Position numbers and translations under genes: made by a program. The notes below the pieces were generated by a model that did not search any database, was not told the origin of the DNA, and saw only the letters and a list, made by a program, of their open reading frames with translations. DNA of 64,000 nt from positions 186,001-250,000 of the forward strand of contig NZ_FNOV01000001.1 in the NCBI RefSeq assembly GCF_900107135.1. The letters run 5' to 3'. Shown here piece after piece: positions 1-64,000 of this stretch. Every line of letters begins with the position of its first letter. The first letter of the stretch is position 1. The DNA comes from Hymenobacter psychrophilus (GTDB lineage Bacteria; Bacteroidota; Bacteroidia; Cytophagales; Hymenobacteraceae).

Positions 1-2
1 TG

Positions 3-740
3 TCGGCCAGCGAGGCCAGCTACTACGCCGCCGCCTACCGCTGGGTTGATGCCGTGATGATGTACCTGTGGACGGTACTGCCGCTGTTTTTTGCCCGTTT
101 CGCCCGCGCTACCGGCCAGCGCGCCGAGCAGCAGGAGCTGCTCTGGTTCGGGCAGCGGGTGGTAACGGTGCCGCTGCTGCTGGTGGTGGCCTTCGGGCTG
201 TTTCGGGGCGAGCTGCTGTTCTTTCAGTTTGGCAACAGCAGCGCGGCCGAAATAGCGCGCATGACGCAGTGCCTGCAAATCCTGTTTCTCAACGTGCTGG
301 TCCATGCCTTCTTCGCCATCTACAGCACGCTGCTCACCAGCACCGACCACGAAAAACCGGTTTCCTGGCTTGTAACGGCCAGCATTGCGCTCAACGTGGG
401 CCTCAATTTCCTGTTGATGCCGCGCTACGGGGCGCTGGCCGGCGCGGCCAACACCACCCTGTGCGCCGTGTTTGTGTCGGTGGGCTACGTGTGGCTGGTG
501 CCGCGGCGCACCGGGGTGGCCTTGCCGCTGCGCATGCTGGGGCGGCTGGCGCTGGCCTTTGGCGGGCTGTGCGCCGGTTGGTACGGGCTGCGCACCTACG
601 CCGGGCTGCCCTGGTGGCTGGAAACGGCCCTGGCCGCCGCGCTGCTGCTGGCGCTGGTGTTCGCGCTGGGCGTGGTGCGGGTAGCCGAGGTGCGGGCCGC
701 GTTGCAACAAAAAGGGCAGGAGCCCGGCATAGGTGCGTAA
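3..740 (+). CDS. Polysaccharide/lipid-linked sugar flippase, C-terminal part (cut by window edge)
   Basis: The frame is open from the first bases of the window to the stop at 740, so the N-terminal half lies outside. The roughly 245 visible residues are strongly hydrophobic with about six predicted membrane helices. They include a polytopic segment with an NxxLNFLLMPRYGALGAA-like pattern (seen as LNVGLNFLLMPRYGALAGA), which is typical of the C-terminal half of Wzx/MATE-type polysaccharide exporters of the MVF superfamily. The protein would flip an undecaprenyl-linked repeat unit across the inner membrane. The following glycosyltransferase and deacetylase genes on the same strand fit a surface-polysaccharide cluster. 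The family is clear, but the transported substrate cannot be read from the sequence. Confidence 0.8.
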   Translation, partial: SASEASYYAAAYRWVDAVMMYLWTVLPLFFARFARATGQRAEQQELLWFGQRVVTVPLLLVVAFGLFRGELLFFQFGNSSAAEIARMTQCLQILFLNVLVHAFFAIYSTLLTSTDHEKPVSWLVTASIALNVGLNFLLMPRYGALAGAANTTLCAVFVSVGYVWLVPRRTGVALPLRMLGRLALAFGGLCAGWYGLRTYAGLPWWLETALAAALLLALVFALGVVRVAEVRAALQQKGQEPGIGA

Positions 741-800
741 GCAACCAACCGCCAGCCCAACTGCGGTCCAGCTGGCCCGTTAACTAACTGCTGCTGCGCA

Positions 801-899
801 GTTGCCAGTAGCGCGAACTTTGTAGTTCGCGTTCTTGCGCCGTTCAACTGGCTTCCACGGCGCGGAAACGCGAACTACAAAGTTCGCGCTACTGGCAAC
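801..899. repeat. Inverted repeat, 31-bp arms
   Basis: Arms at 801-831 and 869-899 are exact reverse complements, separated by 37 bases. Each arm also contains a smaller palindrome (GCGAACT...AGTTCGC). It lies between the flippase gene and the GT4 gene and could act as an mRNA hairpin. No T-tract follows, so a classical terminator is unlikely. Confidence 0.85.
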
Positions 900-937
900 C
901 GCGCAACAGTCACTAACCACTCTCACTACTCACTGCC

Positions 938-2074
938 GTGCACATTGCCGTCAACGTCCGCTTCCTGCTGCCCGGCGACAAGCTGGAGGGCATTGGGCGG
1001 TTTACGCTCGAAACCCTGCGCGAGCTGGTGCGGCAGCACCCGGAGCACACCTTTCATTTTCTGTTCGACAGGCCTTTTGATGCGCGGTATGTGCTGGGGC
1101 CCAACGTGGTGCCGCACGTGCTGAAGCCCCCGGCCCGGCACGTACTGCTGTGGCTGGCCTGGTTCGAGGTAGCGGTGGCCCGCTGGCTGGCCCGCCACCG
1201 CCCGGCCGTGTTGCTGAGTCCCGACGGCTACACCACGCTGCGCACCCGCGTGCCCCGCGTGACGGTGCTGCACGACCTAGCGTTCGAGCACTTCCCGCAG
1301 GACGTAGACCGCCTTTCGCTGGCCTACTACCGCTACTTCACGCCGCGTTTCGCCCGGGCCTCGGCGCGGCTGGTAGCCGTGTCGGAAGCCACCAAGCAAG
1401 ACGTGGTGGCCCGCTACAACATCGCGCCCGACCGCATCAGCGTGGTGTACAACGCCGTTGATGCGCGTTTTCAGCCCCAGCCCGAAGCCGTGCGTCAGGC
1501 TACCCGCGAGCGGTACACGGCCGGCCACCCGTACTACCTGTTTGTGGGCGCGCTGCAGCCGCGCAAAAACCTGCAGAGTCTGTTGCGGGCCTTCGATGCG
1601 TTTAAAACGGCTACCGGCTCGGCGGCCCGGCTGCTGGTAGTGGGCCGTACGGCCTGGAAAGCCGGGCCCATTTTCGAGGTGTACCAGGGACTGCGCCACC
1701 GCGCCGCCGTGCACCTGACGGGCCGCGTAACTGATGAGGAGCTGGTGCAGCTGTACGCCGCGGCCCGCGCCACCTGCTACGTGCCTTACTTCGAGGGTTT
1801 CGGCATTCCCGTTATCGAGGCCCAGGCCTGTGGCTCGCCCGTCATCACGTCCGATTGCAGCTCGCTGCCCGAAGTAGCCGGCCCCGGCGGCGCCTGCCTC
1901 GTCGACCCCTACTCGGTCGGCTCCATTACCGGCGGGCTGGCGCGCGTGGAGGAATCGGAGGCGTATCGGCAGCAGCTGATAGCCGCCGGTTTCCGCAACG
2001 GGCAGCGGTTTTCGTGGGCCGAAAGCGCCCGGCGGCTGTGGCAGGAAATCGAGCGGGCGGCGGATGGGCGGTGA
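938..2074 (+). CDS. Glycosyltransferase family 4
   Basis: Retaining GT-B glycosyltransferase that adds a sugar from a nucleotide-sugar donor, here probably during surface-polysaccharide assembly. It is 378 residues long, normal for GT4. The C-terminal domain shows the family pattern GALQPRKNLQSLLRAF near residue 204 and FEGFGIPVIEAQACGSPVI near residue 284, containing the donor-binding E-x7-E type motif. The start is GTG at 938; no better ATG precedes the first beta strand (HIAVNVRFLL). It follows the flippase after an inverted repeat. Its last codons fall at the start of the next inverted repeat. Acceptor and donor are unknown. Confidence 0.88.
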   Translation: MHIAVNVRFLLPGDKLEGIGRFTLETLRELVRQHPEHTFHFLFDRPFDARYVLGPNVVPHVLKPPARHVLLWLAWFEVAVARWLARHRPAVLLSPDGYTTLRTRVPRVTVLHDLAFEHFPQDVDRLSLAYYRYFTPRFARASARLVAVSEATKQDVVARYNIAPDRISVVYNAVDARFQPQPEAVRQATRERYTAGHPYYLFVGALQPRKNLQSLLRAFDAFKTATGSAARLLVVGRTAWKAGPIFEVYQGLRHRAAVHLTGRVTDEELVQLYAAARATCYVPYFEGFGIPVIEAQACGSPVITSDCSSLPEVAGPGGACLVDPYSVGSITGGLARVEESEAYRQQLIAAGFRNGQRFSWAESARRLWQEIERAADGR

Positions 2075-2215
2075 TTTGGTGGTTTGGCGAGCGGGCAAAG
2101 ATACTGTCATCCTGAGCGGAGCGAAGGACCTTATCACGTTCAAGCAACTACAACGTGATAAGGTCCTTCGCTCCGCTCAGGATGACAGTATCTTTGCCCG
2201 CTCATCAAATCACCC
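2069..2215. repeat. Long inverted repeat of the CTGTCATCCTGAGC family, overlapping a stop codon and carrying promoter boxes
   Basis: The strong arms are about 2089-2140 and 2152-2203. They share GAGCGGGCAAAGATACTG, then TCATCCTGAGCGGAGCGAAG, then GACCTTATCACGTT. Imperfect pairing extends outward to 2069 and 2215 (GGTGATTTG/CAAATCACC), so the outer left arm includes the GT4 stop codon at 2072-2074. Because the arms contain TATCTTTG (right) and its complement CAAAGATA (left), the element carries two back-to-back promoter-like boxes. Confidence 0.88.
2189..2196 (+). promoter_or_regulatory. Putative -7 box TATCTTTG for the deacetylase gene
   Basis: An exact match to the Bacteroidota primary-sigma -7 consensus TAnnTTTG, placed 40 bases before the GTG start of the next gene and immediately after the CAGGATGACAG end of the inverted repeat. 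Confidence 0.55.
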
Positions 2216-2236
2216 CATCACCCAACCAAAACCAAC

Positions 2237-2881
2237 GTGCACTTACACCGAATGCCGGGGCTGGTGCGGCGGCTGTTTCCGGAGTGTATCTGGGAAATGC
2301 CCGCCACTGACCCGCCTACGCTTTACCTGACCTTCGACGACGGCCCCATTCCGGAGCAGACGCCCTTTGTGCTGGAGCAGCTGGCGCGCTATGATGCTCG
2401 GGCTACGTTTTTCTGCGTGGGCGAAAACCTGGCGCGCCACCCCGATGTGGCCCGGCAGGTGCTGGCCGCCGGCCACCGCCTGGGCAACCACACCCACCGC
2501 CACCTTAGCGGCTGGCGCCACCCGCGCCCCGAGTACCTGGCCGACGTGGCCCGCTGCCAGCACCTGCTCGATGCGCTGCAGCCCGCCACCGTTGCCCCCG
2601 AGGCCCGGCCGCTGCTGCGCCCGCCCTACGGCCGCATTACCCGGCCCCTGGCCCAGGCGCTGCACCCCCGCCACCAGCTCATCATGTGGGACCTGCTCAG
2701 CTGCGACTACGACCCCGACTACGCCCCCGAGGCCTGCCTGCGGGCCAGCATCCGTCTCACCCGCCCCGGCAGCATCGTCGTGTTTCACGACAGCCAGAAA
2801 GCCGCCCGCAACCTGCGCTACGTGCTGCCCCGCTACCTCGATTACTGCGCCGAAGCCGGCTACCAGTTTGCGGCGCTGTAA
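2237..2881 (+). CDS. Polysaccharide deacetylase (NodB homology domain)
   Basis: Metal-dependent carbohydrate N- or O-deacetylase of the CE4 family, probably acting on a cell-surface polymer. At 214 residues it is essentially one NodB domain. Motif 1 TFDDGP is near residue 32, motif 2 HTHRH (metal ligands) is near residue 86, and motif 3 RPPYG follows around residue 130. Later WDLLSCDYD and VVFHDS provide the remaining catalytic surface. The start is taken as GTG 2237, giving an N-terminus HRMPGLVRRLFPE that resembles family members; ATG 2252 is the alternative. No signal peptide is evident. It sits between two glycosyltransferase genes. Confidence 0.87.
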   Translation: MHLHRMPGLVRRLFPECIWEMPATDPPTLYLTFDDGPIPEQTPFVLEQLARYDARATFFCVGENLARHPDVARQVLAAGHRLGNHTHRHLSGWRHPRPEYLADVARCQHLLDALQPATVAPEARPLLRPPYGRITRPLAQALHPRHQLIMWDLLSCDYDPDYAPEACLRASIRLTRPGSIVVFHDSQKAARNLRYVLPRYLDYCAEAGYQFAAL

Positions 2882-2899
2882 GAACGAGTAGGGGGGGAG

Positions 2900-3018
2900 A
2901 ACAGAAACGGCTGTCATCCTGACGAAGGAAGGACCTTATTACGTTTGAACGAGTAGTTGCCACGATTACTCAAGCCTGACAAGATCCTTCCTTCGTCAGG
3001 ATGACAGCCGTTTCCGTT
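2900..3018. repeat. Inverted repeat of the CTGTCATCCTGA family
   Basis: Arms 2900-2934 and 2983-3018 pair with few mismatches around CGGCTGTCATCCTGACGAAG; the loop is about 48 bases. An in-frame ATG at 3001 lies inside the right arm and is not the start of the next gene. Confidence 0.85.
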
Positions 3019-3021
3019 CGC

Positions 3022-3052
3022 CACCTCTCACCTCTCACCTCTCACCTCTCAC
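3022..3052. repeat. Short tandem repeat, four copies of CCTCTCA
   Basis: The 7-base unit is repeated head to tail directly upstream of the GT2 start codon at 3061. A slippage-prone tract in this place could affect expression, but nothing shows that it does. Confidence 0.7.
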
Positions 3053-3060
3053 TACCCAAC

Positions 3061-4155
3061 ATGCTGTTCACCCTGTACTTTATCGGCTGGTTTGCGCTGC
3101 TGGCGGTTTCGGCCTGGGTGCTGGGGCGGCGGCGGGCAGGGGCGCCGGCATTGGGGGAGGGGCGGCCGCGGGTAAGTATCCTGGTAGCCGCCCGGGATGA
3201 GCAGGCGGCCATTGCGCGCTGCCTGGAGGCCATTCGGGCGCTGGACTACCCGCCGGAGCTGGTGGAGGTGCTGCTGGGCAATGATGGCAGCACCGATGCC
3301 ACGGCCGCCGTGGCCGAGGCGGCTATGCAGGGCTACGCAGGCACGTTTCGGGTGCTCGATATCCGGGAAAACCGGGGCTCGGCGCGGGGCAAGGCCAACG
3401 TGCTGGCCCAGCTGGCGCGGGCCGCTACTACCGACTTCTTCTTCATTACCGATGCCGATATTGCCGTGCCGCCCACCTGGCTGCAGGGGTTGCTGGCCTG
3501 GACTGGCCCGAACGTAGGCATCGTAACGGGCCTGACGCTGGTAACGGGGCCGCGGCTGTTTCACCGCTTGCAGGGGCTCGACTGGCTGCTGTCGCTGGGG
3601 CTGGTGCAGGTGGTGACGGATCTGGGCCAGCCCGTGACGGCCATGGGCAACAACATGCTCATCACCCGCGAAGCCTATGAGGCCACCGGCGGCTACGAGG
3701 CGCTGCCGTTTTCAGTAACCGAAGATTTCGAGCTGTTTAAGGCGGTGCGGGCGCGGGGCTTCGGCTACCGCAACCTGTTCCGGCCCGAGGTGCTGGCCGA
3801 GTCGCTGCCGATGTACAGCTGGCGCGGGCTGCTGCACCAGCGACGGCGCTGGATGCGGGGCGTGGAGCAGTTGCCGGGCTGGCTGCAGGGCTGCCTGGCA
3901 CTATACGGCTCGTTTTACCTGGTGCTGGCGGCCCTGGCCGTGGTGGCGGGGCCAGGAGTGGCGCTGGCCGTGTGGGTGGCCAAATCGGCCATGCAGGGCG
4001 TGCTGGCTACCGTGTGTTTCCGCCGCGTGGGCCGCCGGCCGCCGCTGGCGCTGCTGCCGGTATTCGAGCTCTACACGCTGGCCCTGACGGTGAGTCTGGT
4101 GCTGTTCCGGCTGCTGCCACTGCACTTCGAGTGGAAGGGCAGGAGCTACCGCTAG
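3061..4155 (+). CDS. Membrane glycosyltransferase family 2
   Basis: Processive-type or membrane-anchored GT2 enzyme. One N-terminal helix (LFTLYFIGWFALLAVSAWVL) is followed by a GT-A domain with SILVAARDE, the donor-binding DGSTDAT, the DxD-like DADI, TEDFEL, and the QxxRW motif seen as HQRRRW; two or three helices close the C-terminus. This arrangement is like cellulose/hyaluronan-synthase relatives and bacterial ceramide or mannosyl transferases. ATG 3061 is chosen because the upstream ATG at 3001 lies in a repeat and would add a nonsense leader (HLSPLTSHLSLP). The polymer made is unknown. Confidence 0.87.
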   Translation: MLFTLYFIGWFALLAVSAWVLGRRRAGAPALGEGRPRVSILVAARDEQAAIARCLEAIRALDYPPELVEVLLGNDGSTDATAAVAEAAMQGYAGTFRVLDIRENRGSARGKANVLAQLARAATTDFFFITDADIAVPPTWLQGLLAWTGPNVGIVTGLTLVTGPRLFHRLQGLDWLLSLGLVQVVTDLGQPVTAMGNNMLITREAYEATGGYEALPFSVTEDFELFKAVRARGFGYRNLFRPEVLAESLPMYSWRGLLHQRRRWMRGVEQLPGWLQGCLALYGSFYLVLAALAVVAGPGVALAVWVAKSAMQGVLATVCFRRVGRRPPLALLPVFELYTLALTVSLVLFRLLPLHFEWKGRSYR

Positions 4156-4182
4156 GTTTGCGGTAGCAAACAGGCAAGACGG

Positions 4183-4281
4183 CTGTCATCCTGAGCTGGC
4201 GAAGGACCTTATCACGTTTGCACAACCGTAGCAGCAGCTTATTCGAGCGTGATAAGGTCCTTCGCCAGCTCAGGATGACAG
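4183..4281. repeat. Inverted repeat, 34-bp arms, CTGTCATCCTGAGC family
   Basis: Arms 4183-4216 and 4248-4281 are perfect reverse complements, with a 31-base loop. Compared with the copy at 2069-2215 the arm core differs (CTGGCGAAGG instead of CGGAGCGAAGG), but both arms carry the same change. Confidence 0.88.
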
Positions 4282-4289
4282 TACCTTTG
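4282..4289 (+). promoter_or_regulatory. Putative -7 box TACCTTTG for tatD
   Basis: An exact TAnnTTTG match that begins at the base after the inverted repeat ends, 31 bases upstream of the tatD ATG. The same arrangement is seen before the deacetylase gene. Confidence 0.55.
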
Positions 4290-4319
4290 CCATTACCCCA
4301 TCATCCCGTTACTTCACCC

Positions 4320-5126
4320 ATGACCTTTTCCGATTCCCACGCCCACGTCTATTCTCCCCAGCTTAAACCCGACCAGGACGAAATGCTGCAGCGGGCCTAC
4401 GAAAGCGGCGTGGAAACCATTTTCATGCCCAACATCGACCACGAAAGCATTGAGGCCATGCTGGAAGTGGAAGCCAAATACCCCACCCAGTGCTTCGCCC
4501 AGATGGGCCTGCACCCCTGCCACGTAACGCGCAACCTGGAGCGCGAGCTGTACGAGGTGGAGGACTGGCTGAGCCGCCGGCCCTTCGCGGCGGTGGGGGA
4601 GTGCGGCATCGATTTGTACTGGGATAAAACGCTGCTGGCCGAGCAGCAGGAGGCACTGCGGGTGCAGGTGGCGCTGGCCAAAAAGCACCGGCTGCCCCTG
4701 GTGCTGCACACCCGCGAAGCCTTCCGCGAAACCGCCGACATCATTACCGCTGCCCAGGACGGGACGTTGCGGGGCGTGTTCCACTGCTTCTCGGGTACGC
4801 CGGCCGAGGCCGAGGAAGTTATCCGGCTGGGCTTCCGGCTGGGCATCGGGGGCGTGGCTACCTTCAAGAATGGTGGGCTGGATAAGGTGCTGCCCGGCGT
4901 AGGGCTGGAGCACCTGCTGCTCGAAACCGACTGCCCCTACCTGGCCCCCGTGCCGCACCGCGGCAAGCGCAACGAGCCCGCCTACGTGCCCTTGGTAGCT
5001 CGCCGCGTGGCCGAGCTGCTGGGCGTGTCAGTGGAGGAAGTAGCTGCCGCCACCACCCGCAATACGCTGGCGCTGTTTGGCGCTGCTGGTGATGGGGGTG
5101 AGCAGGTAATGGACGTGAGGAGGTAA
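4320..5126 (+). CDS. TatD family metal-dependent deoxyribonuclease
   Basis: Cytoplasmic TIM-barrel nuclease of the TatD/YcfH group, a 3'-5' exonuclease on DNA or RNA with two metals. It is 268 residues, the normal length. Visible metal-site motifs in order are DSHAHVYS at the N-terminus, GECGIDLYW, LHTREAF, HCFSG and ETDCPYL. The start is ATG 4320; an earlier in-frame start at 4218 would only translate the inverted repeat. The usual chromosomal partners are not linked, and it precedes asparaginase as in other Bacteroidota. Confidence 0.92.
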   Translation: MTFSDSHAHVYSPQLKPDQDEMLQRAYESGVETIFMPNIDHESIEAMLEVEAKYPTQCFAQMGLHPCHVTRNLERELYEVEDWLSRRPFAAVGECGIDLYWDKTLLAEQQEALRVQVALAKKHRLPLVLHTREAFRETADIITAAQDGTLRGVFHCFSGTPAEAEEVIRLGFRLGIGGVATFKNGGLDKVLPGVGLEHLLLETDCPYLAPVPHRGKRNEPAYVPLVARRVAELLGVSVEEVAAATTRNTLALFGAAGDGGEQVMDVRR

Positions 5127-5211
5127 GGAGAGGTGATGACCGCCTCTTTGGCCCCCATCACTCGCTCACTGCATCACTTCCTTTCCCCAAAACCAACTCC
5201 CTACCTTAGCG

Positions 5212-5219
5212 GCTCCATC
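5212..5219 (+). promoter_or_regulatory. Possible -7 box TACCTTAG for asparaginase
   Basis: One mismatch to TAnnTTTG, 17 bases before the GTG start. No clear TTG -33 element at the expected distance. Confidence 0.35.
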
Positions 5220-5236
5220 CCAATCTGTTCCTGCCC

Positions 5237-6286
5237 GTGGCTGCTACTCCCGAAAGCCCCCAGTCTTCCATCCTCGTCATCTACACCGGCGGCACGGCCG
5301 GCATGGCCTACAACAAGCGCGGCGAGCTGGTGCCGATGAACTTTGAGCAAATCCGGCGTAAGATGCCTGAGCTGCGCCAGCTGAACATGCTGGTGGAAGT
5401 AGTGAACCTGGGCGAGCCGATTGATTCGAGCAACGTAACCACCGCCGACTGGCTGCGCATGGCCGCCCTCATTGCCGAGAAATACGACCAGTACGACGGC
5501 TTCGTGGTGCTGCACGGCACCGATACCATGGCCTACTCGGCGGCGGCGCTCAGCTTCCTGCTCGAAAACCTGGGCAAAACGGTGGTGTTTACCGGGGCGC
5601 AAGTGCCCGTGGGCGGCATCCGCACCGATGCGCGGCGCAACCTAGTAACGGCGCTGGAAATGGCCGCCGCCCGCCACCCGATGGCCAAAACGGTGCGCGT
5701 GCCCGAGGTGTGCCTGTTTTTCAACGATCTGCTGATTCGGGGCAACCGGGCCAAAAAGGTGGAAAGCCAGCAGTACGACGCTTTTCGCAGCGAAAACTAC
5801 CCGCCCCTGGCCCAGGCCGGCATCGAGCTGGCCTTCCACGACAGGCACATAAGGCTGCTGCCTGCCGGCAAGCTGTGCGTCCACCAGCGCCTCGACGAGC
5901 GGGTGGCCCTCATCCGGCTGTTTCCGGGCCTGAGCGAACGGGTGCTGCGGGCCCAGTTGGAGCTCGACGACCTGCGCGGCTGCGTACTCGAAACCTACGG
6001 CTCGGGCAACGCGCCCACCACGCCCTGGTTTCTGCAATGTCTGCGCGAAGCCTCCGACCGGGGCGTGGTGCTGTTCAATGTGAGCCAGTGCGAGGAGGGC
6101 CGGGTGCTGCAGGGCCGCTACGAAACCAGCGCCTACCTCTCCGACCTCGGCATTGTGGGCGGCGACGATATTACGGTCGAAGCGGCCATTACCAAGCTCA
6201 TGTTCGTGCTCGGCCTGGACCTGGGGCCGGCCCAGTCCCGCCGCCTGATGGCCCAGGACCTGCGGGGCGAAATAACGCTGCTGTAG
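5237..6286 (+). CDS. ansA: Type I (cytoplasmic) L-asparaginase
   Basis: Hydrolyses asparagine to aspartate and ammonia. The protein is 349 residues without a signal peptide, in keeping with the cytoplasmic type. Catalytic-site motifs are visible: YTGGTAGM near residue 15 carries the first nucleophilic threonine, and VLHGTDTMAYSA near residue 93 carries the TD pair and second threonine. TGAQVPVG and TYGSGNAPT are also conserved. The start is GTG 5237, directly before the first beta strand (SSILVIYTGG). It is separated from tatD by 110 bases with a weak promoter box. It could also act on glutamine, which sequence alone cannot settle. Confidence 0.92.
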   Translation: MAATPESPQSSILVIYTGGTAGMAYNKRGELVPMNFEQIRRKMPELRQLNMLVEVVNLGEPIDSSNVTTADWLRMAALIAEKYDQYDGFVVLHGTDTMAYSAAALSFLLENLGKTVVFTGAQVPVGGIRTDARRNLVTALEMAAARHPMAKTVRVPEVCLFFNDLLIRGNRAKKVESQQYDAFRSENYPPLAQAGIELAFHDRHIRLLPAGKLCVHQRLDERVALIRLFPGLSERVLRAQLELDDLRGCVLETYGSGNAPTTPWFLQCLREASDRGVVLFNVSQCEEGRVLQGRYETSAYLSDLGIVGGDDITVEAAITKLMFVLGLDLGPAQSRRLMAQDLRGEITLL

Positions 6287-6373
6287 CGACGCGTACTCGC
6301 GTATCTGCGGCATTCCTGCGCCGTTCCTGCGCCGTTCCAGCGGCGCTATCTGCCCAGCTAAAGCGGCTGGGGC

Positions 6374-6404
6374 TTGCGTTTCCGGAAAATCGGGTGTTAT
6401 TTTG
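6374..6404 (+). promoter_or_regulatory. Putative tRNA promoter (-33 TTG, -7 TTATTTTG)
   Basis: TTG at 6374-6376 and TTATTTTG at 6397-6404 are separated by 20 bases, which is close to the Bacteroidota -33/-7 layout. The tRNA begins 22 bases downstream. Confidence 0.5.
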
Positions 6405-6425
6405 CGCCACCAAACCGCATCACCC

Positions 6426-6512
6426 AGAGAGGTGTCCGAGTGGTTGAAGGAGCACGCCTGGAAAGTGTGTATGGGTGTGAGCTCATCGTGGGTTCGAATC
6501 CCATCCTCTCTG
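6426..6512 (+). tRNA. tRNA-Ser (anticodon GGA)
   Basis: 87-base class II tRNA. The acceptor stem AGAGAGG (6426-6432) pairs with CCTCTCT (6505-6511). The D arm GTCCGAGTGGTTGAAGGAGC is followed by the anticodon arm CACGC-CTGGAAA-GTGTG, giving anticodon GGA. A long variable arm and a T arm GGGTTCGAATCCC follow. CCA is not encoded. The body is nearly identical to the E. coli Ser-GGA pattern from memory. It reads UCC/UCU codons. Confidence 0.95.
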
Positions 6513-6515
6513 CAA

Positions 6516-6548
6516 AAAGCCCCGTTTCTAAAGCAGAAACGGGGCTTT
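6516..6548 (+). terminator. Rho-independent terminator after tRNA-Ser
   Basis: The stem GCCCCGTTTCT/AGAAACGGGGC with a 5-base loop is followed by TTTCGTGTTTTT. It starts four bases after the tRNA. On the minus strand it also lies just behind the T9SS gene ending at 6578, so it may serve both directions. Confidence 0.85.
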
Positions 6549-6577
6549 CGTGTTTTTGGACTATGTCTTTCGGGCCC

Positions 6578-8251
6578 TTACTCCACCACCAGGCGGCCGG
6601 CGTAGGCGCGGTTTTGCGCATCAACAGCCCGCACCAGGTACAGGCCGGGGGCGAGGCCCTGCACCGAAAACGAGGCATCGGGCGCGAGCGTGGCCGTGCG
6701 CACGAGGCGGCCCAGCGGGTCGAATACCTGCACGGGTTGGGCGGCGGGCAGGCCAATAAGGCGCACGCGGCTGGTGGCCGGGTTGGGAGCCAGGGCCAGG
6801 GCCAGCGGGCGGGCCGAGTTGGTGCCCAGCACAACGCCGCCCAGCAGGGCCACGAAAGTGCCGTTGGGGGCCGGCGCCGTGAGCACCTGCTGGCCGAAGG
6901 TGGCCGGCGCACTATACGACCCCACCAGGTTCAGGGAGCCGTTGAAGCCCAGGCCCAGGTAGGAGCCGTAATCGGGGCCGGGGCCGCCGGCCTGCTGGGC
7001 CCAGCGGGGCTGGCCGGTGGGCGAGTAGGCCGCTACCAGCACGTCGCGCTGGCCCGCGCTGGTCAGGCGCTGGGTGCCAATGGTGAGGGTTTGCTCGAAC
7101 GAGCCGGTGACGTAGGCCGCGCCATTCGGCGTCACGGCCACCGATTGCAGCTGGTCGTTGCCGGGGCTGTTCACTGGTTGGGCCCACTGCACTTCGCCGC
7201 TCAGGTCGTATTTGAGCAGGTAGCCATCGGTGCCGCTGTTGTTGGGCAGCGTGAACAGGCCGGCCCGCACCGAGCCCAGCGAATGCCCCACCACGTAGAG
7301 GTTGCCGGCCGCGTCGGTAGTGGCCTGGGCCGCCTCGTCGCGCTGGGGGCTGCCCAGCTGCCGGGCCCATTCCAGCTGGCCAGTGGCCGTGTAGGCCAGC
7401 ACGCCCACATCCAGGTTGCCGGCGCTGCTGAGCGTGTTGCCGCCCGGCAGCAGCAGCCGGCTCTCGAAGTGCGGCAGCAGGTACACTCGGGTGCCGCCCG
7501 GGGCCACGGCCAGCAGGGGCGCAAAGTTGCTGCCGGAACCGTAGGAGAAGGCGGCCGTCAGGGCTTCTACCTGACCCGTGGCGGCGCTGAGGCGGGCCAG
7601 GTACGCGGTGTTGGAAGTAAAATTATCGGGCAGGTTAAGCACCGAACTGCCCAGCACGAAGAAACCGGTCATGATGCCGGTCAGGTACACGTGGCCGCTG
7701 GCATCTACGCCAATACCCGAGCCCTCGGAGTAGTTGAGGTCATTGCTCTGCTGCACCCATTGGGCAACGCCGTTGGGCGAGTAGCGGATGCAGAAGGTTT
7801 TCGACTGGGTGGTGCCCCGGTCGTTCAGGGCCAGGCCATTGCCCAGATCAACGGCCCCCACAAACTGGCCCGTCACGTAGGCGTTGCCGGCCGCATCAAC
7901 CGCCACGCCCCGGCCGGCATCCATGCCGGCCGAGCCCAGCTGCCGGACCCAGAGCACATTGCCTTCCTCTGTGTACCTGGCCACGTAACCATCGGAGCTG
8001 CCCTTGGCCACGAGCGGGAAGCCCCCCACGCTGGTCGTGCCGGTGAAGGAGCCCACGGCGTAGAAGGTGCCATCGGCCTGGACGGCGCTGACGTGGGCTC
8101 CCGCCTGGGTAAGCAGGTTGGGGCCGGCACTTACCGCCCGCACAAAGGTCCAGGCGGGGGGAGGCGTGGTTTGGGCGGCGGCGGTAGTGGCAGCCAGCAG
8201 CAGGCCGGTGAGGGCAGAAGCCAGGTAGTGCGTAAGGGTAGCGGTTTGCAT
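6578..8251 (-). CDS. Secreted SBBP beta-propeller protein with T9SS C-terminal sorting domain (paralog A)
   Basis: Exported protein of 557 residues. The N-terminus has a Sec signal peptide (hydrophobic stretch about 9-24, cut after TAAAQ). The middle consists of repeated units of about 50-60 residues with the pattern VDAAGNAYVTG...W.RQ.GS, the SBBP/beta-propeller signature. The last 70 residues form a type A sorting domain (ALAPNPATSRVRL, then GLAPGLYLVRAVD, ending LVVE), recognised by the Por secretion machinery. It is collinear with the gene at 8681-10342 and is probably its tandem duplicate. Function outside the cell is unknown: binding or adhesion is an inference only. Confidence 0.85.
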   Translation of the reverse strand: MQTATLTHYLASALTGLLLAATTAAAQTTPPPAWTFVRAVSAGPNLLTQAGAHVSAVQADGTFYAVGSFTGTTSVGGFPLVAKGSSDGYVARYTEEGNVLWVRQLGSAGMDAGRGVAVDAAGNAYVTGQFVGAVDLGNGLALNDRGTTQSKTFCIRYSPNGVAQWVQQSNDLNYSEGSGIGVDASGHVYLTGIMTGFFVLGSSVLNLPDNFTSNTAYLARLSAATGQVEALTAAFSYGSGSNFAPLLAVAPGGTRVYLLPHFESRLLLPGGNTLSSAGNLDVGVLAYTATGQLEWARQLGSPQRDEAAQATTDAAGNLYVVGHSLGSVRAGLFTLPNNSGTDGYLLKYDLSGEVQWAQPVNSPGNDQLQSVAVTPNGAAYVTGSFEQTLTIGTQRLTSAGQRDVLVAAYSPTGQPRWAQQAGGPGPDYGSYLGLGFNGSLNLVGSYSAPATFGQQVLTAPAPNGTFVALLGGVVLGTNSARPLALALAPNPATSRVRLIGLPAAQPVQVFDPLGRLVRTATLAPDASFSVQGLAPGLYLVRAVDAQNRAYAGRLVVE

Positions 8252-8303
8252 GATAGGAAAGAGTGAGGATGGAATATATAGGGAGTGCTTCGGGCTGACA
8301 TTT

Positions 8304-8368
8304 ACCTCACCCCCCGGCCCCCTCTCCTCGGGGAAAGGGGGTCGGCCCCGGCGGGGTCCCGTGAGGTG
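8304..8368. repeat. C-run/G-run inverted repeat (partial copy)
   Basis: CCTCACCCCCCGGCCCCC near 8306 and a complementary GGGGTCCCGTGAGG end at 8366 bracket a G-rich middle. The left arm matches the start of the larger element at 19984-20096. It sits between T9SS paralog A and the methyltransferase remnant. Confidence 0.6.
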
Positions 8369-8370
8369 CT

Positions 8371-8600
8371 ACCCCGCGTACGACCCGTCGTCGGTTTCGC
8401 GCAGGAAGCTGAGGGTGACCAGGGTGGTGAGCAGGGGCTGCACCTTTTCCGGCTTGGTGCGACGGAAACGGGCAGATACTTGGGCAGCACTGACCGACTG
8501 GCCCGCCTGTTGTACGGCATCCCGTACTGCATGAATCTACTCGGCTAGTCCGGTGGGCCAAGTTTGGGGCCGGTGGCCGCCGTTGCTTCGGTTAACAGAG
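8371..8600 (-). pseudogene. Decayed 3' end of an MmeI-like restriction-modification gene
   Basis: Read on the minus strand, this stretch encodes a tail ending ...VQPLLTTLVTLSFLRETDD-GSYAG-stop, preceded by HAVRDAVQQAGQ and AAQVSARFRRTKPEKVQ. That is clearly the same as the C-terminus of the gene at 10456-13911 (VQPLLATLVTLSLLRETDD-GLYAG, preceded by MQALRDTVQQAGQ). An in-frame TAG lies just upstream of the HAVRD stretch, and nucleotide similarity continues to about 8600 before fading, so no functional gene remains. Its order (methyltransferase tail, then T9SS gene) repeats that of the intact pair next door, marking the junction of a tandem duplication. Confidence 0.85.
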
Positions 8601-8680
8601 TTAGCGCGGCTTGCTGCTAGCGGGCACGCTCCTGTTCGCCCTTGTCACGCCTGTGGCGCTATCGACTTTCTCGGTATTAG

Positions 8681-10342
8681 CTACTCCACGGCCACACGGC
8701 CTGTATACAGCTGGCCTTGCTGGTCTGTGGCACGCAGCGTGTAAAGGCCCGGCGCCAAGTCCAACACCGACACTTGCGCCGCAGTTGAAACTGTGGTTTC
8801 GCGCGCCACGCGGCCCACCGCGTCTAGCAATTGAATGCGAGTTCCCACTGGCAACCCAGGAAGGTGTACGAACGCAACTGCAGGGTTAGGATAGAGTGCC
8901 TGAAAAGGCAAGTAAGAAGTTTGGGTGGTTGAAACTGTACCGCCCAAACGGGCCAAATAGGACTCGCCATTAGCGGCATTAGTGCTAAGCGTGAAAGGCC
9001 CAAACACGCTGGCGTTGGCGAATAAGCCGCGCACCGAAATCCTGCTAGCATTGTCCAAGCCAAGGTAGTACGCGGCATCGGCGCCGGGGCCGCCCGCTTG
9101 CTTCACCCACCGCAGTTGGCCCTGTGCTGTGTAGGCTGCTACTACGGCGTCCGTAGCGCCGGTGCTGCTGAGGGTAGTAGTGCTCACCTGTGACGAAGTG
9201 CTGAAGCTGCCGGCCACGTAGGGGGCCCCGGTGGCATCGAGGCTCACACTATTCCAGGTGTCATCGGCAGTACCTCCTAAGGCCTCAGCCCATTGTGCAA
9301 TTCCTTGGGAAGAATACTTGGCCACGTAGCCATCGGCACCGCCTTGGTAGGGCAGGGTAATGGTGCCAACTACATTTGTGCCGCGTGCTGTGCCGCACAC
9401 ATACACATTGCCTGCCGCATCGACGGTGGCGTCGCTAATGGGGTCGTTACCGGTGCTGCCGATTTGCTGCGCCCATTGGAAGCTACCCAACGCAGTGTAT
9501 TTGGCTACTAGTGCGTCGGTACCACCGCGGCTAGTGAAGGTGAGTCCATTGGGGCATAGCGGTGCGGGCTGAGAAAAACTAATGGTAATGACAGTCTCAC
9601 CAGCGGGTCCCACAGCAAGGCGAGGCAAGCCGAAACTGCCCCCAAGTGCAGGATATGCAAAAGCCGTGACCAAGGATTGTACCGCTCCTGTGGCCCACGA
9701 CAGACGGGCCAAAAACACCGGGCGGTACTGGTTGTTGGGCATGCCAAGAGCAACACCACCCAATGTGAATGGTGCGTTGCAGGTGCCTGTTACATATAGG
9801 TTGCCTGCTAGGTCAGTGCCGATGCCAAAGCCAGTGCTGTTGCTCCCTGAAGTGCTTTGTTGAGCCCATTCTGGGGTGCCAAGCGGCGAATAGCGCACTA
9901 CGAACACTTCAGGGGAGGAGGAGGCGTTGCTGAGCGACAAGTTGTTGCCAAGAGCGACGGGACCGTTAAAACGGCCGGTTACGTAGCTGTTGCCAGCGGC
10001 ATCAAGCGCTACGTCAAAAATCAAGTCGGCGCCGGGCGAGCCTATTTGCCGCACCCATAGGACCGCACCGCCCGGAGAGTATTTCGCTAGGTAACTATCG
10101 ACATCGCCCACGCTGGTGAGGGTAGTGGTGCCGACGGTGAGGCTTCCGCGCATGGCGCCTATTACATAGTGGTTGCCGGCCCCATCAACGGCCCCAACTC
10201 CTGTGTCAAATGTCTCTTGCCCGATGTTGGTGGCATCTTGCCAAGCAGGTGGCGTATTTTGGGCGCGTGTCCCCATGCTGTGGGCAAACAACGCCAACCC
10301 AGTGATGACGCGACGAAAAAAGGCAGGTGTAAAAATGCCCAT
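8681..10342 (-). CDS. Secreted SBBP beta-propeller protein with T9SS C-terminal sorting domain (paralog B)
   Basis: 553-residue homolog of the protein at 6578-8251. A signal peptide (VITGLALFAHSMGTRAQ) precedes repeated blades such as VALDAAGNSYVTG and GTDLAGNLYVTG, each followed by a WAQQ/WVRQ.GS element. The C-terminal 70 residues are a type A sorting domain (YPNPAVAFVHLPGL, LAPGLYTLRATD, ending VAVE). The gene lies 113 bases behind the restriction-modification gene on the same strand and may be co-transcribed with it. Base composition is less GC-rich than paralog A, suggesting different histories after duplication. Ligand and role are unknown. Confidence 0.85.
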   Translation of the reverse strand: MGIFTPAFFRRVITGLALFAHSMGTRAQNTPPAWQDATNIGQETFDTGVGAVDGAGNHYVIGAMRGSLTVGTTTLTSVGDVDSYLAKYSPGGAVLWVRQIGSPGADLIFDVALDAAGNSYVTGRFNGPVALGNNLSLSNASSSPEVFVVRYSPLGTPEWAQQSTSGSNSTGFGIGTDLAGNLYVTGTCNAPFTLGGVALGMPNNQYRPVFLARLSWATGAVQSLVTAFAYPALGGSFGLPRLAVGPAGETVITISFSQPAPLCPNGLTFTSRGGTDALVAKYTALGSFQWAQQIGSTGNDPISDATVDAAGNVYVCGTARGTNVVGTITLPYQGGADGYVAKYSSQGIAQWAEALGGTADDTWNSVSLDATGAPYVAGSFSTSSQVSTTTLSSTGATDAVVAAYTAQGQLRWVKQAGGPGADAAYYLGLDNASRISVRGLFANASVFGPFTLSTNAANGESYLARLGGTVSTTQTSYLPFQALYPNPAVAFVHLPGLPVGTRIQLLDAVGRVARETTVSTAAQVSVLDLAPGLYTLRATDQQGQLYTGRVAVE

Positions 10343-10455
10343 AAGCCAATGATTATGAAGGTTGATTAGGGTTCAGCAAGTTTCTTGCAAGGTAAAGGAG
10401 GCTACCCGTACGGTTGTGTTTCGACTACGCTCAGCCGACCATCCAGTTCCCACCG

Positions 10456-13400
10456 CTACCCCGCATACAGCCCGTCGTCGGTTTCGCGCAGCAGGCTGAG
10501 CGTGACCAGCGTGGCGAGCAGGGGCTGCACTTTGGCGGCGGGCGTGCGGCGGAAGCGGGCCGCGACCTGGGCGGCGCTCAGGGGCTGGCCGGCCTGCTGC
10601 ACCGTGTCGCGCAGGGCCTGCATCTGCTGGGCCAGCTCGGCGGGCCAGGGCTGGGGGCCGGTGGCGGCGGTGGCGGCCGTGGCGCGGGCGGCGGCAGCGG
10701 GCAGTGCCAGGGCCGACTGTTGCAGCTCGGGGGCCTGGTAGGCGGGGCGCAGGTACTGCACGTGGCCGAGGCTTTCCTGTTGGGCGCGGGCGTGGTTGAG
10801 GGCCACGAGGCGGGCCAGCAGCTCGGGCTCGGGCAGGGCGGCGGGCCAGCCGTAGGCGGCGGCTACGGCCACGTCGAGCTGCTGGTGCAGGCTGAGCACC
10901 ACCGAGGCCAGGCCCTGCTGGTTGATGAGCTGCTCTTTGGGCGTGGCCAGGGGCTGGCCGGCGCGCAGCTTCTCCACCACGTTGTAGAGGTCGGTGAGGG
11001 TGAGGGTGGGGTGCAGGGCCTGCTGGCGCTTGCGGTGGGCGTCGAGCTGTTCGGCCAGCTCCCGGATGCGCGCCTGCTGCTCCGCCGTGGCCTCGGGGAA
11101 GGGGAACGGGTCGAAACAACGGGATTTGTTGTAACGGGGCCGGTCCTCTAAAGTACCGCCTGCTGTCAAAGCCCAAACCCTGTGAATTCTGCTAGATAAT
11201 ACGCCAAGATGAAAAGCATCATCAAGCGCAATAGCTACAACCATATTATCTGGTAGAACAGACGCATCCAAGAATTGAAAAAGGCGATGTTTGGCAGTTT
11301 CAACTGTGGCAATATATCTAGGTAAGCCTTTTAATGCAGACCTCATACCGGACCTTGCTTCGCCAAAAATCCACCATCTGTCTCGATAACTCGCCCTATT
11401 ATTCTGGTCTCTTTCTGGCTTTACTGTTTCAGCAACGTGCTGGTAAATAGCTGGAAATTGTTCAAGTACCTCACTTGATGTCAAGCCAAACAGGTCAATT
11501 ACCATAACGCCACGTGGCCTGTCTGTTAAGTCACGGCCATTTGAATAAGTGCGGATATAAGCTTTAGAAGCTGGGTTGCTTTCCAATCCTAATTCCAAAG
11601 CCCGCTCATGAGAAACAATAAAGCCCGCTCCCATAAGTTGAACACCACGACTTGAGAGCCCATCATTCGATTTTAATCCTCCAGCACTATCCATTGCAGC
11701 CCCAATCGACAAATCCGGCAGAATACGGCCTTCCTGAGTGTCAAATGTTACATCAGCCGCTTCGTCACCTTCCGCGGCATCTTCGGTTTTGAGCATCCAT
11801 AATTGACCGGGCAAAGGCGTGGCCGGGGTGCGTTCGGCGACGGTCATGGCAATGCGCACGGCGGCTCCTTCGGCGGCATCCACCCAGGGGTGGTCGGGCA
11901 CGGCGAAGGTGAGGGTGAGCGGGGCCGGGTCGCCTTCGAGGAAGGGCTGCATGACCCGGCGGTTGAAGGTTTGTTTGAGGCTGTTGGTGGTGATGAAGCC
12001 GAAGCGCTCCGCAGCCCCGCGCTGCACGGTGGCGGCGGCGTTGTACCACCAGTACATCACGAGGTCGGCCGAGTCGGGCACCTTGCCTTTGTAGGCTTTG
12101 CGCAGGGCTTCGGTGTAGCCGTCGCCGAGGGCGTCGCGCATGCGGGCCGGCCCCACAAACGGCGGGTTGCCCACGATGAAATCGGCCTGGGGCCACTCGG
12201 CGGGGCGGGGGTTGGGGTAATCGAGGACGGGGGTGCGGGCGGTTTCGTCGGGCACGGGCTGGCCGGTGGCGGGGTGCGGGCGGGTGGTGCCGTCCCAGCG
12301 CGTTACGGGCTGGCCCTGGGCATCGAGGCGGGGCACGGGCGGGTCGTGCTGGAGGGCGGCATCCTGCTGGCGGATGTTCTGGTACTCATCGAGCAGGGGC
12401 TCGCGTAGCTCGGAGGGGCCGTAGGTGCGCAGGTGCCATTGCAGGTATCCTATTCGCAGCACCACGTCGGCAATGGCGGCGGCGCGCGGGTTGAGCTCCA
12501 GGCCCAGCAGCTGGTGGGGGCTCACGGTGGTACCGCCGCCCAGCTCCAGCAAACCCGTCTGGCCGTAGCTGTTGATGGCGGCCAGCACCTCGCCCTCCAG
12601 GCGCTTGAGATGTTCGAGCGTGACGTACAGAAAATTGCCCGAGCCGCAGGCCGGGTCCAATATGCGCAAACTGGTGAGGCGTTGCAGGAAGCGCACCAGC
12701 TCGGCGCGGGCGTCCTTGTCCTGGCCTTCGGCGAGGCGGCGGGCGGCGGCGGCCTGGGCGGCGCTCCACTCGCGGCGCAGCGGCTCGAGCACCGTGGGCA
12801 GCACCAGCCGCTCCACGTAGCGGCGGGGCGTGTAGTGGGCGCCCAGGCTGTGCCGCTCCCGGGGGTCGAGGGCGCGTTCAAGCAGCGTGCCGAAAATGGC
12901 GGGCTCCACCTCCGTCCAGTCGGCCCGGGCCGATTGCAGCAGCAGCTCGGCCTGGGCCGCGCTCAGCGGCAGCGCGTCGGCCGCATGAAACAGCCGGCCG
13001 TTGAAGCGGCGCAACCGGGCCTGCAGGTCGGGCGAGAAGCCGCCGGTGTCCATCGTGCGCCAGAGCGTCTGGAGGGCGTCGGGCAGAAACTCCAGCAGCT
13101 CGGGGCGGCCGTAGCGGGTAAGCATGCCGGTAAACGACGTTTTGGGAATCAGGCCGGTATCCTCCGAGAACATGGTAAACAGGCAGCGCATCAGGAACTG
13201 GGCCACTACCTCGGGCGCGTGCCCGGCCTGCTCCAGCTGCTCGGAAAGCTTGGCCAGCCGCCCGGCCAGCTCGCGCGTTACGCGGGCGGCGCGGCGGCTG
13301 GCGTCCAGCTCGCGGGGGGCCAGCCAGATCTGGCGCAGCATGGCCCGGGTGCTGTCGTCGGCCAGGGCCGTCAGCTTGATGCGGAACTTCGTCTGGTCGG

Positions 13401-13911
13401 GGAAGGGCACAAACGAGTCGCCGACGCCAGCGAAGTTGCTGTACACATCGAGGCAGTAGCCCACGTCGGCCACCAGCACAAACAGGGGCCGGGGCTCGCT
13501 CGGGGGCAAAGCACGCACGTAGCCGAGGGCCTGCTGGCGGGCGGCCTGCATCATTTCGGCCCACTTAGGCGAGTTGCGCACGGCGTGACCCTTGCGGCGC
13601 TTACTGGGTTCGAGGCCCAGCTCGGCGCGTTCCTGGCGCTGCTGCTGGTTGGGGGTATCGGTACCCTGCTTGGTTTCGAGCACGAAGCAGCCGCGCTTAT
13701 ACAGGTCGATGCGGCCGGTGCTTTTGCGGGGGCCGTCGGCGAAGGTCACGGCCCGTTCGAGCACGTAGTGGTCGTGGGCGGGGTCGTCGGTGGTGGGGTC
13801 GGGGCGGGGCACGCCCAGCAGGTCGCAGAGGTCTTGCAGGAACAGGCCGTAGTTGGCCCGTTCGGCGCCGCCGGAGTGCTGCCAGCGGGCTTCAAATTCG
13901 GGGTAGGTCAC
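10456..13911 (-). CDS. Single-chain type II (MmeI-like, type IIL) restriction-modification enzyme
   Basis: About 1151 residues combining nuclease, methyltransferase and target recognition. The N-terminal nuclease shows D69-x9-E79-x-K81 (in GRIDLYKRGCFVLETKQ), the same spacing as I recall for the MmeI D-x9-ExK site. The SAM-binding motif LDPACGSGNF is near residue 420 and the adenine-methylation motif GNPPFVGP near residue 584. The region from about residue 707 to 920 (11150-11790) should be the target-recognition domain and is visibly AT-richer than the rest. The C-terminus is helical with a winged-helix-like tail. GTG 13911 is preferred: the longer frame to 14019 translates a repeat, and VTYPEFEARWQHSGG is a proper family start. 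Such enzymes protect by hemimethylation; the recognised sequence is not readable. Confidence 0.88.
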   Translation of the reverse strand: MTYPEFEARWQHSGGAERANYGLFLQDLCDLLGVPRPDPTTDDPAHDHYVLERAVTFADGPRKSTGRIDLYKRGCFVLETKQGTDTPNQQQRQERAELGLEPSKRRKGHAVRNSPKWAEMMQAARQQALGYVRALPPSEPRPLFVLVADVGYCLDVYSNFAGVGDSFVPFPDQTKFRIKLTALADDSTRAMLRQIWLAPRELDASRRAARVTRELAGRLAKLSEQLEQAGHAPEVVAQFLMRCLFTMFSEDTGLIPKTSFTGMLTRYGRPELLEFLPDALQTLWRTMDTGGFSPDLQARLRRFNGRLFHAADALPLSAAQAELLLQSARADWTEVEPAIFGTLLERALDPRERHSLGAHYTPRRYVERLVLPTVLEPLRREWSAAQAAAARRLAEGQDKDARAELVRFLQRLTSLRILDPACGSGNFLYVTLEHLKRLEGEVLAAINSYGQTGLLELGGGTTVSPHQLLGLELNPRAAAIADVVLRIGYLQWHLRTYGPSELREPLLDEYQNIRQQDAALQHDPPVPRLDAQGQPVTRWDGTTRPHPATGQPVPDETARTPVLDYPNPRPAEWPQADFIVGNPPFVGPARMRDALGDGYTEALRKAYKGKVPDSADLVMYWWYNAAATVQRGAAERFGFITTNSLKQTFNRRVMQPFLEGDPAPLTLTFAVPDHPWVDAAEGAAVRIAMTVAERTPATPLPGQLWMLKTEDAAEGDEAADVTFDTQEGRILPDLSIGAAMDSAGGLKSNDGLSSRGVQLMGAGFIVSHERALELGLESNPASKAYIRTYSNGRDLTDRPRGVMVIDLFGLTSSEVLEQFPAIYQHVAETVKPERDQNNRASYRDRWWIFGEARSGMRSALKGLPRYIATVETAKHRLFQFLDASVLPDNMVVAIALDDAFHLGVLSSRIHRVWALTAGGTLEDRPRYNKSRCFDPFPFPEATAEQQARIRELAEQLDAHRKRQQALHPTLTLTDLYNVVEKLRAGQPLATPKEQLINQQGLASVVLSLHQQLDVAVAAAYGWPAALPEPELLARLVALNHARAQQESLGHVQYLRPAYQAPELQQSALALPAAAARATAATAATGPQPWPAELAQQMQALRDTVQQAGQPLSAAQVAARFRRTPAAKVQPLLATLVTLSLLRETDDGLYAG

Positions 13912-13965
13912 GAGGGCGGTAGGATAACAGGATAATGGGGCGGGGAAGATAGGGCGCCATGCGTT

Positions 13966-14084
13966 AACCCTACCCCCTAGCCCTCTCTCCCCAAGGAGAG
14001 GGGGAGCCAGACGGCACACCTTGCGGGCAACGGGGCGGCCCGTCGGCCCGGGAGAGGGGGAAGGACGGGGGTGGGGTGGACGTT
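13966..14084. repeat. C-run/G-run inverted repeat upstream of the restriction-modification gene
   Basis: The left arm CCCTACCCCCTAGCCCTCTC, followed by CCCAAGGAGAGGGGGAGCC, is bracketed on the right by GGGAGAGGGGGAAGGACGGG and GGTGGGGT. Same family as 19984-20096 but with more mismatches. It lies just before the GTG start of the gene on the minus strand. Confidence 0.7.
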
Positions 14085-14089
14085 AGCCC

Positions 14090-14134
14090 AAAAAAAGCCC
14101 CCGCCCGGCTCCTTGCAGAACCAGGCGGGGGCTT
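14090..14134 (-). terminator. Rho-independent terminator of the fasciclin gene
   Basis: On the minus strand the stem GCCCCCGCC/GGCGGGGGC (14124-14132 with 14097-14105) is followed by a run of seven T. It starts 23 bases after the stop of the fasciclin-domain gene. Confidence 0.85.
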
Positions 14135-14154
14135 CCGGAATGGGCGGGTGCGGC

Positions 14155-14706
14155 TTACTTCTTCGCGCCCGTCAGGCTGGTGGGCATCAGCACGGCATCA
14201 ACCGACTGCACAATGCCGTTTTCGGCCACGATGTCGGTGTTGACGACAGTGGCCATGTTGCCCTTGGCGTCCTTGATCAGGATAGAATCGCCCTGGCGCA
14301 TTACGGTGAGGGTTTCGCCCTGCACGGTGGTCAGCGTCTGGCCGTTTTTGAGGTTGGCCGCCAGGTAGGAGCCGGGCACTACGTGGTAGGAAATGAGCAG
14401 GGCCAGCTGGCTTTTGCTGGCGGGCAGCAGCAGGTTGTCGAGCGTGCCGGCGGGCAGCTTGTCGAAGGCGGCGTTGGTGGGGGCGAATACGGTGTACTTG
14501 GTGGCGCCGCGGGCCTGCTCATCGAGCCCGGCCGCCGACACGGCTTTCATCAGGGTAGTATGGCTGTTGGAGAGCTTCGACATCTGGAGCAGGTTGCCGT
14601 TGGCTTTCTGCGTGAGCGGTGCGCCGGTTTGGGCCGAGGCGGCGGTGCTCAAACCAAACGTGAGCAGACCGGCGAGCATAATAGAAAAGAGTGATTTGCT
14701 GCGCAT
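14155..14706 (-). CDS. Secreted fasciclin (FAS1) domain protein
   Basis: 183 residues: a Sec signal peptide (SIMLAGLLTFGLSTAASAQ) followed by one FAS1 domain. Conserved FAS1 boxes are visible: TVFAPTNAAFDKLPAGTL (H1) around residue 90, and the H2 region ending NGIVQSVDAVLMP around 165, with YHVVPG between. FAS1 domains mediate cell adhesion or protein binding at the surface or in the periplasm. No lipobox or sorting domain is seen, so it is probably periplasmic or released. It is a single gene with its own terminator. Confidence 0.9.
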   Translation of the reverse strand: MRSKSLFSIMLAGLLTFGLSTAASAQTGAPLTQKANGNLLQMSKLSNSHTTLMKAVSAAGLDEQARGATKYTVFAPTNAAFDKLPAGTLDNLLLPASKSQLALLISYHVVPGSYLAANLKNGQTLTTVQGETLTVMRQGDSILIKDAKGNMATVVNTDIVAENGIVQSVDAVLMPTSLTGAKK

Positions 14707-14958
14707 AGTTGAGGGTGTTAGATTAAAGTGTTGTTTGGTAATAAGTTACGCGTTTAAGGTAAATGGGGTTGTACGAAATTGGGGCCAGCTGAGGCGCTGG
14801 AAGTGGCAGCGCCCGGGCGGTGCAGCGCCTCAGGTACGCGGCTGATTGCTCGCGCCGTTCGGGCAGCTCGATCCAGCTACAGGGCACAAATAGGCGTCTC
14901 TGAGTTGCGTAAGAGGCGTTTGGTAAGCGGCCGCCGCTACGCGTTGCTTCACGCTGGC
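14707..14958. other. Intergenic region with a GC-rich hairpin
   Basis: No gene seen. CTGAGGCGCTG (14789-14799) pairs with CAGCGCCTCAG (14823-14833). It lies behind the minus-strand gene ending at 14959 and could slow transcription toward the fasciclin gene, but no T-run follows. Confidence 0.5.
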
Positions 14959-15417
14959 TCAGGGCTTCGGCGGGGCTGGCCGGTTGGTCCATTCGGCCAG
15001 CAGCGCGGGCACCTGGGGGCCGTCATCGGTCAGCCAGTACAGGGCCGTTTCGGGGTCGTCGAAGTACTGCGCGTCGAAGCGGATGGCGGGCTTTATCAGG
15101 TCGTGCAGCGCATCGATGGCCAGCTGGTGGTAGGTTTGGTGGCTGCCCACAATGAGTACCAGCCGCTCCAGGGGCAGGGCCACGAGGGCCGGCATAAAGT
15201 GGGTGCCCAGCCACAACTCATCGTACACCGACAGCAGCGGCACCGTGCGCATATCAATAAGCAGGCGGCGCACGGCGTATCCGCCGGCCAGCCTGAGCAG
15301 AGCCGTCACCTCCTGGCGGCGCAGCACCGATTCGGCTCCCATCTGGTACTGCACCCGCAACAGGCCCGAGCCGGGGTCGGTTTGCAGGCAGAAAGAAGGG
15401 ATATGCTGGTGGAGCAT
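14959..15417 (-). CDS. STAS/SEC14-like small protein (family copy 1 of 3 in this window)
   Basis: 152 residues, no signal peptide, alternating beta/alpha character. The pattern LLIDMRTVP...LWLGTHFMP...IVGSHQTYHQLAIDALH...IRFDAQYFDDPETALYWL matches the proteins at 52960-53454 and, more distantly, 45169-45585. This layout (short strand, helix, strand with D, helix, strand, terminal WL helix) resembles the STAS or SpoIIAA-like fold. ATG 15417 gives an N-terminus comparable with the other two; an upstream in-frame start at 15513 would add a proline-rich stretch that looks non-coding. Function unknown. Confidence 0.7.
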   Translation of the reverse strand: MLHQHIPSFCLQTDPGSGLLRVQYQMGAESVLRRQEVTALLRLAGGYAVRRLLIDMRTVPLLSVYDELWLGTHFMPALVALPLERLVLIVGSHQTYHQLAIDALHDLIKPAIRFDAQYFDDPETALYWLTDDGPQVPALLAEWTNRPAPPKP

Positions 15418-15694
15418 GCGGCGGGAGGGGGCTTGCGGGCAGCCGGCGGGTGGCGTACAAGGCCGCCAGGACAGGGTGCCTGCCCGTAAAGCTGCATTCG
15501 GTTCCGGTGGCAAGCTAACTGCCGGGCCTTATTCTGGGCCGACGAACGCAACATAACGGCCAAAGGCAGGTTTTACCGACTGAACCGTTGGTAGCCGCCG
15601 CCATTGGGAACACACATCCGGTGGGTTGCGTATGCCAGTACTACCTGCCCGCCCGGCCCGGTGGCGGGCCATTCTTCTACTCCGTTCCTGCTTT

Positions 15695-16312
15695 ATGTCT
15701 GCCCCTACTACCCCCGCCCCGCTTAACCCCGACGGCTCGCGCCGCACCTTCATGAAACAGGCCGGCGGCTTTCTGGGGCTGGCCCTGGCTCCGCCCTTTA
15801 TCAGCCAGGCCGAGCGCCTGACGGCCCTCTCGAAGAAAGTGGAAGGCGTGTCCACCATCAGCCTGAAAGTAAACGGCGCCGTGCGCGCCATCCGGGCCGA
15901 ACCCCGCGTAACCCTGCTCGACGCGTTGCGCGAGTACCTCGACCTGACGGGCTCGAAGAAGGGCTGCGACCATGGCCAGTGCGGGGCCTGCACCGTACTC
16001 GTGGACGGCAAGCGCGTGAACAGCTGCCTCACGCTGGCTGTGATGACCCAGGGCAAGGAAATTACCACCATCGAGGGCCTGGCCAAAGGGGAGGAGCTGC
16101 ACCCCATGCAGGCCGCCTTCCTCAAGCACGACGGTTTCCAGTGCGGCTACTGCACCCCCGGCCAGATTATGTCGGCCGTGGCCTGCGTGCAGGAGGGCCA
16201 CGCGGGCTCGGCCGACGAAGTGCGCGAGTGGATGAGCGGCAACCTGTGCCGGTGCAGCGCCTACCCTAACATCACGGCCGCCATTCTGGAAGCGAAAACG
16301 CAGATGGGGTAG
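15695..16312 (+). CDS. paoA: Aldehyde oxidoreductase, [2Fe-2S] subunit with Tat signal (PaoA-like)
   Basis: Small iron-sulfur subunit of a xanthine-oxidase-family molybdenum enzyme. The N-terminus holds a twin-arginine signal (SRRTFMKQAGGFLGLALAPP), so the assembled complex is exported to the periplasm. A plant-type ferredoxin domain has GCDHGQCGACTVLVDGK with three cysteines plus NSCL. The helical second cluster domain has CGYCTPGQ and NLCRCSAYP. Length is 205 residues. ATG 15695 is chosen because it begins just before the Tat motif. It is the first gene of the set that continues with PaoB- and PaoC-like subunits. The aldehyde substrate is not determined. Confidence 0.9.
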   Translation: MSAPTTPAPLNPDGSRRTFMKQAGGFLGLALAPPFISQAERLTALSKKVEGVSTISLKVNGAVRAIRAEPRVTLLDALREYLDLTGSKKGCDHGQCGACTVLVDGKRVNSCLTLAVMTQGKEITTIEGLAKGEELHPMQAAFLKHDGFQCGYCTPGQIMSAVACVQEGHAGSADEVREWMSGNLCRCSAYPNITAAILEAKTQMG

Positions 16313-16336
16313 GGGGCGTTTGGTTTTAGCAGGCAG

Positions 16337-16483
16337 AGGAACGTCATGCTGAGCGCAGCCGAAGCAGCTCTACCGCTTCGTTGTGCTGCTACTCATTATA
16401 CAGGATTACTACTGCGGTAGAGATGCTTCGACTGCGCCTCCGGACACTGGCTTGATGCGCCACACGCTCAGCATGACGTTCTC
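16337..16483. repeat. Inverted repeat AACGTCATGCTGAGCG between paoA and paoB
   Basis: The ends AGGAACGTCATGCTGAGCG and CGCTCAGCATGACGTTCT pair. An inner segment GAAGCAGCTCTACCGC pairs with GCGGTAGAGATGCTTC, with an unpaired insertion (CTCCGGACACTGGCTTGATG) in the right half. It fills most of the 239-base gap to the FAD subunit. Confidence 0.75.
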
Positions 16484-16551
16484 TTTTCCCCTGCTACCCC
16501 TGCCAAACTGCCCTCCCTTCATCTAAGCCTCCTCCTAGCCCCAACTCAACC

Positions 16552-17535
16552 ATGAATAACTTCTCCTATATCCAAGCCGATAAAGCCAAGGAAGCCACCA
16601 CGGCCAAGCGCGACGATAAATCGGCCGCTTTCATTGCCGGGGGCACCACGCTGCTGGACCTGATGAAGCTGAACGTGGAAAACCACGACCAGCTCATCGA
16701 CGTGAACATGCTGCCCTTCCGGGGCATCGAGATGACCAAGAACGGCCTGCGCATCGGGGCCCTGGAGCGCATGAGCGACGTGGGCGAGCACCCGCTGGTG
16801 GTGCAGAACTTCCCGGCCGTGTCGCAGTCGCTGCTGCTGGCGGCCTCGGCCCAGCTGCGCAACATGGCCAGCATTGGGGGCAACGTGCTGCAACGCACCC
16901 GCTGCGGCTATTTCCGCGACACGGCGTTTCCCTGCAACAAGCGCGAGCCCGGCACCGGCTGCCCCGCCATCGAGGGCGACAATCGTAACCTGGCCATCCT
17001 CGGCACCAGCGACGCCTGCATTGCCACCAGCTACCCCGGCGACCTGTCGGTGGCCCTCGTTGCCCTCGACGCCGTGCTGACCCTGGAAAATGCCAAGGGC
17101 AAGCAGCGCGAGGTGCCCATCACGAAGTTCTATCTGCTGCCCGGCAGCACGCCCCAGAAGGAAACCGTGCTCGAAGACGACGAGCTGATTGTGGCCGTGA
17201 CCATTCCGCAGACCGCGGCGGCCCAGAAATCCATGTACCTGAAAGTGCGCGAGCGGACTTCCTACGCCTACGCGCTGGCCTCGGCCGCGGTGGGGCTGGA
17301 GGTGCAGGGAGGCGTTATCCGGGCGGCCAAAGTGGCCTTAGGTGGCGTGGGTGCCCAGCCCTGGCGCTCGCCCGAAGCCGAGAAAATGCTGGTGGGCAAA
17401 GCGCCTTCGGAAGCCGTGTTTCGGGCTGCCGCCGAAGCCGCGTTGCGCGGGGCCAAGCCCCGGGAGCACAACGCCTTCAAGGTAGAAATGGCCCAGAATA
17501 CGCTGGTGCGGGCCTTGAGTGAAGTGGCCGCCTAA
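16552..17535 (+). CDS. paoB: Aldehyde oxidoreductase, FAD-binding subunit (PaoB-like)
   Basis: 327 residues of the CO-dehydrogenase/xanthine-dehydrogenase FAD-binding family. FAD contacts are visible in IAGGTTLLDLMKLN (about 26-39) and AQLRNMASIGGNVLQRTRC (about 103-121). The loop RCGYFRDTAFPCNKREPGTG, followed by C, contains three closely spaced cysteines, as in PaoB where this region holds an extra [4Fe-4S] cluster. The C-terminal CO_deh_flav_C domain follows. It has no signal peptide and would be carried out with the Tat-tagged PaoA-like subunit. The gene order small-FAD-large matches E. coli paoABC. Confidence 0.9.
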   Translation: MNNFSYIQADKAKEATTAKRDDKSAAFIAGGTTLLDLMKLNVENHDQLIDVNMLPFRGIEMTKNGLRIGALERMSDVGEHPLVVQNFPAVSQSLLLAASAQLRNMASIGGNVLQRTRCGYFRDTAFPCNKREPGTGCPAIEGDNRNLAILGTSDACIATSYPGDLSVALVALDAVLTLENAKGKQREVPITKFYLLPGSTPQKETVLEDDELIVAVTIPQTAAAQKSMYLKVRERTSYAYALASAAVGLEVQGGVIRAAKVALGGVGAQPWRSPEAEKMLVGKAPSEAVFRAAAEAALRGAKPREHNAFKVEMAQNTLVRALSEVAA

Positions 17536-17540
17536 CTTAT

Positions 17541-17630
17541 TTCTCGCAGAGGTCCGCAGAGGGATGCGCAGAGGTTAACAAGAAAACCTCCTTTTACCTC
17601 CGCGCATCCCTCTGCGGACCTCTGCGAGAA
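17541..17630. repeat. Inverted repeat TTCTCGCAGAGGTCCGCAG between paoB and paoC
   Basis: 35-base arms at 17541-17575 and 17596-17630 pair with one mismatch and a 20-base loop. It fills the gap between the FAD and molybdenum subunit genes and is unrelated to the repeat in the previous gap. Confidence 0.88.
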
Positions 17631-17647
17631 AACAACTACTGAATCAA

Positions 17648-19978
17648 ATGGAAACCAACCAGACAAAGAACGCCCCCACCAACGTAGTCGGCAAACCAAT
17701 GGACCGGGTGGACGGCCCGGCCAAGGTAACCGGCGCGGCCCGCTACTCGGCCGAAATAAGCGTGCCCGGCACGGTGTACGGCGTGCTCAAGACCAGCACC
17801 ATCGCCAAGGGGCGCATCACCAGCATCGATACCACGCGGGCGGCCAAGGAGCCGGGCATCCTCAACATCTTCACCCACCAGAACCTGCCCAAGCCGGCCA
17901 AAACGCCTAAGCAGGTGGAGAAGTGGCGGGCGGCCCAGAGCTACCTGCCCATGCAGGACGACCAAGTGCAGTACGCCGGTCAGCCGGTAGCCCTGGTGGT
18001 AGCGGCTACGCTGGAGGCGGCCACCCAGGCGGCGGCCCTCATCCAGGTAACCTACCAGGCCGAGGCGCCCATCGACTCCTTCCACGACCCCAAGGCGGAG
18101 CTCTTCGACCCCCAGAAAATTCAGCAGGGCAAGAAAGACAGCCACGTGGTACGCGGCAACCCCCAGCAGGCCTACGACGGAGCCGCCATCAAGCACGAGG
18201 CCACCTACGTGCACGCCATCAACCACCACAGCCCCATGGAGCCCGCCGCCACGCTGGCCGTGTGGGAGGGCGCCGATAAGCTGACGGTGTACGAGTCGAG
18301 CCAGAACGTGACCATGCATCAGGGCGCGCTGGCCGATCTGCTGGGTATGCCCCGGGAGCAGATCCGGGTCGTGACCAAGTACATCGGCGGCGGCTTCGGC
18401 TGCAAGGGCTCGTTCTGGCCCCACACTATCCTGACGGTGCTGGCCGCCAAGGCCGTGAACCGGCCGGTGAAGCTGGTGCTCACGCGCCAGCAGATGTTCA
18501 CCGGCGTCGGCCACCGCGAAGACCAGGAGCAGACCCTGAAAATGGGCGCCACGGCCGACGGCAAGCTGGTATCATTGGTGCACACCAAGCGCGCCACGAC
18601 TTCCCCCTGGGACAACTACACCGAGTCGAACGGCAAGATCCTGGACATGCTCTACGCCTGTCCGAACTACTCCACCACCTACGAGCTGGCCCGGGCCAAC
18701 GTGATGACCTCGGTGTGGATGCGCGCGCCCGGCGAGGCCCCCGGCTCGTTTGCCCTGGAAAGCTCCCTCGATGACGTGGCCAACCAGCTGGGCATCGACC
18801 CGCTCGAAATCCGCCTCCGCAACTACGCCGACCACGATTACAGCAACAACAAGCCCTGGAGCAGCAAGAGCCTCAAGCAGTGCTACACCCGCGGAGCCGA
18901 GCTCTTCGGTTGGGATAAGCGCAACGCCAAGCCCGGCCAGAACCGCAAGGGCCGCGTGCTGGTGGGCCACGGCATGGCCACGGCCAGCTACCCGGTGCAC
19001 AGCTCCCAGGGCACGGCCCGGGTCCGCCTCTTCGCCGACGGCCACGCCGTGGTGGAAGCCGGCGCCACCGACCTGGGCACCGGCACCTACACCGTCATGA
19101 CTCAGGTTTCGGCCGATGCGCTGGGTTTGCCGCCCGAGAAAATACGCTTCGAGCTCGGCGACACCCGCCTGCCCACGGCCCCCGGTTCGGGCGGCTCGGT
19201 GGCGGCCGGCACGGTAGCCTCGTCCATTATGGCCGCCGCTGAAGACGTGTGGGACAAAGTGGTGAAGATGGCGGTGGCCGACAAGAAGTCGCCCCTCTAC
19301 AAAGCCAAGCCTGCTGATGTGAAGGTGGAGCTGGGCCGCATGTTCCTCATCAAAGACCCCAAGAAGGGCGAAACGCTATTGGCCACCCTCGGCCGCAGCG
19401 GCCAGCCTGATATTGAGGGCAGCGGCACCGGCAAGTACGGCGCGGGCTACGAGGAGAAGAACTTCGGCCAGAATGGGGCCGACGAGAACAACGACAAGAA
19501 GGAAAAGGTATCGGGCGGCCACTCCATGCACTCCTTTGGGGCGCACTTCTGCGAGGTAGAAGTGGACCCCGATCTGGGCACGGTGCGCATCACCCGCTGG
19601 GTGGGCGTGCACGGCGTGGGCACGGTGCTCAACCTGAAAACCGCCACCAGCCAGATGACGGGCGGGGCCATCTACGGCATCGGCGCGGCCCTGATGGAGG
19701 ACACCTTCCGCGACCCTAACTACGCCCGCTACACCAACGCCGACCTGGCCGGCTACCACGTCCCCGTCAACGCCGACATCCCCGATATTAAAGTGGAGTT
19801 CGTGCCCGAAACTGACCCCTACATCAACTATCTGGGGGTGAAGGGCATCGGCGAACTGGGCATGGTAGGCGTGGCCGCAGCCGTGGGCAACGCCATCTTC
19901 AACGCCACCGGCCGCCGCATGCGCAGCCTCCCCATCACCCCCGATAAGGTGCTGGAGGCCCTGCGCCAGCCGGCGTAA
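17648..19978 (+). CDS. paoC: Aldehyde oxidoreductase, molybdopterin-binding subunit (PaoC-like)
   Basis: 776-residue large subunit of the xanthine oxidase family that binds the molybdenum cofactor and oxidises aldehydes to acids. It opens with the typical GKPMDRVDGPAKVTGAARYS. The first cofactor loop GGGFGCKG is near residue 246, MRAPGEAPGSFALES follows near 358, and GSGGSVAAGT near 515. The catalytic glutamate is in KGIGELGMVG near residue 737. No signal peptide of its own. The start at ATG 17648 lies 17 bases after the preceding repeat. Downstream XdhC and MocA homologs would mature its cofactor. Confidence 0.92.
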   Translation: METNQTKNAPTNVVGKPMDRVDGPAKVTGAARYSAEISVPGTVYGVLKTSTIAKGRITSIDTTRAAKEPGILNIFTHQNLPKPAKTPKQVEKWRAAQSYLPMQDDQVQYAGQPVALVVAATLEAATQAAALIQVTYQAEAPIDSFHDPKAELFDPQKIQQGKKDSHVVRGNPQQAYDGAAIKHEATYVHAINHHSPMEPAATLAVWEGADKLTVYESSQNVTMHQGALADLLGMPREQIRVVTKYIGGGFGCKGSFWPHTILTVLAAKAVNRPVKLVLTRQQMFTGVGHREDQEQTLKMGATADGKLVSLVHTKRATTSPWDNYTESNGKILDMLYACPNYSTTYELARANVMTSVWMRAPGEAPGSFALESSLDDVANQLGIDPLEIRLRNYADHDYSNNKPWSSKSLKQCYTRGAELFGWDKRNAKPGQNRKGRVLVGHGMATASYPVHSSQGTARVRLFADGHAVVEAGATDLGTGTYTVMTQVSADALGLPPEKIRFELGDTRLPTAPGSGGSVAAGTVASSIMAAAEDVWDKVVKMAVADKKSPLYKAKPADVKVELGRMFLIKDPKKGETLLATLGRSGQPDIEGSGTGKYGAGYEEKNFGQNGADENNDKKEKVSGGHSMHSFGAHFCEVEVDPDLGTVRITRWVGVHGVGTVLNLKTATSQMTGGAIYGIGAALMEDTFRDPNYARYTNADLAGYHVPVNADIPDIKVEFVPETDPYINYLGVKGIGELGMVGVAAAVGNAIFNATGRRMRSLPITPDKVLEALRQPA

Positions 19979-19983
19979 GGCTT

Positions 19984-20096
19984 ACCCCACCCCCCGGCCC
20001 CCTCCCCTCCGGGAGAGGGGGAGCCTAACGGTTTCGTTCAACGATTTTGCGTCTGGCTCCCCCTCTCCCGGAGGGGAGGGGGCCGGGGGGTGGGGT
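19984..20096. repeat. C-run/G-run inverted repeat, 42-bp arms, between paoC and xdhC
   Basis: Arms 19984-20025 and 20055-20096 are perfect complements (ACCCCACCCCCCGGCCCCCT... against the reverse). Runs of C or G up to six long make G-quadruplex formation possible on either strand. Related partial copies are at 8304-8368 and 13966-14084. Confidence 0.88.
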
Positions 20097-20130
20097 GAAC
20101 ACCAGAACGAAAGCTAACAGCTTTATAAAT

Positions 20131-21321
20131 ATGACCGAACTCCAACGTCTTCTCATCGCTTACGACGAGCACCGCGCCGCCGGCCGGGCCTGCGCCCTGG
20201 CCTCGGTGGTGGACGTGGCCGGCTCGGCCTACCGCCGCCCCGGCGCCCGCATGCTCGTGACCGATGAAGGCCAGCTCACGGGGGCCATCAGCGGGGGCTG
20301 CCTTGAGGGCGACGCCCGCCAGCGCGCCCGCCGCGTAATTCAGCAGGGCCGCCCCACGGTGGTTACCTACGACTCCACCGACCCCGACGACGACCTGCAA
20401 TTCGGGGCCGCCCTGGGCTGCCAGGGCATCGTCCAGATTCTACTCGAACCCCTCGATTTCCAGGACCCCGACAACCCCGTGGAACTGCTGCGCCGCTGGG
20501 CCGGGGGCGTGGAAGCGCCCGCCGTCATCGTGACCATATTCGGCACTACCGGGCCTGAATCGGCGGTGCGGGTAGGGGAGCGGCTGCTGCTGCTGGCCGA
20601 CGGAACCGTGGAAAGTACCCTGCCCGCCCACGCCGACCTGTACAGCCAGCTACTCACCGATGCCCGCGCCGCTTTGGCGGCCGGTCAGCCCGCCACCCGC
20701 CACTACCCTGAAAGTGGCAGCGTGGTGCGGGTGAGCCTGGAAATCCTGCGCCCACCCGTGCGCCTGACCGTGTACGGGGCCGGTAATGATGTACAGCCGT
20801 TGGTGCGCCTGGCCGCCGGCCTCGGCTGGCGGGTGCGCGTGGTGGATGGTCGTCCGGCCCAGGCCGCCGTGAACCGCTTCCCCGAAGCCGACGAAGTGCG
20901 GGTGCTGCCCCTGGCGCAGGTAGGAGCGGAGCCCCACGATGGCAGCTTCGCCCTGCTGATGACCCACAACTACTACTACGACCTGGCCGTGTTGCGCCAC
21001 CTGCTGCCCGACCCCACTACCACCTACCTCGGGCTGCTGGGGCCGCGCAAGAAGTACGAGCGCCTGCTCGCAGAGCTCACCCAGGACTTCCCCGACGCGG
21101 CCCAGCGCTTGCAGGGCCGCATCCACAGCCCCATCGGCCTGAACCTGGGGGCCGAAACGCCGGAGGAAATTGCCCTGTCGGTAGTGGCCGAAATCCAGGC
21201 CGTCCTCACCGGCCGCCCCGCCGGCTTCCTCCGCGACTCGCCCCATCCCATCCACCCGCCCCTGCGCTCCGACGGCCCCCTGGTCCCCGAAGGCCGCGTG
21301 GACGTTGCGTGTGCGCTGTAG
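20131..21321 (+). CDS. XdhC family molybdenum-cofactor maturation protein
   Basis: 396-residue XdhC/CoxI-type chaperone that binds the molybdenum cofactor, promotes its sulfuration and inserts it into xanthine-oxidase-family enzymes (PaoD is the E. coli counterpart). The N-terminal XdhC domain shows GSAYRRPGARMLV and GAISGGCLEGDA, with the conserved cysteine. A Rossmann-like C-terminal domain begins near RLTVYGAGNDVQPLVRLA and contains MTHNYYYDL and LGLLGPRKKYERL. ATG 20131 is used, because the earlier frame start translates the preceding repeat. Its place behind paoABC supports a role in maturing that enzyme. Confidence 0.9.
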   Translation: MTELQRLLIAYDEHRAAGRACALASVVDVAGSAYRRPGARMLVTDEGQLTGAISGGCLEGDARQRARRVIQQGRPTVVTYDSTDPDDDLQFGAALGCQGIVQILLEPLDFQDPDNPVELLRRWAGGVEAPAVIVTIFGTTGPESAVRVGERLLLLADGTVESTLPAHADLYSQLLTDARAALAAGQPATRHYPESGSVVRVSLEILRPPVRLTVYGAGNDVQPLVRLAAGLGWRVRVVDGRPAQAAVNRFPEADEVRVLPLAQVGAEPHDGSFALLMTHNYYYDLAVLRHLLPDPTTTYLGLLGPRKKYERLLAELTQDFPDAAQRLQGRIHSPIGLNLGAETPEEIALSVVAEIQAVLTGRPAGFLRDSPHPIHPPLRSDGPLVPEGRVDVACAL

Positions 21322-21405
21322 CGCGAGCCTTTGCTTCGCATATCGTAGAACGGCCGGCCCACGAAACAAACTTTCGTAGTCCGGTCGTTTCGTGTAACAA
21401 AGCTT
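21322..21405 (+). other. Short gap with imperfect dyad ACGAAAC...GTTTCGT
   Basis: ACGAAAC (21361-21367) and GTTTCGT (21387-21393) form a short inverted repeat just before the mocA start. It might be an operator or a small mRNA hairpin. No promoter box is convincing. Confidence 0.35.
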
Positions 21406-22020
21406 ATGACCGCCATCCTCCTGCTCGCCGCCGGCGCTTCCTCCCGCCTCGGCCGCCCCAAACAGCTGCTACCCTACCAGGGCCAAACGCTCCTGCGCCG
21501 GGCCGCCGAAACCGCCGTAGCCGCCGCGGCCGGCGCGCCGGTAGTCGTGGTGACCGGGGCGCGTCATGAGGAGCTGCTGCCGGATCTGGCGGGCCTAGCG
21601 GTGCGAGTGGTGCGGTGCGCAGAGTGGGAGCGGGGCATGGGCGCGTCGCTCAAAACCGGGCTGGCCGCGCTGGACTCCACTGCGCCATCCGCCGTTACCG
21701 TGCTACTCTGCGACCAGCCCCACGTAACGCCCGCGCTGTTGCGGCAACTGGCCGCAACGCACGAAGCCACTGGCCAGCCCATCGTGGCCAGTGCCTACGC
21801 CGGTACCCGGGGTGTGCCGGTGCTGTTCGGGGCACAAGTGCTGCCCCTGCTGCGCCAGCTGCCCGATTCGGCCGGGGCTGCCGCTCTGCTGAAACAGTAC
21901 CCGGAGCTGGTCGCTACGGTGCCGTTTGCGGCCGGGGCGGTGGATGTGGATACGGAGGCCCAGTACGCGGCGCTGGTGGCCGGCCGGCCGGGCGTAGAGG
22001 CATCTCCTAAGCATTCCTAG
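21406..22020 (+). CDS. mocA: MocA/MobA-like nucleotidyltransferase
   Basis: 204-residue NTP-transferase that probably adds CMP to molybdopterin to give the MCD form used by xanthine-oxidase-family enzymes. The nucleotide-binding signature LLLAAGASSRLGRPKQLLPY is at residues 5-24, followed by VVVTGARHEEL, the WERGMGASLKTGL motif near 72 and LLCDQPHVTP near 101. The link with paoABC and xdhC favours MocA (cytidylyl) over MobA (guanylyl). It is the last gene of the set and is followed by a terminator. Confidence 0.87.
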   Translation: MTAILLLAAGASSRLGRPKQLLPYQGQTLLRRAAETAVAAAAGAPVVVVTGARHEELLPDLAGLAVRVVRCAEWERGMGASLKTGLAALDSTAPSAVTVLLCDQPHVTPALLRQLAATHEATGQPIVASAYAGTRGVPVLFGAQVLPLLRQLPDSAGAAALLKQYPELVATVPFAAGAVDVDTEAQYAALVAGRPGVEASPKHS

Positions 22021-22055
22021 CTTTTTTCGAAATACCAGCTTTGCTTGCCTTGTCC

Positions 22056-22090
22056 GCCACCCTGCCCATTCCGGCAGGGTGGCTCTTTCT
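22056..22090 (+). terminator. Terminator after mocA
   Basis: The stem GCCACCCTGCC (22056-22066) pairs with GGCAGGGTGGC (22073-22083) with a 6-base loop and is followed by TCTTTCT. It closes the aldehyde oxidoreductase operon. Confidence 0.8.
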
Positions 22091-22163
22091 GGGGGAGTTC
22101 ACTACCATGCTCCTCACGCGGCAAATCCTGCCGCCTGCCCCGATGATAAGCCCGCGCAACGAC

Positions 22164-22195
22164 GAAAAGACCCACCCAGGCGGGCAGATCTTTTC
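22164..22195 (-). terminator. Possible terminator of the small secreted protein gene
   Basis: GAAAAGACCCACCC...TCTTTTC forms a partly paired hairpin about 33 bases behind the minus-strand stop at 22228. The stem is interrupted, so this is a moderate call. Confidence 0.4.
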
Positions 22196-22227
22196 GGGGG
22201 GAAGTAGGGAAACGGATGCGGCTGGGG

Positions 22228-22641
22228 CTACCGGCGCGCTAGCGGCGGGCGAAGGGCGGCCTTCAGCTGGGCCTGGCGGCGGGTGGTGGACTGCAACTGG
22301 AGGGTATAGCAATACTGCACCGTCCCGATGCTGACCTCCACCCCGTAGGTCCCGTCGGCCAGTTGGCTTAGGTTCAGCTGCTGGCCGCAGGTGGGCTGCC
22401 GGCTGTAGGTTTCGTAAAGCAGCTGGTTGCCGGGGTAGCTGACAAAACGCAGGCGGGTGGCCTGCTGGCGGGGATTACTGATGCGCACCAGGTAGCGCAA
22501 GGAGTCGATTTGGCTGAGGTTGACGGCCTGGGCTTCGGCCTCTGCGGCCATCCAACGCGGGCGGGCCGTGGCGGAGCGCGACAGCGCCGAGGCGGCGAGC
22601 AGGCCGTAACCGAGCAACAGGGCAAGCAGGTTCTTTTTCAT
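22228..22641 (-). CDS. Small secreted protein of unknown function
   Basis: 137 residues with a signal peptide (KKNLLALLLGYGLLAASALS). The mature part has alternating polar/hydrophobic residues suggesting a single beta-sandwich domain, with phrases such as LRYLVRISNPRQQATRLRF and GTYGVEVSIGTVQYCYTLQL. It resembles small beta-sandwich proteins common in Hymenobacter that look like a sorting-domain fold without the conserved PNP start. No motif gives a function. Convergent with mocA and followed by a weak hairpin. Confidence 0.65.
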   Translation of the reverse strand: MKKNLLALLLGYGLLAASALSRSATARPRWMAAEAEAQAVNLSQIDSLRYLVRISNPRQQATRLRFVSYPGNQLLYETYSRQPTCGQQLNLSQLADGTYGVEVSIGTVQYCYTLQLQSTTRRQAQLKAALRPPLARR

Positions 22642-22946
22642 GGCTTAAAGGCTAAGGAAGGATGAAAAATGAAACGGGTATGAACTGAGGACTGGGTGAG
22701 GGTGGCCGTTTCCCGACACAAAGGTGGCCGTCCGGGCGCGCCCTGCGGGAAACTCAGCGTGTCCATTTCATCATCAAATCGTAAACCTCATTGCCGGAGT
22801 GTAACGCCGCGCTGATTCTCTGCGCTGCTTTCGTCGCCGGTGGGGGCTGCGCCGGCGGCATAGCCTGCGGCAGCCGGCCCATCCTGCGGCAACTGCAGCC
22901 GTGAAATCCCGTTATCTTGCCCGCACTACTTCCAACCATCCTCCTC
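22642..22946. other. Intergenic region, no supported gene
   Basis: 305 bases upstream of both the minus-strand small protein and the plus-strand MFS gene, hence a divergent regulatory region. TTATCTTG at 22912-22919 is a weak -7 box candidate for the MFS gene. An open frame runs on the minus strand into the MFS gene, but it has no family resemblance. Confidence 0.5.
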
Positions 22947-24392
22947 ATGCCCGAACCTGCCGCCGCCGTTGCCTCGCCCGAAGCCGGCTTCCACAACATT
23001 CCCAAGGACGACAAGCGCATCACCCGGGGCTGGACGTTCTACGACTGGGCCAACTCGGTGTACCCGCTGGTGATAACCAGCTCCATCTTCCCGATTTACT
23101 GGGGCTCGGTGGTGAAAGACCTCACGGGCACCGACAGCGGCAAAACGCCCGTCGAGTTTCTGGGCGTGCACATTCCGGGTACTTCGCTGCAGAACTATTC
23201 GGTGTCGGCGGCCTTCCTCATCATTGCCCTCATCAGCCCGCTGCTCACGGCCCTGGCCGATTATTCGGGCCGGCGGAAGCTGTTTATGCAGGTGTTCTGC
23301 TACCTCGGGGCGGCCTCGTGCGCGGGCCTGTATTTCTTCGACGCCAGCACGTTTACCATGGGCGTGTTCATCTTCATCATGGCCACAGTGGGCTTCTCGG
23401 GCTCCATTGTGTTCTACAATTCCTACCTGCCCGATATTTCGTCGGAAGAGCAGTTCGACTCGCTCTCGGCCCGGGGCTTCTCCATGGGCTACATCGGCTC
23501 GGTGCTGCTGCTGGTTATGTGCTTGGTGCTCATTCAGGGGCCCACGCTGTCGGGCACGCCGCTGTTTGGGCTGGAAGTGGGCGAGGCCACCCGCCTGAGC
23601 TTTTTGCTCACGGGCCTGTGGTGGGCCGGCTTCGCCCAGATTCCTTTCGCCACGCTGCCCGCCGACCCCGGCCGCCCCGCCGGGGCCACCAACGACTCGG
23701 GCTGGGTGCTCAACGGCTTCCGCGAGCTGGGTAAGGTGTGGGAGGAAACCAAGCACCAGCCCAACCTCAAGCGGTTTCTGCTGGCCTACTTCACCTACAA
23801 CATGGGCGTGCAGACGGTGATGTACGTGGCCACGCTGTTCGGTTCGGAGGAGCTGAAGCTGGAAACGTCGGCTCTCATCATGACCATTCTGTTGCTGCAG
23901 CTGGTGGGCATACTAGGCGCCTGGCTGTTTGCCAAGCTCTCCGAGCGCATTGGCAACACCCGCGCCCTGAGCTGGGCCGTGTTCATCTGGATGCTGATTT
24001 GCGTGGCCGGCTACTTTGTGCAGGCCGGCTGGAGCTTCTACGCACTGGCCTCGGTTATCGGCCTCACGATGGGGGCCGTGCAGAGCCTCTCGCGCTCCAC
24101 CTACTCCAAAATCATCCCCGAAAATACGCCCAACCCGGCCGCCTACTTCAGCTTCTTCGACGTAACCGAGAAGGTGGGCATCGTTATCGGCCTGCTGGTG
24201 TTCGGCGGCATCTCGCAAATCATGGGTGGCAACATGCGCTACAGCATCCTGGCCCTCATCGTGTTCTTCATCCTGGGCCTGTATTTCCTGCTTCAGCTGC
24301 GCGGCCGCAAGCTCCGCGAAGATTCCGGCACCGCTCCCGACACCTTCCCCGGCCCTCCACCGGCTTCGGTAGCGGCCGGCACACCGCTGTAG
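22947..24392 (+). CDS. MFS transporter of the UMF1 (Atg22-like) family
   Basis: 481 residues with about twelve membrane helices. The N-terminal signature RGWTFYDWANSVYPLVITSSIFPIYW is characteristic of UMF1 transporters, and LADYSGRRKL is the MFS loop 2-3 motif. It has paired halves with a central loop around residue 250 and a C-terminal cytoplasmic tail. Substrate is unknown; fungal Atg22 exports amino acids from the vacuole, but this need not hold here. ATG 22947 is chosen over an upstream TTG at 22917. A 53-bp-arm inverted repeat follows. Confidence 0.87.
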   Translation: MPEPAAAVASPEAGFHNIPKDDKRITRGWTFYDWANSVYPLVITSSIFPIYWGSVVKDLTGTDSGKTPVEFLGVHIPGTSLQNYSVSAAFLIIALISPLLTALADYSGRRKLFMQVFCYLGAASCAGLYFFDASTFTMGVFIFIMATVGFSGSIVFYNSYLPDISSEEQFDSLSARGFSMGYIGSVLLLVMCLVLIQGPTLSGTPLFGLEVGEATRLSFLLTGLWWAGFAQIPFATLPADPGRPAGATNDSGWVLNGFRELGKVWEETKHQPNLKRFLLAYFTYNMGVQTVMYVATLFGSEELKLETSALIMTILLLQLVGILGAWLFAKLSERIGNTRALSWAVFIWMLICVAGYFVQAGWSFYALASVIGLTMGAVQSLSRSTYSKIIPENTPNPAAYFSFFDVTEKVGIVIGLLVFGGISQIMGGNMRYSILALIVFFILGLYFLLQLRGRKLREDSGTAPDTFPGPPPASVAAGTPL

Positions 24393-24412
24393 GGTAGAGG
24401 AGCAAAATACTA

Positions 24413-24528
24413 CTGTCATCCTGAGCATTCCGCGCATCAAGCGGCGACGAAGGACCTTGTACCACCCACCGTGATGTGGTACAAGGTCCTTCGTCGCCGC
24501 TTGATGCGCGGAATGCTCAGGATGACAG
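24413..24528. repeat. Perfect inverted repeat, 53-bp arms, CTGTCATCCTGAGC family
   Basis: Arms 24413-24465 and 24476-24528 are exact complements with a 10-base loop, the longest perfect arms in the window. The core ATTCCGCGCATCAAGCGGCG replaces the GGAGC core of other copies, and both arms carry it. Confidence 0.92.
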
Positions 24529-24556
24529 GAAATTGATAACTCTTTAATTCAACCAG

Positions 24557-25075
24557 ATGCACACGTCCTCTCTCCAACAGAACATCCTCGCCGAACTCGA
24601 CCACGAGCTGGTGACCACCCGCAAGCTGCTGGCCCTGGTGCCCTTCGAGCAGGCCGATTACCAGCCGCACCCCAAGAGCATGAAGCTGGGCCAACTGGCC
24701 GTGCATATCGTGAACTTGCTGGCTTTTAAGCAGCTGTTCGTGCAGCACCCGAGCCGCGACTTTCTCGACCCCAACGGCCCCAAGCCCGGCCCCGCGCCCA
24801 CAAGCCACGAGGGGCTGCTGGCCCGCTTCGATGAAGCCAGCGCCAGCCTGCGCGCCGCCCTGCAGGAATCCGACGACGAAAAGCTAACGGACGGCTTCCG
24901 CCTCCACCGCGGCGAGCAGACGCTGCTGGAAATGCCCAAAGCCACCGCCATCCGCATCATGGGCCTCAACCACAGCATCCACCACCGCGGCCAGCTCAGC
25001 GTGTACCTGCGCCTGCTTGATATCCCGCTGCCCGCCATGTACGGCCCCTCGGCAGACGATAAAATCTGGGGATAA
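24557..25075 (+). CDS. DinB family protein
   Basis: 172-residue four-helix-bundle protein of the DinB/YfiT superfamily, probably a metal-dependent thiol transferase or damage-response protein. The three metal-ligand histidines fit HIVNLLAFKQ (about residue 50) and NHSIHHRGQLSVYLRLLD (about 138-155), with the usual HHRGQ motif. The C-terminal PAMYGPSADDK is typical of the Bacteroidota subgroup. It lies between two large inverted repeats and is a single gene. The substrate is not predictable. Confidence 0.85.
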   Translation: MHTSSLQQNILAELDHELVTTRKLLALVPFEQADYQPHPKSMKLGQLAVHIVNLLAFKQLFVQHPSRDFLDPNGPKPGPAPTSHEGLLARFDEASASLRAALQESDDEKLTDGFRLHRGEQTLLEMPKATAIRIMGLNHSIHHRGQLSVYLRLLDIPLPAMYGPSADDKIWG

Positions 25076-25081
25076 GAGAAG

Positions 25082-25220
25082 GTAGAAACAGCACGTCATT
25101 CAGCGCAAAGCGAAGAATCTCGCGTGCTGACGTTGTAATGGTAATCCTAACGAAGGGCTACTATTACAACGTCAGCACGCGAGATTCTTCGCTTCGCTCT
25201 GAATGACGTGCTGTTTCTAC
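25082..25220. repeat. Inverted repeat, 58-bp arms, containing the amidohydrolase stop codon
   Basis: Arms 25082-25139 (GTAGAAACAGCACGTCATTC...) and 25163-25220 pair with about one or two mismatches. The minus-strand amidohydrolase stop TAG (25217-25219) lies inside the right arm. Confidence 0.88.
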
Positions 25221-26884
25221 TTCACCACAAACACCCGCTCGCCCGCAATCCAGGTTTGCTGCACCTTCGCGCCGCGCAATTGCTCATTGGGCATCTTCAG
25301 CAAATCGGTTTTCAGCATGACGAAATCGGCCACCATGCCGGGCTTGATCTGGCCTTTCTGCTTTTCCTCGAAGGCGGCGTGGGCGGCCCAGGTGGTCATG
25401 CCGCGCAGGGCCTGCTCGCGGGAAATGGCGTTTTCCATCTGGAAGCCGCCGGCGGGGTAGTTCTTGGCATCCTGCCGGGCCACGGCCGAGTGGAAGCCGA
25501 AGAGCGGGTTGATGTCCTCGACCGGGAAATCACTGCCCAGGGCCAGCTGGCCGTACTGCCGGAGCAGCTCGGCGTAGGCGTAGGCCGTTTTCAGGCGCTC
25601 GGCCCCGAGCCGCTCGCCGGCCCAGTACATGTCGGAGGTGGCGTGGGTGGGCTGCACCGAGGGCACGATGCCGAACTGCCCGAACTTGCCCATATCGGCT
25701 GGCGTGACGACCTGGGCGTGCTCGATGCGCCAGCGGCGGTCTTTCTGGCCTTTCAGCGCCTCACCGTAGATGTTGAGGATGATGCGGTTGGCCGAGTCGC
25801 CGATGGCGTGGGTGTTCATCTGGAATTTGCTGGCCGCCAGCAGCTTCGCCAGGTCCCGGAATTCCTTTTCGGTGGAGAGCAGGAAGCCCGTTTCCTTGGG
25901 CTTGTCGTGGTAGGGCTCTACCAGGCAGGCGCCCCGGGAGCCCAGGGCGCCGTCGGCGTACACCTTGAAGGAGTTGACGGTGAGCCTGTCCTTGAAGATG
26001 GGCCCGTTTTTGAGGTAGAAGTCCTTGTTTTCGGTGGTGGGGGCCAGCATGGCGTAGAGGCGCACCTTGAGCTTGCCGGCTGTCTGGAGCTGGTCGAGGC
26101 GGTCGACCTGGGCTTTTTCCAAACCGGCGTCGGCCATGCTGGTCAGGCCCACGGCCAGGCACTGCTGCTGGGCCTGGAGCAGCATCGTTTCGGCTTCGGC
26201 AGCCGTCGGCTCCGGAATCTTGCCCGACACCAGGTCCACGGCGTTATCAACCAATAGGCCGGTGAGTTTGCCGTTGCTGTCGCGGGTTATGGTGCCGCCG
26301 CTGATGGGCGTGCGGGCCGTGATGCCGGCCAGGTCCAGGGCCTTCTGATTGACGAGGGCCGCGTGCCCATCAACCCGGATGATGAAGACCGGCGTGTTCG
26401 GGAATAGGGCGTCGAGGGTATCCTTAGTCGGGAATTCCTTGCGGTTCCAGTCGTTCTGGTCCCAGCCCCGGCCCGTGAGCCAAGCCGCCTGGGGGTACTG
26501 CTGCCGCTGCTTCTGGAGCTGCTGAATCACTTCGCCCCAGGAATTGGTGCCCACCAAATCGGCGTCGCGCAGGCCCAGGCCGTAGCGGTAGAAGTGGCAG
26601 TGCGCGTCGTAGAAGCCCGGGTAAATGAACTGGCCCTGGGCATCGACTTCCTCCTTGGCCGCAAACTTGCCGCGCAGTTCCTCGGCCGTGCCCACGCCCA
26701 CAAACTTGCCATCCTGCACGGCAAACGCCTGGGCCTGGCTGAAGGCCGAATCCACGGTGTAGACGGTGGCGTTGTACACGAGTAGGTCGACGGGCTGGCG
26801 GTTGCCGGCCGAGTTAGACTGGCAGGCACTGAAGCCGGCCGCAAGCAGGGGCAGGGCCAGCAAAGAGCGGAAACGTGGAAGCAT
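25217..26884 (-). CDS. YtcJ-like amidohydrolase, predicted lipoprotein
   Basis: 555-residue amidohydrolase of the YtcJ/NfdA type. The N-terminus is a lipoprotein signal (LLALPLLAAGFSAC), placing the enzyme on the periplasmic side of a membrane. The amidohydrolase core has YPGFYDAHCHFYRYG with the HxH metal ligands near residue 88, GRGWDQNDWN, NTHAIGDSANR, RIEHAQVV and SDFPVEDINPLFG near the C-terminal metal site. Family members hydrolyse N-formyl or similar amides of mostly unknown substrates. ATG 26884 is chosen as the base of the signal peptide. Its stop falls in an inverted repeat. Confidence 0.87.
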   Translation of the reverse strand: MLPRFRSLLALPLLAAGFSACQSNSAGNRQPVDLLVYNATVYTVDSAFSQAQAFAVQDGKFVGVGTAEELRGKFAAKEEVDAQGQFIYPGFYDAHCHFYRYGLGLRDADLVGTNSWGEVIQQLQKQRQQYPQAAWLTGRGWDQNDWNRKEFPTKDTLDALFPNTPVFIIRVDGHAALVNQKALDLAGITARTPISGGTITRDSNGKLTGLLVDNAVDLVSGKIPEPTAAEAETMLLQAQQQCLAVGLTSMADAGLEKAQVDRLDQLQTAGKLKVRLYAMLAPTTENKDFYLKNGPIFKDRLTVNSFKVYADGALGSRGACLVEPYHDKPKETGFLLSTEKEFRDLAKLLAASKFQMNTHAIGDSANRIILNIYGEALKGQKDRRWRIEHAQVVTPADMGKFGQFGIVPSVQPTHATSDMYWAGERLGAERLKTAYAYAELLRQYGQLALGSDFPVEDINPLFGFHSAVARQDAKNYPAGGFQMENAISREQALRGMTTWAAHAAFEEKQKGQIKPGMVADFVMLKTDLLKMPNEQLRGAKVQQTWIAGERVFVVK

Positions 26885-26942
26885 AGGGGCGGGAAAGAGT
26901 GGTCGGTAGGGTAGAAAATCCGGGAGCAAGATACCAGCGCAA

Positions 26943-27059
26943 AAAAGAACGTGTCATCCTGAGCGGAGCGAAGGATCTTATCACGCGTAAACAAGCCGTT
27001 GTTACGGTCATTCACGCGTGATAAGATCCTTCGCTCCGCTCAGGATGACACGTTCTTTT
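26943..27059. repeat. Perfect inverted repeat, 46-bp arms
   Basis: AAAAGAACGTGTCATCCTGA...ACGCGT at 26943-26988 pairs with 27014-27059. It combines the AACGT...GTCATCCTGAGC motif with A/T-rich ends. It lies between AMP nucleosidase and the amidohydrolase; the terminal T-run could terminate transcription in either direction. Confidence 0.9.
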
Positions 27060-27077
27060 GACGGTTAAAAAGCCGTG

Positions 27078-27851
27078 CTAGTCGAAGCGCATGTGCTTTA
27101 CCGACTCGCCGGAGTTCTTCAACTCCAGCAGCGACTCGATGCCGATTTTCAGGTGGTTTTTCACGTAGTCGGCGGTTACCTTCTTGTCGCTTTCCGACGT
27201 CTTCACGCCCTCGGGCGTCATGGGGTTGTCGCTCACCAGCAGCAGGGCGCCGTGGGGAATGCCGTTCACGAAGCCCACGGTGAAGATGGTGGCCGTTTCC
27301 ATGTCCACAGCCATGGCCCGGATCTGGCGCAGGTATTCTTTGAAGGCTTCATCGTGCTCCCACACGCGGCGGTTGGTGGTGTACACCGTGCCGGTCCAGT
27401 AGTCCAGCTCAAATTTCTTGATGACGCTGCTCACGGCGCGCTGCAAACGGAAGGAGGGCAGGGCCGGAATTTCGGCCGGCAGGTAGTCATCAGACGTACC
27501 CTCGCCCCGGATAGCGGCGATGGGCAGGATCAGGTCGCCGAGCTTGGTGTTGCTTTTGAGGCCGCCGCACTTGCCCAGAAACAGGGCCGCCTTGGGCTCA
27601 ATGGCCGACAGCAGGTCCATGACGGTAGCCGCCATCGGGGAGCCCATGCCGAAGTTGATGATGGTGATGCCGCCGGCCGTGGCCGTCTGCATGGGCTTGT
27701 CGAGGCCGCGCACTTCGGTGCCGAACTGCTCGGCAAACATAGTTACATAATTCGCGAAGTTGGTGAGCAGAATATACTGCCCGAATTCCTCTAATTCGAC
27801 TCCGGTATAGCGTGGGAGCCAGTTTTTAACAATGTCAGCTTTCGTTTTCAT
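27078..27851 (-). CDS. amn: AMP nucleosidase
   Basis: Cleaves AMP to adenine and ribose 5-phosphate. At 257 residues it is the short form, containing only the phosphorylase-like catalytic domain, as is usual in Bacteroidota (E. coli Amn has an extra N-terminal domain). Motifs: GITIINFGMGSPMAATVMD near residue 68, GKCGGLKSNTKLGDLILP near 100, MAVDMETATIFTVGF near 188 and LLVSDNPMTPEG, typical of PNP_UDP_1 proteins. ATG 27851 is chosen; the longer in-frame start adds seven residues only. Confidence 0.88.
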   Translation of the reverse strand: MKTKADIVKNWLPRYTGVELEEFGQYILLTNFANYVTMFAEQFGTEVRGLDKPMQTATAGGITIINFGMGSPMAATVMDLLSAIEPKAALFLGKCGGLKSNTKLGDLILPIAAIRGEGTSDDYLPAEIPALPSFRLQRAVSSVIKKFELDYWTGTVYTTNRRVWEHDEAFKEYLRQIRAMAVDMETATIFTVGFVNGIPHGALLLVSDNPMTPEGVKTSESDKKVTADYVKNHLKIGIESLLELKNSGESVKHMRFD

Positions 27852-28019
27852 ACAAAAGGGTTCAGGTTGCAAAGGATAAGGTTACACCGAAACCGGCAGC
27901 GGCTGGGGGCAGCGGCCGGCTCAATCAACCGGAAAAGGGTAGGTACAAAAAAGCCGTCGGTGCCCGGAACGGGGAAGCGACGGCACGGAATGAAAAGCGG
28001 GAGACATGCCCCGGGGCCG

Positions 28020-28027
28020 TACCTTTG
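28020..28027 (+). promoter_or_regulatory. -7 box TACCTTTG almost touching the HsdR_N start codon
   Basis: An exact TAnnTTTG match ends 6 bases before the ATG at 28034. Transcription would begin at or next to the A of the start codon, giving a leaderless or near-leaderless mRNA. Confidence 0.55.
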
Positions 28028-28033
28028 GAGGTG

Positions 28034-28480
28034 ATGCAAGAGTTGAACCTGCCGCCTTTCGAAGCCAAAGTTACACAAAGCGGCGAAAATCTGCTAATCT
28101 GGGATGTACTGCGCCGCCGCCACGTTGCGCTCACGCCCGAGGAGTGGGTGCGCCAGCATTTGGTGCATTACCTCATCAACCATCGTGGCTACCCCAAGGG
28201 CCTGCTAAGCCTGGAGCGCGGCCACCAGTACAACAAACGCCAGAAACGCACCGATCTGCTGGCCCTCGACGCCACCGGCCAGCCGCTGCTGCTGGTCGAG
28301 TGCAAGCGCCCCACGGTGCCCATCACGCCCGCCGTCGCCCACCAGATTGCCACCTACAACCTCACCATCGGCGCGCCCCTGCTGCTGCTCAGCAACGGCC
28401 TGGAGCACTACTGCTGGCGCGTGGACGCCATAAACCGCACCAACGAGCGGCTGAACGAAGTGCCATTTTATAGCTGTTAG
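28034..28480 (+). CDS. Single-domain HsdR N-terminal-like nuclease-fold protein
   Basis: 148 residues matching the N-terminal domain of type I restriction enzyme R subunits. A PD-(D/E)xK arrangement is visible: RTDLLALDATGQPLLLVECK supplies D and ExK. The front part (LNLPPFEAKVTQSGENLLIW, then LTPEEWVRQHLVHYL) is typical of a family conserved across Bacteroidota as a stand-alone gene, so a housekeeping nucleic-acid role is more likely than restriction. No hsdS or hsdM is nearby. Its last two codons and stop (Ser-Cys-stop) come from the adjacent heptamer repeat. Confidence 0.8.
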   Translation: MQELNLPPFEAKVTQSGENLLIWDVLRRRHVALTPEEWVRQHLVHYLINHRGYPKGLLSLERGHQYNKRQKRTDLLALDATGQPLLLVECKRPTVPITPAVAHQIATYNLTIGAPLLLLSNGLEHYCWRVDAINRTNERLNEVPFYSC

Positions 28481-28549
28481 CTGAGAGCTATTAGCTGATA
28501 GCCTCCGTTCGTTCAGCTAACAGCTAACAGCTAACAGCTAACAGCTAAC
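28470..28549. repeat. Heptamer (AGCTAAC/GTTAGCT) repeat element supplying two stop codons
   Basis: TAGCTGTTAGCTGAGAGC with TATTAGCTGATAGC forms the left part and GCTAACAGCTAACAGCTAAC with AGCTAACAGCTAACC the right part, an imperfect inverted repeat built from a 7-base unit. The convergent genes ending at 28480 and 28531 both terminate within it, each with the codons AGC TGT TAG. Confidence 0.88.
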
Positions 28550-29673
28550 CCCAGTGCCGCCGCCAGCGCATCGATTTCCGCTTCAGTGTTGAAGGAATGC
28601 ACAATGAGCCGGAGCCGTTCGGTGCCAGCGGGTACGGTAGGCGCCACAATGGCGCGTACATCGAAGCCGGCGGCCTGGGCGGCGGCGGCCACGGCGCGCA
28701 CGGCGGCGGGGCCGGGGTTTTGGGTGAAGAAAACCGGGTGGATAACGTGGCTGCTGTCCGGTACGTGCAGGCTGGATACAGCGTTGAGCGTGACTTTCAG
28801 GTAGTCGGAAAGCCGGAAAAGCTGCTCGCGGGCTGGCTGTAACCCGGGTAGCAGTTCGTAGGCCGCCGCAAGGCCGGCCACTGTGGTCGGGGGTAATGCC
28901 GTGGTATAGATGAAGGGCCGGCTGAAGTTGAGCAGGTAGTCGCGCAGCAGGGCCGAGCCAGCCACAGCCGCGCCCTGGCTGCCGAGGGCCTTACCGAAGG
29001 TGAGGATGCGGGCAAATACAGCATCCTGCAGCCCCAGCGCCGCCACCAGCCCTTCGCCCCGCAGGCCGTAAAGGCCGTTGGTATGCGCCTCATCGACCAC
29101 CAGATACAGGCCCAGGCGCTGGCAGAGGGCGGCCAGCTCGGCCAGCGGAGCTACGTCGCCGTCCATCGAGTACAGCGCCTCTACGGCCACGAAAACGGCG
29201 CCGGTGGCGCGGGCAGCCTTGCGTTCCAGGTCGGCCAAATCGTGGTGACGGAAGCTCCAGGCAGTGGCCGGCGTGGCCCGGATGCCGTCCTTGACGGAGG
29301 CATGGCTGGCCTCGTCGTAGAGAATGGTGTCGCCGCGCCGGGGCACGGCCCCGAAGAAGCCCAGGTTAGCCGCGTAGCCCGAGTTGAACAGCAGCGCCGC
29401 CTCGGCCCCGTGGAAGTGGGCTAGGTGGTTTTCGAGCGCCTCAGCAGCGGCCGAGTTACCAGTGAGCAGGCGCGAGCCGGTGCTGCCGGCCGGCAGTTGG
29501 GTGGCCGCCTGTACCGCCGCCTGCACCTGCGGGTGCCGGCTCAGGCCCAGGTAGTCGTTGGAGCTAAAATCGGTGAGGCCGGGTGCGGGCGGGGTGGGCA
29601 GGCGGCGGCGGGTACCGGCGGTGTCGCGCCGGGCCAACTCGGCGGCCAGGCGCTGGTGCAGGGAAGAAGGCAT
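28531..29673 (-). CDS. bioF: 8-amino-7-oxononanoate synthase
   Basis: PLP enzyme that condenses pimeloyl-CoA/ACP with alanine in biotin synthesis. About 380 residues. Motifs: DFSSNDYLGLSRHPQVQ near residue 35, GSTGSRLLTGNSAAAEALE near 63, DEASHASVKDG near 117, DEAHTNGLYG near 188, and the PLP-lysine segment TFGKALGSQGAAVAGS near 222. ATG 29673 fits the family start; ATG 29700 is the alternative. The last residues (GLAVSC) and the stop are encoded by the heptamer repeat. Related in function to bioB 400 bases upstream on the same strand. Confidence 0.92.
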   Translation of the reverse strand: MPSSLHQRLAAELARRDTAGTRRRLPTPPAPGLTDFSSNDYLGLSRHPQVQAAVQAATQLPAGSTGSRLLTGNSAAAEALENHLAHFHGAEAALLFNSGYAANLGFFGAVPRRGDTILYDEASHASVKDGIRATPATAWSFRHHDLADLERKAARATGAVFVAVEALYSMDGDVAPLAELAALCQRLGLYLVVDEAHTNGLYGLRGEGLVAALGLQDAVFARILTFGKALGSQGAAVAGSALLRDYLLNFSRPFIYTTALPPTTVAGLAAAYELLPGLQPAREQLFRLSDYLKVTLNAVSSLHVPDSSHVIHPVFFTQNPGPAAVRAVAAAAQAAGFDVRAIVAPTVPAGTERLRLIVHSFNTEAEIDALAAALGLAVSC

Positions 29674-29704
29674 AGTCGCGCGGCATGCGCAGGAGGACAT
29701 AAAA

Positions 29705-29968
29705 TTATCCTTCAAACTGTTTGGCCGATAACCACACGCTGCCATCCTGCCCGAAGGTGCGGGCGTTGATAACCAGCCATTCCGAATCTACTTCCACCCG
29801 GTCGCCGACGGCGGGCAATACGCCGTGGCGCTGCATCACCAAACTCAGCGCCGACCCAATTTTGTCTTCCAGCTCCGAAATCAGCTCGTGCGCCTCACGT
29901 GCCTCATGTTGCTGGCGGATGCTTTCGGCGTACGTGTAGTCGAGGTTGAGGTCGAAGGGAATTTCCAT
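29705..29968 (-). CDS. Small hypothetical protein between bioB and bioF
   Basis: 87 residues, acidic, no signal peptide or membrane helix. A helical N-terminal half (AESIRQQHEAREAHELISELEDKIG) is followed by a small beta-rich part (VGDRVEVDSEWLVINARTF). The gene ends 5 to 32 bases before bioF depending on its start, and lies in the bioB-bioF direction, so it is probably co-transcribed. I do not recognise the family. The clean composition and spacing support it as a real gene. Confidence 0.6.
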   Translation of the reverse strand: MEIPFDLNLDYTYAESIRQQHEAREAHELISELEDKIGSALSLVMQRHGVLPAVGDRVEVDSEWLVINARTFGQDGSVWLSAKQFEG

Positions 29969-30007
29969 GGGAAGAGTTGAGGAAGAGAAGTCAGGAAGAA
30001 AAAAACA

Positions 30008-30056
30008 GTGTCATGCCGAGCAGGTGGCGCATGGAGCCACCTGCTCGGCATGACAC
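30008..30056. repeat. Perfect inverted repeat, 21-bp arms
   Basis: GTGTCATGCCGAGCAGGTGGC pattern at 30008-30028 pairs exactly with 30036-30056, loop 7 bases. A-runs before and T-runs after allow it to work as a terminator for bioB (minus strand) or as an attenuating hairpin within the bio operon. Confidence 0.88.
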
Positions 30057-30079
30057 GTTTTGGGGGCTCAATCCAGTGC

Positions 30080-31087
30080 CTACGCCTCTACCGGCGCCTT
30101 GCCGCGGCCCATCAGCACGGCGCCCTCGGGCACATCCTTGAACGACTTACGGGGCTTGAGGCCGAGCAAAGCGAACATCTGCTGATCGGCGTCGAAGTCG
30201 GGGTTGGGGGTGGTCAGCAGCTTTTCACCCGAGAAGATGGAGTTGGCACCCGCCAAAAAGCACAGGGCCTGCTCGGTAACGGGCATTTCCTGGCGGCCGG
30301 CCGAGAGGCGCACCATCGTATTCGGCATTAGGATGCGGGCCGTGGCAATCATGCGCAGCATCTCCCAAACGCTCACGCGGGGCTGCTCGGCCAGGGGGGT
30401 ACCTTCCACGGGTACCAGCGCGTTTACCGGCACACTTTCGGGGTGAGCAACCAGCGTGGCCAGCGTATGCAGCATGGCTATGCGGTCTTCGTCGGTTTCG
30501 CCGAGGCCGATAATGCCGCCCGAGCACACCGAAATACCCGCTTTGCGCACGTGCTCCAGCGTGTTCAGCCGGTCGTCATAGGTGCGCGTCGTGATGATGT
30601 CGTCGTACTTCTCGCGGCTGGTGTCGAGGTTGTGGTTGTAGGCGTAGAGGCCGGCCGCTTTCAGGCGCTCGGCCTGGTACTCGTTCAGCATGCCCAGGGT
30701 GCAGCACACTTCCAACCCGAGGCCGTTTACCTGCTCCACCATGCCCAGCACGCGGTCAAAGTCGCGGTTGTCGCGGATTTCGCGCCAGGCCGCGCCCATG
30801 CAGAAGCGGGTGGAGCCGGCGTCGCGGGCGCGCTGGGCCGAGGCTAGTACCTCGGCGTCGGGCAGCAACTTGTGGGCCTGCACGCCCGTGTGGTAGCGGG
30901 CGGCCTGGGGGCAGTAGGCGCAGTCTTCGGGGCAGCCGCCGGTTTTCACGCTCAGCAGCGTGCATACCTGCACTTCGCCGGTGGCCTGGGTTTGGGCGTG
31001 GATGGCGGCAGCCTGGGTGACGAGTTCCAGCACGGGCTGGTTATAGAGGGCGGTTACTTCGGCAAGGGTCCAGTCGGTGCGGATCAT
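30080..31087 (-). CDS. bioB: Biotin synthase
   Basis: Radical-SAM enzyme that inserts sulfur into dethiobiotin. 335 residues, normal length. The radical-SAM cysteines are in [12 protein letters not shown] (CxxxCxxC) near residue 55, followed by [25 protein letters not shown] and the [2Fe-2S] ligand region [10 protein letters not shown] and CCTLGMLN. The ATG at 31087 is followed by [11 protein letters not shown], normal for BioB. An open frame continues upstream through a heptamer repeat ([14 protein letters not shown]), but it is not part of the family. bioA and bioD are not in this window. Confidence 0.95.
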
Positions 31088-31089
31088 TT

Positions 31090-31183
31090 TTGAGCTATTA
31101 GCGGGTAGCTGATGGCTGTTGGCTTTGGGTGGCGTTGCTGTCAGGGAGTGAGCTAACAGAAAATGGCCAACGGCCAACAGCTT
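31090..31183. repeat. Heptamer repeat element just upstream of bioB
   Basis: GAGCTATTAGCGGGTAGCTG, then ATGGCTGTTGGCTTT, is opposed by AACAGAAAATGGCCAACGGC, then CAACAGCT: an imperfect inverted copy of the AGCTAAC family. It is open in the bioB frame, where it would read ...[13 protein letters not shown]. It abuts the bioB ATG, so it must lie in the 5' untranslated leader. Confidence 0.75.
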
Positions 31184-31255
31184 TACTTGTGGGCCGCAAG
31201 ATACTCAGCGGGGCCAGAGTATCCGCGCTTAGCAGCGGTTGGAGGCAGCCTGAGG

Positions 31256-31354
31256 GGCGTAGAGACGCAATATTTTGCGTCTCGCCGTTGAATAGGCGTG
31301 CGAAACGGTCAATATCAGCAACGATGAGACTTCAACTAGTGCGTCTCTACGCCC
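31256..31354. repeat. Inverted repeat GGGCGTAGAGACGCA with inner palindrome
   Basis: GGCGTAGAGACGCA (31256-31270) pairs with TGCGTCTCTACGCC (31340-31354). Inside the left arm, GAGACGCAA-TATT-TTGCGTCTC is itself a hairpin. The rest of the 31184-31489 gap holds no gene; GCGAGTACCCCG...TACTCGC near 31418-31460 is another weak dyad. Confidence 0.8.
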
Positions 31355-31473
31355 TGCTAACGGTCTCAGCAAGCATCTTAAAACAGATTTCAGGAATTAT
31401 CTGGTTGGCTGAGAAACAGCGAGCGAGTACCCCGAAGCGGGGCTTCAGAATACTCGCTCAAACAAGGGCGTAT

Positions 31474-31493
31474 GTAAGCAGCGGGCTGCTTAC
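31474..31493 (-). terminator. Hairpin at the stop of the YiaA-like gene
   Basis: GTAAGCAGC (31474-31482) and GCTGCTTAC (31485-31493) form a perfect 9-base stem with a 2-base centre that includes the stop codon of the minus-strand gene. No T-run, so termination is uncertain. Confidence 0.4.
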
Positions 31494-31924
31494 TCGGCGT
31501 TATAGCGATTCTCCGCAACTGGAGTGTCGCTGCTGCCTTTGTTGTCACGGGTGTTTTTCTGCACGGCAATGGCCGCGAACAAACTCAGCAGAAACGACAT
31601 ACCGTAGAACCCTTTTTCGCTCAGAGTGAGCGTGGCGTTCCACAGACCCACCGTGAGCAAGGCAATGGAGAGGATGGTGGAGAACCAGCTCAGGCCGTAG
31701 TAAATGTTGGTTACCGGAATCCCATCGAGTTGGTCGCGTACCGATTTCTGAAGCGAAATGGCCGAAAACAGTCCGTACATAAGGATAGTGAAGTAGTAGC
31801 CTTTCTCATTGAGCAGCATCTGCGCATTCCAGAGGCCGACGATGAAGGCGCCCATCCCGGCGAGCAGGGCAAACCACGAGGCGGCCACAAAGGCATTGGA
31901 GGTTTTGGCGAGGGGAGCGTTCAT
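31490..31924 (-). CDS. YiaA/YiaB-type inner membrane protein
   Basis: 144 residues with four hydrophobic helices arranged as two similar halves. Each half has a WFALLAGMGAFIVGLWNAQM- or WFSTILSIALLTVGLWNATL-type segment followed by EKGYY/EKGFYG and an AISLQKSVRD/AIAVQKNTRD end. This internal duplication is the YiaAB two-helix domain repeated twice. Function of the family is unknown. ATG 31924 is chosen. It is divergent from the hen1 gene across a 459-base gap. Confidence 0.82.
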   Translation of the reverse strand: MNAPLAKTSNAFVAASWFALLAGMGAFIVGLWNAQMLLNEKGYYFTILMYGLFSAISLQKSVRDQLDGIPVTNIYYGLSWFSTILSIALLTVGLWNATLTLSEKGFYGMSFLLSLFAAIAVQKNTRDNKGSSDTPVAENRYNAE

Positions 31925-32383
31925 GGCAATTGGCGGTAAAAGAGGTGGAGAGAGCACAGCCGGCGGTAACCCGTCCGACATTCCAAACATACGCGGCCTT
32001 TCCAGGCCGGTAGCCCCAAGGTTCCGTCATTTCAGACTTTGGCAAGACCGCTTTGTGGAGATGCTGGAAACCAGTGCCTAGCGCGTGAAAAAGGTAATGC
32101 AGCGTACAAAGCTAGATTTCATCTGATAGTCCGCTGTATTTCAGCCTGCCTGATAGATCAATAATCCGACTTTTAAAAAGGAGTTTTTAGGTGTAACCAA
32201 GCGCGTTGTTGATGTGGATGCGGCCACATATTGGCCGGACTGGTGCTGCCAAGGTAAAAGTTTATTGCGGAGCGGCTATATAGCCCCGTTACCGCCTGCC
32301 GAACCAGTGCTAGCAGCGCTACAGCAGCATTGTAAAGGTGCTGCCTATATTGAGCCGCCAATTGCTCTTTGTCCGGTTAGTCG
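31925..32383. other. Divergent intergenic region, no gene supported
   Basis: 459 bases between yiaA-like (minus) and hen1 (plus). It is less GC-rich than neighbouring genes. Short open frames exist on both strands, but their translations (many W, C, Q in clusters) look random. GCTCTTTG at 32365-32372 is a weak -7 box candidate 11 bases before the hen1 ATG. Confidence 0.5.
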
Positions 32384-33808
32384 ATGCTTCTTACCCTATC
32401 CACCACCTACCAGCCCGCCACCGATTTGGGCTATCTGCTGCATAAGAATCCGGCCCGGCTGCAAAGCCTCGAAATAGCCGGGGGCCAGGCGCACATTTTC
32501 TATCCCGAAGCCACCGCCGAGCGCTGCACCGCCGCCCTGCTGCTCGAACTCGACCCTGTGGGCCTCGTGCGGGGCAAAGATGGGTCGTCGGGCGAGGGGT
32601 TTGCGCTGCAGCAGTACGTGAATGACCGGCCCTACGTGGCCTCCTCGTTCTTCAGCGCCGCACTGAGTAAGGCCTTTAACACGGCCATGAACGGTACCTG
32701 CAAAGACAAGCCCGGATTGCCCGAACAGGCCCTGCCGCTGACCGTGAAAGTGGCCGTGGTATCGGCCCCCGGCCCCGACTGGCCGCGCCGCCTGTTTGGG
32801 CCCCTGGGCTACGATGTGCAAGTGGAGTCCACGCCACTCGACCCCACGGTGCCCGAGTGGGGCAACAGCCGCTACCACACGCTGCACCTGCACCACGCGG
32901 GCTTGCGCCTGCAGGATGTGCTGACCCACCTGTATGTGTTGCTGCCGGTGCTCGACAACGACAAGCACTACTACATTGGGGAAAACGAGGCCGAAAAGCT
33001 GCTGCACCGCGGGGCCGGCTGGCTGCCCCAGCACCCCGAGCGCGACTTCATCACGCGGCGCTACCTGCGCAACCTGGCCGCCTACGTGAACCCCACGCTG
33101 GAGCGGTTGCTGGCGGGCGAGGAAACCGAAGAAGCTGCCGCTGACCCAGCTCCTCCGGCTACCAACGAAGCGGGCACCACGCCGGCCCCCGAACCAGCGG
33201 CCGTGAGGGTTTCGCTCCACGACCAGCGCCTGGAGCAGGTGGCGCAGGAAATCCGGCAGCTGGGCCCCAAGCGGGTGCTCGACCTAGGTTGCGGCGAAGG
33301 CAAGCTGCTGCGTCTGCTGCTCAAGCAACCCAAAATCGAGCACATCCTGGGCATGGACGTGTCGCACCAGGCGCTAACCCGCGCCGCCAGCCGCCTGCAC
33401 CTCGATGAGATGCCCCCGCGCCAACGCGCCCGCCTCGACCTCATCCAGGGCTCATTGCTCTACCGCGACGAGCGCCTCGGCGGCTTCGATGCGGCGGCGC
33501 TGGTGGAAGTAATTGAGCACCTCGACGAAAACCGCCTGGCCAGCCTCGAAGCCGTGGTGTTCGGCCAGGCCCGCCCGGCACATGTGTTCGTCACGAGCCC
33601 CAACGCCGACTACAACCAGCTCTTCGAGAAGCTCCACGCTGGCGAGTTCCGCCACACCAACCACCGTTTCGAGTGGACCCGCGCCGAGTTTGCCGCCTGG
33701 GCCGCCGGCGTGGCCGAGCGCCACGGGTATAAGGTGCGCCTGGAAAGCATGGGCGAGGAAGTGGAAGGCGTGGGCGCCCCGTCGCAGATGGCGGTGTTTG
33801 GGGCATAA
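32384..33808 (+). CDS. hen1: RNA 3'-terminal ribose 2'-O-methyltransferase Hen1
   Basis: 474-residue bacterial Hen1. It methylates the 2'-OH at the 3' end of a cleaved RNA so that the repaired molecule cannot be cut again by the same ribotoxin. The N-terminal Hen1-specific domain (1-240, e.g. YVNDRPYVASSFFSAALSKAF and NDKHYYIGENEAEKLL) is followed by a SAM methyltransferase domain with VLDLGCGEGKLL near residue 306. The metal motif EVIEHLD and later HTNHRFEWTRAEF supply the E-x-x-E-H...H ligands. It pairs functionally with pnkp downstream, from which it is separated by an opposite-strand gene. Confidence 0.93.
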   Translation: MLLTLSTTYQPATDLGYLLHKNPARLQSLEIAGGQAHIFYPEATAERCTAALLLELDPVGLVRGKDGSSGEGFALQQYVNDRPYVASSFFSAALSKAFNTAMNGTCKDKPGLPEQALPLTVKVAVVSAPGPDWPRRLFGPLGYDVQVESTPLDPTVPEWGNSRYHTLHLHHAGLRLQDVLTHLYVLLPVLDNDKHYYIGENEAEKLLHRGAGWLPQHPERDFITRRYLRNLAAYVNPTLERLLAGEETEEAAADPAPPATNEAGTTPAPEPAAVRVSLHDQRLEQVAQEIRQLGPKRVLDLGCGEGKLLRLLLKQPKIEHILGMDVSHQALTRAASRLHLDEMPPRQRARLDLIQGSLLYRDERLGGFDAAALVEVIEHLDENRLASLEAVVFGQARPAHVFVTSPNADYNQLFEKLHAGEFRHTNHRFEWTRAEFAAWAAGVAERHGYKVRLESMGEEVEGVGAPSQMAVFGA

Positions 33809-33823
33809 TAATTACCCTGAGTA

Positions 33824-33853
33824 GGCAACTTGGCGAGTTATCGCCAAGTTGCC
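33824..33853 (+). terminator. Hairpin behind hen1
   Basis: GGCAACTTGGCGA pairs perfectly with TCGCCAAGTTGCC (loop GTTA). It lies between the convergent hen1 and Ntn-hydrolase genes. There is no T-run, so it may be an mRNA-end structure rather than an intrinsic terminator. Confidence 0.55.
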
Positions 33854-33883
33854 GACAGCACCTCGCACTACCTTGTTGGTAGC

Positions 33884-34714
33884 TCAGGGAGTTGCTCCAT
33901 TAGCGTCTCGAAGCAAAGGATTAGGTTGACTTTGAGCGCCTTCAATTCTTAACGTAGTATCACCACTACATCTCTCAAATAGCTCATTACGCCATTCTAC
34001 ACTATCAAAATTCGTCAAGTTGTCGACTCTCATACCCTGAAAGAACCTCTGACGTTGGCTGATTATACCAAAGCTTTTACCATTCTTAATTCTGTACAAA
34101 CCAACAAGCTGTGGTGCCCCACCACACGACTTGTTTTGAATATCTGCTAAAGTATGACAAAAACATTGAAATAGTGCACGACTGGTGTATTTGTTCTCGC
34201 TTTCCCAATAAGTCTCATATTTCATCAAAAATTCCTTTGCCCCTGAACCAGTTACAAAAAGCTTATCGGAATATGATTCAAACTTAACGCTCTCGGCTTT
34301 CCATTTTTTAGAAGCCTTTGTCCACCTTATTTTTCTGGAAAAGAAGTTACTTGATTCATCTCTACTACAATGTATTACTTCGAGCGCATCTGTTGCAATC
34401 CATTTTTGATTCGGATAGCTATTAAACAAAGCGATGAACTTATCAATGAAAGCTTGAGACTTCTGCTCGCAATTCCACTCTGATTGAAAAAGTAGGCCTT
34501 GGTCAATGATTTCAACCAGTTGGTTTAAAACAACTGAAGGAAACAGAACGTCACCGCAATAACCGAATACATCAGGATAATTTTTGCAATTGAAAGTTTT
34601 CTTGCCATAATCAAAGATAGAGCCGTCAGGCCATGATATTCGACTATCACTAGCAACATAGATTGATGCTGGTTTTCTCGAATCCACACCAAGCCAACTT
34701 ATTAAGAGCGTCAT
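33884..34714 (-). CDS. Proteasome/HslV-like Ntn hydrolase, AT-rich insert in the RNA-repair locus
   Basis: 276 residues in DNA that is far poorer in GC than both flanking genes. The first 60 residues follow the HslV/proteasome-beta layout: Thr right after the initiator Met (TLLISWLG), then VASDSRIS with the catalytic-type Asp, then DYGKKTF with the catalytic-type Lys, then VFGYCGDVLFPSVVLNQL. After Met removal these would be T1, D22 and K37/K38. The remaining C-terminal part is not recognised. No HslU-type ATPase is present. It lies between hen1 and pnkp on the opposite strand, 55 bases from the pnkp start. The fold is inference from motif order; the substrate is unknown. Confidence 0.65.
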   Translation of the reverse strand: MTLLISWLGVDSRKPASIYVASDSRISWPDGSIFDYGKKTFNCKNYPDVFGYCGDVLFPSVVLNQLVEIIDQGLLFQSEWNCEQKSQAFIDKFIALFNSYPNQKWIATDALEVIHCSRDESSNFFSRKIRWTKASKKWKAESVKFESYSDKLFVTGSGAKEFLMKYETYWESENKYTSRALFQCFCHTLADIQNKSCGGAPQLVGLYRIKNGKSFGIISQRQRFFQGMRVDNLTNFDSVEWRNELFERCSGDTTLRIEGAQSQPNPLLRDANGATP

Positions 34715-34753
34715 ATACTCGCAATTCAGGTGAGATAGTCTATTTCCCTAAAA

Positions 34754-34761
34754 TACCTTTG
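34754..34761 (+). promoter_or_regulatory. -7 box TACCTTTG close to the pnkp start codon
   Basis: An exact TAnnTTTG match ends 8 bases before the pnkp ATG, so pnkp has its own promoter independent of hen1 and its mRNA leader would be a few bases at most. No clear -33 TTG. Confidence 0.5.
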
Positions 34762-34769
34762 ACTTCCCA

Positions 34770-37508
34770 ATGCCCCAAGATACCCTAAAAGTCCCCGAAC
34801 TGGCCCTCATTCTGCTGATTGGCAGCACCGGCGCGGGCAAGTCGACGTTTGCCCGGCGTTTGTTCAAGGCCACCGAAATTGTGTCGTCGGATGCGTGCCG
34901 GGGCATGGTAGCCGATGACGAGAACGACCAGTCGGCCAGCCAGGATGCATTTGAGCTGCTGCACTACCTGGTGGCCAAGCGCCTCAAGCGCGGGCTGTTA
35001 ACGGTGGTGGATGCCACCAACGTGCAGGAAAGCAGCCGCAAGGCGCTGGTGGCCCTGGCCCGGCAGTACCACGTGCTGCCCGTGGCCGTGGTGCTCGACG
35101 TGCCCGATGCCGTGGCCCAGCGCCGCAACGACCAGCGCCCCGAGCGCCGCCATCTGGGCCGGCACGTCATTGCCGGCCACCGCCAGCAACTGCGCCGCAG
35201 CCTGCGTACCCTCAAGCAGGAAGGCTTCCGGCATATTCACCACCTGCGCGGCGTGGAGGAAATCGACGCCGTGCAAACCGTGTTGCGCGACCGGCTCTAC
35301 AACAACCGCCAGCAGGAAACCGGCCCCTTCGACATCATCGGCGACGTGCACGGCTGCTACCACGAGCTATGCACGCTGCTGGAGCAACTGGGCTACCAGA
35401 TAACCGAGGAGCCGATAACCGACGTGCGGGATTTGGGCGTGCGGGTAGTGGCGCCTTTAGTCGATTACCAGACTTCAGAAGGCCTCGATAGGAACCTCGC
35501 AACCACCGGCTCGCTTGTTCCGACAACGGCGGTGATAGGGGAGGGCGAGGCGGAAAACGTGCGACGCAAAGCCGTCTTCCTGGGCGACCTCGTGGACCGG
35601 GGCCCCGCCTCGCCGCAGGTATTGCGGCTGGTGATGAGCATGGTGCGCGACGGCACGGCGCTGTGCGTGCCGGGCAACCACGACATCAAGCTGCTGCGCC
35701 ACCTCAACGGCAAAAAGGTAACCGCCAACCACGGGCTGGCCGAAACGCTGGCCCAGCTGGCACCCGAGCCCGAGGCGTTCAAGAGCCAGGTGCGGCAGTT
35801 TCTGGATGGGCTGGTAAGCCACTACGTGCTCGACGGCGGCAAGCTGGTGGTGGCCCACGCGGGCCTCACCGAGGACATGCACGGCCGGGGCTCGGGGGCC
35901 GTGCGGGCCTTCGCGCTATTTGGCGAAAGCACCGGCGAAATCGATGAGTTTGGCCTGCCCGTGCGCTACGAGTGGGCCCGCGAGTACCGGGGCCGGGCCG
36001 TGGTGGCGTTCGGCCACACGCCCGTGCCCGACCCCGAATGGCTCAACAACACCATCGACCTCGACACCGGCTGCGTGTTCGGCGGCCGCCTCACCGCCCT
36101 GCGCTACCCCGAGCGCGAGCTGGTCACCGTGCCCGCCGCCCAAGTCTACTGCGAGCCAGTCAGGCCGCTAAATCATAAGCTGTTAGCTGATAGCTCTCAG
36201 CTGTTAGCTTCCTCGTCAAAAGACCAGAACGAAAAGCTAACAGCTAACAGCTCTCAGCTAGAAGCTGAATTAGATATTCGCGACGTGACGGGCAAGCAGT
36301 TCATCGAAACGCGGCTGATGCGCGGGGTGACCATTCGGGAGGAAAACGCGGTGGCGGCGCTGGAGGTGATGAGTCGGTTTGCGCTGCACCCCAAGTGGCT
36401 GCTGTATTTGCCCCCCACCATGTCGCCCACCGAAACCTCGGCGTTGCCCGATTTGCTGGAGCACCCCGCCGAAGCCCTGGACTACTACCGGCGGCTGGGC
36501 GTGGAGCGCGTAGTGTGCGAGGAAAAGCACATGGGCAGCCGCGTAGTGGTGGTTTTGGGCAAAGACGAAGCCGCTATAACGCGCCGTCTGGGCCTCACGG
36601 GCGAAGGCATCGGCAAGTGCTACACCCGCACCGGCCGCAACTTCTTTACCGACGCGGCCCTCGAAACGGCCTTCATGGCCCGCCTGCGCGACGCCCTGAC
36701 CACGGCCGGCTTCTGGGAAAAGTTCGATACCGATTGGGTGTGCCTCGATGCCGAGCTGCTGCCCTGGTCGGCCAAGGCCCAGGAGCTGGTGAAAAACCAG
36801 TACGCCGCTGTGGCCGCCGCCGCCAACTTCGCTTTGCCCCAGGCCGAAGCCACGCTGGCCGAAGCCGCCGCCCGCGGCCTCACGGGGGCCGCCGAGCTGC
36901 TGGCCCGCACCAGTGCCCGCCGCGAAGCCGCCACCGACTACGCCGAGGCCTACCGCCGCTACTGCTGGCCCGTGCAGTCGCTCTCCGACCTCAAGCTGGC
37001 CCCGTTCCACCTGCTGGCCACCGAGGGCCGCACCTACTTCGAGCGCGACCACGCCTGGCACATGGAAACCCTGCGCGGCCTCGCTCTGGCCGACCCCGGC
37101 CTGCTCCGCGCCACGCCCTACCGCGTGGTGGCCCTGAACAACCCCGCCGAAACCGACGCCGCCATAACTTGGTGGACCGACCTGACCGCCGCCGGGGGCG
37201 AAGGCATGGTGGTGAAGCCCTACGATTTCGTGCCCGCCGGCAAGGGCGGCCTGCTCCAACCGGCGCTCAAGTGCCGCGGCCGCGAGTACCTGCGCATCAT
37301 CTACGGCCCCGATTACCTGCTACCCGGTAACCTCGAACGCCTGCGCCAGCGCAACGTGAAAGCTAAGCGCAACCTCGCCCTGCGCGAATTTGCGCTCGGC
37401 GTCGAAGGCCTGGAGCGGTTCGTAGCCCGCGAGCCCCTGCGCCGGGTGCACCAGTGCGTGTTCGGCGTACTAGCCCTGGAAAGCGAAGCCGTTGACCCAC
37501 GGCTGTAA
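34770..37508 (+). CDS. pnkp: Polynucleotide kinase-phosphatase-ligase (bacterial Pnkp)
   Basis: 912-residue RNA-repair enzyme with three domains. The kinase has P-loop GSTGAGKS at 18-25. The metallophosphatase has GDVHG near 191, GDLVDRGP near 271, GNHD near 300, HAG near 362 and GHTPV near 416. The C-terminal adenylyltransferase domain has the EEKHMGSR nucleotidyl-lysine motif near 583. The enzyme heals both ends of cleaved RNA and, with Hen1, seals it in a protected form. Between phosphatase and ligase domains, residues about 470-500 are encoded by an AGCTAAC heptamer element (36178-36268) and read KLLADSSQLLASSS...KLTANSSQLE. The frame stays open through it. The extra residues lie in an interdomain linker, so activity is probably kept. 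Confidence 0.93.
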   Translation: MPQDTLKVPELALILLIGSTGAGKSTFARRLFKATEIVSSDACRGMVADDENDQSASQDAFELLHYLVAKRLKRGLLTVVDATNVQESSRKALVALARQYHVLPVAVVLDVPDAVAQRRNDQRPERRHLGRHVIAGHRQQLRRSLRTLKQEGFRHIHHLRGVEEIDAVQTVLRDRLYNNRQQETGPFDIIGDVHGCYHELCTLLEQLGYQITEEPITDVRDLGVRVVAPLVDYQTSEGLDRNLATTGSLVPTTAVIGEGEAENVRRKAVFLGDLVDRGPASPQVLRLVMSMVRDGTALCVPGNHDIKLLRHLNGKKVTANHGLAETLAQLAPEPEAFKSQVRQFLDGLVSHYVLDGGKLVVAHAGLTEDMHGRGSGAVRAFALFGESTGEIDEFGLPVRYEWAREYRGRAVVAFGHTPVPDPEWLNNTIDLDTGCVFGGRLTALRYPERELVTVPAAQVYCEPVRPLNHKLLADSSQLLASSSKDQNEKLTANSSQLEAELDIRDVTGKQFIETRLMRGVTIREENAVAALEVMSRFALHPKWLLYLPPTMSPTETSALPDLLEHPAEALDYYRRLGVERVVCEEKHMGSRVVVVLGKDEAAITRRLGLTGEGIGKCYTRTGRNFFTDAALETAFMARLRDALTTAGFWEKFDTDWVCLDAELLPWSAKAQELVKNQYAAVAAAANFALPQAEATLAEAAARGLTGAAELLARTSARREAATDYAEAYRRYCWPVQSLSDLKLAPFHLLATEGRTYFERDHAWHMETLRGLALADPGLLRATPYRVVALNNPAETDAAITWWTDLTAAGGEGMVVKPYDFVPAGKGGLLQPALKCRGREYLRIIYGPDYLLPGNLERLRQRNVKAKRNLALREFALGVEGLERFVAREPLRRVHQCVFGVLALESEAVDPRL
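36178..36268. repeat. Heptamer repeat element inside the pnkp coding sequence
   Basis: AAGCTGTTAGCTGATAGC with TCTCAGCTGTTAGCTT on the left and AAGCTAACAGCTAACAGC with TCTCAGCTAGAAGCT on the right form an imperfect inverted repeat of the same family as 28470-28549. It is in frame: about 31 codons with no stop, although the reverse reading used at 28470-28549 gives TAG stops. Confidence 0.9.
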
Positions 37509-37517
37509 AAAGGGCAG

Positions 37518-37660
37518 GAAACGAAAAAGAACGTCATTCTGAGCGAAGCGCAGCGTAGCCGAAGAATCCCTACCGCAATGGTAATTACTGACCACAACGA
37601 TGTGGTAGAGATTCTTCGACTACGCTGCGCTTCGCTCAGAATGACGTTCTTTTTCGTTTC
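37518..37660. repeat. Inverted repeat, 51-bp arms, AACGTCATTCTGAGCGAAGC family
   Basis: Arms 37518-37568 and 37610-37660 pair with a single mismatch. It lies between convergent pnkp and rluF and begins with GAAACGAAAAAG and ends with CTTTTTCGTTTC, giving U-runs for termination in both directions. Confidence 0.9.
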
Positions 37661-37676
37661 TCCAAATTACAACGCC

Positions 37677-38807
37677 CTACCGGCTGCGGCTGGAACCACG
37701 GCTGCCGCGGCTGCTGCTTTGGCCCTTAGCGGGGCCGCCACTGCCTTTGGCCGGGCGCTTGGTAGCACCCTTTGGGCCGCCTTTCGGGCCGGCGGATTTA
37801 CCGGGGCGGGGGCCGGCTTTGTCGGTGGGGCGGCCCGAGCCGGCGGTGCGGCCGGCCGTAACGAGGCGCTTGGGCTTGGCGCCGGGGCGCACGGAATCCT
37901 TATCGAGCCAGGCGCCGGCGGGGAGGGTTTTGGCTTTGCGTGGGGCTTCGGCGTCGCCCATGGAGGGGTCGGAGGGGAGGCGCACGATGTCGGGGCGGGC
38001 GGTGGCGCGGCGGGCAGTTTTGCGGCCCGGCTGGTCGCCCCACTGCTCGGCCGTCGATACCACTTTGCGGCGGCGCGCGGTGCGGCCGTCGTCGGTGCCG
38101 CTGGAGTTCTCAATCATCTCAAACAGCACCTTCAGCTCTTTATCGCGTAGCTCGCGCCACTCGCCGGGCCCGAGGCCCTTGATGCTGATGTTCATCACGC
38201 GGATGCGTTCGAGCTGCACCACCTCGTAGCCGAAATGCTCGCACATGCGCCGGATCTGGCGGTTCATGCCCTGCACCAGCGTGAGCCGGAAAATGTAGGG
38301 CGTCTCCTTCACCGCCTTGCACTTCTGGGTCATCACCCCCAGAATAGGTACCCCGTTCTGGATGGCCTCAATGAAGTCGTCCTTGATGGGCTTGTCGACC
38401 ATCACGATGTACTCCTTCTCGTGCTGGTTGCCGGCGCGCAGGATTTTGTTCACGATGTCGCCGTTGCTCGTCATCAGCAGCAGCCCTTGCGACTCCTTGT
38501 CGAGCCGGCCGATGGGGAAGATGCGCACCGTATGCTTAATGGCCCGGATAACGTTGTCCTTCACGCCCAAATCGGTGGTCGTGACGATGCCGGGGGGCTT
38601 GTTGTAGGCCAGGTACACCGCCTCTTCCTCGGGCCGGGGCTCGATGTGGGCGCCATTCACCACCACCCGGTCGCGACTGGTTACCTGGTCGCCGACGGCG
38701 GCGCGCTTGCCATTTACCAGCACGTTGCCCTGCTCGATGTGGCGGTCGGCTTCGCGGCGTGAGCACACGCCGCTTTCGCTGATGTATTTATTGAGTCGGG
38801 TTGCCAT
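37677..38807 (-). CDS. rluF: 23S rRNA pseudouridine synthase, RluF type, with long basic tail
   Basis: 376 residues. The N-terminal S4 RNA-binding domain ([21 protein letters not shown]) is followed by the RsuA/RluB/E/F catalytic domain with the Asp motif [17 protein letters not shown] near residue 110 and [24 protein letters not shown]. The RluF specificity is suggested by [14 protein letters not shown] and [10 protein letters not shown]. The last 130 residues are a low-complexity Gly/Lys/Arg/Ser/Pro tail, probably disordered and RNA-binding, as in many Bacteroidota homologs. ATG 38807 is chosen. Confidence 0.88.
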
Positions 38808-38966
38808 GTTGATAAAGCTTAATGCTTGGGGCCGAGTGGTTAGGCCGGCAGAAAAAGAGGCTGCCAACCCGCAGTGGGGTCGGCAGCCTGCAAAGGTACG
38901 CCGTATTCAGGAGAGGGGGAAACCGGCTGCTACAACCAGTGGCCGGCTTCAGGGACGAACCGGGGC

Positions 38967-39305
38967 TCAGGCGAAAAACGCAAACAGCGCCGTTTCCAGT
39001 TCGGCGGGCAGCGTGGGCGGATTGATGGTGCGCAGCGTCAGCGGCGCGGCCCCATCGGCGGGCGAAAAAGTGCCCCCGGTGGTGTTAAACCGCAGTTGGC
39101 CTTGGCTGAATTCGCGCTGGTGCTCGCCGTCTTCGGTACTCATATCCACAAAATCAAGCTGGCTGAGCTGGCGGCTGGCATTATCGAAATACAGCCAGAA
39201 GTACAGGTGACCGGGATTTTTACTCTGGATATCGAGGCGCTTTATTTCGAAGATGGTGGCCGTATCGGCTTCAAACAGAAACAGGGAGCGGTAGAGGAAA
39301 GCCAT
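38967..39305 (-). CDS. Small hypothetical protein
   Basis: 112 residues, no signal peptide. A beta-rich N-terminus (FLYRSLFLFEADTATIFEIK, then HLYFWLYFDN) is followed by a charged middle and the end LPAELETALFAFFA. I do not recognise the family. ATG 39305 is the likely start; the earlier in-frame start adds a stretch rich in Arg, Ser and Pro. It is 19 bases behind the small membrane protein gene on the same strand, so the two may be co-transcribed. Confidence 0.6.
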   Translation of the reverse strand: MAFLYRSLFLFEADTATIFEIKRLDIQSKNPGHLYFWLYFDNASRQLSQLDFVDMSTEDGEHQREFSQGQLRFNTTGGTFSPADGAAPLTLRTINPPTLPAELETALFAFFA

Positions 39306-39324
39306 AGGAGGAGAAAAAGAACGC

Positions 39325-39723
39325 CTACAGGGCGTAGATGAGCGAAGCCACAACCGGCGCAGAAATCAGCAGGCAGATAGCCAGGGGCCGCCAGACGCTG
39401 CGGGCCGGAAAGTCCCGCTTGTTCGGGATGAACTTGTCGGCGTAGGAGTTGAGGCCGTAGCCGCCGGCCAGCCCGGTGCCCACCGCGTAGGCCCCGTAGG
39501 CAGACGAATCGGGTACCAGGGAGATGAGCACCGCCATAACCACCGTATAGGCCACGCTGGCCCACAACGCCTTGCGTGCCTCTTCGGGCCGGCCCACCGC
39601 CCGCAGGTTGCTGGCCGTGAGCACACCCCCCGCCACGGCGCTGAATGCCAGCGAAAACAGCCGGATGATGCGCTGGGAATACAGGGGTGGGTTGGTGGTA
39701 GTAGCGGAAACGGAAGGGGGCAT
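39325..39723 (-). CDS. Small integral membrane protein of unknown function
   Basis: 132 residues with about four hydrophobic segments (around 22-42, 52-70, 75-92 and 112-131). The stretch GYGLNSYADKFIPNKRDFPA between segments 3 and 4 is polar. It resembles small tetraspan proteins common in Bacteroidota, but no named family is recognised. It stands between the lipoprotein peptidase gene and the small hypothetical gene in the same direction. Confidence 0.65.
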   Translation of the reverse strand: MPPSVSATTTNPPLYSQRIIRLFSLAFSAVAGGVLTASNLRAVGRPEEARKALWASVAYTVVMAVLISLVPDSSAYGAYAVGTGLAGGYGLNSYADKFIPNKRDFPARSVWRPLAICLLISAPVVASLIYAL

Positions 39724-39772
39724 GGGTTGAGTAAAGGAGGCCGCTTAAAAAACGCTGGATGCAGGTTACGGA

Positions 39773-40837
39773 TTACAATTTTACCGCTTTTTCGCCTTGG
39801 TCCACTCCTTTCATCCACTTCATCAGGCCGTGCATGTAGGTTTGCTGGTCGTCGTAGAAACTCATGTGGCTGCCGCGGGGGCAGATGAGGGCGGTGCCGT
39901 GCTGCACTTTCTCGGCTACCATGCGCATGTGCTCGGGGTCCATGGTGTCGTATTTGCCACCGATGCTGAGCACGGGCACCGCCAGCTTGGGCAGGTCGGG
40001 CACGCGGTTCCAGTTCAACAGCTTGCCCGATACGCCGAACTCGCTCGGTCCCTGCATGGTCACGTACAGCGACTGGTTCATTTTGGCAAACGAGCGGTTC
40101 ACCGGCTCGGGCCACTGCTCCAGGGGGCGGCGCAGAATGTGCTGGGTGTAGAAGTTGGGCAGGAGCAGCTCCATGTAGCGCGGGTTCTGGAAGTCGTTGC
40201 GCGCTTCAATGGCCCGGATTTCCTTGAGCACTTCGGGCTTGAACTGGGGGGCCAGCACCTCCTCGGCATACTTGCCGTAGGCCGGAATGCTCATCATCAT
40301 ATTGCTGATGACGACGCCCTTGAGGTGCTGCTGGTACTTGAGGGCGTACTCGGCGGCCAGAATGCCGCCCCAGCTGTGGCCGAGCAGGTAGAAATTGCTG
40401 CTGTCGAGCTGGAGGGCCTGCCGCACCTGCTCCACTTCCTCCACGTAGCGCGGCAGGCTCCACATGGCGGTATCCTTAGGGTTGTCGGAGTTGCCGCAGC
40501 CGAGCTGGTCGTAATAGATAAACTCGATGCCTTCGCGGGGCAGAAAGCTCTCCATGCACTCGAAATACTCGTGCGTAGCTCCCGGCCCGCCATTGAGCAG
40601 CAGCAGCTTGATGCGCGGGTTGTTACCGAACCGCTTGGTCCAGATGTTGAACGTGCCCTTAGCCGTGGTAATGGGCACCATTTTTACGCCGCCATCTGCC
40701 AGCACAGTGGTATCGGGGGCGGAGAAGTAGGTGGTGAGGGCCGGTGCGGTACCCGTTTCGGGCGTGGCGGCAGGGTTCGTGGAGCAGGCAGCGGCCGTAA
40801 AGGCCAGCAGGGTGGCGGCAAGAAGACGTTTCAGCAT
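39773..40837 (-). CDS. Proline iminopeptidase family alpha/beta hydrolase, lipoprotein
   Basis: 354 residues. The signal peptide ends in a lipobox (LLAFTAAAC), so the enzyme is anchored at the periplasmic face. The S33 peptidase core has LLNGGPGATHEYFE (HGGPG-type oxyanion loop) near residue 75, DQLGCGNSD, the nucleophile elbow GHSWGGILAAEYAL near 137 and a C-terminal PRGSHMSFYDDQ with the catalytic His. A cap domain lies between. Family members release N-terminal proline or cleave short peptides. ATG 40837 is used. Confidence 0.87.
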   Translation of the reverse strand: MLKRLLAATLLAFTAAACSTNPAATPETGTAPALTTYFSAPDTTVLADGGVKMVPITTAKGTFNIWTKRFGNNPRIKLLLLNGGPGATHEYFECMESFLPREGIEFIYYDQLGCGNSDNPKDTAMWSLPRYVEEVEQVRQALQLDSSNFYLLGHSWGGILAAEYALKYQQHLKGVVISNMMMSIPAYGKYAEEVLAPQFKPEVLKEIRAIEARNDFQNPRYMELLLPNFYTQHILRRPLEQWPEPVNRSFAKMNQSLYVTMQGPSEFGVSGKLLNWNRVPDLPKLAVPVLSIGGKYDTMDPEHMRMVAEKVQHGTALICPRGSHMSFYDDQQTYMHGLMKWMKGVDQGEKAVKL

Positions 40838-40864
40838 CCGGCAATATATTGAGTTGTTAGTTGT

Positions 40865-40910
40865 GAACGAGGTAGGGACAGCGAAGCGAAGCCCCGCCCC
40901 TACCTCGTTC
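40865..40910. repeat. Inverted repeat GAACGAGGTAGGG
   Basis: GAACGAGGTAGGG (40865-40877) pairs with CCCTACCTCGTTC (40898-40910), loop 20 bases containing GCGAAGCGAAGC. It fills the gap between the beta-lactamase-fold gene and the peptidase gene. Confidence 0.8.
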
Positions 40911-40912
40911 AA

Positions 40913-41977
40913 TTATTCCGCCAGCCACTGCTGGGTCCGGTACTCGCCGGGCCCGATGAACAGGTGAAGCAGGTCGTTGGTGAGCTGGAGGCCGTTGGCG
41001 CTGTTGGTGAAGAAGAGCAGGCTTTCGCGGCGACCTGGCAGCACCAGGAAAAAGCCCTGGAAGTCGTCGTTGTCGCCCCAGTGCCAGAGGGCGGGGCCGG
41101 CGCTGGTGGTGGCCAGGCCCAGGCCCACGGCCCAGTCCACGAACGGGTCGGCCGGGCCAGTGGGTCGGCCGCAACGGTTGGCCTCGTTGGCGGAGCTGGT
41201 CAGCAACCGGGCGGTGGTTTGCTTGAGGCCGCGGCCGGTGCGCAGGGCCTGCAGAAAGCGGTTGTAGTCGGGGGCGGTGGTGAGCAGGCTGTAGGCCGCG
41301 TAGGGCTCAGCGAAGCGGCGCACCTCGGTGGGCAGGCCGGCTTTATCGTGGCCGCAGGCAGCGTTGCCCGCAAAGCCGGCCTGCCACCGGAAGCTGCTGC
41401 GGCGCATTTTCAGCGGCCCAAAAACCTCCCGTTGCGCCAGCGTTTCCAACGGTTCGCCGGTGAGCTGCTCCAGCGTTTTCTGCAGCCACACGAACCCTTC
41501 GCCCGAGTAGTTCCAGCAGCTGTCGGGTGCAAACCGGAAGGACAGGGGCGAGGTGGCCCAGGTAGGCCCGAGCGGGTTATCGGCCCAATTGGGCAGGCCG
41601 GTGCGGTGGGTGAGTACCATGCGGGCCGTTACGCGGGCAGCGCGGGACGCATCCTGCACCCGCGGATACGGCGCGTAGCTGAGCAGCGGCCGGTCGAGGT
41701 CGAGCCGGCCCTGGTCGTGGAGACGGAGCGCGAGGTAGGCCAGTACCACCTTGCCCAGCGAGGCGGCCTGAAACACGGTTTCGGCAGTCACGGCCGCCGC
41801 CGAATCCTGCCGAAGCCGGCCCAGGTTATAGGTGGTAACCCGGGAGCCCTTGGTATGCACGAGCTGCAGGCCCGGCACGTTCCGTTGGGCCAGCAGCGCC
41901 TTTAGTTCGGTTTGCTGGGCGGGGGCACGTAGGCTAAGTAGCAGCAGGACCGGCAGCAGGAGTAGCAGCAGTTTCAT
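40913..41977 (-). CDS. Secreted serine hydrolase, class C beta-lactamase fold
   Basis: 354 residues with a signal peptide (LLLLLPVLLLLSLRAPAQ). The beta-lactamase/transpeptidase-like motifs are SLGK (SxxK, catalytic Ser and Lys) near residue 73, NYSGEG (YxN-like, with Ser in place of Asn) near 160 and HWGDN (the KTG-equivalent HxG) near 309. Such periplasmic proteins are esterases, D-amino-acid peptidases or penicillin-binding-like enzymes; the altered YxN position argues against a true beta-lactamase. It runs in the same direction as the lipoprotein peptidase behind it. Confidence 0.85.
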   Translation of the reverse strand: MKLLLLLLPVLLLLSLRAPAQQTELKALLAQRNVPGLQLVHTKGSRVTTYNLGRLRQDSAAAVTAETVFQAASLGKVVLAYLALRLHDQGRLDLDRPLLSYAPYPRVQDASRAARVTARMVLTHRTGLPNWADNPLGPTWATSPLSFRFAPDSCWNYSGEGFVWLQKTLEQLTGEPLETLAQREVFGPLKMRRSSFRWQAGFAGNAACGHDKAGLPTEVRRFAEPYAAYSLLTTAPDYNRFLQALRTGRGLKQTTARLLTSSANEANRCGRPTGPADPFVDWAVGLGLATTSAGPALWHWGDNDDFQGFFLVLPGRRESLLFFTNSANGLQLTNDLLHLFIGPGEYRTQQWLAE

Positions 41978-42158
41978 GGTAAGTAGGAAAGCCGGTGCGG
42001 GGTTGCGGCCGGGGCGGATGTTGCGGCAGATGCGGCGGCAGGCGCAACGGTTGCTTCCAGGGGGCGCTCAGATTGCTTTACGCCGGGCCTTGGGAAAAAT
42101 CAACGGCGTTTTGGGCCAGTTGAACCAGGTGGCGCTGGCCATCTTTATTGAACGTTGT
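41978..42158. other. Intergenic region, nothing recognised
   Basis: 181 bases between two minus-strand genes. A short minus-strand frame ending near 42068 (TWFNWPKTPLIFPKARRK) is open, but I see no family or start support for it. Confidence 0.4.
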
Positions 42159-42803
42159 TCAAATACTTGCAATGAAATCATACCCGTGCTCCGTGCAATA
42201 AGCTGGTAGTGCCGCCCACGCGAGGCCTTGGCGTTTTGCCTCCGTCCGGGCCGCCTGCAGAAGCTGCATGTACCGGGCAATAATTAGCTGCTCGCACCAA
42301 TCGCGCGCGTTTTGCAGGTCATCAGATTCAATTTCAAGCTCCTCAAATGCCTCCTGTAGCGACTCGTAGCCTTCCAGAATCAAAGCGTTTTCACTGGCCG
42401 CGCAATAGTCAGGTAACCAGTCCTCCGCGGTTGCCAGGCCGTAATCTGCCGTGTAGGCGAAACCGTCAATAGCCCATTCATCTGTGTTGACATCGAACTC
42501 AGTAAGCTCAAAATAAAGTGCTTTTACCGGCTGGTTAACGTCTACGGAGCGGTGAAATTCATCTGCCCAATGGCAAAGCGTATGGGTCTGATCTAGCAAG
42601 GACCGCCCGGCTATCTGGTGAAAGGGGGAGAGCGGAATGGCCGCCAACTGGTTTTCAGCCAGTTCAATAGCCTGTGCGATTTCTCCCCGCAACAAATAAG
42701 AATTGAGTAGTTTGGCGAATTCGAAGTTCACGTAGCGGCTACTGTATAGTGGTGGTGCAAGTTGCTGCTCAACGCAATGGGCCGCCCAAATTGAGCGGCC
42801 CAT
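42159..42803 (-). CDS. Hypothetical protein, helical, acidic
   Basis: 214 residues, no signal peptide or membrane segment. Predominantly helical with TPR-like spacing in the first 60 residues (FAKLLNSYLLRGEIAQAIEL) and an acidic C-terminal half (EEAFEELEIESDDLQNARDW). Composition is less GC-rich than neighbours. It does not resemble a family I know. It sits 25 bases behind the yebC gene on the same strand and could share its transcript. Confidence 0.6.
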   Translation of the reverse strand: MGRSIWAAHCVEQQLAPPLYSSRYVNFEFAKLLNSYLLRGEIAQAIELAENQLAAIPLSPFHQIAGRSLLDQTHTLCHWADEFHRSVDVNQPVKALYFELTEFDVNTDEWAIDGFAYTADYGLATAEDWLPDYCAASENALILEGYESLQEAFEELEIESDDLQNARDWCEQLIIARYMQLLQAARTEAKRQGLAWAALPAYCTEHGYDFIASI

Positions 42804-42828
42804 GATGTTTAGTTACGGTTGATGAGGT

Positions 42829-43563
42829 TTACCCCAGCGTGTGGTAGACGGCCTGCACGTCGTCGTCTTCCTCGAACTTCTCAATCAGGTTCATCACCTC
42901 TTCCAGCTCGTCGCCTTCGAGGTGCACCGTGGTGTTGGGCACGCGCTGCAACTGGGCCGATACCACATTGAACTCCTTTTCTTCCAGCGCCTTCTGCATC
43001 TGGCCAAAGTCGGTAAAGGCGGTTTCGACTACGATGAAGTCCGTGGTGTTGCCCTGCTCGTCCTCGTCCTGGTCGGCGTACACGTCTTCGGCGCCGGCAT
43101 CAATGAGCTCCAGCTCCAGCTCTTCCACGTCCAGGCCTTCGGCGGCCAGCTTGAATACGCCCTTGCGGGTGAAGGTGTAGTCGGAGGAGCCGGCAGTGCC
43201 CAGCGCGCCGTTGCCGCGGTTGAAATACATGCGCACGTTGGCTACGGTGCGGGTTGGGTTGTCGGTAGCGGTTTCAATCACCACGGCCACGCCGTGGGGC
43301 GCGTAGCCTTCGTACACCACTTCCTGGTAATCCTTCTCCTCGCGCGAGGAAGCCCGCTTAATGGCGGCTTCCACCCGGTCTTTGGGCATGTTCACGCCCT
43401 TGCCGTTCTGCATGGCCGTGCGCAGGCGCGAGTTGGTGTCGGGGTTGGGGCCGCCTTCTTTCACGGCCATCACGATTTCGCGGCCAATCCGGGTAAAGTC
43501 TTTCGACATCCGGTCCCAGCGCTTCATTTTGCGGCCTTTCCGGAATTCAAACGCGCGTCCCAT
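42829..43563 (-). CDS. YebC/PmpR family regulator or translation factor
   Basis: 244 residues, normal for the family. The N-terminus GRAFEFRKGRKMKRWDRMSK and TRIGREIVMAVKEGGPNPDT is the Bacteroidota version of the YebC start, followed by NMPKDRVEAAIKRASS and YEGYAPHGVAVVIETATDNP. The acidic third domain (LELELIDAGAEDVY) follows. YebC proteins bind DNA and regulate transcription; recent work on the family also assigns a ribosome role at proline-rich stretches. The start ATG 43563 matches family alignments. Confidence 0.93.
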   Translation of the reverse strand: MGRAFEFRKGRKMKRWDRMSKDFTRIGREIVMAVKEGGPNPDTNSRLRTAMQNGKGVNMPKDRVEAAIKRASSREEKDYQEVVYEGYAPHGVAVVIETATDNPTRTVANVRMYFNRGNGALGTAGSSDYTFTRKGVFKLAAEGLDVEELELELIDAGAEDVYADQDEDEQGNTTDFIVVETAFTDFGQMQKALEEKEFNVVSAQLQRVPNTTVHLEGDELEEVMNLIEKFEEDDDVQAVYHTLG

Positions 43564-43565
43564 CT

Positions 43566-43766
43566 ATGGTGAGTTGGTGAAATGGTGAGTAGTAAATTGT
43601 CGTGCTGGCGGAAAGCCTGAACGAGTCGCAAGTTAGCAGAAACCCAGCCGGGGCTCAAGGTGAGGGGGTGAAATAGTGAGATGGTGAGTTTGACGTTCGG
43701 CAGGACCTAACTGCGCAAGTGGCGTAATTAGCACCATCCAACACTCACTATTTCACCATCTCACTA
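43566..43766. repeat. GGTGAGTTGGTGAAATGGTGAG repeat cluster with inverted end
   Basis: GGTGAGTTGGTGAAATGGTG is followed by GGTGAGGGGGTGAAATAGTG and AGATGGTGAG as direct copies, and CACTATTTCACCATCTCAC at 43746-43764 is the inverted copy. The SDR stop codon (43764-43766) overlaps the right end. Confidence 0.78.
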
Positions 43767-44621
43767 GCTTGCCTTCAGCCCCAGCCCGCGGGCCAGCAGC
43801 CAGTCGAGGGCGCGGGCGGGCAGCAGGCGGGGCACAATGTAGGCCCGGAATACGTCGGCGGCAATAGTGTAGCGCAGTTTGGGGCGGGGCGTTTCCATGA
43901 TCTGTACCAGCCGGCCGGCCACGTATTCGGGCGTCAGGCCCTGGCTACGGGTTTTGTTGATAAACCCCAGGAAGCGCCGGGCCGGGCCGTGGTAGGGCGT
44001 ATGCGCGTAAGGGCCAAGGTCGATGCCCTTGTCCCAGATGGGCGTTTGCGTAACGCCAAGACCGATAAGCACCACCGGAATGCCGAACAGCCCCAGCTCG
44101 CGCCGCCAGGTAGCTGTAACGCCTTCCAGCGCGTGCTTGCTGCCCACATACGCTCCCAGAAATGGCGAGGCCACCTGCCCGCTCACCGAACCCATGTTCA
44201 GCACCCGGCCCGGATGCCCCGCAAAACCGGCCCGGGCCCCGAGCAGCGGCAGGAAAGCCTGCGTTACCTGAATCAGCCCCAGTACATTCACCTCAAAATG
44301 CTGCCTGATTACGTCGAGCGGCTGATGTTGTAACGGCCCGCCGAATGCTATGCCCGCGTTGTTAAGCAGGCCCGTCAGCGGCCTGGTACCCAACGCATGG
44401 GCTACATCGGTGGCGGCCCGCGCCACGGCTTCGGCATCGGTTACGTCGAAGAGCAGGGGCATGAAATTCGGGCCCAGCTCGGCGCGCAACTGCTCGGCGT
44501 CGGCGTCGCGCCTGATGCTGCCGAACACCCGGTAGCCGCGTGCCAGAAAAGCGCGGGCCGCCGCCAGCCCCACGCCGCTCGATACGCCGGTAATGACAAC
44601 AGACTTGGATGGTTCAGCCAT
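43764..44621 (-). CDS. Short-chain dehydrogenase/reductase
   Basis: 285 residues of the classical SDR family. NAD(P)-binding TGVSSGVG (TGxxxGxG) near residue 13, LLNNAGIAFGG near 82, the catalytic Ser in MGSVSGQVAS near 143, and the catalytic pair in YVGSKHAL (YxxxK) near 157 are all present. The C-terminal extension (TIAADVFRAYIVPRLLPARA) is like retinol-dehydrogenase-type SDRs. Substrate is unknown. ATG 44621 precedes the Rossmann strand by a short leader. The stop codon lies at the edge of a repeat. Confidence 0.88.
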   Translation of the reverse strand: MAEPSKSVVITGVSSGVGLAAARAFLARGYRVFGSIRRDADAEQLRAELGPNFMPLLFDVTDAEAVARAATDVAHALGTRPLTGLLNNAGIAFGGPLQHQPLDVIRQHFEVNVLGLIQVTQAFLPLLGARAGFAGHPGRVLNMGSVSGQVASPFLGAYVGSKHALEGVTATWRRELGLFGIPVVLIGLGVTQTPIWDKGIDLGPYAHTPYHGPARRFLGFINKTRSQGLTPEYVAGRLVQIMETPRPKLRYTIAADVFRAYIVPRLLPARALDWLLARGLGLKAS

Positions 44622-44660
44622 GCGGATAAAAGTGGAAAACAAGCCACGGAGGCCCCGGGC

Positions 44661-45110
44661 TTATTGGTGACGCAGGGTATAAGTGCTCTGGTTGCCGGCC
44701 GGGAAGCCCGCCAGCGTAATTGTCAGCCGGCCTTTGCTGAGCTGGAAAGTACCTTCGTCGGTGCGGGGCCGGCCGCTTTTATCGGGGTAAGTAAAGCTGA
44801 TGCGGCCGGGCGTGAACGTGAAGCGGCCGTCCTGGTCGAAGCGCATGGGGCCGCCGTTGGCCGTCAGCGTCAGGCGCTTTTGGTAAGTGCCATCGGGGCG
44901 GAGCAGCAGGGTGCCGCCCACGCCCTGGGCCGGCAGCGGCTCGGGGCTGGTGCCCTGGTCGAGGATGCTGTAGGCTAGGTAGGCGTAAGTGCCAAAGAAG
45001 GAAGTTGGCGCCACCGGCCCCGGTTGTTGGCGCGACTGGGCTGGCAGCGGAAATCCGGGCAGCAGCAGCAGCAACAAGAGTACAGGCAAGAGACGGGAGT
45101 ACATGTTCAT
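44661..45110 (-). CDS. Small secreted protein of unknown function
   Basis: 149 residues with a long leucine-rich signal peptide (SRLLPVLLLLLLLPGFPLPA). The mature part is beta-rich, with GTLLLRPDGTYQKRLTLTA and GRFTFTPGRISFTYPDKSG and a final KGRLTITLAGFP: a pattern of lipocalin-like small domains that measure or bind ligands. Family not identified. ATG 45110 is chosen; ATG 45104 is possible. Same direction as the SDR gene, 39 bases apart. Confidence 0.65.
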   Translation of the reverse strand: MNMYSRLLPVLLLLLLLPGFPLPAQSRQQPGPVAPTSFFGTYAYLAYSILDQGTSPEPLPAQGVGGTLLLRPDGTYQKRLTLTANGGPMRFDQDGRFTFTPGRISFTYPDKSGRPRTDEGTFQLSKGRLTITLAGFPAGNQSTYTLRHQ

Positions 45111-45168
45111 GCCGAAAGATAAGCGCCGCTGGAAGAAGTGCCCGGTCCCCGGGCGGTCCGGCCGGCAC

Positions 45169-45585
45169 TCAGGCGGCAATGCTCAGCACCCAGGTCAGGG
45201 CGGCGTCCGTTTCGTCGAATTCGAAGGTTTTAATGGGCAGCACCTGCGCCAGCGAAACGCTGCTGGCCACGGCTTCGCGTGAGGGCCAGTCCATCGCGTT
45301 TATCCAGGCTACGGCCCGCACGCCGCGAGCGGCCAGCGCGGGTGCCAGCACCCCGCCAATCCAGTCGCCGGCCTCTGCCCACTCACCAAACGCCTCGCTA
45401 CTGTCATTAATCATGCGATACACGGGCTGGGTGGCCGGTAGGAGGGCCAGTAGCTGCTCGCACTGCTGCTGAGCCAAAGCGGCATCGAACCGACCACGCC
45501 ATTGCGCCTCCACCAACTGGTAGCGGCTGCTGTACCGCACCAGCAGCGTAGGCGTGTCAAGCAGGATTTGATCGAAATAAATCAT
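45169..45585 (-). CDS. STAS/SEC14-like small protein (family copy 2 of 3)
   Basis: 138 residues, no signal peptide. It shares the length and topology of the proteins at 14959-15417 and 52960-53454: a short N-terminal strand region (IYFDQILLDTPTLLVRY), helix, MINDSSEAFGEWAEA, and a C-terminal IKTFEFDETDAALTWVLS that aligns with the F-x3-P-x2-AL-x-WL end of the other copies. It is the most diverged of the three. ATG 45585 is chosen by comparison with them. Function unknown. Confidence 0.62.
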   Translation of the reverse strand: MIYFDQILLDTPTLLVRYSSRYQLVEAQWRGRFDAALAQQQCEQLLALLPATQPVYRMINDSSEAFGEWAEAGDWIGGVLAPALAARGVRAVAWINAMDWPSREAVASSVSLAQVLPIKTFEFDETDAALTWVLSIAA

Positions 45586-45795
45586 GCTTCGGAAAGTTGG
45601 AATGAAAACGGGCCCAGGCCAGCTAGGCAGCCGTCTGTTACAACATACGGAGCCCGGCAGCAAAAAGTAAACGCCGTTTCACCGCATGGGCGGTGGCAAA
45701 GTTCGAAGGACCGTTTAAACTGCTGATTCGGTGCTACAAAAAAAGCTGCGGCGCGGGCGCAACCGGCGCGCCACTATATTTCCGCTGCCGGATTG

Positions 45796-45803
45796 TTACT
45801 TTG
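45796..45803 (+). promoter_or_regulatory. Possible -7 box TTACTTTG next to the formimidoylglutamase start
   Basis: One mismatch to TAnnTTTG, ending only 4 bases before the ATG at 45808. If used, the mRNA would have no leader. Confidence 0.4.
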
Positions 45804-45807
45804 GGCT

Positions 45808-46722
45808 ATGGCTGATTTCCTGCGTGAGTTGATTCGTCCGGCCGCCGAGCTGCCCGTAGCCGACGTATGCCTGGTAGGGCTGCCCCTTGATTTTGGGACG
45901 GTGCTGGAAGGGGGCCGGAGCGGGGCCATGCACGCCCCCAATGCCATCCGGGCCGAGCTGCGGCGCTACCATAAAACCTACAACCTCGAGCACAGCGTCG
46001 ACCTGCGCCCGCTACGCATAGCCGATGCCGGCAACCTGCCGCTGCGCGCCTCCTGCCACGCCGACAACCACGCGACTATTGCCACCGAGCTGGCCCGGCT
46101 GCTGGCGCAGTATCCGCGGGTGGTGGTGCTGGGGGGCTCTCATGATGGCACCTACAGCACCGTGCGGGGCCTGCACGCGGCCACCGGCGGCCAGCCGCTG
46201 GGGGGCATCAACCTCGATGCCCACGCCGATGTGAAAGACCGCCCGGGCATACTAAGCAGCGGTACGCCCTTCGGGAAGCTATTGCGCGAGGGTCAGCTCG
46301 CCGGGTCCCGCTTCACCGAAATCGGGCTGCACTCCAACCTCAATCTGCAGGCCGATATCGACTTCCTGCACCAGCACCAGGCTTACGTGGTGCCGCTGGC
46401 GCAGGTGCAGCAGGAAGGAATGCCGGCCTGCATGCAGCGGGCGCTGACGCGGGCTACCGCGGCCGGCCCCGCCTTTGTGAGCTTCGATATCGACTGCTGT
46501 GCCCAGGCCTATGCCCCGGCCGTGAGTGCCCCCAGCGCCGACGGCCTGACGCCCCGCCAGGCCACCGAAGCCGCCTGGCTGGCTGGTCGCGCGGCTGGGG
46601 TGCGGTTGTTTGAAGTGGTCGAGCTTAATCCGCTCTTCGACCGCGACCAGCAGACGGCGCGTTTGGCGGCTACCCTTGTGGCGGCGTATCTTACCGGGGT
46701 GGCCGCAACGCTTGGCGCTTAG
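45808..46722 (+). CDS. Arginase/agmatinase superfamily enzyme, formimidoylglutamase-like
   Basis: 304 residues of the ureohydrolase family with a two-manganese site. Metal motifs: GGSHDGT near residue 112, NLDAHADVKD near 138 and SFDIDCCAQAYAPAVSAPSA near 228. In arginases the third motif reads SxDxDxxDP; here the DP is absent (DIDCCAQ), which is the situation seen in formimidoylglutamases (HutG). No other histidine-utilisation genes are near, so the assignment rests on this motif only. ATG 45808 gives a sensible N-terminus. Confidence 0.82.
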   Translation: MADFLRELIRPAAELPVADVCLVGLPLDFGTVLEGGRSGAMHAPNAIRAELRRYHKTYNLEHSVDLRPLRIADAGNLPLRASCHADNHATIATELARLLAQYPRVVVLGGSHDGTYSTVRGLHAATGGQPLGGINLDAHADVKDRPGILSSGTPFGKLLREGQLAGSRFTEIGLHSNLNLQADIDFLHQHQAYVVPLAQVQQEGMPACMQRALTRATAAGPAFVSFDIDCCAQAYAPAVSAPSADGLTPRQATEAAWLAGRAAGVRLFEVVELNPLFDRDQQTARLAATLVAAYLTGVAATLGA

Positions 46723-46760
46723 CGCCTGTCGTCGCCCCGCCGTCACTGTCGGTCCTTAGT

Positions 46761-47663
46761 ATGAAAACGAACCTGCTGCTCTCTCTACTCCTGATTACCG
46801 GCTCGGTCGCGGCCCAGAATGCCACGACTCCTAAGGCCGCTTCCGTCAAAGCCACCTCTGCCAAAACTGCCGGCCCAGCTCCTGTCTTCTCGCTCGACTG
46901 CGCTACCGACCCGCTGCCCGCCGGCCCACTGCAGAAAACGCACTGCGAAATCCGAAACCTGACGTTGCCCGCCCCGCCCGCCAATACTGCCCTGACGGTG
47001 GATGCACGGACCAACGGCAGTATTACCGTGCGGGCCTGGGCCGGACCCGATGTGCGGGTGCGGGCCCGCGTAACGGGCCGCGCTGCTACCGCCGAAACTG
47101 CCCGCGCCCTGGCCGCAGCCGTGCGCCTGAGCTCCACCGCGCATACGCTGCAGGCCGGGCTGGCCAATGGCTCGGTGGAGGGCTGGGCTGTAAGCTATGA
47201 AGTGCTGGTGCCGGCCCAAACCGACCTGACGCTGACGGCCGTGAACGGTGCGCTGGAGCTGGAAAACGTGCGGGGCCAGTTGCACCTGACGACCACCAAC
47301 GGTCCACTCACGCTTCGTGGCGTGGCCGGCGACGTGCGCGCCCACACCACCAACGGCCGCATCGACCTGAGCCTGAGCGGCGACGCCTGGACTGGCCCGG
47401 GGCTCGATGTGAGTACGGTGAACGGCGACATCAGCTGGCAGCTGCCGCCCGAGTATGCGGCCACATTACTGGCGCGCACTACCCGCGGTCGGGTTGAGGC
47501 CGCGCTCAATACCAAGCGCCTGAACCTACTGCCCCACAACCTGGCCGCCACGTTGGGTAAGGGCGGGGCGCAACTCAAAGTGAGTACCGTAAATGGCAAC
47601 GTGCAGGTAAGTCAGCCGCGCCCACCTGCACCGCTACCCGCCGACTCGCTCGACGTGGAATAG
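46761..47663 (+). CDS. Secreted DUF4097-type repeat protein (predicted beta-helix)
   Basis: 300 residues with a signal peptide (LLLSLLLITGSVAAQ). After a low-complexity Ala/Lys/Thr stretch, the protein contains repeated strands with TNG/VNG turns: VDARTNGSITVRAW, TAVNGALELENVRG, TTTNGPLTLRGVAG, HTTNGRIDLSLSG and STVNGDISW. This is the DUF4097/DUF4098 pattern, thought to form a right-handed beta-helix and often linked to surface or envelope roles. No sorting domain or lipobox. The specific role is unknown. Confidence 0.82.
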   Translation: MKTNLLLSLLLITGSVAAQNATTPKAASVKATSAKTAGPAPVFSLDCATDPLPAGPLQKTHCEIRNLTLPAPPANTALTVDARTNGSITVRAWAGPDVRVRARVTGRAATAETARALAAAVRLSSTAHTLQAGLANGSVEGWAVSYEVLVPAQTDLTLTAVNGALELENVRGQLHLTTTNGPLTLRGVAGDVRAHTTNGRIDLSLSGDAWTGPGLDVSTVNGDISWQLPPEYAATLLARTTRGRVEAALNTKRLNLLPHNLAATLGKGGAQLKVSTVNGNVQVSQPRPPAPLPADSLDVE

Positions 47664-47699
47664 TGGCGCCGATGGGCCGTAACGGTATGCTTCGCGGTG

Positions 47700-48548
47700 T
47701 TACACCGAGTCGTTGCCGGCTACTACCTGGGCGTGGTTGAGCACGGCTACCAGCGTAACGCCGCCAATGATGTTGCCCAACAGCGCCGGCACCACAAAGC
47801 CGCCCAGCACCTGGCCCCAGCCGGCCAACCCTACGCTGGCCACGCTGAATACCTCCACCGAGCCGGCAATAATGTGGCTGAAATGTGCCAGACCTACCAG
47901 GTACGTCATCAGAATAATAACCCATACCCGGGCCGACTCGGCGAAGGGCAGCAGCCACACCATCAGGGCAATAACCCAGCCGGCAAAAATGCCGCGCAGC
48001 AGCGTGGTACCGAAGCCAAAATGCATTGCCCGCTGACCCATGCTTATAAATTCGGCCTTCACATCCTCATCAAAAGCCGAGCTGTGCATGGCTACTAGCG
48101 CCAGCACCAGCGCCCCAAGCAGGTTGGAAAAAAGCACTACGCCCCACAGCCGCAACACGTTGAGCAGGGTGGGCAGATCTTTCTTGGCCAACAGCGGCAG
48201 AATGGGCGTCAGCGTGTTTTCGGTAAACAGCTGCTGGCGGGCCAGAATCACAATCAGAAAGCCGATGCTGTAGCCGAACGTGGCCACCAACGGCCGCCAG
48301 GGGGCGTCGGGCAGGTAATGCGTGAGCAGGCCTTCGCCAATCATGGAAAAGCCCATCGAGAGGCCCGCCGCCAGCCCCGACCAGAACAGCGCCGCCGTCG
48401 GACGGTTCAGCTCCATTTCGCCCTCCTGCATGGTGGTGCGGTACAACACCTTGCCCGTAGGAGCCTTACGCTCGTTCACTTCGCGCTGCTCGGCCCGCTC
48501 CTGCTGGATTTCCTGCTGCTTCACTTTAGGGTCGACTTCTTCTTGCAT
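47700..48548 (-). CDS. Formate/nitrite transporter family channel
   Basis: 282 residues with six membrane helices after a 50-residue charged N-terminal tail. FNT motifs are visible: FWSGLAAGLSMGFSMIGEG in helix 1, LARQQLFTENTLTPILP (the FTENT-type pore motif) near residue 110, and FSHIIAGSVEVF in helix 5 with the central histidine. It would conduct formate, nitrite or related small anions. No formate-lyase or nitrite genes are nearby, so the substrate is open. Convergent with the DUF4097 gene. Confidence 0.9.
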   Translation of the reverse strand: MQEEVDPKVKQQEIQQERAEQREVNERKAPTGKVLYRTTMQEGEMELNRPTAALFWSGLAAGLSMGFSMIGEGLLTHYLPDAPWRPLVATFGYSIGFLIVILARQQLFTENTLTPILPLLAKKDLPTLLNVLRLWGVVLFSNLLGALVLALVAMHSSAFDEDVKAEFISMGQRAMHFGFGTTLLRGIFAGWVIALMVWLLPFAESARVWVIILMTYLVGLAHFSHIIAGSVEVFSVASVGLAGWGQVLGGFVVPALLGNIIGGVTLVAVLNHAQVVAGNDSV

Positions 48549-48622
48549 AGCAGAGCTTAAACGCAGCCATTAAAATTCCGACGAAGAATCGATTAAAAGA
48601 AAGCGGGTGTCAGAAAACAAAA

Positions 48623-48667
48623 ATCCGCAACCAGCTGAATAGTTGAGCTAAACAGTGGGTTGCGGAT
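48623..48667 (-). terminator. Rho-independent terminator of the metallo-beta-lactamase gene
   Basis: On the minus strand ATCCGCAACC (48658-48667) pairs with GGTTGCGGAT (48623-48632) and is followed by TTTTGTTTTCT. It is 43 bases behind the stop codon at 48711. Confidence 0.78.
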
Positions 48668-48710
48668 AGTTGTTTTTGATTGGAGGCCTTCCGGTGAGGA
48701 CTGCCGGTTT

Positions 48711-49700
48711 TTAGCGCGCTACCTCCTCGGTCCGAAAGCGCTTGGGTTCGCCGGCTTTAGGGCGCGGGTATTCGTTCTGCTTTTTGGCCCGGTACGATTT
48801 TACCAGCCAGGCCGCGCCCACAAGTCCTCCAAGGGCCGCGGCAGCCATACCAAACTTCGCCCGAATCGGGTCGTGGGGAGCCGGCGGCAGGTAGGCTACG
48901 CCGTTGGCATCGAGGCGGGCGGGGTGCTGCACGTAGCGGCCGTGGGCCGGCACCCGAAACTCATCGGCCAGCCGGCGCAGGCCCGCACTGGCTTCGGGGC
49001 CGCGCACGGCCGGGCCATGGCCGCAGCCAATGGCCTCGGGGCGCAGGTCGGCTAGCAGCCGGATGGAGTCGCCCACCTGCTGCCAGTCGTAGTTGAACGG
49101 GGCCCCCGCAATGCTGATGTTCTCAACCTGCAGCAGCACGGCCGGCACCGACTGGTGGTTGCAGGTGGCAAACGCATCGGCCCCGAGCAGGGTGCGGTCT
49201 TTTTCGCGGAACAGCGCCACCTGGCCGGGGGCGTGGCCGGGCACATGGTGCCACTGCCAGTCGGGTAAAAAGGGTGGGTCGAGGTCGTTGGCAGGCAGCT
49301 GCTGCACGTAATCGGAGAGCTGGAACGACTGGGGCGGGAAAAAGCGGGCCGCGGAGGCCAGCGAGCCGCCACCGGCCACTGTTGGGTCGGCGGGCGGGTA
49401 CACGGCCCGAGCCGTCAGGAAGGGCAGCTCCAGCTGGTGAGCCAGCACCGGCACCTTCCAGTGCTCGGCCAGGGCCTGGGCCGAGCCGGCGTGGTCGAGG
49501 TGGCCGTGGGTAAGGATAATGGCCTCGGGGTGGGAGCCGGAGTAGAAAAGTGCGTCGGCTGCCGCCACAATGGCCTGCTCCGAGCCCGGCAGGCCGGTAT
49601 CAACCAGTACCCACTCGCCGGAGCGGCCGGTTTCAACGAAATATACGTTGACAAAACGCTGAATAGTAAGCTGATGAACGCCAGGGGCTACTTGTTTCAT
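48711..49700 (-). CDS. Metallo-beta-lactamase fold hydrolase with C-terminal membrane segment
   Basis: 329 residues. The glyoxalase-II-like metal motif HGHLDHAGS (HxHxDH) is near residue 68, with VPGHAPGQVALF near 162, GADAF and CGHGPAV supplying the other ligands. A hydrophobic helix near residues 283-300 (FGMAAAALGGLVGAAWLV) precedes a basic tail. This membrane helix suggests C-terminal anchoring, an uncommon addition in the family. ATG 49700 fits the first strand (VAPGVHQL). Substrate unknown, probably a thioester or lactone. Confidence 0.85.
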   Translation of the reverse strand: MKQVAPGVHQLTIQRFVNVYFVETGRSGEWVLVDTGLPGSEQAIVAAADALFYSGSHPEAIILTHGHLDHAGSAQALAEHWKVPVLAHQLELPFLTARAVYPPADPTVAGGGSLASAARFFPPQSFQLSDYVQQLPANDLDPPFLPDWQWHHVPGHAPGQVALFREKDRTLLGADAFATCNHQSVPAVLLQVENISIAGAPFNYDWQQVGDSIRLLADLRPEAIGCGHGPAVRGPEASAGLRRLADEFRVPAHGRYVQHPARLDANGVAYLPPAPHDPIRAKFGMAAAALGGLVGAAWLVKSYRAKKQNEYPRPKAGEPKRFRTEEVAR

Positions 49701-49874
49701 AGGGAAAGCAGTGAAGTAGAAGGATGCAAATTGTACGCACCAGCACCAGATTTTGATTTGTTTCCCTGCACCAGCCCTCAACTTGCACGATGGTTCAGAT
49801 CAGACAATCTGCTACTTTAGTGCCTTCATCCGGCCGCCAAGCATTTATGCCGCGGCTTCTTTCCCCGGAATTCT

Positions 49875-50381
49875 GTGGAGACTAGCTCCGCCAAAAGCGC
49901 CTTTTTCGACCGAACCCGTCAGCTGCTGCTGCGCCAGGGCTTCCGCATCGACCGCGAAGACCCAGCCCGTCCTTGGGGCGGCTTTTTCGTGCTCGATGAA
50001 ACCCAGGCCCAGCAGTTTGCCGACCAGTACTTCGACGGCCTGACCGTGGATGAGCTGCGGATTTCGGGCCGGCTGAGCCCTAAAATCCTGCTTGTGGCCC
50101 CACTGCAGCGCCTCTCGTGGCAATACCACCACCGCCGGGCCGAAATCTGGCGCGTCGTTAGTGGCCCCGTGGGCATCATCACCAGCGACACCGACGAGGA
50201 AGGAGAGCTGAAAACCTACGGACCGGGTGAGCAAATTACGCTCCGCCAAGGCGAGCGGCACCGCCTGATTGGCCTCAGCGACTGGGGCATCATCGCCGAA
50301 ATCTGGCAGCACACCAACGCACAAAACCCTTCCGATGAGGACGACATTGTGCGCGTGCAGGATGACTTCAACCGCAGATAA
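49875..50381 (+). CDS. Cupin protein of the mannose-6-phosphate isomerase type II C-terminal family
   Basis: 168 residues. The cupin motifs are WQYHHRRAEIWRVVSG (motif 1 with HxH...E) near residue 82 and GEQITLRQGERHRLIGL near 118. The last segment resembles the MPI domain of GMP/PMI bifunctional enzymes (VQDDFNR end). It lacks a nucleotidyl-transferase part. It may isomerise mannose 6-phosphate or only bind sugar. The start is GTG 49875, the closest in-frame start to the first helix. The preceding 174 bases hold no recognised gene. Confidence 0.8.
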   Translation: METSSAKSAFFDRTRQLLLRQGFRIDREDPARPWGGFFVLDETQAQQFADQYFDGLTVDELRISGRLSPKILLVAPLQRLSWQYHHRRAEIWRVVSGPVGIITSDTDEEGELKTYGPGEQITLRQGERHRLIGLSDWGIIAEIWQHTNAQNPSDEDDIVRVQDDFNRR

Positions 50382-50503
50382 TGCAGATGAACAGATGTTG
50401 CAGATGTTGCAGATGCATACGGAAGCTACTCATTAGCATCAACTCTACAAATGTCGAAGACCAGACTGCTATTTTATGCCAGATAGCCTGAATCTGCACT
50501 GTA
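50382..50503. repeat. Short tandem repeat CAGATGTTG in a small gap
   Basis: GCAGATGAACAGATGTTGCA followed by GATGTTGCAGATG gives about four partial copies of a 9-base unit at 50382-50415, with no gene. Confidence 0.5.
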
Positions 50504-51043
50504 ATGGTTGCCACTAGTGTCCGCCGCTTGTTGTTGCTGTTGCTGTTGCTAACTTGGCGGCCAGCCGCCGCGCAACAAGTCAGCTTTTCGGAGCTGGTTG
50601 ATTTTTATGAGGGCGGACCAGCGGCAGCACAGCGAATATTGCTGCCACGCGGCTGGTTGTACACGGGAGAAGATACGTTTCAAGACTCGCGGGAGAATTG
50701 TGCGGGCAAAAGCATACTGTTTGGCTTGCCGCTGACGCCGCCCGACTCGACTGGCTATGGCCATTGGATAAATGTGGACACCGAAGGCAGTTGCAAGCGT
50801 ACTGTGGGCTACCAGACGTGGAATAAAGAAGCAATAGCGCTGATGAAGCGCGAACTAAAAGGGCAGTATCGGATGGTATTCGACAATACGTCTACCGCTT
50901 GGGAAGGTGGGCATCAGGTTACGCGCTTGATGTACCTCGGACCGAAGTATCGGGCGCAAATAATTGAAACAGAATATAAAACCAGCCAGAGGAAACGGCT
51001 TGTGCGGTATGCCCTATATGTAGGAAAACAGCCGTTGCCATAA
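50504..51043 (+). CDS. Secreted protein of unknown function
   Basis: 179 residues with a signal peptide (RRLLLLLLLLTWRPAAAQ). The mature part begins with SFSELVDFYEG, contains a Cys pair (ENCAGKS and GSCKRTVG) that could form a disulfide, and ends with a charged beta segment (YRAQIIETEYKTSQRKRLVR). It resembles secreted proteins common in Hymenobacter and relatives, which I cannot name. Its base composition is less GC-rich than its neighbours. A strong hairpin follows. Confidence 0.65.
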   Translation: MVATSVRRLLLLLLLLTWRPAAAQQVSFSELVDFYEGGPAAAQRILLPRGWLYTGEDTFQDSRENCAGKSILFGLPLTPPDSTGYGHWINVDTEGSCKRTVGYQTWNKEAIALMKRELKGQYRMVFDNTSTAWEGGHQVTRLMYLGPKYRAQIIETEYKTSQRKRLVRYALYVGKQPLP

Positions 51044-51054
51044 ACCCAAAGAGA

Positions 51055-51115
51055 ATTCGGCTTCCACAGAAAAGCCTCGATCATGATGATCGAGGCTTTT
51101 CTGTGGAAGCCGAAT
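51055..51115. terminator. Bidirectional terminator hairpin, 30-bp perfect stem
   Basis: 51055-51084 and 51086-51115 are exact complements with a single base between them (ATTCGGCTTCCACAGAAAAG... centred on CGATCAT-G-ATGATCG). It lies between the convergent secreted-protein and pgi genes. Confidence 0.82.
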
Positions 51116-51127
51116 CAGTGATTTGAT

Positions 51128-52849
51128 TTAAGCAAGCGCTTGGCGTAGCGCCACTAGCAACTGCTCGGCGCCGGCCTGCTCGCTGCCGGTGCCCAAATGC
51201 ACGCGCAGGGTGCGGCGGCCATAGTCCTGCAGGGCCTGCAGGTCGCCGGCCGCCTGCGCGTTCTGGAAGGTGCCGAAGGTGTAGGGGCGGCCGGGCAGGG
51301 GCAGGTCGGCGGGGTGGTCGGTGGTAAGCTGCAGGAACAGGCCGGTGTCGGGGCCACCCTTGTGGTACTGGCCCGTAGAGTGCAGAAAGCGCGGGCCGTA
51401 GCCGGCCGCCGTGGCTAAGTGCAGGCGCTGCTGCACAAGCTGGCGGAGCTCATCAAGCTCGGCGTTGAGGGCCGGCGTTTCCATCAGGTAGGCCTGCACG
51501 CAGAGGTAGTCGCCGGGCTTGGCCTGCCCGAAAAAGGCCTTCAGCACGGCTTCGGCGCTGTTGCCGCTTACGCTGGTGTAGTAGTCGAGGCCGTTTTCGG
51601 AGGCGGTGGGGGCGCTGGTCTGGGGTAGTTGTCCCTGCTGTTCTACCACTTCCATGAGGCGGTTGGTGGCGGTTTTAGCCGCCTGCACGTTGGGCTGGTC
51701 GAAGGGGTTGATGCCCAGCACGGCGCTGGCTACGGCCGTAGCCACTTCCCAGCGGAAAAACTCGGCCCCCAAATCCAGCGCATCGTGCAGCAGAATCGTG
51801 ATGACGGGGTGGCCGGCGGCCTGCAGGGCGGCTATTTTTTGGCGGTTCTGCTCATCGGGCTGGCTTTCGTAACCCACGTACACGAATACCCGGTCGGAGC
51901 CATACACTGCCGGGGTGCTGAGCGGGTCGCCGGCCAACGGCAGAATACCGGTGCCCTGCTTGCCAGTGCTTTCGGCCACGAGCTGCTCCAGCCACAGCCC
52001 AAAATCCGACAGGTTTTCGGGTACTACCAGCGTGAGCTTATCGCGGCCCTGCTGGGCCAGCACGCCCAGCGCCGCGCCCAGCTCCAGGCCGGGGTTCTGC
52101 TCTGCGGGGCCTTCGGCACCGCAGGCCCGCATCATGGTCTGGGCGCGCTCCAGCAAGGTTTTAATATCGATGCCGAGCAGCGCGGCAGGTACCAGGCCGA
52201 AGTAGGAGAGGGCCGAGAAACGGCCACCCACATCGGCGAAGTTGAGGAAGATGCGGCGGTACTTCTGCGCCGTGGCCTGGGTCACGAACTGCGAACCGGG
52301 GTCGGTGATGGCCACGAAGTTCTCGCCGGCTTTATCGCCCTTCAGCTTCTGCAGCCGGGCATAGAAGTAGTCGCCAAACGCCAGCGGCTCGGCCGTAGTG
52401 CCCGATTTAGAGGCTACCACGAACAGCGTTTCGGCCAGCGGTATGGCCTGCTCAATCTCGCGCACCGAACCCGGGTTAGTAGTGTCGAGCACCGACAGCG
52501 GTAGGCCCCCGCTCAGCTGCCCGAAGGCCTGGCGCAGCACAATGGGCGTCATCGAGCTGCCGCCCATGCCCATTACCACCACATGGCGAAAGCCGGCCGC
52601 CTGCACTTCCTGCACAAACTGCTCGATTTCGGGCACGGCGGGTAGCATGGCATCTACCACCCGCAGCCAGCCCATGAAGCTGCGAATGCTCTGCTGGCCC
52701 TCGGCGTCGGAAACCCAGAGGTCGGCCTGTTTCTGCCACAGTCCGGTGGTGAAGTTCTGGTCGTGAAAGCGAACCAGCTGGGCCTCAACCGCCGGCTGGT
52801 AGGTGCCGAGCTGCAGGGTTTGCGAGGGAAGCGGGGTGGAAGAATTCAT
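51128..52849 (-). CDS. pgi: Glucose-6-phosphate isomerase
   Basis: 573 residues. It interconverts glucose 6-phosphate and fructose 6-phosphate. The SIS-type sugar-phosphate motifs are GMGGSSMTPIVLRQAFGQL near residue 94 and SKSGTTAEPLAFGDYF near 150. The sequence resembles the PGI half of transaldolase-PGI fusions more than the E. coli enzyme, but here it is alone. A downstream segment (VFVYVGYESQ, VITILLHDALDLG) continues the fold. ATG 52849 is preferred; ATG 52864 is possible, and the long upstream open frame to 53074 is not part of the family. Confidence 0.88.
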   Translation of the reverse strand: MNSSTPLPSQTLQLGTYQPAVEAQLVRFHDQNFTTGLWQKQADLWVSDAEGQQSIRSFMGWLRVVDAMLPAVPEIEQFVQEVQAAGFRHVVVMGMGGSSMTPIVLRQAFGQLSGGLPLSVLDTTNPGSVREIEQAIPLAETLFVVASKSGTTAEPLAFGDYFYARLQKLKGDKAGENFVAITDPGSQFVTQATAQKYRRIFLNFADVGGRFSALSYFGLVPAALLGIDIKTLLERAQTMMRACGAEGPAEQNPGLELGAALGVLAQQGRDKLTLVVPENLSDFGLWLEQLVAESTGKQGTGILPLAGDPLSTPAVYGSDRVFVYVGYESQPDEQNRQKIAALQAAGHPVITILLHDALDLGAEFFRWEVATAVASAVLGINPFDQPNVQAAKTATNRLMEVVEQQGQLPQTSAPTASENGLDYYTSVSGNSAEAVLKAFFGQAKPGDYLCVQAYLMETPALNAELDELRQLVQQRLHLATAAGYGPRFLHSTGQYHKGGPDTGLFLQLTTDHPADLPLPGRPYTFGTFQNAQAAGDLQALQDYGRRTLRVHLGTGSEQAGAEQLLVALRQALA

Positions 52850-52959
52850 CGGGAAAGTAGCCATAAAAGGAACTGCAAAGAGATAGGGGCCGGCAATTGG
52901 CTCGGCCGGCCAAAGGTAGAAAGACAGGCGCACACGGCCCGTGGGCCCAAGTGGCTGTT

Positions 52960-53454
52960 CTAGCGAACAGACCTGGTAGCGGCCAAAAAGGTGGGCGTAG
53001 GGGTGGCCCGGGCTGCGGCCCACTCTTGCTCGAGGCCGGGCTGGGCAGCTGGGTCGGAGAAGCTCAGCAGCCAATCGAGGGCAACCGCTGGTTTGGAAAA
53101 GAACTGTACCTCGTAACGTATGAAGTGGCGGCCCGCCCGATGCAGGGTTTCAATCACCATCTGGTTGTAAAGGCCGTCGGAGGGAATCACGAAAGCCACG
53201 TGTCGCACGGCGGGCCCCGACACTCGCGGCAGCCACTGCGCGGCGGTCCATAATTGCTGGTTCATCTGCATCTCGGGTAATTCGTGCAGGTCGATCAACC
53301 CCTCGGTCACCACCTGCTGGTCGGCCAGCTGCGCAACGGCCCGCATGCTGCGCTGGAAGTCGGCTAACGTGCGTGAGGGGCGCCGGAACTGGAACCGGAG
53401 CAGCGCCTGCGCCGGCGCGTATTGGGCCTGAATATCGTGGAAACGCAGAATCAT
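52960..53454 (-). CDS. STAS/SEC14-like small protein (family copy 3 of 3)
   Basis: 164 residues, no signal peptide. Clear similarity to the protein at 14959-15417: LIDLHELP...LWTAAQWLP...FVIPSDGLYNQMVIETLH...IRYEVQFFSKPAVALDWL aligns position by position with LIDMRTVP...LWLGTHFMP...LIVGSHQTYHQLAIDALH...IRFDAQYFDDPETALYWL. A strand-helix-strand fold like STAS/SpoIIAA is inferred. ATG 53454 is chosen over TTG 53460. Function unknown. Confidence 0.7.
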   Translation of the reverse strand: MILRFHDIQAQYAPAQALLRFQFRRPSRTLADFQRSMRAVAQLADQQVVTEGLIDLHELPEMQMNQQLWTAAQWLPRVSGPAVRHVAFVIPSDGLYNQMVIETLHRAGRHFIRYEVQFFSKPAVALDWLLSFSDPAAQPGLEQEWAAARATPTPTFLAATRSVR

Positions 53455-53602
53455 AGGCAAAAGGAGCGCGCCTGGCTACGGGAGTTCGCAGCCGGGAGCA
53501 GGGTTTCGCAGTGGACTATTTTTCAAGATACAGCAACAAAATTTAGACGCCCGCATCCGGCAACGTCGCCTGGCTGCCGGCTGGTCCCGATATTTGCAGT
53601 CT

Positions 53603-54496
53603 ATGCAAACAACTTCGCCCGTCTTGAAGCCAGACACCGCCGCTGTCCTGCCGCCCGCACTCCGGCTGCTGCGCCTCAAGTTTCGGCTGCAGGCCGCCCT
53701 TTCCACCGAATGGGCGTTCCAGTCGGCCTGGCGGCTGTTCACTACTCCCCGGCGCCTGCCCGAAAAAGCCTGGGAAGCGGCCGTGCTGGCCGACGCCCGC
53801 CGGTTTGTAGTGCCCGGCCCGACCGGCCCGCTGGCTGCTTACGAGTGGAACCCGGCCGGCACGCGCACAGTGCTGCTGGTGCATGGCTGGGAGCATCGGG
53901 CCAGTTTCTGGGGCGCGCTGGTGCGGGTGCTGGTGGCGGCCGGCTACCGCGTAGTGGCCTTCGATGCGCCCGCCCACGGAGCCTCCGCCGGCCTCCGCCT
54001 GACGCTGCCCGCCTACGTGCAGGCGGTGCAGGCCGTGGCCGATACCCTCGGTGCTGGCCTGCACGCCGTGGTGGCCCACTCGCTGGGTGGGGCCACGGTG
54101 GTGGGCGGGCCGGTTCGCTTCCATACCGCCGCGGGCGGGGGCCTGTCGCGGCTGGTGCTGCTGGCGGTGCCCGCCAGCACGCCCGCCGTGGCCCTGCGCT
54201 TCATCGACCTGTTGGGCCTGCCGCCGGCCGTGGTGGCGCGCATGGCCGCCTACATCCGCGAGCAGCACGGCCGCGACGCCGAAAGCTTCAGCTTGCTGCA
54301 GGCAGGCCCGGTTTTTCCGGTTGGCCGGGCCCTGCTGCTGCACGATGAGCACGATGCCAGCATTCCGTTTGCCGAGGCCCGGGAGCTGGCCGCCGCCTGG
54401 CCCGAGCTCGAGTTTGGGGCAACCAGCGGCCTGGGCCACAACCGCATTATGCGCGAACCGGCCGTGCTGGCCCGCATTGTGGCGTTTCTGGCCTGA
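53603..54496 (+). CDS. Alpha/beta hydrolase
   Basis: 297 residues. The fold markers are LLVHGWEHRASFWGAL (HG oxyanion loop) near residue 93, FDAPAHGAS near 119, the nucleophile elbow AHSLGGATVV near 153 and GLGHNRIM near 278 with the catalytic His. The acid is likely in DEHDASIP near 250. The 60-residue N-terminal helix region (LRLLRLKFRLQAALSTEWAF) is typical of a Bacteroidota subgroup. A GATATTTG box ends 6 bases before the ATG. Substrate unknown. Confidence 0.85.
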   Translation: MQTTSPVLKPDTAAVLPPALRLLRLKFRLQAALSTEWAFQSAWRLFTTPRRLPEKAWEAAVLADARRFVVPGPTGPLAAYEWNPAGTRTVLLVHGWEHRASFWGALVRVLVAAGYRVVAFDAPAHGASAGLRLTLPAYVQAVQAVADTLGAGLHAVVAHSLGGATVVGGPVRFHTAAGGGLSRLVLLAVPASTPAVALRFIDLLGLPPAVVARMAAYIREQHGRDAESFSLLQAGPVFPVGRALLLHDEHDASIPFAEARELAAAWPELEFGATSGLGHNRIMREPAVLARIVAFLA

Positions 54497-54643
54497 GTTG
54501 CTGCGCCCCGCAGCTGCTGGCTTGTGCAAGAAGGGCAGGTGGCAGCGGTGAGGAAAATTTCAGATTCCCGACAGAATTGCCGGCTACCTTGCCCGCCACC
54601 ATCCCGTGCTGTCTTCAGCCGTTCACTTAGCCGCTTCCCTGCC

Positions 54644-55462
54644 TTGATCAAGCCATTTTTTCTCCGTCTGACCCTGGCTTTCTCGCTGGGTGGCGCAACG
54701 CTGCCGGCCGCCATGGCGCAGGTACCGCTAGCCACCCCGGCTGCTGCTGCCGATACCACTATCAAAAAATACGAAACCCCGGCCGCCGCCGCAAAAAAGG
54801 TCTGGTACAAGGGGAAGCTTTTCCGGGCCGTCGCTATTCCGGCTGCGCTTATCACCTACGGGGCCATTACGGCGCAGGGCGACGCAGGCATCAACCACGA
54901 TGCCCGCACGTTTGTCCGCAAGCAGTTCCGGCCGGTAAGCACGGGCTTTGATAACACGCTCATTATTGCGCCTTATTTCGAGCTGATTGGTGTGGCTATT
55001 GCCGGGGTGGAGTCGCGCAACGACCGTATTAACACGCTGCTCGTTATTGCCAAGGGCGAGGCTATTATGCTGGCCAGTACCTTCGCCGTGAAGTACATGG
55101 CCAACGAAGCCCGGCCCAATAAGTCCGATAACCTGTCTTTTCCATCAGGGCACACGGCCCAGGCGTTTCTGGCCGCCAGCATCGTGCACACCGAATTCCG
55201 CGATAAAAGCCAGTGGTACGGAATAGGGGCGTACACGATTGCTACCAGCGTGGCCGCCCTGCGCATGATCAACGACCGGCACTGGCAAAGCGACGTGGTG
55301 GCGGGTGCCGGTTTCGGTATTTTGTCGGCTCACCTGGCCTACCTGACGCACCGCAACCGCTGGGGCCGCCATTCGCGCATGCTGGGTGAAACCAGCTTCT
55401 CGCCCACCTACGTGCCCGGCGGCGGCCTGGGCTTGGGGGTGGTGTGGCGGCCCGCCCGGTAG
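54644..55462 (+). CDS. PAP2 family phosphatase with signal peptide
   Basis: About 272 residues. Starting from TTG 54644 gives a good signal peptide (IKPFFLRLTLAFSLGGATLPAAMAQ); no ATG lies before it in frame, so this start is a judgement. The type 2 phosphatidic acid phosphatase triad is visible: KYMANEARP (KxxxxxxRP) near residue 150, SFPSGHTAQAF near 167, and INDRHWQSDVVAG (RxxxxH-type) near 213. It probably removes phosphate from lipid or undecaprenyl pyrophosphate on the periplasmic side. The preceding hydrolase gene is on the same strand. Confidence 0.85.
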   Translation: MIKPFFLRLTLAFSLGGATLPAAMAQVPLATPAAAADTTIKKYETPAAAAKKVWYKGKLFRAVAIPAALITYGAITAQGDAGINHDARTFVRKQFRPVSTGFDNTLIIAPYFELIGVAIAGVESRNDRINTLLVIAKGEAIMLASTFAVKYMANEARPNKSDNLSFPSGHTAQAFLAASIVHTEFRDKSQWYGIGAYTIATSVAALRMINDRHWQSDVVAGAGFGILSAHLAYLTHRNRWGRHSRMLGETSFSPTYVPGGGLGLGVVWRPAR

Positions 55463-55523
55463 CGGCTGCACCGGTTCCCACGCGCTACCACACGGGCTTT
55501 CGGCCGCTACTTTCCCTTGATGC

Positions 55524-56270
55524 ATGAAACAGCGGCTAACGTCTCTTTACCGATTTGCGAAGGAACTGCTGACCGCATTTTACCAGGGCCTGCGCCACGC
55601 GCTGCGCGGGCACGGCCACTTGGTGGTGCTGCTGCTGCTGGGCATTGGAGTGCCGTGGCTGATATTTGTGAACGTGGCCGAAGACATCTGGGAAAGCGGC
55701 GGCTTCATCGGCGACCAGCCCATTCTGAGGTGGCTGCACGCCCGCCAGAACCCCGGCCTCGACCAGCTAGCGCTGGCATTTACCCAGGCCGGCGGCCCCA
55801 CCATCATGGCGATTGCGGGCGTGGGTATTGGGGCACTGCTGCTGTGGCAGCGGCGGCAAACGGCGGCGTGGTTTTTTGGGCTGTCGGTGGGCGGGGCAGT
55901 CTTGCTCAACGTGGTGGCTAAGCTGCTGTTCGGTCGGCCCCGGCCGGCTCTCTGGGATTCAATTGCCCCGGAAGGCTTCTACAGCTTCCCGAGCGGGCAC
56001 GCCATGGGTTCGGCGGCATTGGCGGCGGCGCTGGCCTTTTTGGTGTGGCGCACGCCCTGGCGCTGGCCGGCCGTGGTAGCAGGCACCTTGTTCGCGCTGG
56101 GCGTGGGCCTCTCGCGCATGTATCTGGGCGTTCATTTTCCGTCCGATGTGCTGGCCGGCTGGTTCTGCTCGGTGGGCTGGGTGGCCAGCCTGCATATTTT
56201 TTTCTCGCCCGACCTGGCCCAACTGCGTGCGTGGTGGCGGGAGGCGAAGGGGGCAATTGCAAAATGGTAA
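55524..56270 (+). CDS. PAP2 family membrane phosphatase
   Basis: 248 residues with about six membrane helices (YgaP/PgpB-like layout). The active-site motifs are KLLFGRPRP near residue 133, YSFPSGHAMGSAA near 152 and SRMYLGVHFPSDVLAG near 197. It is not a close relative of the preceding PAP2 gene, which is soluble with a signal peptide. The likely substrates are phosphatidylglycerol-phosphate or undecaprenyl pyrophosphate. ATG 55524 follows 61 bases after the preceding stop, so the two may be co-transcribed. Confidence 0.88.
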   Translation: MKQRLTSLYRFAKELLTAFYQGLRHALRGHGHLVVLLLLGIGVPWLIFVNVAEDIWESGGFIGDQPILRWLHARQNPGLDQLALAFTQAGGPTIMAIAGVGIGALLLWQRRQTAAWFFGLSVGGAVLLNVVAKLLFGRPRPALWDSIAPEGFYSFPSGHAMGSAALAAALAFLVWRTPWRWPAVVAGTLFALGVGLSRMYLGVHFPSDVLAGWFCSVGWVASLHIFFSPDLAQLRAWWREAKGAIAKW

Positions 56271-56433
56271 GTCTGCCTTTTGGGCGGCGCGACGGGTACC
56301 CAGTTCCTAGCCACTAGCTTCCCGATTTCAACTCTATCTTTCCTGAAAGGTGAAGCCAACCGGCGCGTTCAGCTAACAGGTTTGCCAACGCCCGCCGAAC
56401 ACCAAACGCACTGTTTTCCCTGTTCTCTCAGCC

Positions 56434-56850
56434 ATGTGGTGGATTTACGCGCTCCTTTCGGCCCTATTTGCGGCCCTCACGGCGGTGTTGGCTAAAGTCG
56501 GCATCAAGGGGGTCGACTCCAACCTAGCTACCGCCGTACGCACGGTTGTGGTGCTGGTGCTGGCCTGGGGAATCGTGTATTTTCGGGGTGGCCTGGAAGG
56601 AATCCATGCCCTCACGCGCACCAATTGGCTGTTTCTGGGCCTCTCGGGCGTCGCTACGGGCCTGTCGTGGGTGTTCTATTTCCGGGCTTTGCAGTTGGGC
56701 AAAGTGTCGCAGGTGGCACCCGTCGATAAACTAAGCGTGGCGCTGGCTATCGGGCTATCGGTGCTGTTTTTGGGCGAGAAGCTGACGCTGCACACCGGCA
56801 TTGGCGCCGGCCTGATCATCATCGGCACGCTGGTGCTGATTTGGGGGTAG
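56434..56850 (+). CDS. Single-domain EamA/DMT family transporter
   Basis: 138 residues with five predicted helices, equal to one EamA domain rather than the two of usual DMT exporters. Conserved stretches are YALLSALFAALTAVLAKVG at the N-terminus, WLFLGLSGVATGLSWVFYFR in the middle and VAPVDKLSVALAIGLSVLFLGEKL near residue 95. Such half-size proteins act as dimers, as in the SMR-like YdcZ and YnfA relatives. Substrate unknown. No partner EamA gene is adjacent. Confidence 0.83.
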   Translation: MWWIYALLSALFAALTAVLAKVGIKGVDSNLATAVRTVVVLVLAWGIVYFRGGLEGIHALTRTNWLFLGLSGVATGLSWVFYFRALQLGKVSQVAPVDKLSVALAIGLSVLFLGEKLTLHTGIGAGLIIIGTLVLIWG

Positions 56851-56978
56851 CGGTGAATGAGTGAGTTGGCGAATGAGTGAGCCGATTGGTTGTTGTGTGG
56901 TGCTCTGGGTAGAAGCCGAACAGCTCACTCATTCGCCTACGCACTCATTCGCCTACCAACTCGCCTACCGCATCACCG
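56851..56978. repeat. GGTGAATGAGTGAGTTGGCGAATGAGTGAG repeat with inverted end overlapping a gene
   Basis: GGTGAATGAGTGAGTTGGCG with AATGAGTGAG on the left is opposed by CTCACTCATTCGCCTAC with CACTCATTCGCCTACC on the right. The right end overlaps the last 34 bases of the minus-strand alpha/beta hydrolase, whose C-terminus GDAVGELVGE and stop derive from it. Confidence 0.78.
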
Positions 56979-57901
56979 CTGATAAACCGGGCGACCAGAT
57001 TGGGCTGGGTGATGGGCAGCATGTGGCCGCCCTCGATCAGCTGCAGGGTGGCACCGGGGATGCTTTCGACCAGCGCCTGGCCGTTGGTGCGCCAGTCGAG
57101 CACGGCATCGTGGCGGCCGTAGAGTACGCGCACGGGCAGGCGCAGCTCGGTCAGGCGGGCGGTGAGGGTGGGCAGGTAGGTGGGCAGGGCCTCCAAATCG
57201 GCAACAGTGGCCAGGAACTGGGCGGGCTGCAGGCTGAGCATGCCGCCGGCCTTCGTAGCGTAATCGTGGGGTGGCGTTTCGGGCCCGAACAGGGCCTTCA
57301 TTACTAGGGGGCTGCGACGGATGGAAAGCGGCGTGGCCACCGTCCAGGCAACAACCTGCCGCTTCCAGCGCGACGGAATCAGCAGGCGCTGGAAGATGGC
57401 GGGCACCGTTTCGGGTAGCGCCGACAGGGGGGCAACCAGGATCAGCTCGGCTACTTTATCGGGGTGATGGAGGGCCAGCGCCAGCACTACGGCCCCGCCC
57501 AGCGAGTGGCCCACTACCAGCGGCCGGCCCAGTTCCAGCTTGTCGATGAGGGCCGCCAGCGCATTGGCCTGGCTGATTAAATCGGCGCTGGCAGGCCGCT
57601 GGGAGTATCCCGAGCCCGGCCGGTCGACGACAACCACCCGGAAATTTGCCGCCAGCTGTTCGACCACGCTGTAATTGAACTGGCCCATCTGCCCGCCCAG
57701 CCCGTGCACGAGCAGCAGCACCGGCCCGCTGCCCTGTTCGCGCACGTGCAGTCGGCCGCCGGGCAAATCCACAAACGAGCCGCTGGGCGGTAAGGCGGCC
57801 CGCACCCTGCGAGCCGTGCGATGCGTAAATAGTACGAGCCCGGCCAGCGTAGCGCCGCTAAGCGCGAGAACCGAGTAAGCAGTGGTTTTCAGGTGCTTCA
57901 T
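56945..57901 (-). CDS. Alpha/beta hydrolase with N-terminal membrane segment
   Basis: 318 residues. A hydrophobic N-terminal helix (YSVLALSGATLAGLVLFTH) acts as anchor or uncleaved signal. The fold markers are LLVHGLGGQMGQFNYS near residue 62, DRPGSGYSQRP near 93, the nucleophile elbow GHSLGGAVVLALAL near 130 and a terminal GGHMLPITQP with the catalytic His. It resembles MhpC-type or haloperoxidase-like hydrolases. Substrate unknown. The last ten residues come from the adjacent repeat. Confidence 0.85.
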   Translation of the reverse strand: MKHLKTTAYSVLALSGATLAGLVLFTHRTARRVRAALPPSGSFVDLPGGRLHVREQGSGPVLLLVHGLGGQMGQFNYSVVEQLAANFRVVVVDRPGSGYSQRPASADLISQANALAALIDKLELGRPLVVGHSLGGAVVLALALHHPDKVAELILVAPLSALPETVPAIFQRLLIPSRWKRQVVAWTVATPLSIRRSPLVMKALFGPETPPHDYATKAGGMLSLQPAQFLATVADLEALPTYLPTLTARLTELRLPVRVLYGRHDAVLDWRTNGQALVESIPGATLQLIEGGHMLPITQPNLVARFISGDAVGELVGE

Positions 57902-57994
57902 ATATCGAGTTTGCTAAGCTGTAAGCTTTTGCTCAGAAATGCCATTCAGCGTATGCTGCGCTTAGAGCAGCATGCTCCGAATGATGTTCCTTCA

Positions 57995-59467
57995 TTAACC
58001 ACCCGGCATCTGCCCGGCGGGACCGAACTGTAGCGTGCCGTCGTTGATGCGGGTGTAGCGGATGTTGAGCAGGTCTTTGAGGTAGTTCTGGTGGACGAAC
58101 CAGGGGCGGCGCGAACCTTGCCGGGGTAGCTCGGCGGTGGCCCGCTGCACGTAGCCCGACGAGAAATCGAGCAGCGGCCGGGCCTGCAGATCGGTGGGGC
58201 GGGCGGGTACGGCAATGGCCAGCTGGTGGCGGTCCAGGTAGCGCAGCAGGCGGCAGAAGTAGTTGGCCGTCAGGTCTACTTTCAGCGTCCAGGAGGCGTT
58301 GGTGTAGCCAAAAGCCATGATTAGGTTGGGCACGTCGGAGAGCATCATGCCCCGGTAGCTAAGCGTATCGGCCGGATGAATCAGGCGGCCATCAACCGAG
58401 AGCGTGATGCCGCCCAGTAGCTTGATTTTGAGTCCGGTAGCCAGCACCACCAAATCTGCAGGCAGCTCCCGACCCGATTTCAGAAGCAGGCCGCTGGGCG
58501 TAAACCGCTCAATTTCGTCGGTAACCACGGCGGCCTGGCCCTTGCGGAGGGCGCGGAACAGGTCGCCGTCGGGCACCAGGCACACGCGCTGGTCCCAGGG
58601 GTTGTAGCTGGGCGTAAAGTGGGTGGCCACGTCGTAATTGGGGCCGAGCTGGCGGGCGGCCAGGCCCACCAGTTGCCGCTTGGCCTGGGCCGGGCGGCGG
58701 CGGGCCAGCGCGTACAGCCCGATTTGCACCAGCACGTTTTTCCAGCGGGTGAGCTGGTGGGCCAGGTGGCCGGGCAGGTGGCGGCGCAGCCAGTTGGCAA
58801 TTTTGTCTTCGGAAGGCTGGCTGACGATAAACGAAGGCGAGCGTTGCAGCATGGTTACGCGGGCGGCCGATTTCGCCATGGTCGGCACCAGCGTCACGGC
58901 CGTGGCTCCGCTGCCCAGCACCACTACCTGCTGGCCGTCGTAGTTCAGGTTTTCGGGCCAGAACTGGGGCTGCACAATGCGCCCCCGGAAGTCGGCCTCG
59001 CCGGCGAATTCGGGCCGGTGGGCTTCCTCGTAATTGTAGTAGCCGCTGCACGCATATAAAAACCGGGCCCGTAGCGTCCGGCGCTGGCCGTCGTGTTCAG
59101 CCTCTACCGTCCAGCACGCGTCGGCGCTGGCCCAGGCGGCCCTCACCACCTTATGGCCGAAGCGGATGTGTTGGGTGATACCGGCCTCATGGGCCGTTTC
59201 GTGCAGGTAATCGAGGATGGCGGGGCCGTCGGCAATGGCCTTGGGGTTGGTCCAGGGCTTGAAGGAGTAGCCCAGCGTATGCATGTCGGAGTCGGAGCGT
59301 ACGCCGGGGTAGCGGAACAGGTCCCAGGTGCCGCCCAGCGCCTGGCGGCCCTCCAGAATCAGGTAGGTTTTGCCCGGGCAGCGCCGCTGCAGCACATGCG
59401 CCGCCCCAATGCCCGACAGGCCCGCACCCACAATCAGCACATCGAGCAACTCGTTTTCTGGATCCAT
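57995..59467 (-). CDS. FAD-dependent Baeyer-Villiger-type monooxygenase (EthA-like)
   Basis: 490 residues. The FAD-binding Rossmann motif GAGLSGIGAA is near residue 16 and the NADPH-binding GSGATAVTLVP near 190. The BVMO fingerprint FxGxxxHxxxW appears as FRGRIVQPQFWP, with Gln in place of the usual His, as in EthA-type enzymes with H or Q. DSDMHTLGYSFKPW and YSFKPWTN are also typical of flavin monooxygenases. It oxidises ketones or sulfides. ATG 59467 is used, because the longer frame reads through a repeat. Confidence 0.87.
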   Translation of the reverse strand: MDPENELLDVLIVGAGLSGIGAAHVLQRRCPGKTYLILEGRQALGGTWDLFRYPGVRSDSDMHTLGYSFKPWTNPKAIADGPAILDYLHETAHEAGITQHIRFGHKVVRAAWASADACWTVEAEHDGQRRTLRARFLYACSGYYNYEEAHRPEFAGEADFRGRIVQPQFWPENLNYDGQQVVVLGSGATAVTLVPTMAKSAARVTMLQRSPSFIVSQPSEDKIANWLRRHLPGHLAHQLTRWKNVLVQIGLYALARRRPAQAKRQLVGLAARQLGPNYDVATHFTPSYNPWDQRVCLVPDGDLFRALRKGQAAVVTDEIERFTPSGLLLKSGRELPADLVVLATGLKIKLLGGITLSVDGRLIHPADTLSYRGMMLSDVPNLIMAFGYTNASWTLKVDLTANYFCRLLRYLDRHQLAIAVPARPTDLQARPLLDFSSGYVQRATAELPRQGSRRPWFVHQNYLKDLLNIRYTRINDGTLQFGPAGQMPGG

Positions 59468-59505
59468 AGCCTTGGTTTTAACCGTGGGAAGGTAGGAAGG
59501 TTCGG

Positions 59506-59590
59506 GCAGCATTTCACGCAGGGTCTCGGGGTGGTCGTTCCCTGCGAGACCCTGCATCACCCCCCCCCGAGACCCTGTGTGAAATGCTGC
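59506..59590. repeat. Inverted repeat GCAGCATTTCACGCAGGGTC
   Basis: Arms 59506-59531 and 59565-59590 (GCAGCATTTCACGCAGGGTC TCGGGG) pair with one mismatch. It fills the gap between the monooxygenase and the RND gene, directly abutting the RND stop codon at 59591. Confidence 0.85.
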
Positions 59591-62500
59591 TTAAACGGCC
59601 CGCTGATACGCCAGCCGCAGCAGGCTTGGCAATACCAGCAGCAGTAGCGGCAACGCCAGCAGCAGCCCGCCGATAACGGCAATGGCCAGCGGCTGGTGCA
59701 GCTGCGCCCCGGCCCCGATGCCCAGTGCCAGCGGCAGTAGCGCAGCAATGGCGGCCAGGGCCGTCATCAGCTTAGGACGCAGGCGGGCGGCAATGGCGTA
59801 GCCGATGGCCTGCTCGATGGGCAACTGCTGGCGGGCTTCCAGAAATTGCTGGAGCGTGAAAATAGCGTTTTCGCCGATGATGCCGACCACCATAATCAGG
59901 CCGGTGTAGGAGCCCACGTTGAGCGGTGTGTTGGTGAGAAACAGCGCCAGCGCCCCGCCCGCTGGCCCCAGCACGGCCACCAGCAGCACCAGCCCCGCCG
60001 CCCTTAGCTCCCGAAACAGAAACAGCCCCACCGCAAACACCAGCAGGCAGGCCGCCCCCAGAATCGTGAGCAGCTCCTGAAACGACTGCTGCTGCTCGGC
60101 GTAGGAGCCGCCGTACTGAATAAAGTAGCCCGGCGGCAGCGGCACTTCGCGGGCCAGCTTCTGCTGAATTTCGCGCATGGCCGTGCCCAGGTCGCGGCCA
60201 TTGAGGCGGGCGGTTACGGCGGTCAGGGCCTGCAGGTTCTCGCGCTCCAGCTCGGCGTCGCCGGCGTTTACGCGCACCGTGGCCAGCTCGTCGAGGCGGT
60301 GCTGCTGGCCGCCGGGTACAAAAATGGGCTGGCCACGCACCTCGGCGAGGCTGGCGCGCTGGCCGCCGGGGTAGCGCAGGCGGATGTTGAGCAGCTGCTC
60401 GCCTTCGAGCACTGTGCCGGCTACCACGCCCGCCAGCCGGGTTTGCAGCTGGCTCTGAAAATCGAGGGCCGTGATACCGAACTGGGCCAGTCGGCGGGCA
60501 TCGGGGCGTACCTCCACAGCGGGGCCCATGCGCACGATGCCGTCGAACACGTCGGCCGTGCCGTGCGTTTTCTCCACCAGGCCGGCCACCTGCCCGGCCA
60601 ACCGGTAGCGGGTCTGGGTATCGGGCCCGAATACCTTGATGTCGATGGGCTGGACGGTGCTCATCAAATCGCCCAGCATGTCGCCAATCACCTGCCCGAA
60701 ATCAATAATCAGTGCCGGCTGGGTGGCTTCGATGCGCTGGCGGATGTCGTCGATAACCTCTTCGGTGGTGCGGCTGCGGTCGGTTTTGAGGCGGATGAGG
60801 TAGTCGCCACGGTTGGGTTCGGTGATGAAGAAGCCCATTTGGGTGCCGGTGCGGCGCGAGTAGCTGGCCACCTCGGGCACTTGCCCAATCAGCCGTTCGG
60901 CCTGGCGCAGCATCTGGTCGGTTTGCTCCACGCTGGTGCCGGGCGGCGAGTTGTAGTCGAGCACAATGGCGCCCTCATCCATCTCCGGCAAAAAACCCGT
61001 CGCCAGCCGCGGAATTACGAACCACAGCACGGCCATCAACCCCAGAATGCCGATTATGGAGTAAGCCGGGTGGCGGATAACGGCCCGTACCCACTTTTTT
61101 GAGCTATCAGCTGTTAGCTGATGGCTGTTAGCTTTTTGAATCGAGCTATTAGCCGTTAGCTGATAGCTATCAGCTTCGTTCCTGTTATTAGTGCCAGCAG
61201 CCTGTTCTTGAACGTCGCTAACAGCTAACAGCTTTAAGCTAGCAGCTCTTCCAGAAAGCAGCAGATACAGCACCGGCAGCCCCAGCCAGGCCACGAAAAA
61301 AGAGCACACCAGCGCCACCACCATGGTAGTGGCCAGCACCTTGAAGTAGGCGCCGGCCACGCCGCCGAGCAACGCGAAGGGTAGAAAGATGACGATGGTG
61401 CTGAGCGAGGAGCCCACCAGCGCCGGCAGCAGGTGCTGCACCGAACGGTTTACAATTTGGCCGGGCGTGTAATCGGGGTGGTCCTCACCCACGCGGTGCA
61501 GCTGCTCCACCATCACCACGGCATCGTCAATCATCAGGCCGATGGCGGCGGCCAGGGCCCCCAGCGTCATGATGTTGAGCGAGTAGCCCAGGCCGAAGTA
61601 AAGCACGGCCAGCGTGAGGGCCAGCGCCAGCGGAATGGTGAGTAGAATGGTGAGCGAGGCGCGCCAGGACCGCAGAAACAGTGCCGTCACGACCAGCGCC
61701 AGCGCCAGACCAATCCAGAGCGAATCCTGCACCGAGCGTACCACTTCGGCCACGAAATCGGCCTGGTCGTAGTAGGGCTGCAGCGTGATGCCCTTGGGCA
61801 GGCCGCTTTGCAGGGCGGCTACCTGGGCGCGCACCCCTTCACTCACCAGCACTACATTGGCATCGGGCTGGCGCAGCACCGAAAGCAGCACGGCGGGGTG
61901 GCCGTTGGCATTCACGCGGGTATACTCGGTTTGCTCGCCCAGCTGCACGGTGGCCACGTCGGCCAGGCGCACGATTCGGCGGCCGTCGTTGCGCAGCACC
62001 ACGTTTTCGAGGTCCTGCCGGCTGCTGACGGTGGCGTCGGTAACCGTGAGGTAAAGGCGGCGGTAGTCGGTGAGGTAGCCGTTGCTCTGCACGAAATTGG
62101 TCTGGCCCAGCGCCGCACTCACGTCGGTGGGCGTCAGGCCGAGGGCGGCCAGCTGGTCGGCCTGCAGCTCCACCTGAAACTCCTTGGTGCGCCCGCCCTG
62201 TACCTGCACCGTCGACACCCCCTCCACCTGCGACAAAAACGGCTTGATGGTGAACAGCGCCAGCTTGCGCAGCTCCAGCGCCGAGCGGCCCGGCGCTTCC
62301 AGCGTATAGCCCATCACGGGCAGAATGGCCGGGTTCATGCGCTCCACCGACAGCTGGGTGCCCGCCGGCAAGTCGGCCCGAATCTGGTTGAGCCGCGACT
62401 CAATGGTCTGCTGGCTGCGCACCACATCCACGCCCCAGTCCAGGAAGGCCGAAATCTCGCACGAGCCCCGGCTGGTAGTCGAGCGCAGCAGCTTCAGCCC

Positions 62501-62710
62501 CGGCACCTGCTTGATGGCGTTTTCCAGCGGCTTGGTCACGGTCACCATCATGCGGTCGACGGGCTGTAAGCCGTTGTCGGCAATCACCTTCACCTTCGGA
62601 AACGTGACTTCCGGAAACAGCGCCACATTGATGCGCCGGTACGCCAGCGTGCCCAGGGCCAGCGCCAGGGCCAGCATCACCGCAATCGGAGCTTTATAAG
62701 TTTGGAACAT
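59591..62710 (-). CDS. RND family efflux permease (inner membrane), heptamer repeat inside
   Basis: 1039 residues with twelve membrane helices and two large periplasmic loops. Helix 1 is APIAVMLALALALGTLAYR, the conserved PEVTFPKVKV loop follows, and the central proton-relay helix 4 motif LMIDDAVVMVEQLHR is near residue 405. LPEMDEGAIVLDY and IDIKVFGPD belong to the second loop. It is most like HAE/CusA-type exporters of Bacteroidota. About residues 488-537 (61099-61248) are encoded by an AGCTAAC heptamer element in the cytoplasmic loop between helices 6 and 7, in frame and open. The gene runs in one direction with the adaptor and outer-membrane factor genes, forming a tripartite pump. Confidence 0.92.
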   Translation of the reverse strand: MFQTYKAPIAVMLALALALGTLAYRRINVALFPEVTFPKVKVIADNGLQPVDRMMVTVTKPLENAIKQVPGLKLLRSTTSRGSCEISAFLDWGVDVVRSQQTIESRLNQIRADLPAGTQLSVERMNPAILPVMGYTLEAPGRSALELRKLALFTIKPFLSQVEGVSTVQVQGGRTKEFQVELQADQLAALGLTPTDVSAALGQTNFVQSNGYLTDYRRLYLTVTDATVSSRQDLENVVLRNDGRRIVRLADVATVQLGEQTEYTRVNANGHPAVLLSVLRQPDANVVLVSEGVRAQVAALQSGLPKGITLQPYYDQADFVAEVVRSVQDSLWIGLALALVVTALFLRSWRASLTILLTIPLALALTLAVLYFGLGYSLNIMTLGALAAAIGLMIDDAVVMVEQLHRVGEDHPDYTPGQIVNRSVQHLLPALVGSSLSTIVIFLPFALLGGVAGAYFKVLATTMVVALVCSFFVAWLGLPVLYLLLSGRAASLKLLAVSDVQEQAAGTNNRNEADSYQLTANSSIQKANSHQLTADSSKKWVRAVIRHPAYSIIGILGLMAVLWFVIPRLATGFLPEMDEGAIVLDYNSPPGTSVEQTDQMLRQAERLIGQVPEVASYSRRTGTQMGFFITEPNRGDYLIRLKTDRSRTTEEVIDDIRQRIEATQPALIIDFGQVIGDMLGDLMSTVQPIDIKVFGPDTQTRYRLAGQVAGLVEKTHGTADVFDGIVRMGPAVEVRPDARRLAQFGITALDFQSQLQTRLAGVVAGTVLEGEQLLNIRLRYPGGQRASLAEVRGQPIFVPGGQQHRLDELATVRVNAGDAELERENLQALTAVTARLNGRDLGTAMREIQQKLAREVPLPPGYFIQYGGSYAEQQQSFQELLTILGAACLLVFAVGLFLFRELRAAGLVLLVAVLGPAGGALALFLTNTPLNVGSYTGLIMVVGIIGENAIFTLQQFLEARQQLPIEQAIGYAIAARLRPKLMTALAAIAALLPLALGIGAGAQLHQPLAIAVIGGLLLALPLLLLVLPSLLRLAYQRAV
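61099..61248. repeat. Heptamer repeat element inside the RND permease coding sequence
   Basis: GAGCTATCAGCTGTTAGCTG, then ATGGCTGTTAGCTTT, then GAGCTATTAGCCGTTAGCTG, then ATAGCTATCAGC on one side, and CGCTAACAGCTAACAGC with TTTAAGCTAGCAGCTC on the other. It encodes about 50 residues (RAASLKLLAVS..., DSYQLTANSSIQKANSHQL, TADSSKK) without a stop in the permease frame. It is the longest of the four copies. Confidence 0.9.
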
Positions 62711-62739
62711 GGGAGGAGCTGGGAAATTGAAGGGAACTT

Positions 62740-62828
62740 CTGTCATCCTGAGCGGAGAGAAGGACCTTGTCACATTTGCGCGAGTCGTTGTTGCGTAATA
62801 ACGTCCTTTGCTCCGCTCAGGATGACAG
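62740..62828. repeat. Inverted repeat, CTGTCATCCTGAGC family, degenerate copy
   Basis: CTGTCATCCTGAGCGGAGAG at 62740 is opposed by CTCCGCTCAGGATGACAG ending at 62828; the middle is less well paired (AAGGACCTTGTCAC against AATAACGTCCTTT). It lies between the adaptor and permease genes of the efflux operon. Confidence 0.75.
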
Positions 62829-62837
62829 GCGGGCTAC

Positions 62838-63782
62838 TCACTCACGACCTCTCTGCTCGATCTGCACCGCTGCCGTATCATCCAGCCCATAATTCCCACT
62901 AACCAGAATCCGGTCCTGGGGCGAGAAAACGGGGCGTTTGATTTCAATGCGGCCCTGCTGTTCGAGGCCGGTTTGCACCGGCACGCGCACGGCGGTGGAG
63001 TCGTTGAGCAGGCGCATGACCCAGAACTCGGTCTGGGTTTCGTTGGTGAGCACGGCCGGCCGGGGTAGGGTCGCGGCGCGGTAGGGCGCGGTTTTGTCAA
63101 GTTGCACGGTTACGGCTATGTTTTCGGGCAGCTGGGGCGCGGGGCCAATGAGGCGCACGGTGTAGCGCTGCACCTGGGTGGCGAGGTCGGCGGCGGGCAG
63201 CACCTCGGCCACCCGGCCCGGCAGCACCCGGCCATCGGGCAGCGTAATGCGGCAGCTTTGGCCGGTGCGCACGTAGCGCAGCTGCGTTACGGGCACATCG
63301 AGCACGAAACCGAAGCGGGTCTGGTCGTACACCAGGGCCAGCTGCTCGCCATCCTGCACGTAGTCGCCGGCCAGCTTGTCCACGATGGCCAGCACCCCGG
63401 CGCGGGGGCTGGCAATGCGGATGATGCCGCTGAACCGCAGCCGCGGGTCGCCGGTAAGCTGGTCGAGGTGCAGGGTGCGGGCTTCCTTGGTTTGCAGCGT
63501 GAACACCGTCTGGCCCGCCCGCACCAGCTGCCCCGGCACGGGCACCGGGGCCAGCAGGTAGCCCGTGGTGGTGGCCCGCAGCACGTCCTTGGCCGGGTAC
63601 GCCGACACGGCCCGCAGCTCCAGCACGTCGGTCAGCGTATCGGTCTGCACCCGCTCCACCGTTACCACGGCCCGGGGCCGCACGGCCGTTTCGTCGGCCG
63701 CAGTTTCCTCGGCCGGCGCGGCGGGGTTGCAGGCGGCCAGCAGCAGGAGAGCAGAAAAGGGCAGGAGGGCTCGGTTGGTCAT
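62838..63782 (-). CDS. RND efflux periplasmic adaptor, lipoprotein
   Basis: 314 residues. The signal peptide ends in a lipobox (LLPFSALLLLAAC), giving an inner-membrane-anchored adaptor. The HlyD/MFP fold shows a barrel-sandwich lipoyl-like half (GQLVRAGQTVFTLQTKEART near residue 82 and SPRAGVLAIVDKLAGDYVQD near 125) and a beta-barrel domain (FVLDVPVTQLRYVRTGQSC). The helical hairpin is very short, in line with the CusB-like short adaptors of Bacteroidota. ATG 63782 is preferred over the longer frame through a repeat. Confidence 0.87.
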   Translation of the reverse strand: MTNRALLPFSALLLLAACNPAAPAEETAADETAVRPRAVVTVERVQTDTLTDVLELRAVSAYPAKDVLRATTTGYLLAPVPVPGQLVRAGQTVFTLQTKEARTLHLDQLTGDPRLRFSGIIRIASPRAGVLAIVDKLAGDYVQDGEQLALVYDQTRFGFVLDVPVTQLRYVRTGQSCRITLPDGRVLPGRVAEVLPAADLATQVQRYTVRLIGPAPQLPENIAVTVQLDKTAPYRAATLPRPAVLTNETQTEFWVMRLLNDSTAVRVPVQTGLEQQGRIEIKRPVFSPQDRILVSGNYGLDDTAAVQIEQRGRE

Positions 63783-63799
63783 GATTTGAAAATTGTAAC

Positions 63800-63877
63800 A
63801 GCACGTCGTGCTTCGACTGCGCGGACGCCAGATGAAGCGCGACGTGCTTTTTACTGGTAACTGGCAACTGGTAACTG
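63800..63877. repeat. Inverted repeat and ACTGGTA/ACTGGCA tandem tract
   Basis: AGCACGTCGTGCTTC (63800-63814) pairs with GAAGCGCGACGTGCT (63834-63848) with one mismatch. It is followed by ACTGGTAACTGGCAACTGGTAACTG-type units in three copies up to 63877. It lies between the tolC end and the adaptor gene. Confidence 0.72.
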
Positions 63878-63880
63878 ACC

Positions 63881-64000
63881 TCATTCACTCAGATAATCCA
63901 GCTGATAGAGCACCCGTAGCCGGTCGGTTTCGGTTTGGGTGAGGCTGAAGCCGAAGTTGCGGGTACTGCCAAGGAGCTGCAGGTAGTCGAGGATGCTGAT
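63881..64000 (-). CDS. Outer membrane efflux protein (TolC family), C-terminal end only
   Basis: The frame is open from the end of the window to the stop codon at 63881-63883. The 39 visible residues (SILDYLQLLGSTRNFGFSLT, then TETDRLRVLYQLDYLSE) look like the C-terminal helix and tail of a TolC-type outer membrane factor, in which an AxxDYLQxL segment precedes the end. Its position upstream of adaptor and permease on the same strand completes a tripartite RND operon. Most of the gene lies outside the window. Confidence 0.6.
   Translation of the reverse strand: MSILDYLQLLGSTRNFGFSLTQTETDRLRVLYQLDYLSE

Follow-up and report, generated by a model that had tools for sequence, protein, structure and literature searches.

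The inverted repeat inside the pnkp gene of Hymenobacter psychrophilus probably belongs to a dispersed set of non-autonomous inverted-repeat elements, and the tolerant loops in which such copies lie are probably refilled by the repeat families active in each genome. The family (F1) is dispersed through the genome and has copies in coding sequence; the same loops are native and empty in many relatives, have exchanged their occupants repeatedly at fixed positions and tend to hold a family that is abundant in the genome concerned, and a base change recurs where the array would encode a stop. The window analysed, meaning the whole 64-kb stretch of DNA, comes from a 4.76-Mb genome, coded G000 among the 61 Hymenobacter genomes compared, and its pnkp gene is L031 in the gene comparisons.

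A heptamer palindrome between the phosphatase and ligase domains of Pnkp

The pnkp ORF (34770–37508, plus strand) encodes a 912-residue protein with kinase, metallophosphatase and ligase domains (Pfam AAA_33, Metallophos and PNKP_ligase, with PDB homologs) and is open throughout. Between the phosphatase and ligase parts, with the reading frame intact, lies the F1 element (36178–36266), which consists on the plus strand of a left arm of the GTTAGCT type (36178–36209; five AGCT at a stride of 7, read as KLLADSSQLLA), a 25-base spacer that includes CCAGAACGA (36210–36234) and a right arm of the AGCTAAC type (36235–36266; read as KLTANSSQLEA). The inverted repeat and the kept frame had both been described in an earlier, sequence-only reading of the window, and both are confirmed here. 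The predicted RNA fold of the element has an energy of −41.4 kcal/mol (z = −5.8).

The insert falls between residues 468 and 501, between the stretches aligned with the phosphatase 4j6o (to residue 468) and the ligase 4drf (from residue 501). That reading had further described some 31 encoded residues between the domains; the in-frame linker position stands, but a clean addition does not. The linker here is 41 aa long, while genes without an assigned palindrome have linkers of 29–43 aa, the commonest native form being 35 aa, and this similarity in length to several repeat-free relatives argues against a clean addition of about 31 residues. The repeat takes the place of native loop sequence, so that the length of the linker is nearly unchanged. 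Alignment with Pnkp homologs, proposed earlier as a check, bore out the expectation that most homologs without the DNA repeat also lack its residues.

F1 elements are numerous and mostly intergenic

With up to three mismatches, AGCTAACAGCTAACAGCT matched the window 24 times against 0.05 expected; with up to two, it matched the genome 449 times (overlapping matches counted), whereas the reversed-pattern control gave 0; and with at most one, it was present in 53 of the 61 Hymenobacter genomes, whose individual counts range between 0 and 221. Modelling the sequence of the F1 arm yielded at least 176 matches in the genome of the window. Applied to the DNA around the genome matches, a fixed arm rule recovered, without double counts, at least 103 distinct elements with 162 arms, a lower bound obtained with 150 of 1732 candidates scored. 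Applied to 400 kb from three relatives, the same rule detected no arm, and it detected none in shuffled sequence totalling 1.28 Mb either. Requiring period-7 arrays to be nearly exact, in the window as well as in the 400 kb from the relatives, proved too strict for degenerate arms.

Exactly five AGCT, spanning 32 bases, were present in 104 of the 162 arms; overall, the arrays vary by units of 7 and contain 3 to 13 AGCT per arm. Roughly half of the elements (51/103) are simple inverted pairs and 46/103 show one detectable arm. The spacer ranges from 11 to 166 bases across the 51 simple pairs, nine of which have a spacer of 75 to 78 bases with a hairpin that looks, by eye, like a terminator. Among the 88 intergenic copies with clear neighbours, the flanking genes are tandem in 57 cases, convergent in 26 and divergent in 5, a placement that differs (p = 0.009) from the background of gene pairs in the same DNA (169 tandem, 46 convergent and 41 divergent). 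In named genomes, a strict rule assigned an inverted partner to AGCTAAC arrays in 9 of the 80 loci listed.

The other copies that had been proposed within the window were also recovered, one of them in decayed form. The element reported at 28470–28549 has both arms (28472–28546) and lies within no ORF that carries a coding signature. The copy at 31090–31183, placed between genes in the sequence-only reading, is present but degenerate, comprising two matches with three mismatches in each, and was missed by the arm rule. The copy described within a second gene at 61099–61248 was located at 61102–61247, inside a 1060-aa ORF assigned by Pfam to AcrB/AcrD/AcrF-type efflux pumps (59591–62773, minus strand); it has two left arms (61102–61133 and 61144–61175) and, by eye, a degenerate right arm at about 61216–61247.

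Different repeat families occupy the same Pnkp linker

We compared 44 complete Pnkp genes, five broken or partial ones (L075–L079) not being counted. The linker between phosphatase and ligase contains F1 in five genes (decayed in one of them), a second heptamer family, F2, in five, and F3, a GTAG-tagged REP doublet, in four. The finding that the same linkers of relatives hold other, unrelated repeat families goes beyond the sequence-only reading.

At an earlier linker in the protein, 25 genes have a native stretch of 15 residues, and 17 have significant palindromes, which by eye are of at least four further kinds. Inverted repeats that beat all 100 letter shuffles were found in 17 of 18 long first linkers and in 11 of 14 assigned second linkers; in the first linker of the window's own gene and in L032, L047 and L060, the inverted repeat does not beat all 100 shuffles.

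Turnover of loop occupants in AlaRS, ValRS and PurH

Three further enzymes could be followed over the genus, with loop families assigned by eye. The AlaRS loop, read in 60 of 61 genomes, is native in 57 and shorter in one (G032); it contains F1 in the genome of the window and F2, as CAACTGA heptamers at the same place, in G036. Three relatives whose AlaRS is 95–96% identical to that of the window's genome are without the insert. The F1-bearing loop measures 47 residues versus 30, and the native loop sequence is replaced. Against solved structures, the AlaRS insert falls in an alignment gap opposite 4xem and the ValRS insert in a gap opposite 1gax. In PurH, read in 30 of the 61 genomes, F1 occupies the linker in five of the 30, at about residues 196–222, where the solved homolog 4ehi aligns poorly.

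The ValRS loop was likewise read in 60 of 61 genomes: 40 loops are native, 17 contain heptamer inserts built of five different words, one (G058) has an insert of period 8 and two (G057 and G039) are unassigned. The heptamer inserts comprise seven of F1, five of F2, two each of F9 (AATACTC) and F10 (AAGCTGC) and one of F11 (GAACTCA). On a quick ValRS tree built without the loop, in which G036 sits on a long branch, at least 16 changes of loop state are needed, including five for F2 (all forced by starred branches), five for F1 (four of them forced) and two for F10. Shuffled labels required a mean of 19.5 changes and in 0 of 200 shuffles as few as 16. The clustering of the loop states thus exceeds that of the shuffled labels, so that some occupants are inherited.

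Neither a target-site duplication nor a clean junction was found in Pnkp, ValRS or AlaRS. In all three, the element stands in place of native loop sequence, so that simple insertion is not an adequate description.

Loop occupants and the resident repeat populations

F3 (GTAGCGCGGACTNNNNAGTCCGCG, up to two mismatches) was detected in 50 of 61 genomes at up to 151 matches, with a control of 0, and many plus/minus pairs about 60 bases apart were seen among the matches listed; its copies in Pnkp of other species have the GTAG tag, palindromic unit, inverted dimer form and high copy number of GTAG REPs and REPINs. F2 was found in 59 of 61 genomes with controls of up to 9 (in G045, versus 169 matches), and given the nonzero controls its presence in the weakest of the 59 may be due to chance. 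F10 occurs in 39 of 61 genomes and reaches 226 matches in G016, the ValRS of which carries F10. Two further families recur in the DNA sampled, F4 (three copies in 140 kb of G002, one in the window) and F5 (eight in the same 140 kb, two in G045, one in the window). F6, F7, F8, F9 and F11 were named by eye from loops; in the stretches of three relatives a single F7 turned up and no copy of the other four, and in the window a single F6, so that no dispersal of these five families was apparent in that DNA.

When genomes that carry a given family in a loop were compared with the other genomes read for that gene, the family was more common genome-wide in the carriers in all nine gene-family comparisons (p from 0.0003 to 0.059), which share genomes and are not independent. 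The exceptions were G022, with F1 in ValRS and only two genome matches, and G026, with a decayed F1 in Pnkp and eight. The greater richness of the carriers suggests that the occupant usually derives from repeats of the genome in which it is found.

Alternatively, a few insert alleles might each have arisen once and then been carried across the genus by homologous recombination of gene segments between species, a possible but rather unlikely account of the whole pattern. It draws on the history of the pnkp gene, in which the F1 alleles L031, L032 and L048 have in common their F1 arms and the bases of the right flank, CTAGAAGCTGAAYTAGATAT, and have near relatives that are native: on the gene tree, L048 is nested among the native L050–L052 and L056, grouping with L050 and L051 at a support of 100/97, and the sister of L032 is the palindrome-free L037 (support 100/93). 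Such similar flanks in alleles that stand apart on the tree mean that one allele recombined or that the site was filled repeatedly. Speaking against exchange as the general explanation are the different families found in the same loop, the tendency of carriers to be rich in their own family, the AlaRS inserts of G000 and G036, which come from two families, and the alleles L059 and L060, whose junctions differ from those of L031 and which look independent of it. The Pnkp case is not a single clean insertion, and homologous recombination between species probably accounts for part of the spread of its alleles.

Growth of the heptamers in place, by slippage and hairpin-templated copying of sequence already in the loop and with no mobile copy involved, would fit the variation of the arrays by units of 7 and the similarity of native LTA codons to the start of the array. 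We consider it improbable, since both inverted arms occur together with the heptamer word of the resident population, carrier genomes hold more of that family elsewhere, and the same linker also accommodates REP doublets, which slippage does not produce.

REPINs, in which two inverted REP units form a hairpin, are thought to be moved in trans by RAYT transposases. F1 differs from this system in having neither a GTAG end nor a flanking Y1 transposase in the genome of the window. The only Y1_Tnp match in that genome is flanked by TAGCCCAGGG repeats rather than by F1, so that a RAYT as the F1 mover is not supported; the Y1_Tnp search of this genome gave no mover for the heptamer families. For the GTAG families, RAYT is the proposed mover in the available text of PMC3733652.

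A stop codon in one of three phases constrains coding copies

At least seven F1 elements, counting the one in Pnkp, lie in frame within core genes, the others being in an AcrB-type pump, PurH, AlaRS, ValRS, IspG (GcpE) and a tandem D-Ala-D-Ala ligase; the genome search that had been suggested for further coding copies was therefore productive. Several of these genes are essential, which makes pseudogene status unlikely. The coding copies in Pnkp, AlaRS, ValRS and PurH were compared with orthologs.

The coding copies share a similar reading, ..LLADSS..EANSQQLTANSS. In codon phase 0, AGCTAAC is read as AGC TAA and ends in a stop, and a heptamer array runs through all three phases. In 18 F1 inserts from four genes (seven in ValRS, five each in Pnkp and PurH, and one in AlaRS), we recorded the base x in units of the form AGCxAACAGC. 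All 12 units in phase 0 have C at this position, and 26 of the 27 in phases 1 and 2 have T; outside coding loci, F1 elements of the window's genome have T 305 times, C 8 times and G twice (Fisher p = 3e-9 and 5e-17, G left out). Only 4 of 49 two-armed non-coding elements are free of stops in some frame, a count that leaves out L130 and L153 (4896; closed). A unit of seven bases had been expected to survive in frame only at a special length and phase; length does matter, but this statement was incomplete. Besides length, the main limit set by the 7-base unit is a stop codon in one of three phases, and one base change, AGCTAAC to AGCCAAC, tames the out-of-frame repeat unit. The coding copies read alike because the phase-0 TAA must go, other readings being largely barred.

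That the inserts are functional linker modules, selected for length or flexibility, would agree with the preserved frame, the open reading and the likeness of the internal copies, but is very improbable given that most relatives do without an insert (native loops in 57/60 AlaRS and 40/60 ValRS), that unrelated sequences occupy the same place, and that stop codons of the other phase largely dictate the common reading.

Under the reading that we favour, in which tolerant loops are refilled from resident families, the element would comprise two inverted arms, typically of 32 bases (four heptamers plus AGCT), around a variable spacer, and its copies would spread through the genome, presumably through copying in trans that resembles transposition and requires the hairpin. 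A copy landing in a gene would survive only in a surface loop or an interdomain linker, provided that the net change in length is a multiple of three and that the array either has no in-frame stop or has lost it through the change of AGCTAAC to AGCCAAC. A loop that tolerates one element would go on receiving others, its occupant being the palindrome family active in that genome.

Relation to known repeat systems

In-frame palindromic repeats are already known from Rickettsia palindromic elements (RPEs) and from REPs. RPEs, reviewed in PMC2229807, are described there and in PMC3733652 as short palindromes scattered over intergenic DNA and also inserted, in frame, into genes for conserved proteins. 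The sequence-only reading had drawn this comparison, and it is apt: F1 is a dispersed palindromic family with in-frame copies in conserved genes that are absent in homologs. Compared by description, the systems differ in that F1 arms are period-7 heptamer arrays and in that unrelated families exchange at one loop across the genus.

In-frame REPs, according to the available text of PMC3733652, often form dimers or groups that code for 20–30 aa; repair genes contain many of them and tRNA synthetases some, and two Xanthomonas species have different REPs at about one recB site. F3 resembles these intragenic GTAG/CGTC REPs in its GTAG tag and dimer form, whereas F1 (arm consensus AGCTNTTAGCT..) and the loop sequences of F2, F9, F10 and F11 are, by reading, without a GTAG tag. 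Hymenobacter is absent from the account of intragenic REPs in that text (PMC3733652); a further difference is that turnover at fixed loops was traced here over 60 genomes.

F1 is also built of tandem 7-base units, as are the STRR/TAACTGA-type repeats. Heptamer repeats of the TAACTGA type occur in Bacteroidetes and Cyanobacteria as well, sometimes within ORFs; in the available text of PMC4679880 they are almost all direct, lie in Beggiatoaceae mostly just upstream of start codons, and had, in 2015, no visible mechanism of spread. F1 arms are instead inverted around a spacer and lie mostly between tandem or convergent genes, as well as in frame in core enzymes; with 51 of 103 elements being simple inverted pairs and the flanks divergent in only 5 of 88 cases (57 tandem, 26 convergent), F1 does not share the direct-repeat, start-codon-upstream arrangement of the Beggiatoaceae repeats.

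In the open-licence literature we found no publication on palindromic intergenic repeats in Hymenobacter, nor any description of fixed protein loops at which heptamer palindromes replace one another. Within the reach of these searches, the kind of repeat is known, but the recurrent exchange of heptamer-arm palindromes at set positions in essential enzymes is new in form and scale. The process thereby becomes countable, since the occupants of a single loop of an essential enzyme can be compared in 60 species and traced on a tree, and repeat DNA is seen to go on supplying tRNA synthetases, purine synthesis and RNA repair with new linker sequence. Natural pairs with and without an insert allow the neutrality of such inserts to be examined, and the spread of heptamer repeats becomes approachable in a culturable genus.

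Motifs within the spacers

All Hymenobacter heptamer palindromes might form a single class, with a period of 7, arms of about 32 bases and a retained hairpin, in which the word is exchanged wholesale between genomes. We regard this as quite improbable; if true, it would point away from the ordinary transposition of one fixed sequence and towards either a machine that writes out a 7-base template repeatedly or a concerted conversion of every copy in a genome.

An inner motif, TTTCGTTCTGG, is common to some palindromes with different heptamer words, and the F1 spacer often begins with TTCGTTCTGG. Over the genus, CTTTCGTTCTGG has 78 matches versus 31 for the control. Of 30 such loci read, six lie in palindromes (three of these not F1) and at least 13 represent one conserved coding stretch; with few loci in palindromes and many in a single coding stretch, we rejected a conserved spacer core and retain it only as a weak hint of such a single class. 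TTCGTTC adjoins 18 of the 162 F1 arms in the genome of the window. Within the window, a half-arm of F1 (AGCTAACAGCT at 20112) occurs together with CTTTCGTTCTGG (minus strand, 20102–20113) at 20102–20122, where the two adjoin an F4-type CACCCC..CCCCTC palindrome.

Heptamers in spacers and coding sequences

Nine elements of F1, the dispersed family in which two inverted arms of AGCTAAC/GTTAGCT heptamers flank a variable spacer, contain a terminator-like hairpin between the arms, with a spacer of 75-78 bases (loci L008, L019, L082, L084, L099, L112, L115, L122 and L129). Three intergenic-looking palindromes from relatives (L294 in genome G002, L309 in G055 and L314 in G013) have almost identical spacers, CTTTCGTTCTGGCAA..TGAACGAA; the arms differ among the three, each palindrome retaining its own inverted match.

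At two loci of the H. psychrophilus genome, L092 on contig C37 and L130 on C23, the heptamers themselves write the N-terminal, signal-peptide-like stretch of a TolC-like and an LptE-like ORF, respectively (names assigned by eye). The residues so written are SCQLLAVSF and KKLSAISCQLIALF; hydrophobic residues are encoded by the GTTAGCT strand and polar ones by the AGCTAAC strand. A minus-strand ORF of the window (62838-63884), possibly encoding an efflux adaptor, starts with a short array at 63853-63880 that resembles the CAACTGA heptamer family F2 and reads AGTTACCAGTTGCCAGTTACCAGT on the minus strand.

A partial ValRS-like stretch, apparently broken pnkp genes and arrays in many phyla

A partial second ValRS-like stretch in the H. 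psychrophilus genome (G000:C19:152328-152975) is 92% identical to residues 683-898 of its own valyl-tRNA synthetase. The pnkp gene looks broken in three relatives (L075 in G005, L076 in G012 and L077 in G019); in G019, the reading frame stops soon after a linker that holds the GTAG-tagged REP doublet F3.

Arrays of at least 3.5 AGCTAAC units (L380-L459) were found across many phyla, including Cyanobacteria, Acidobacteria, Planctomycetes, Chloroflexi, Proteobacteria and other Bacteroidetes, and an inverted partner was present, by a strict rule, at 9 of the 80 loci among the matches listed.
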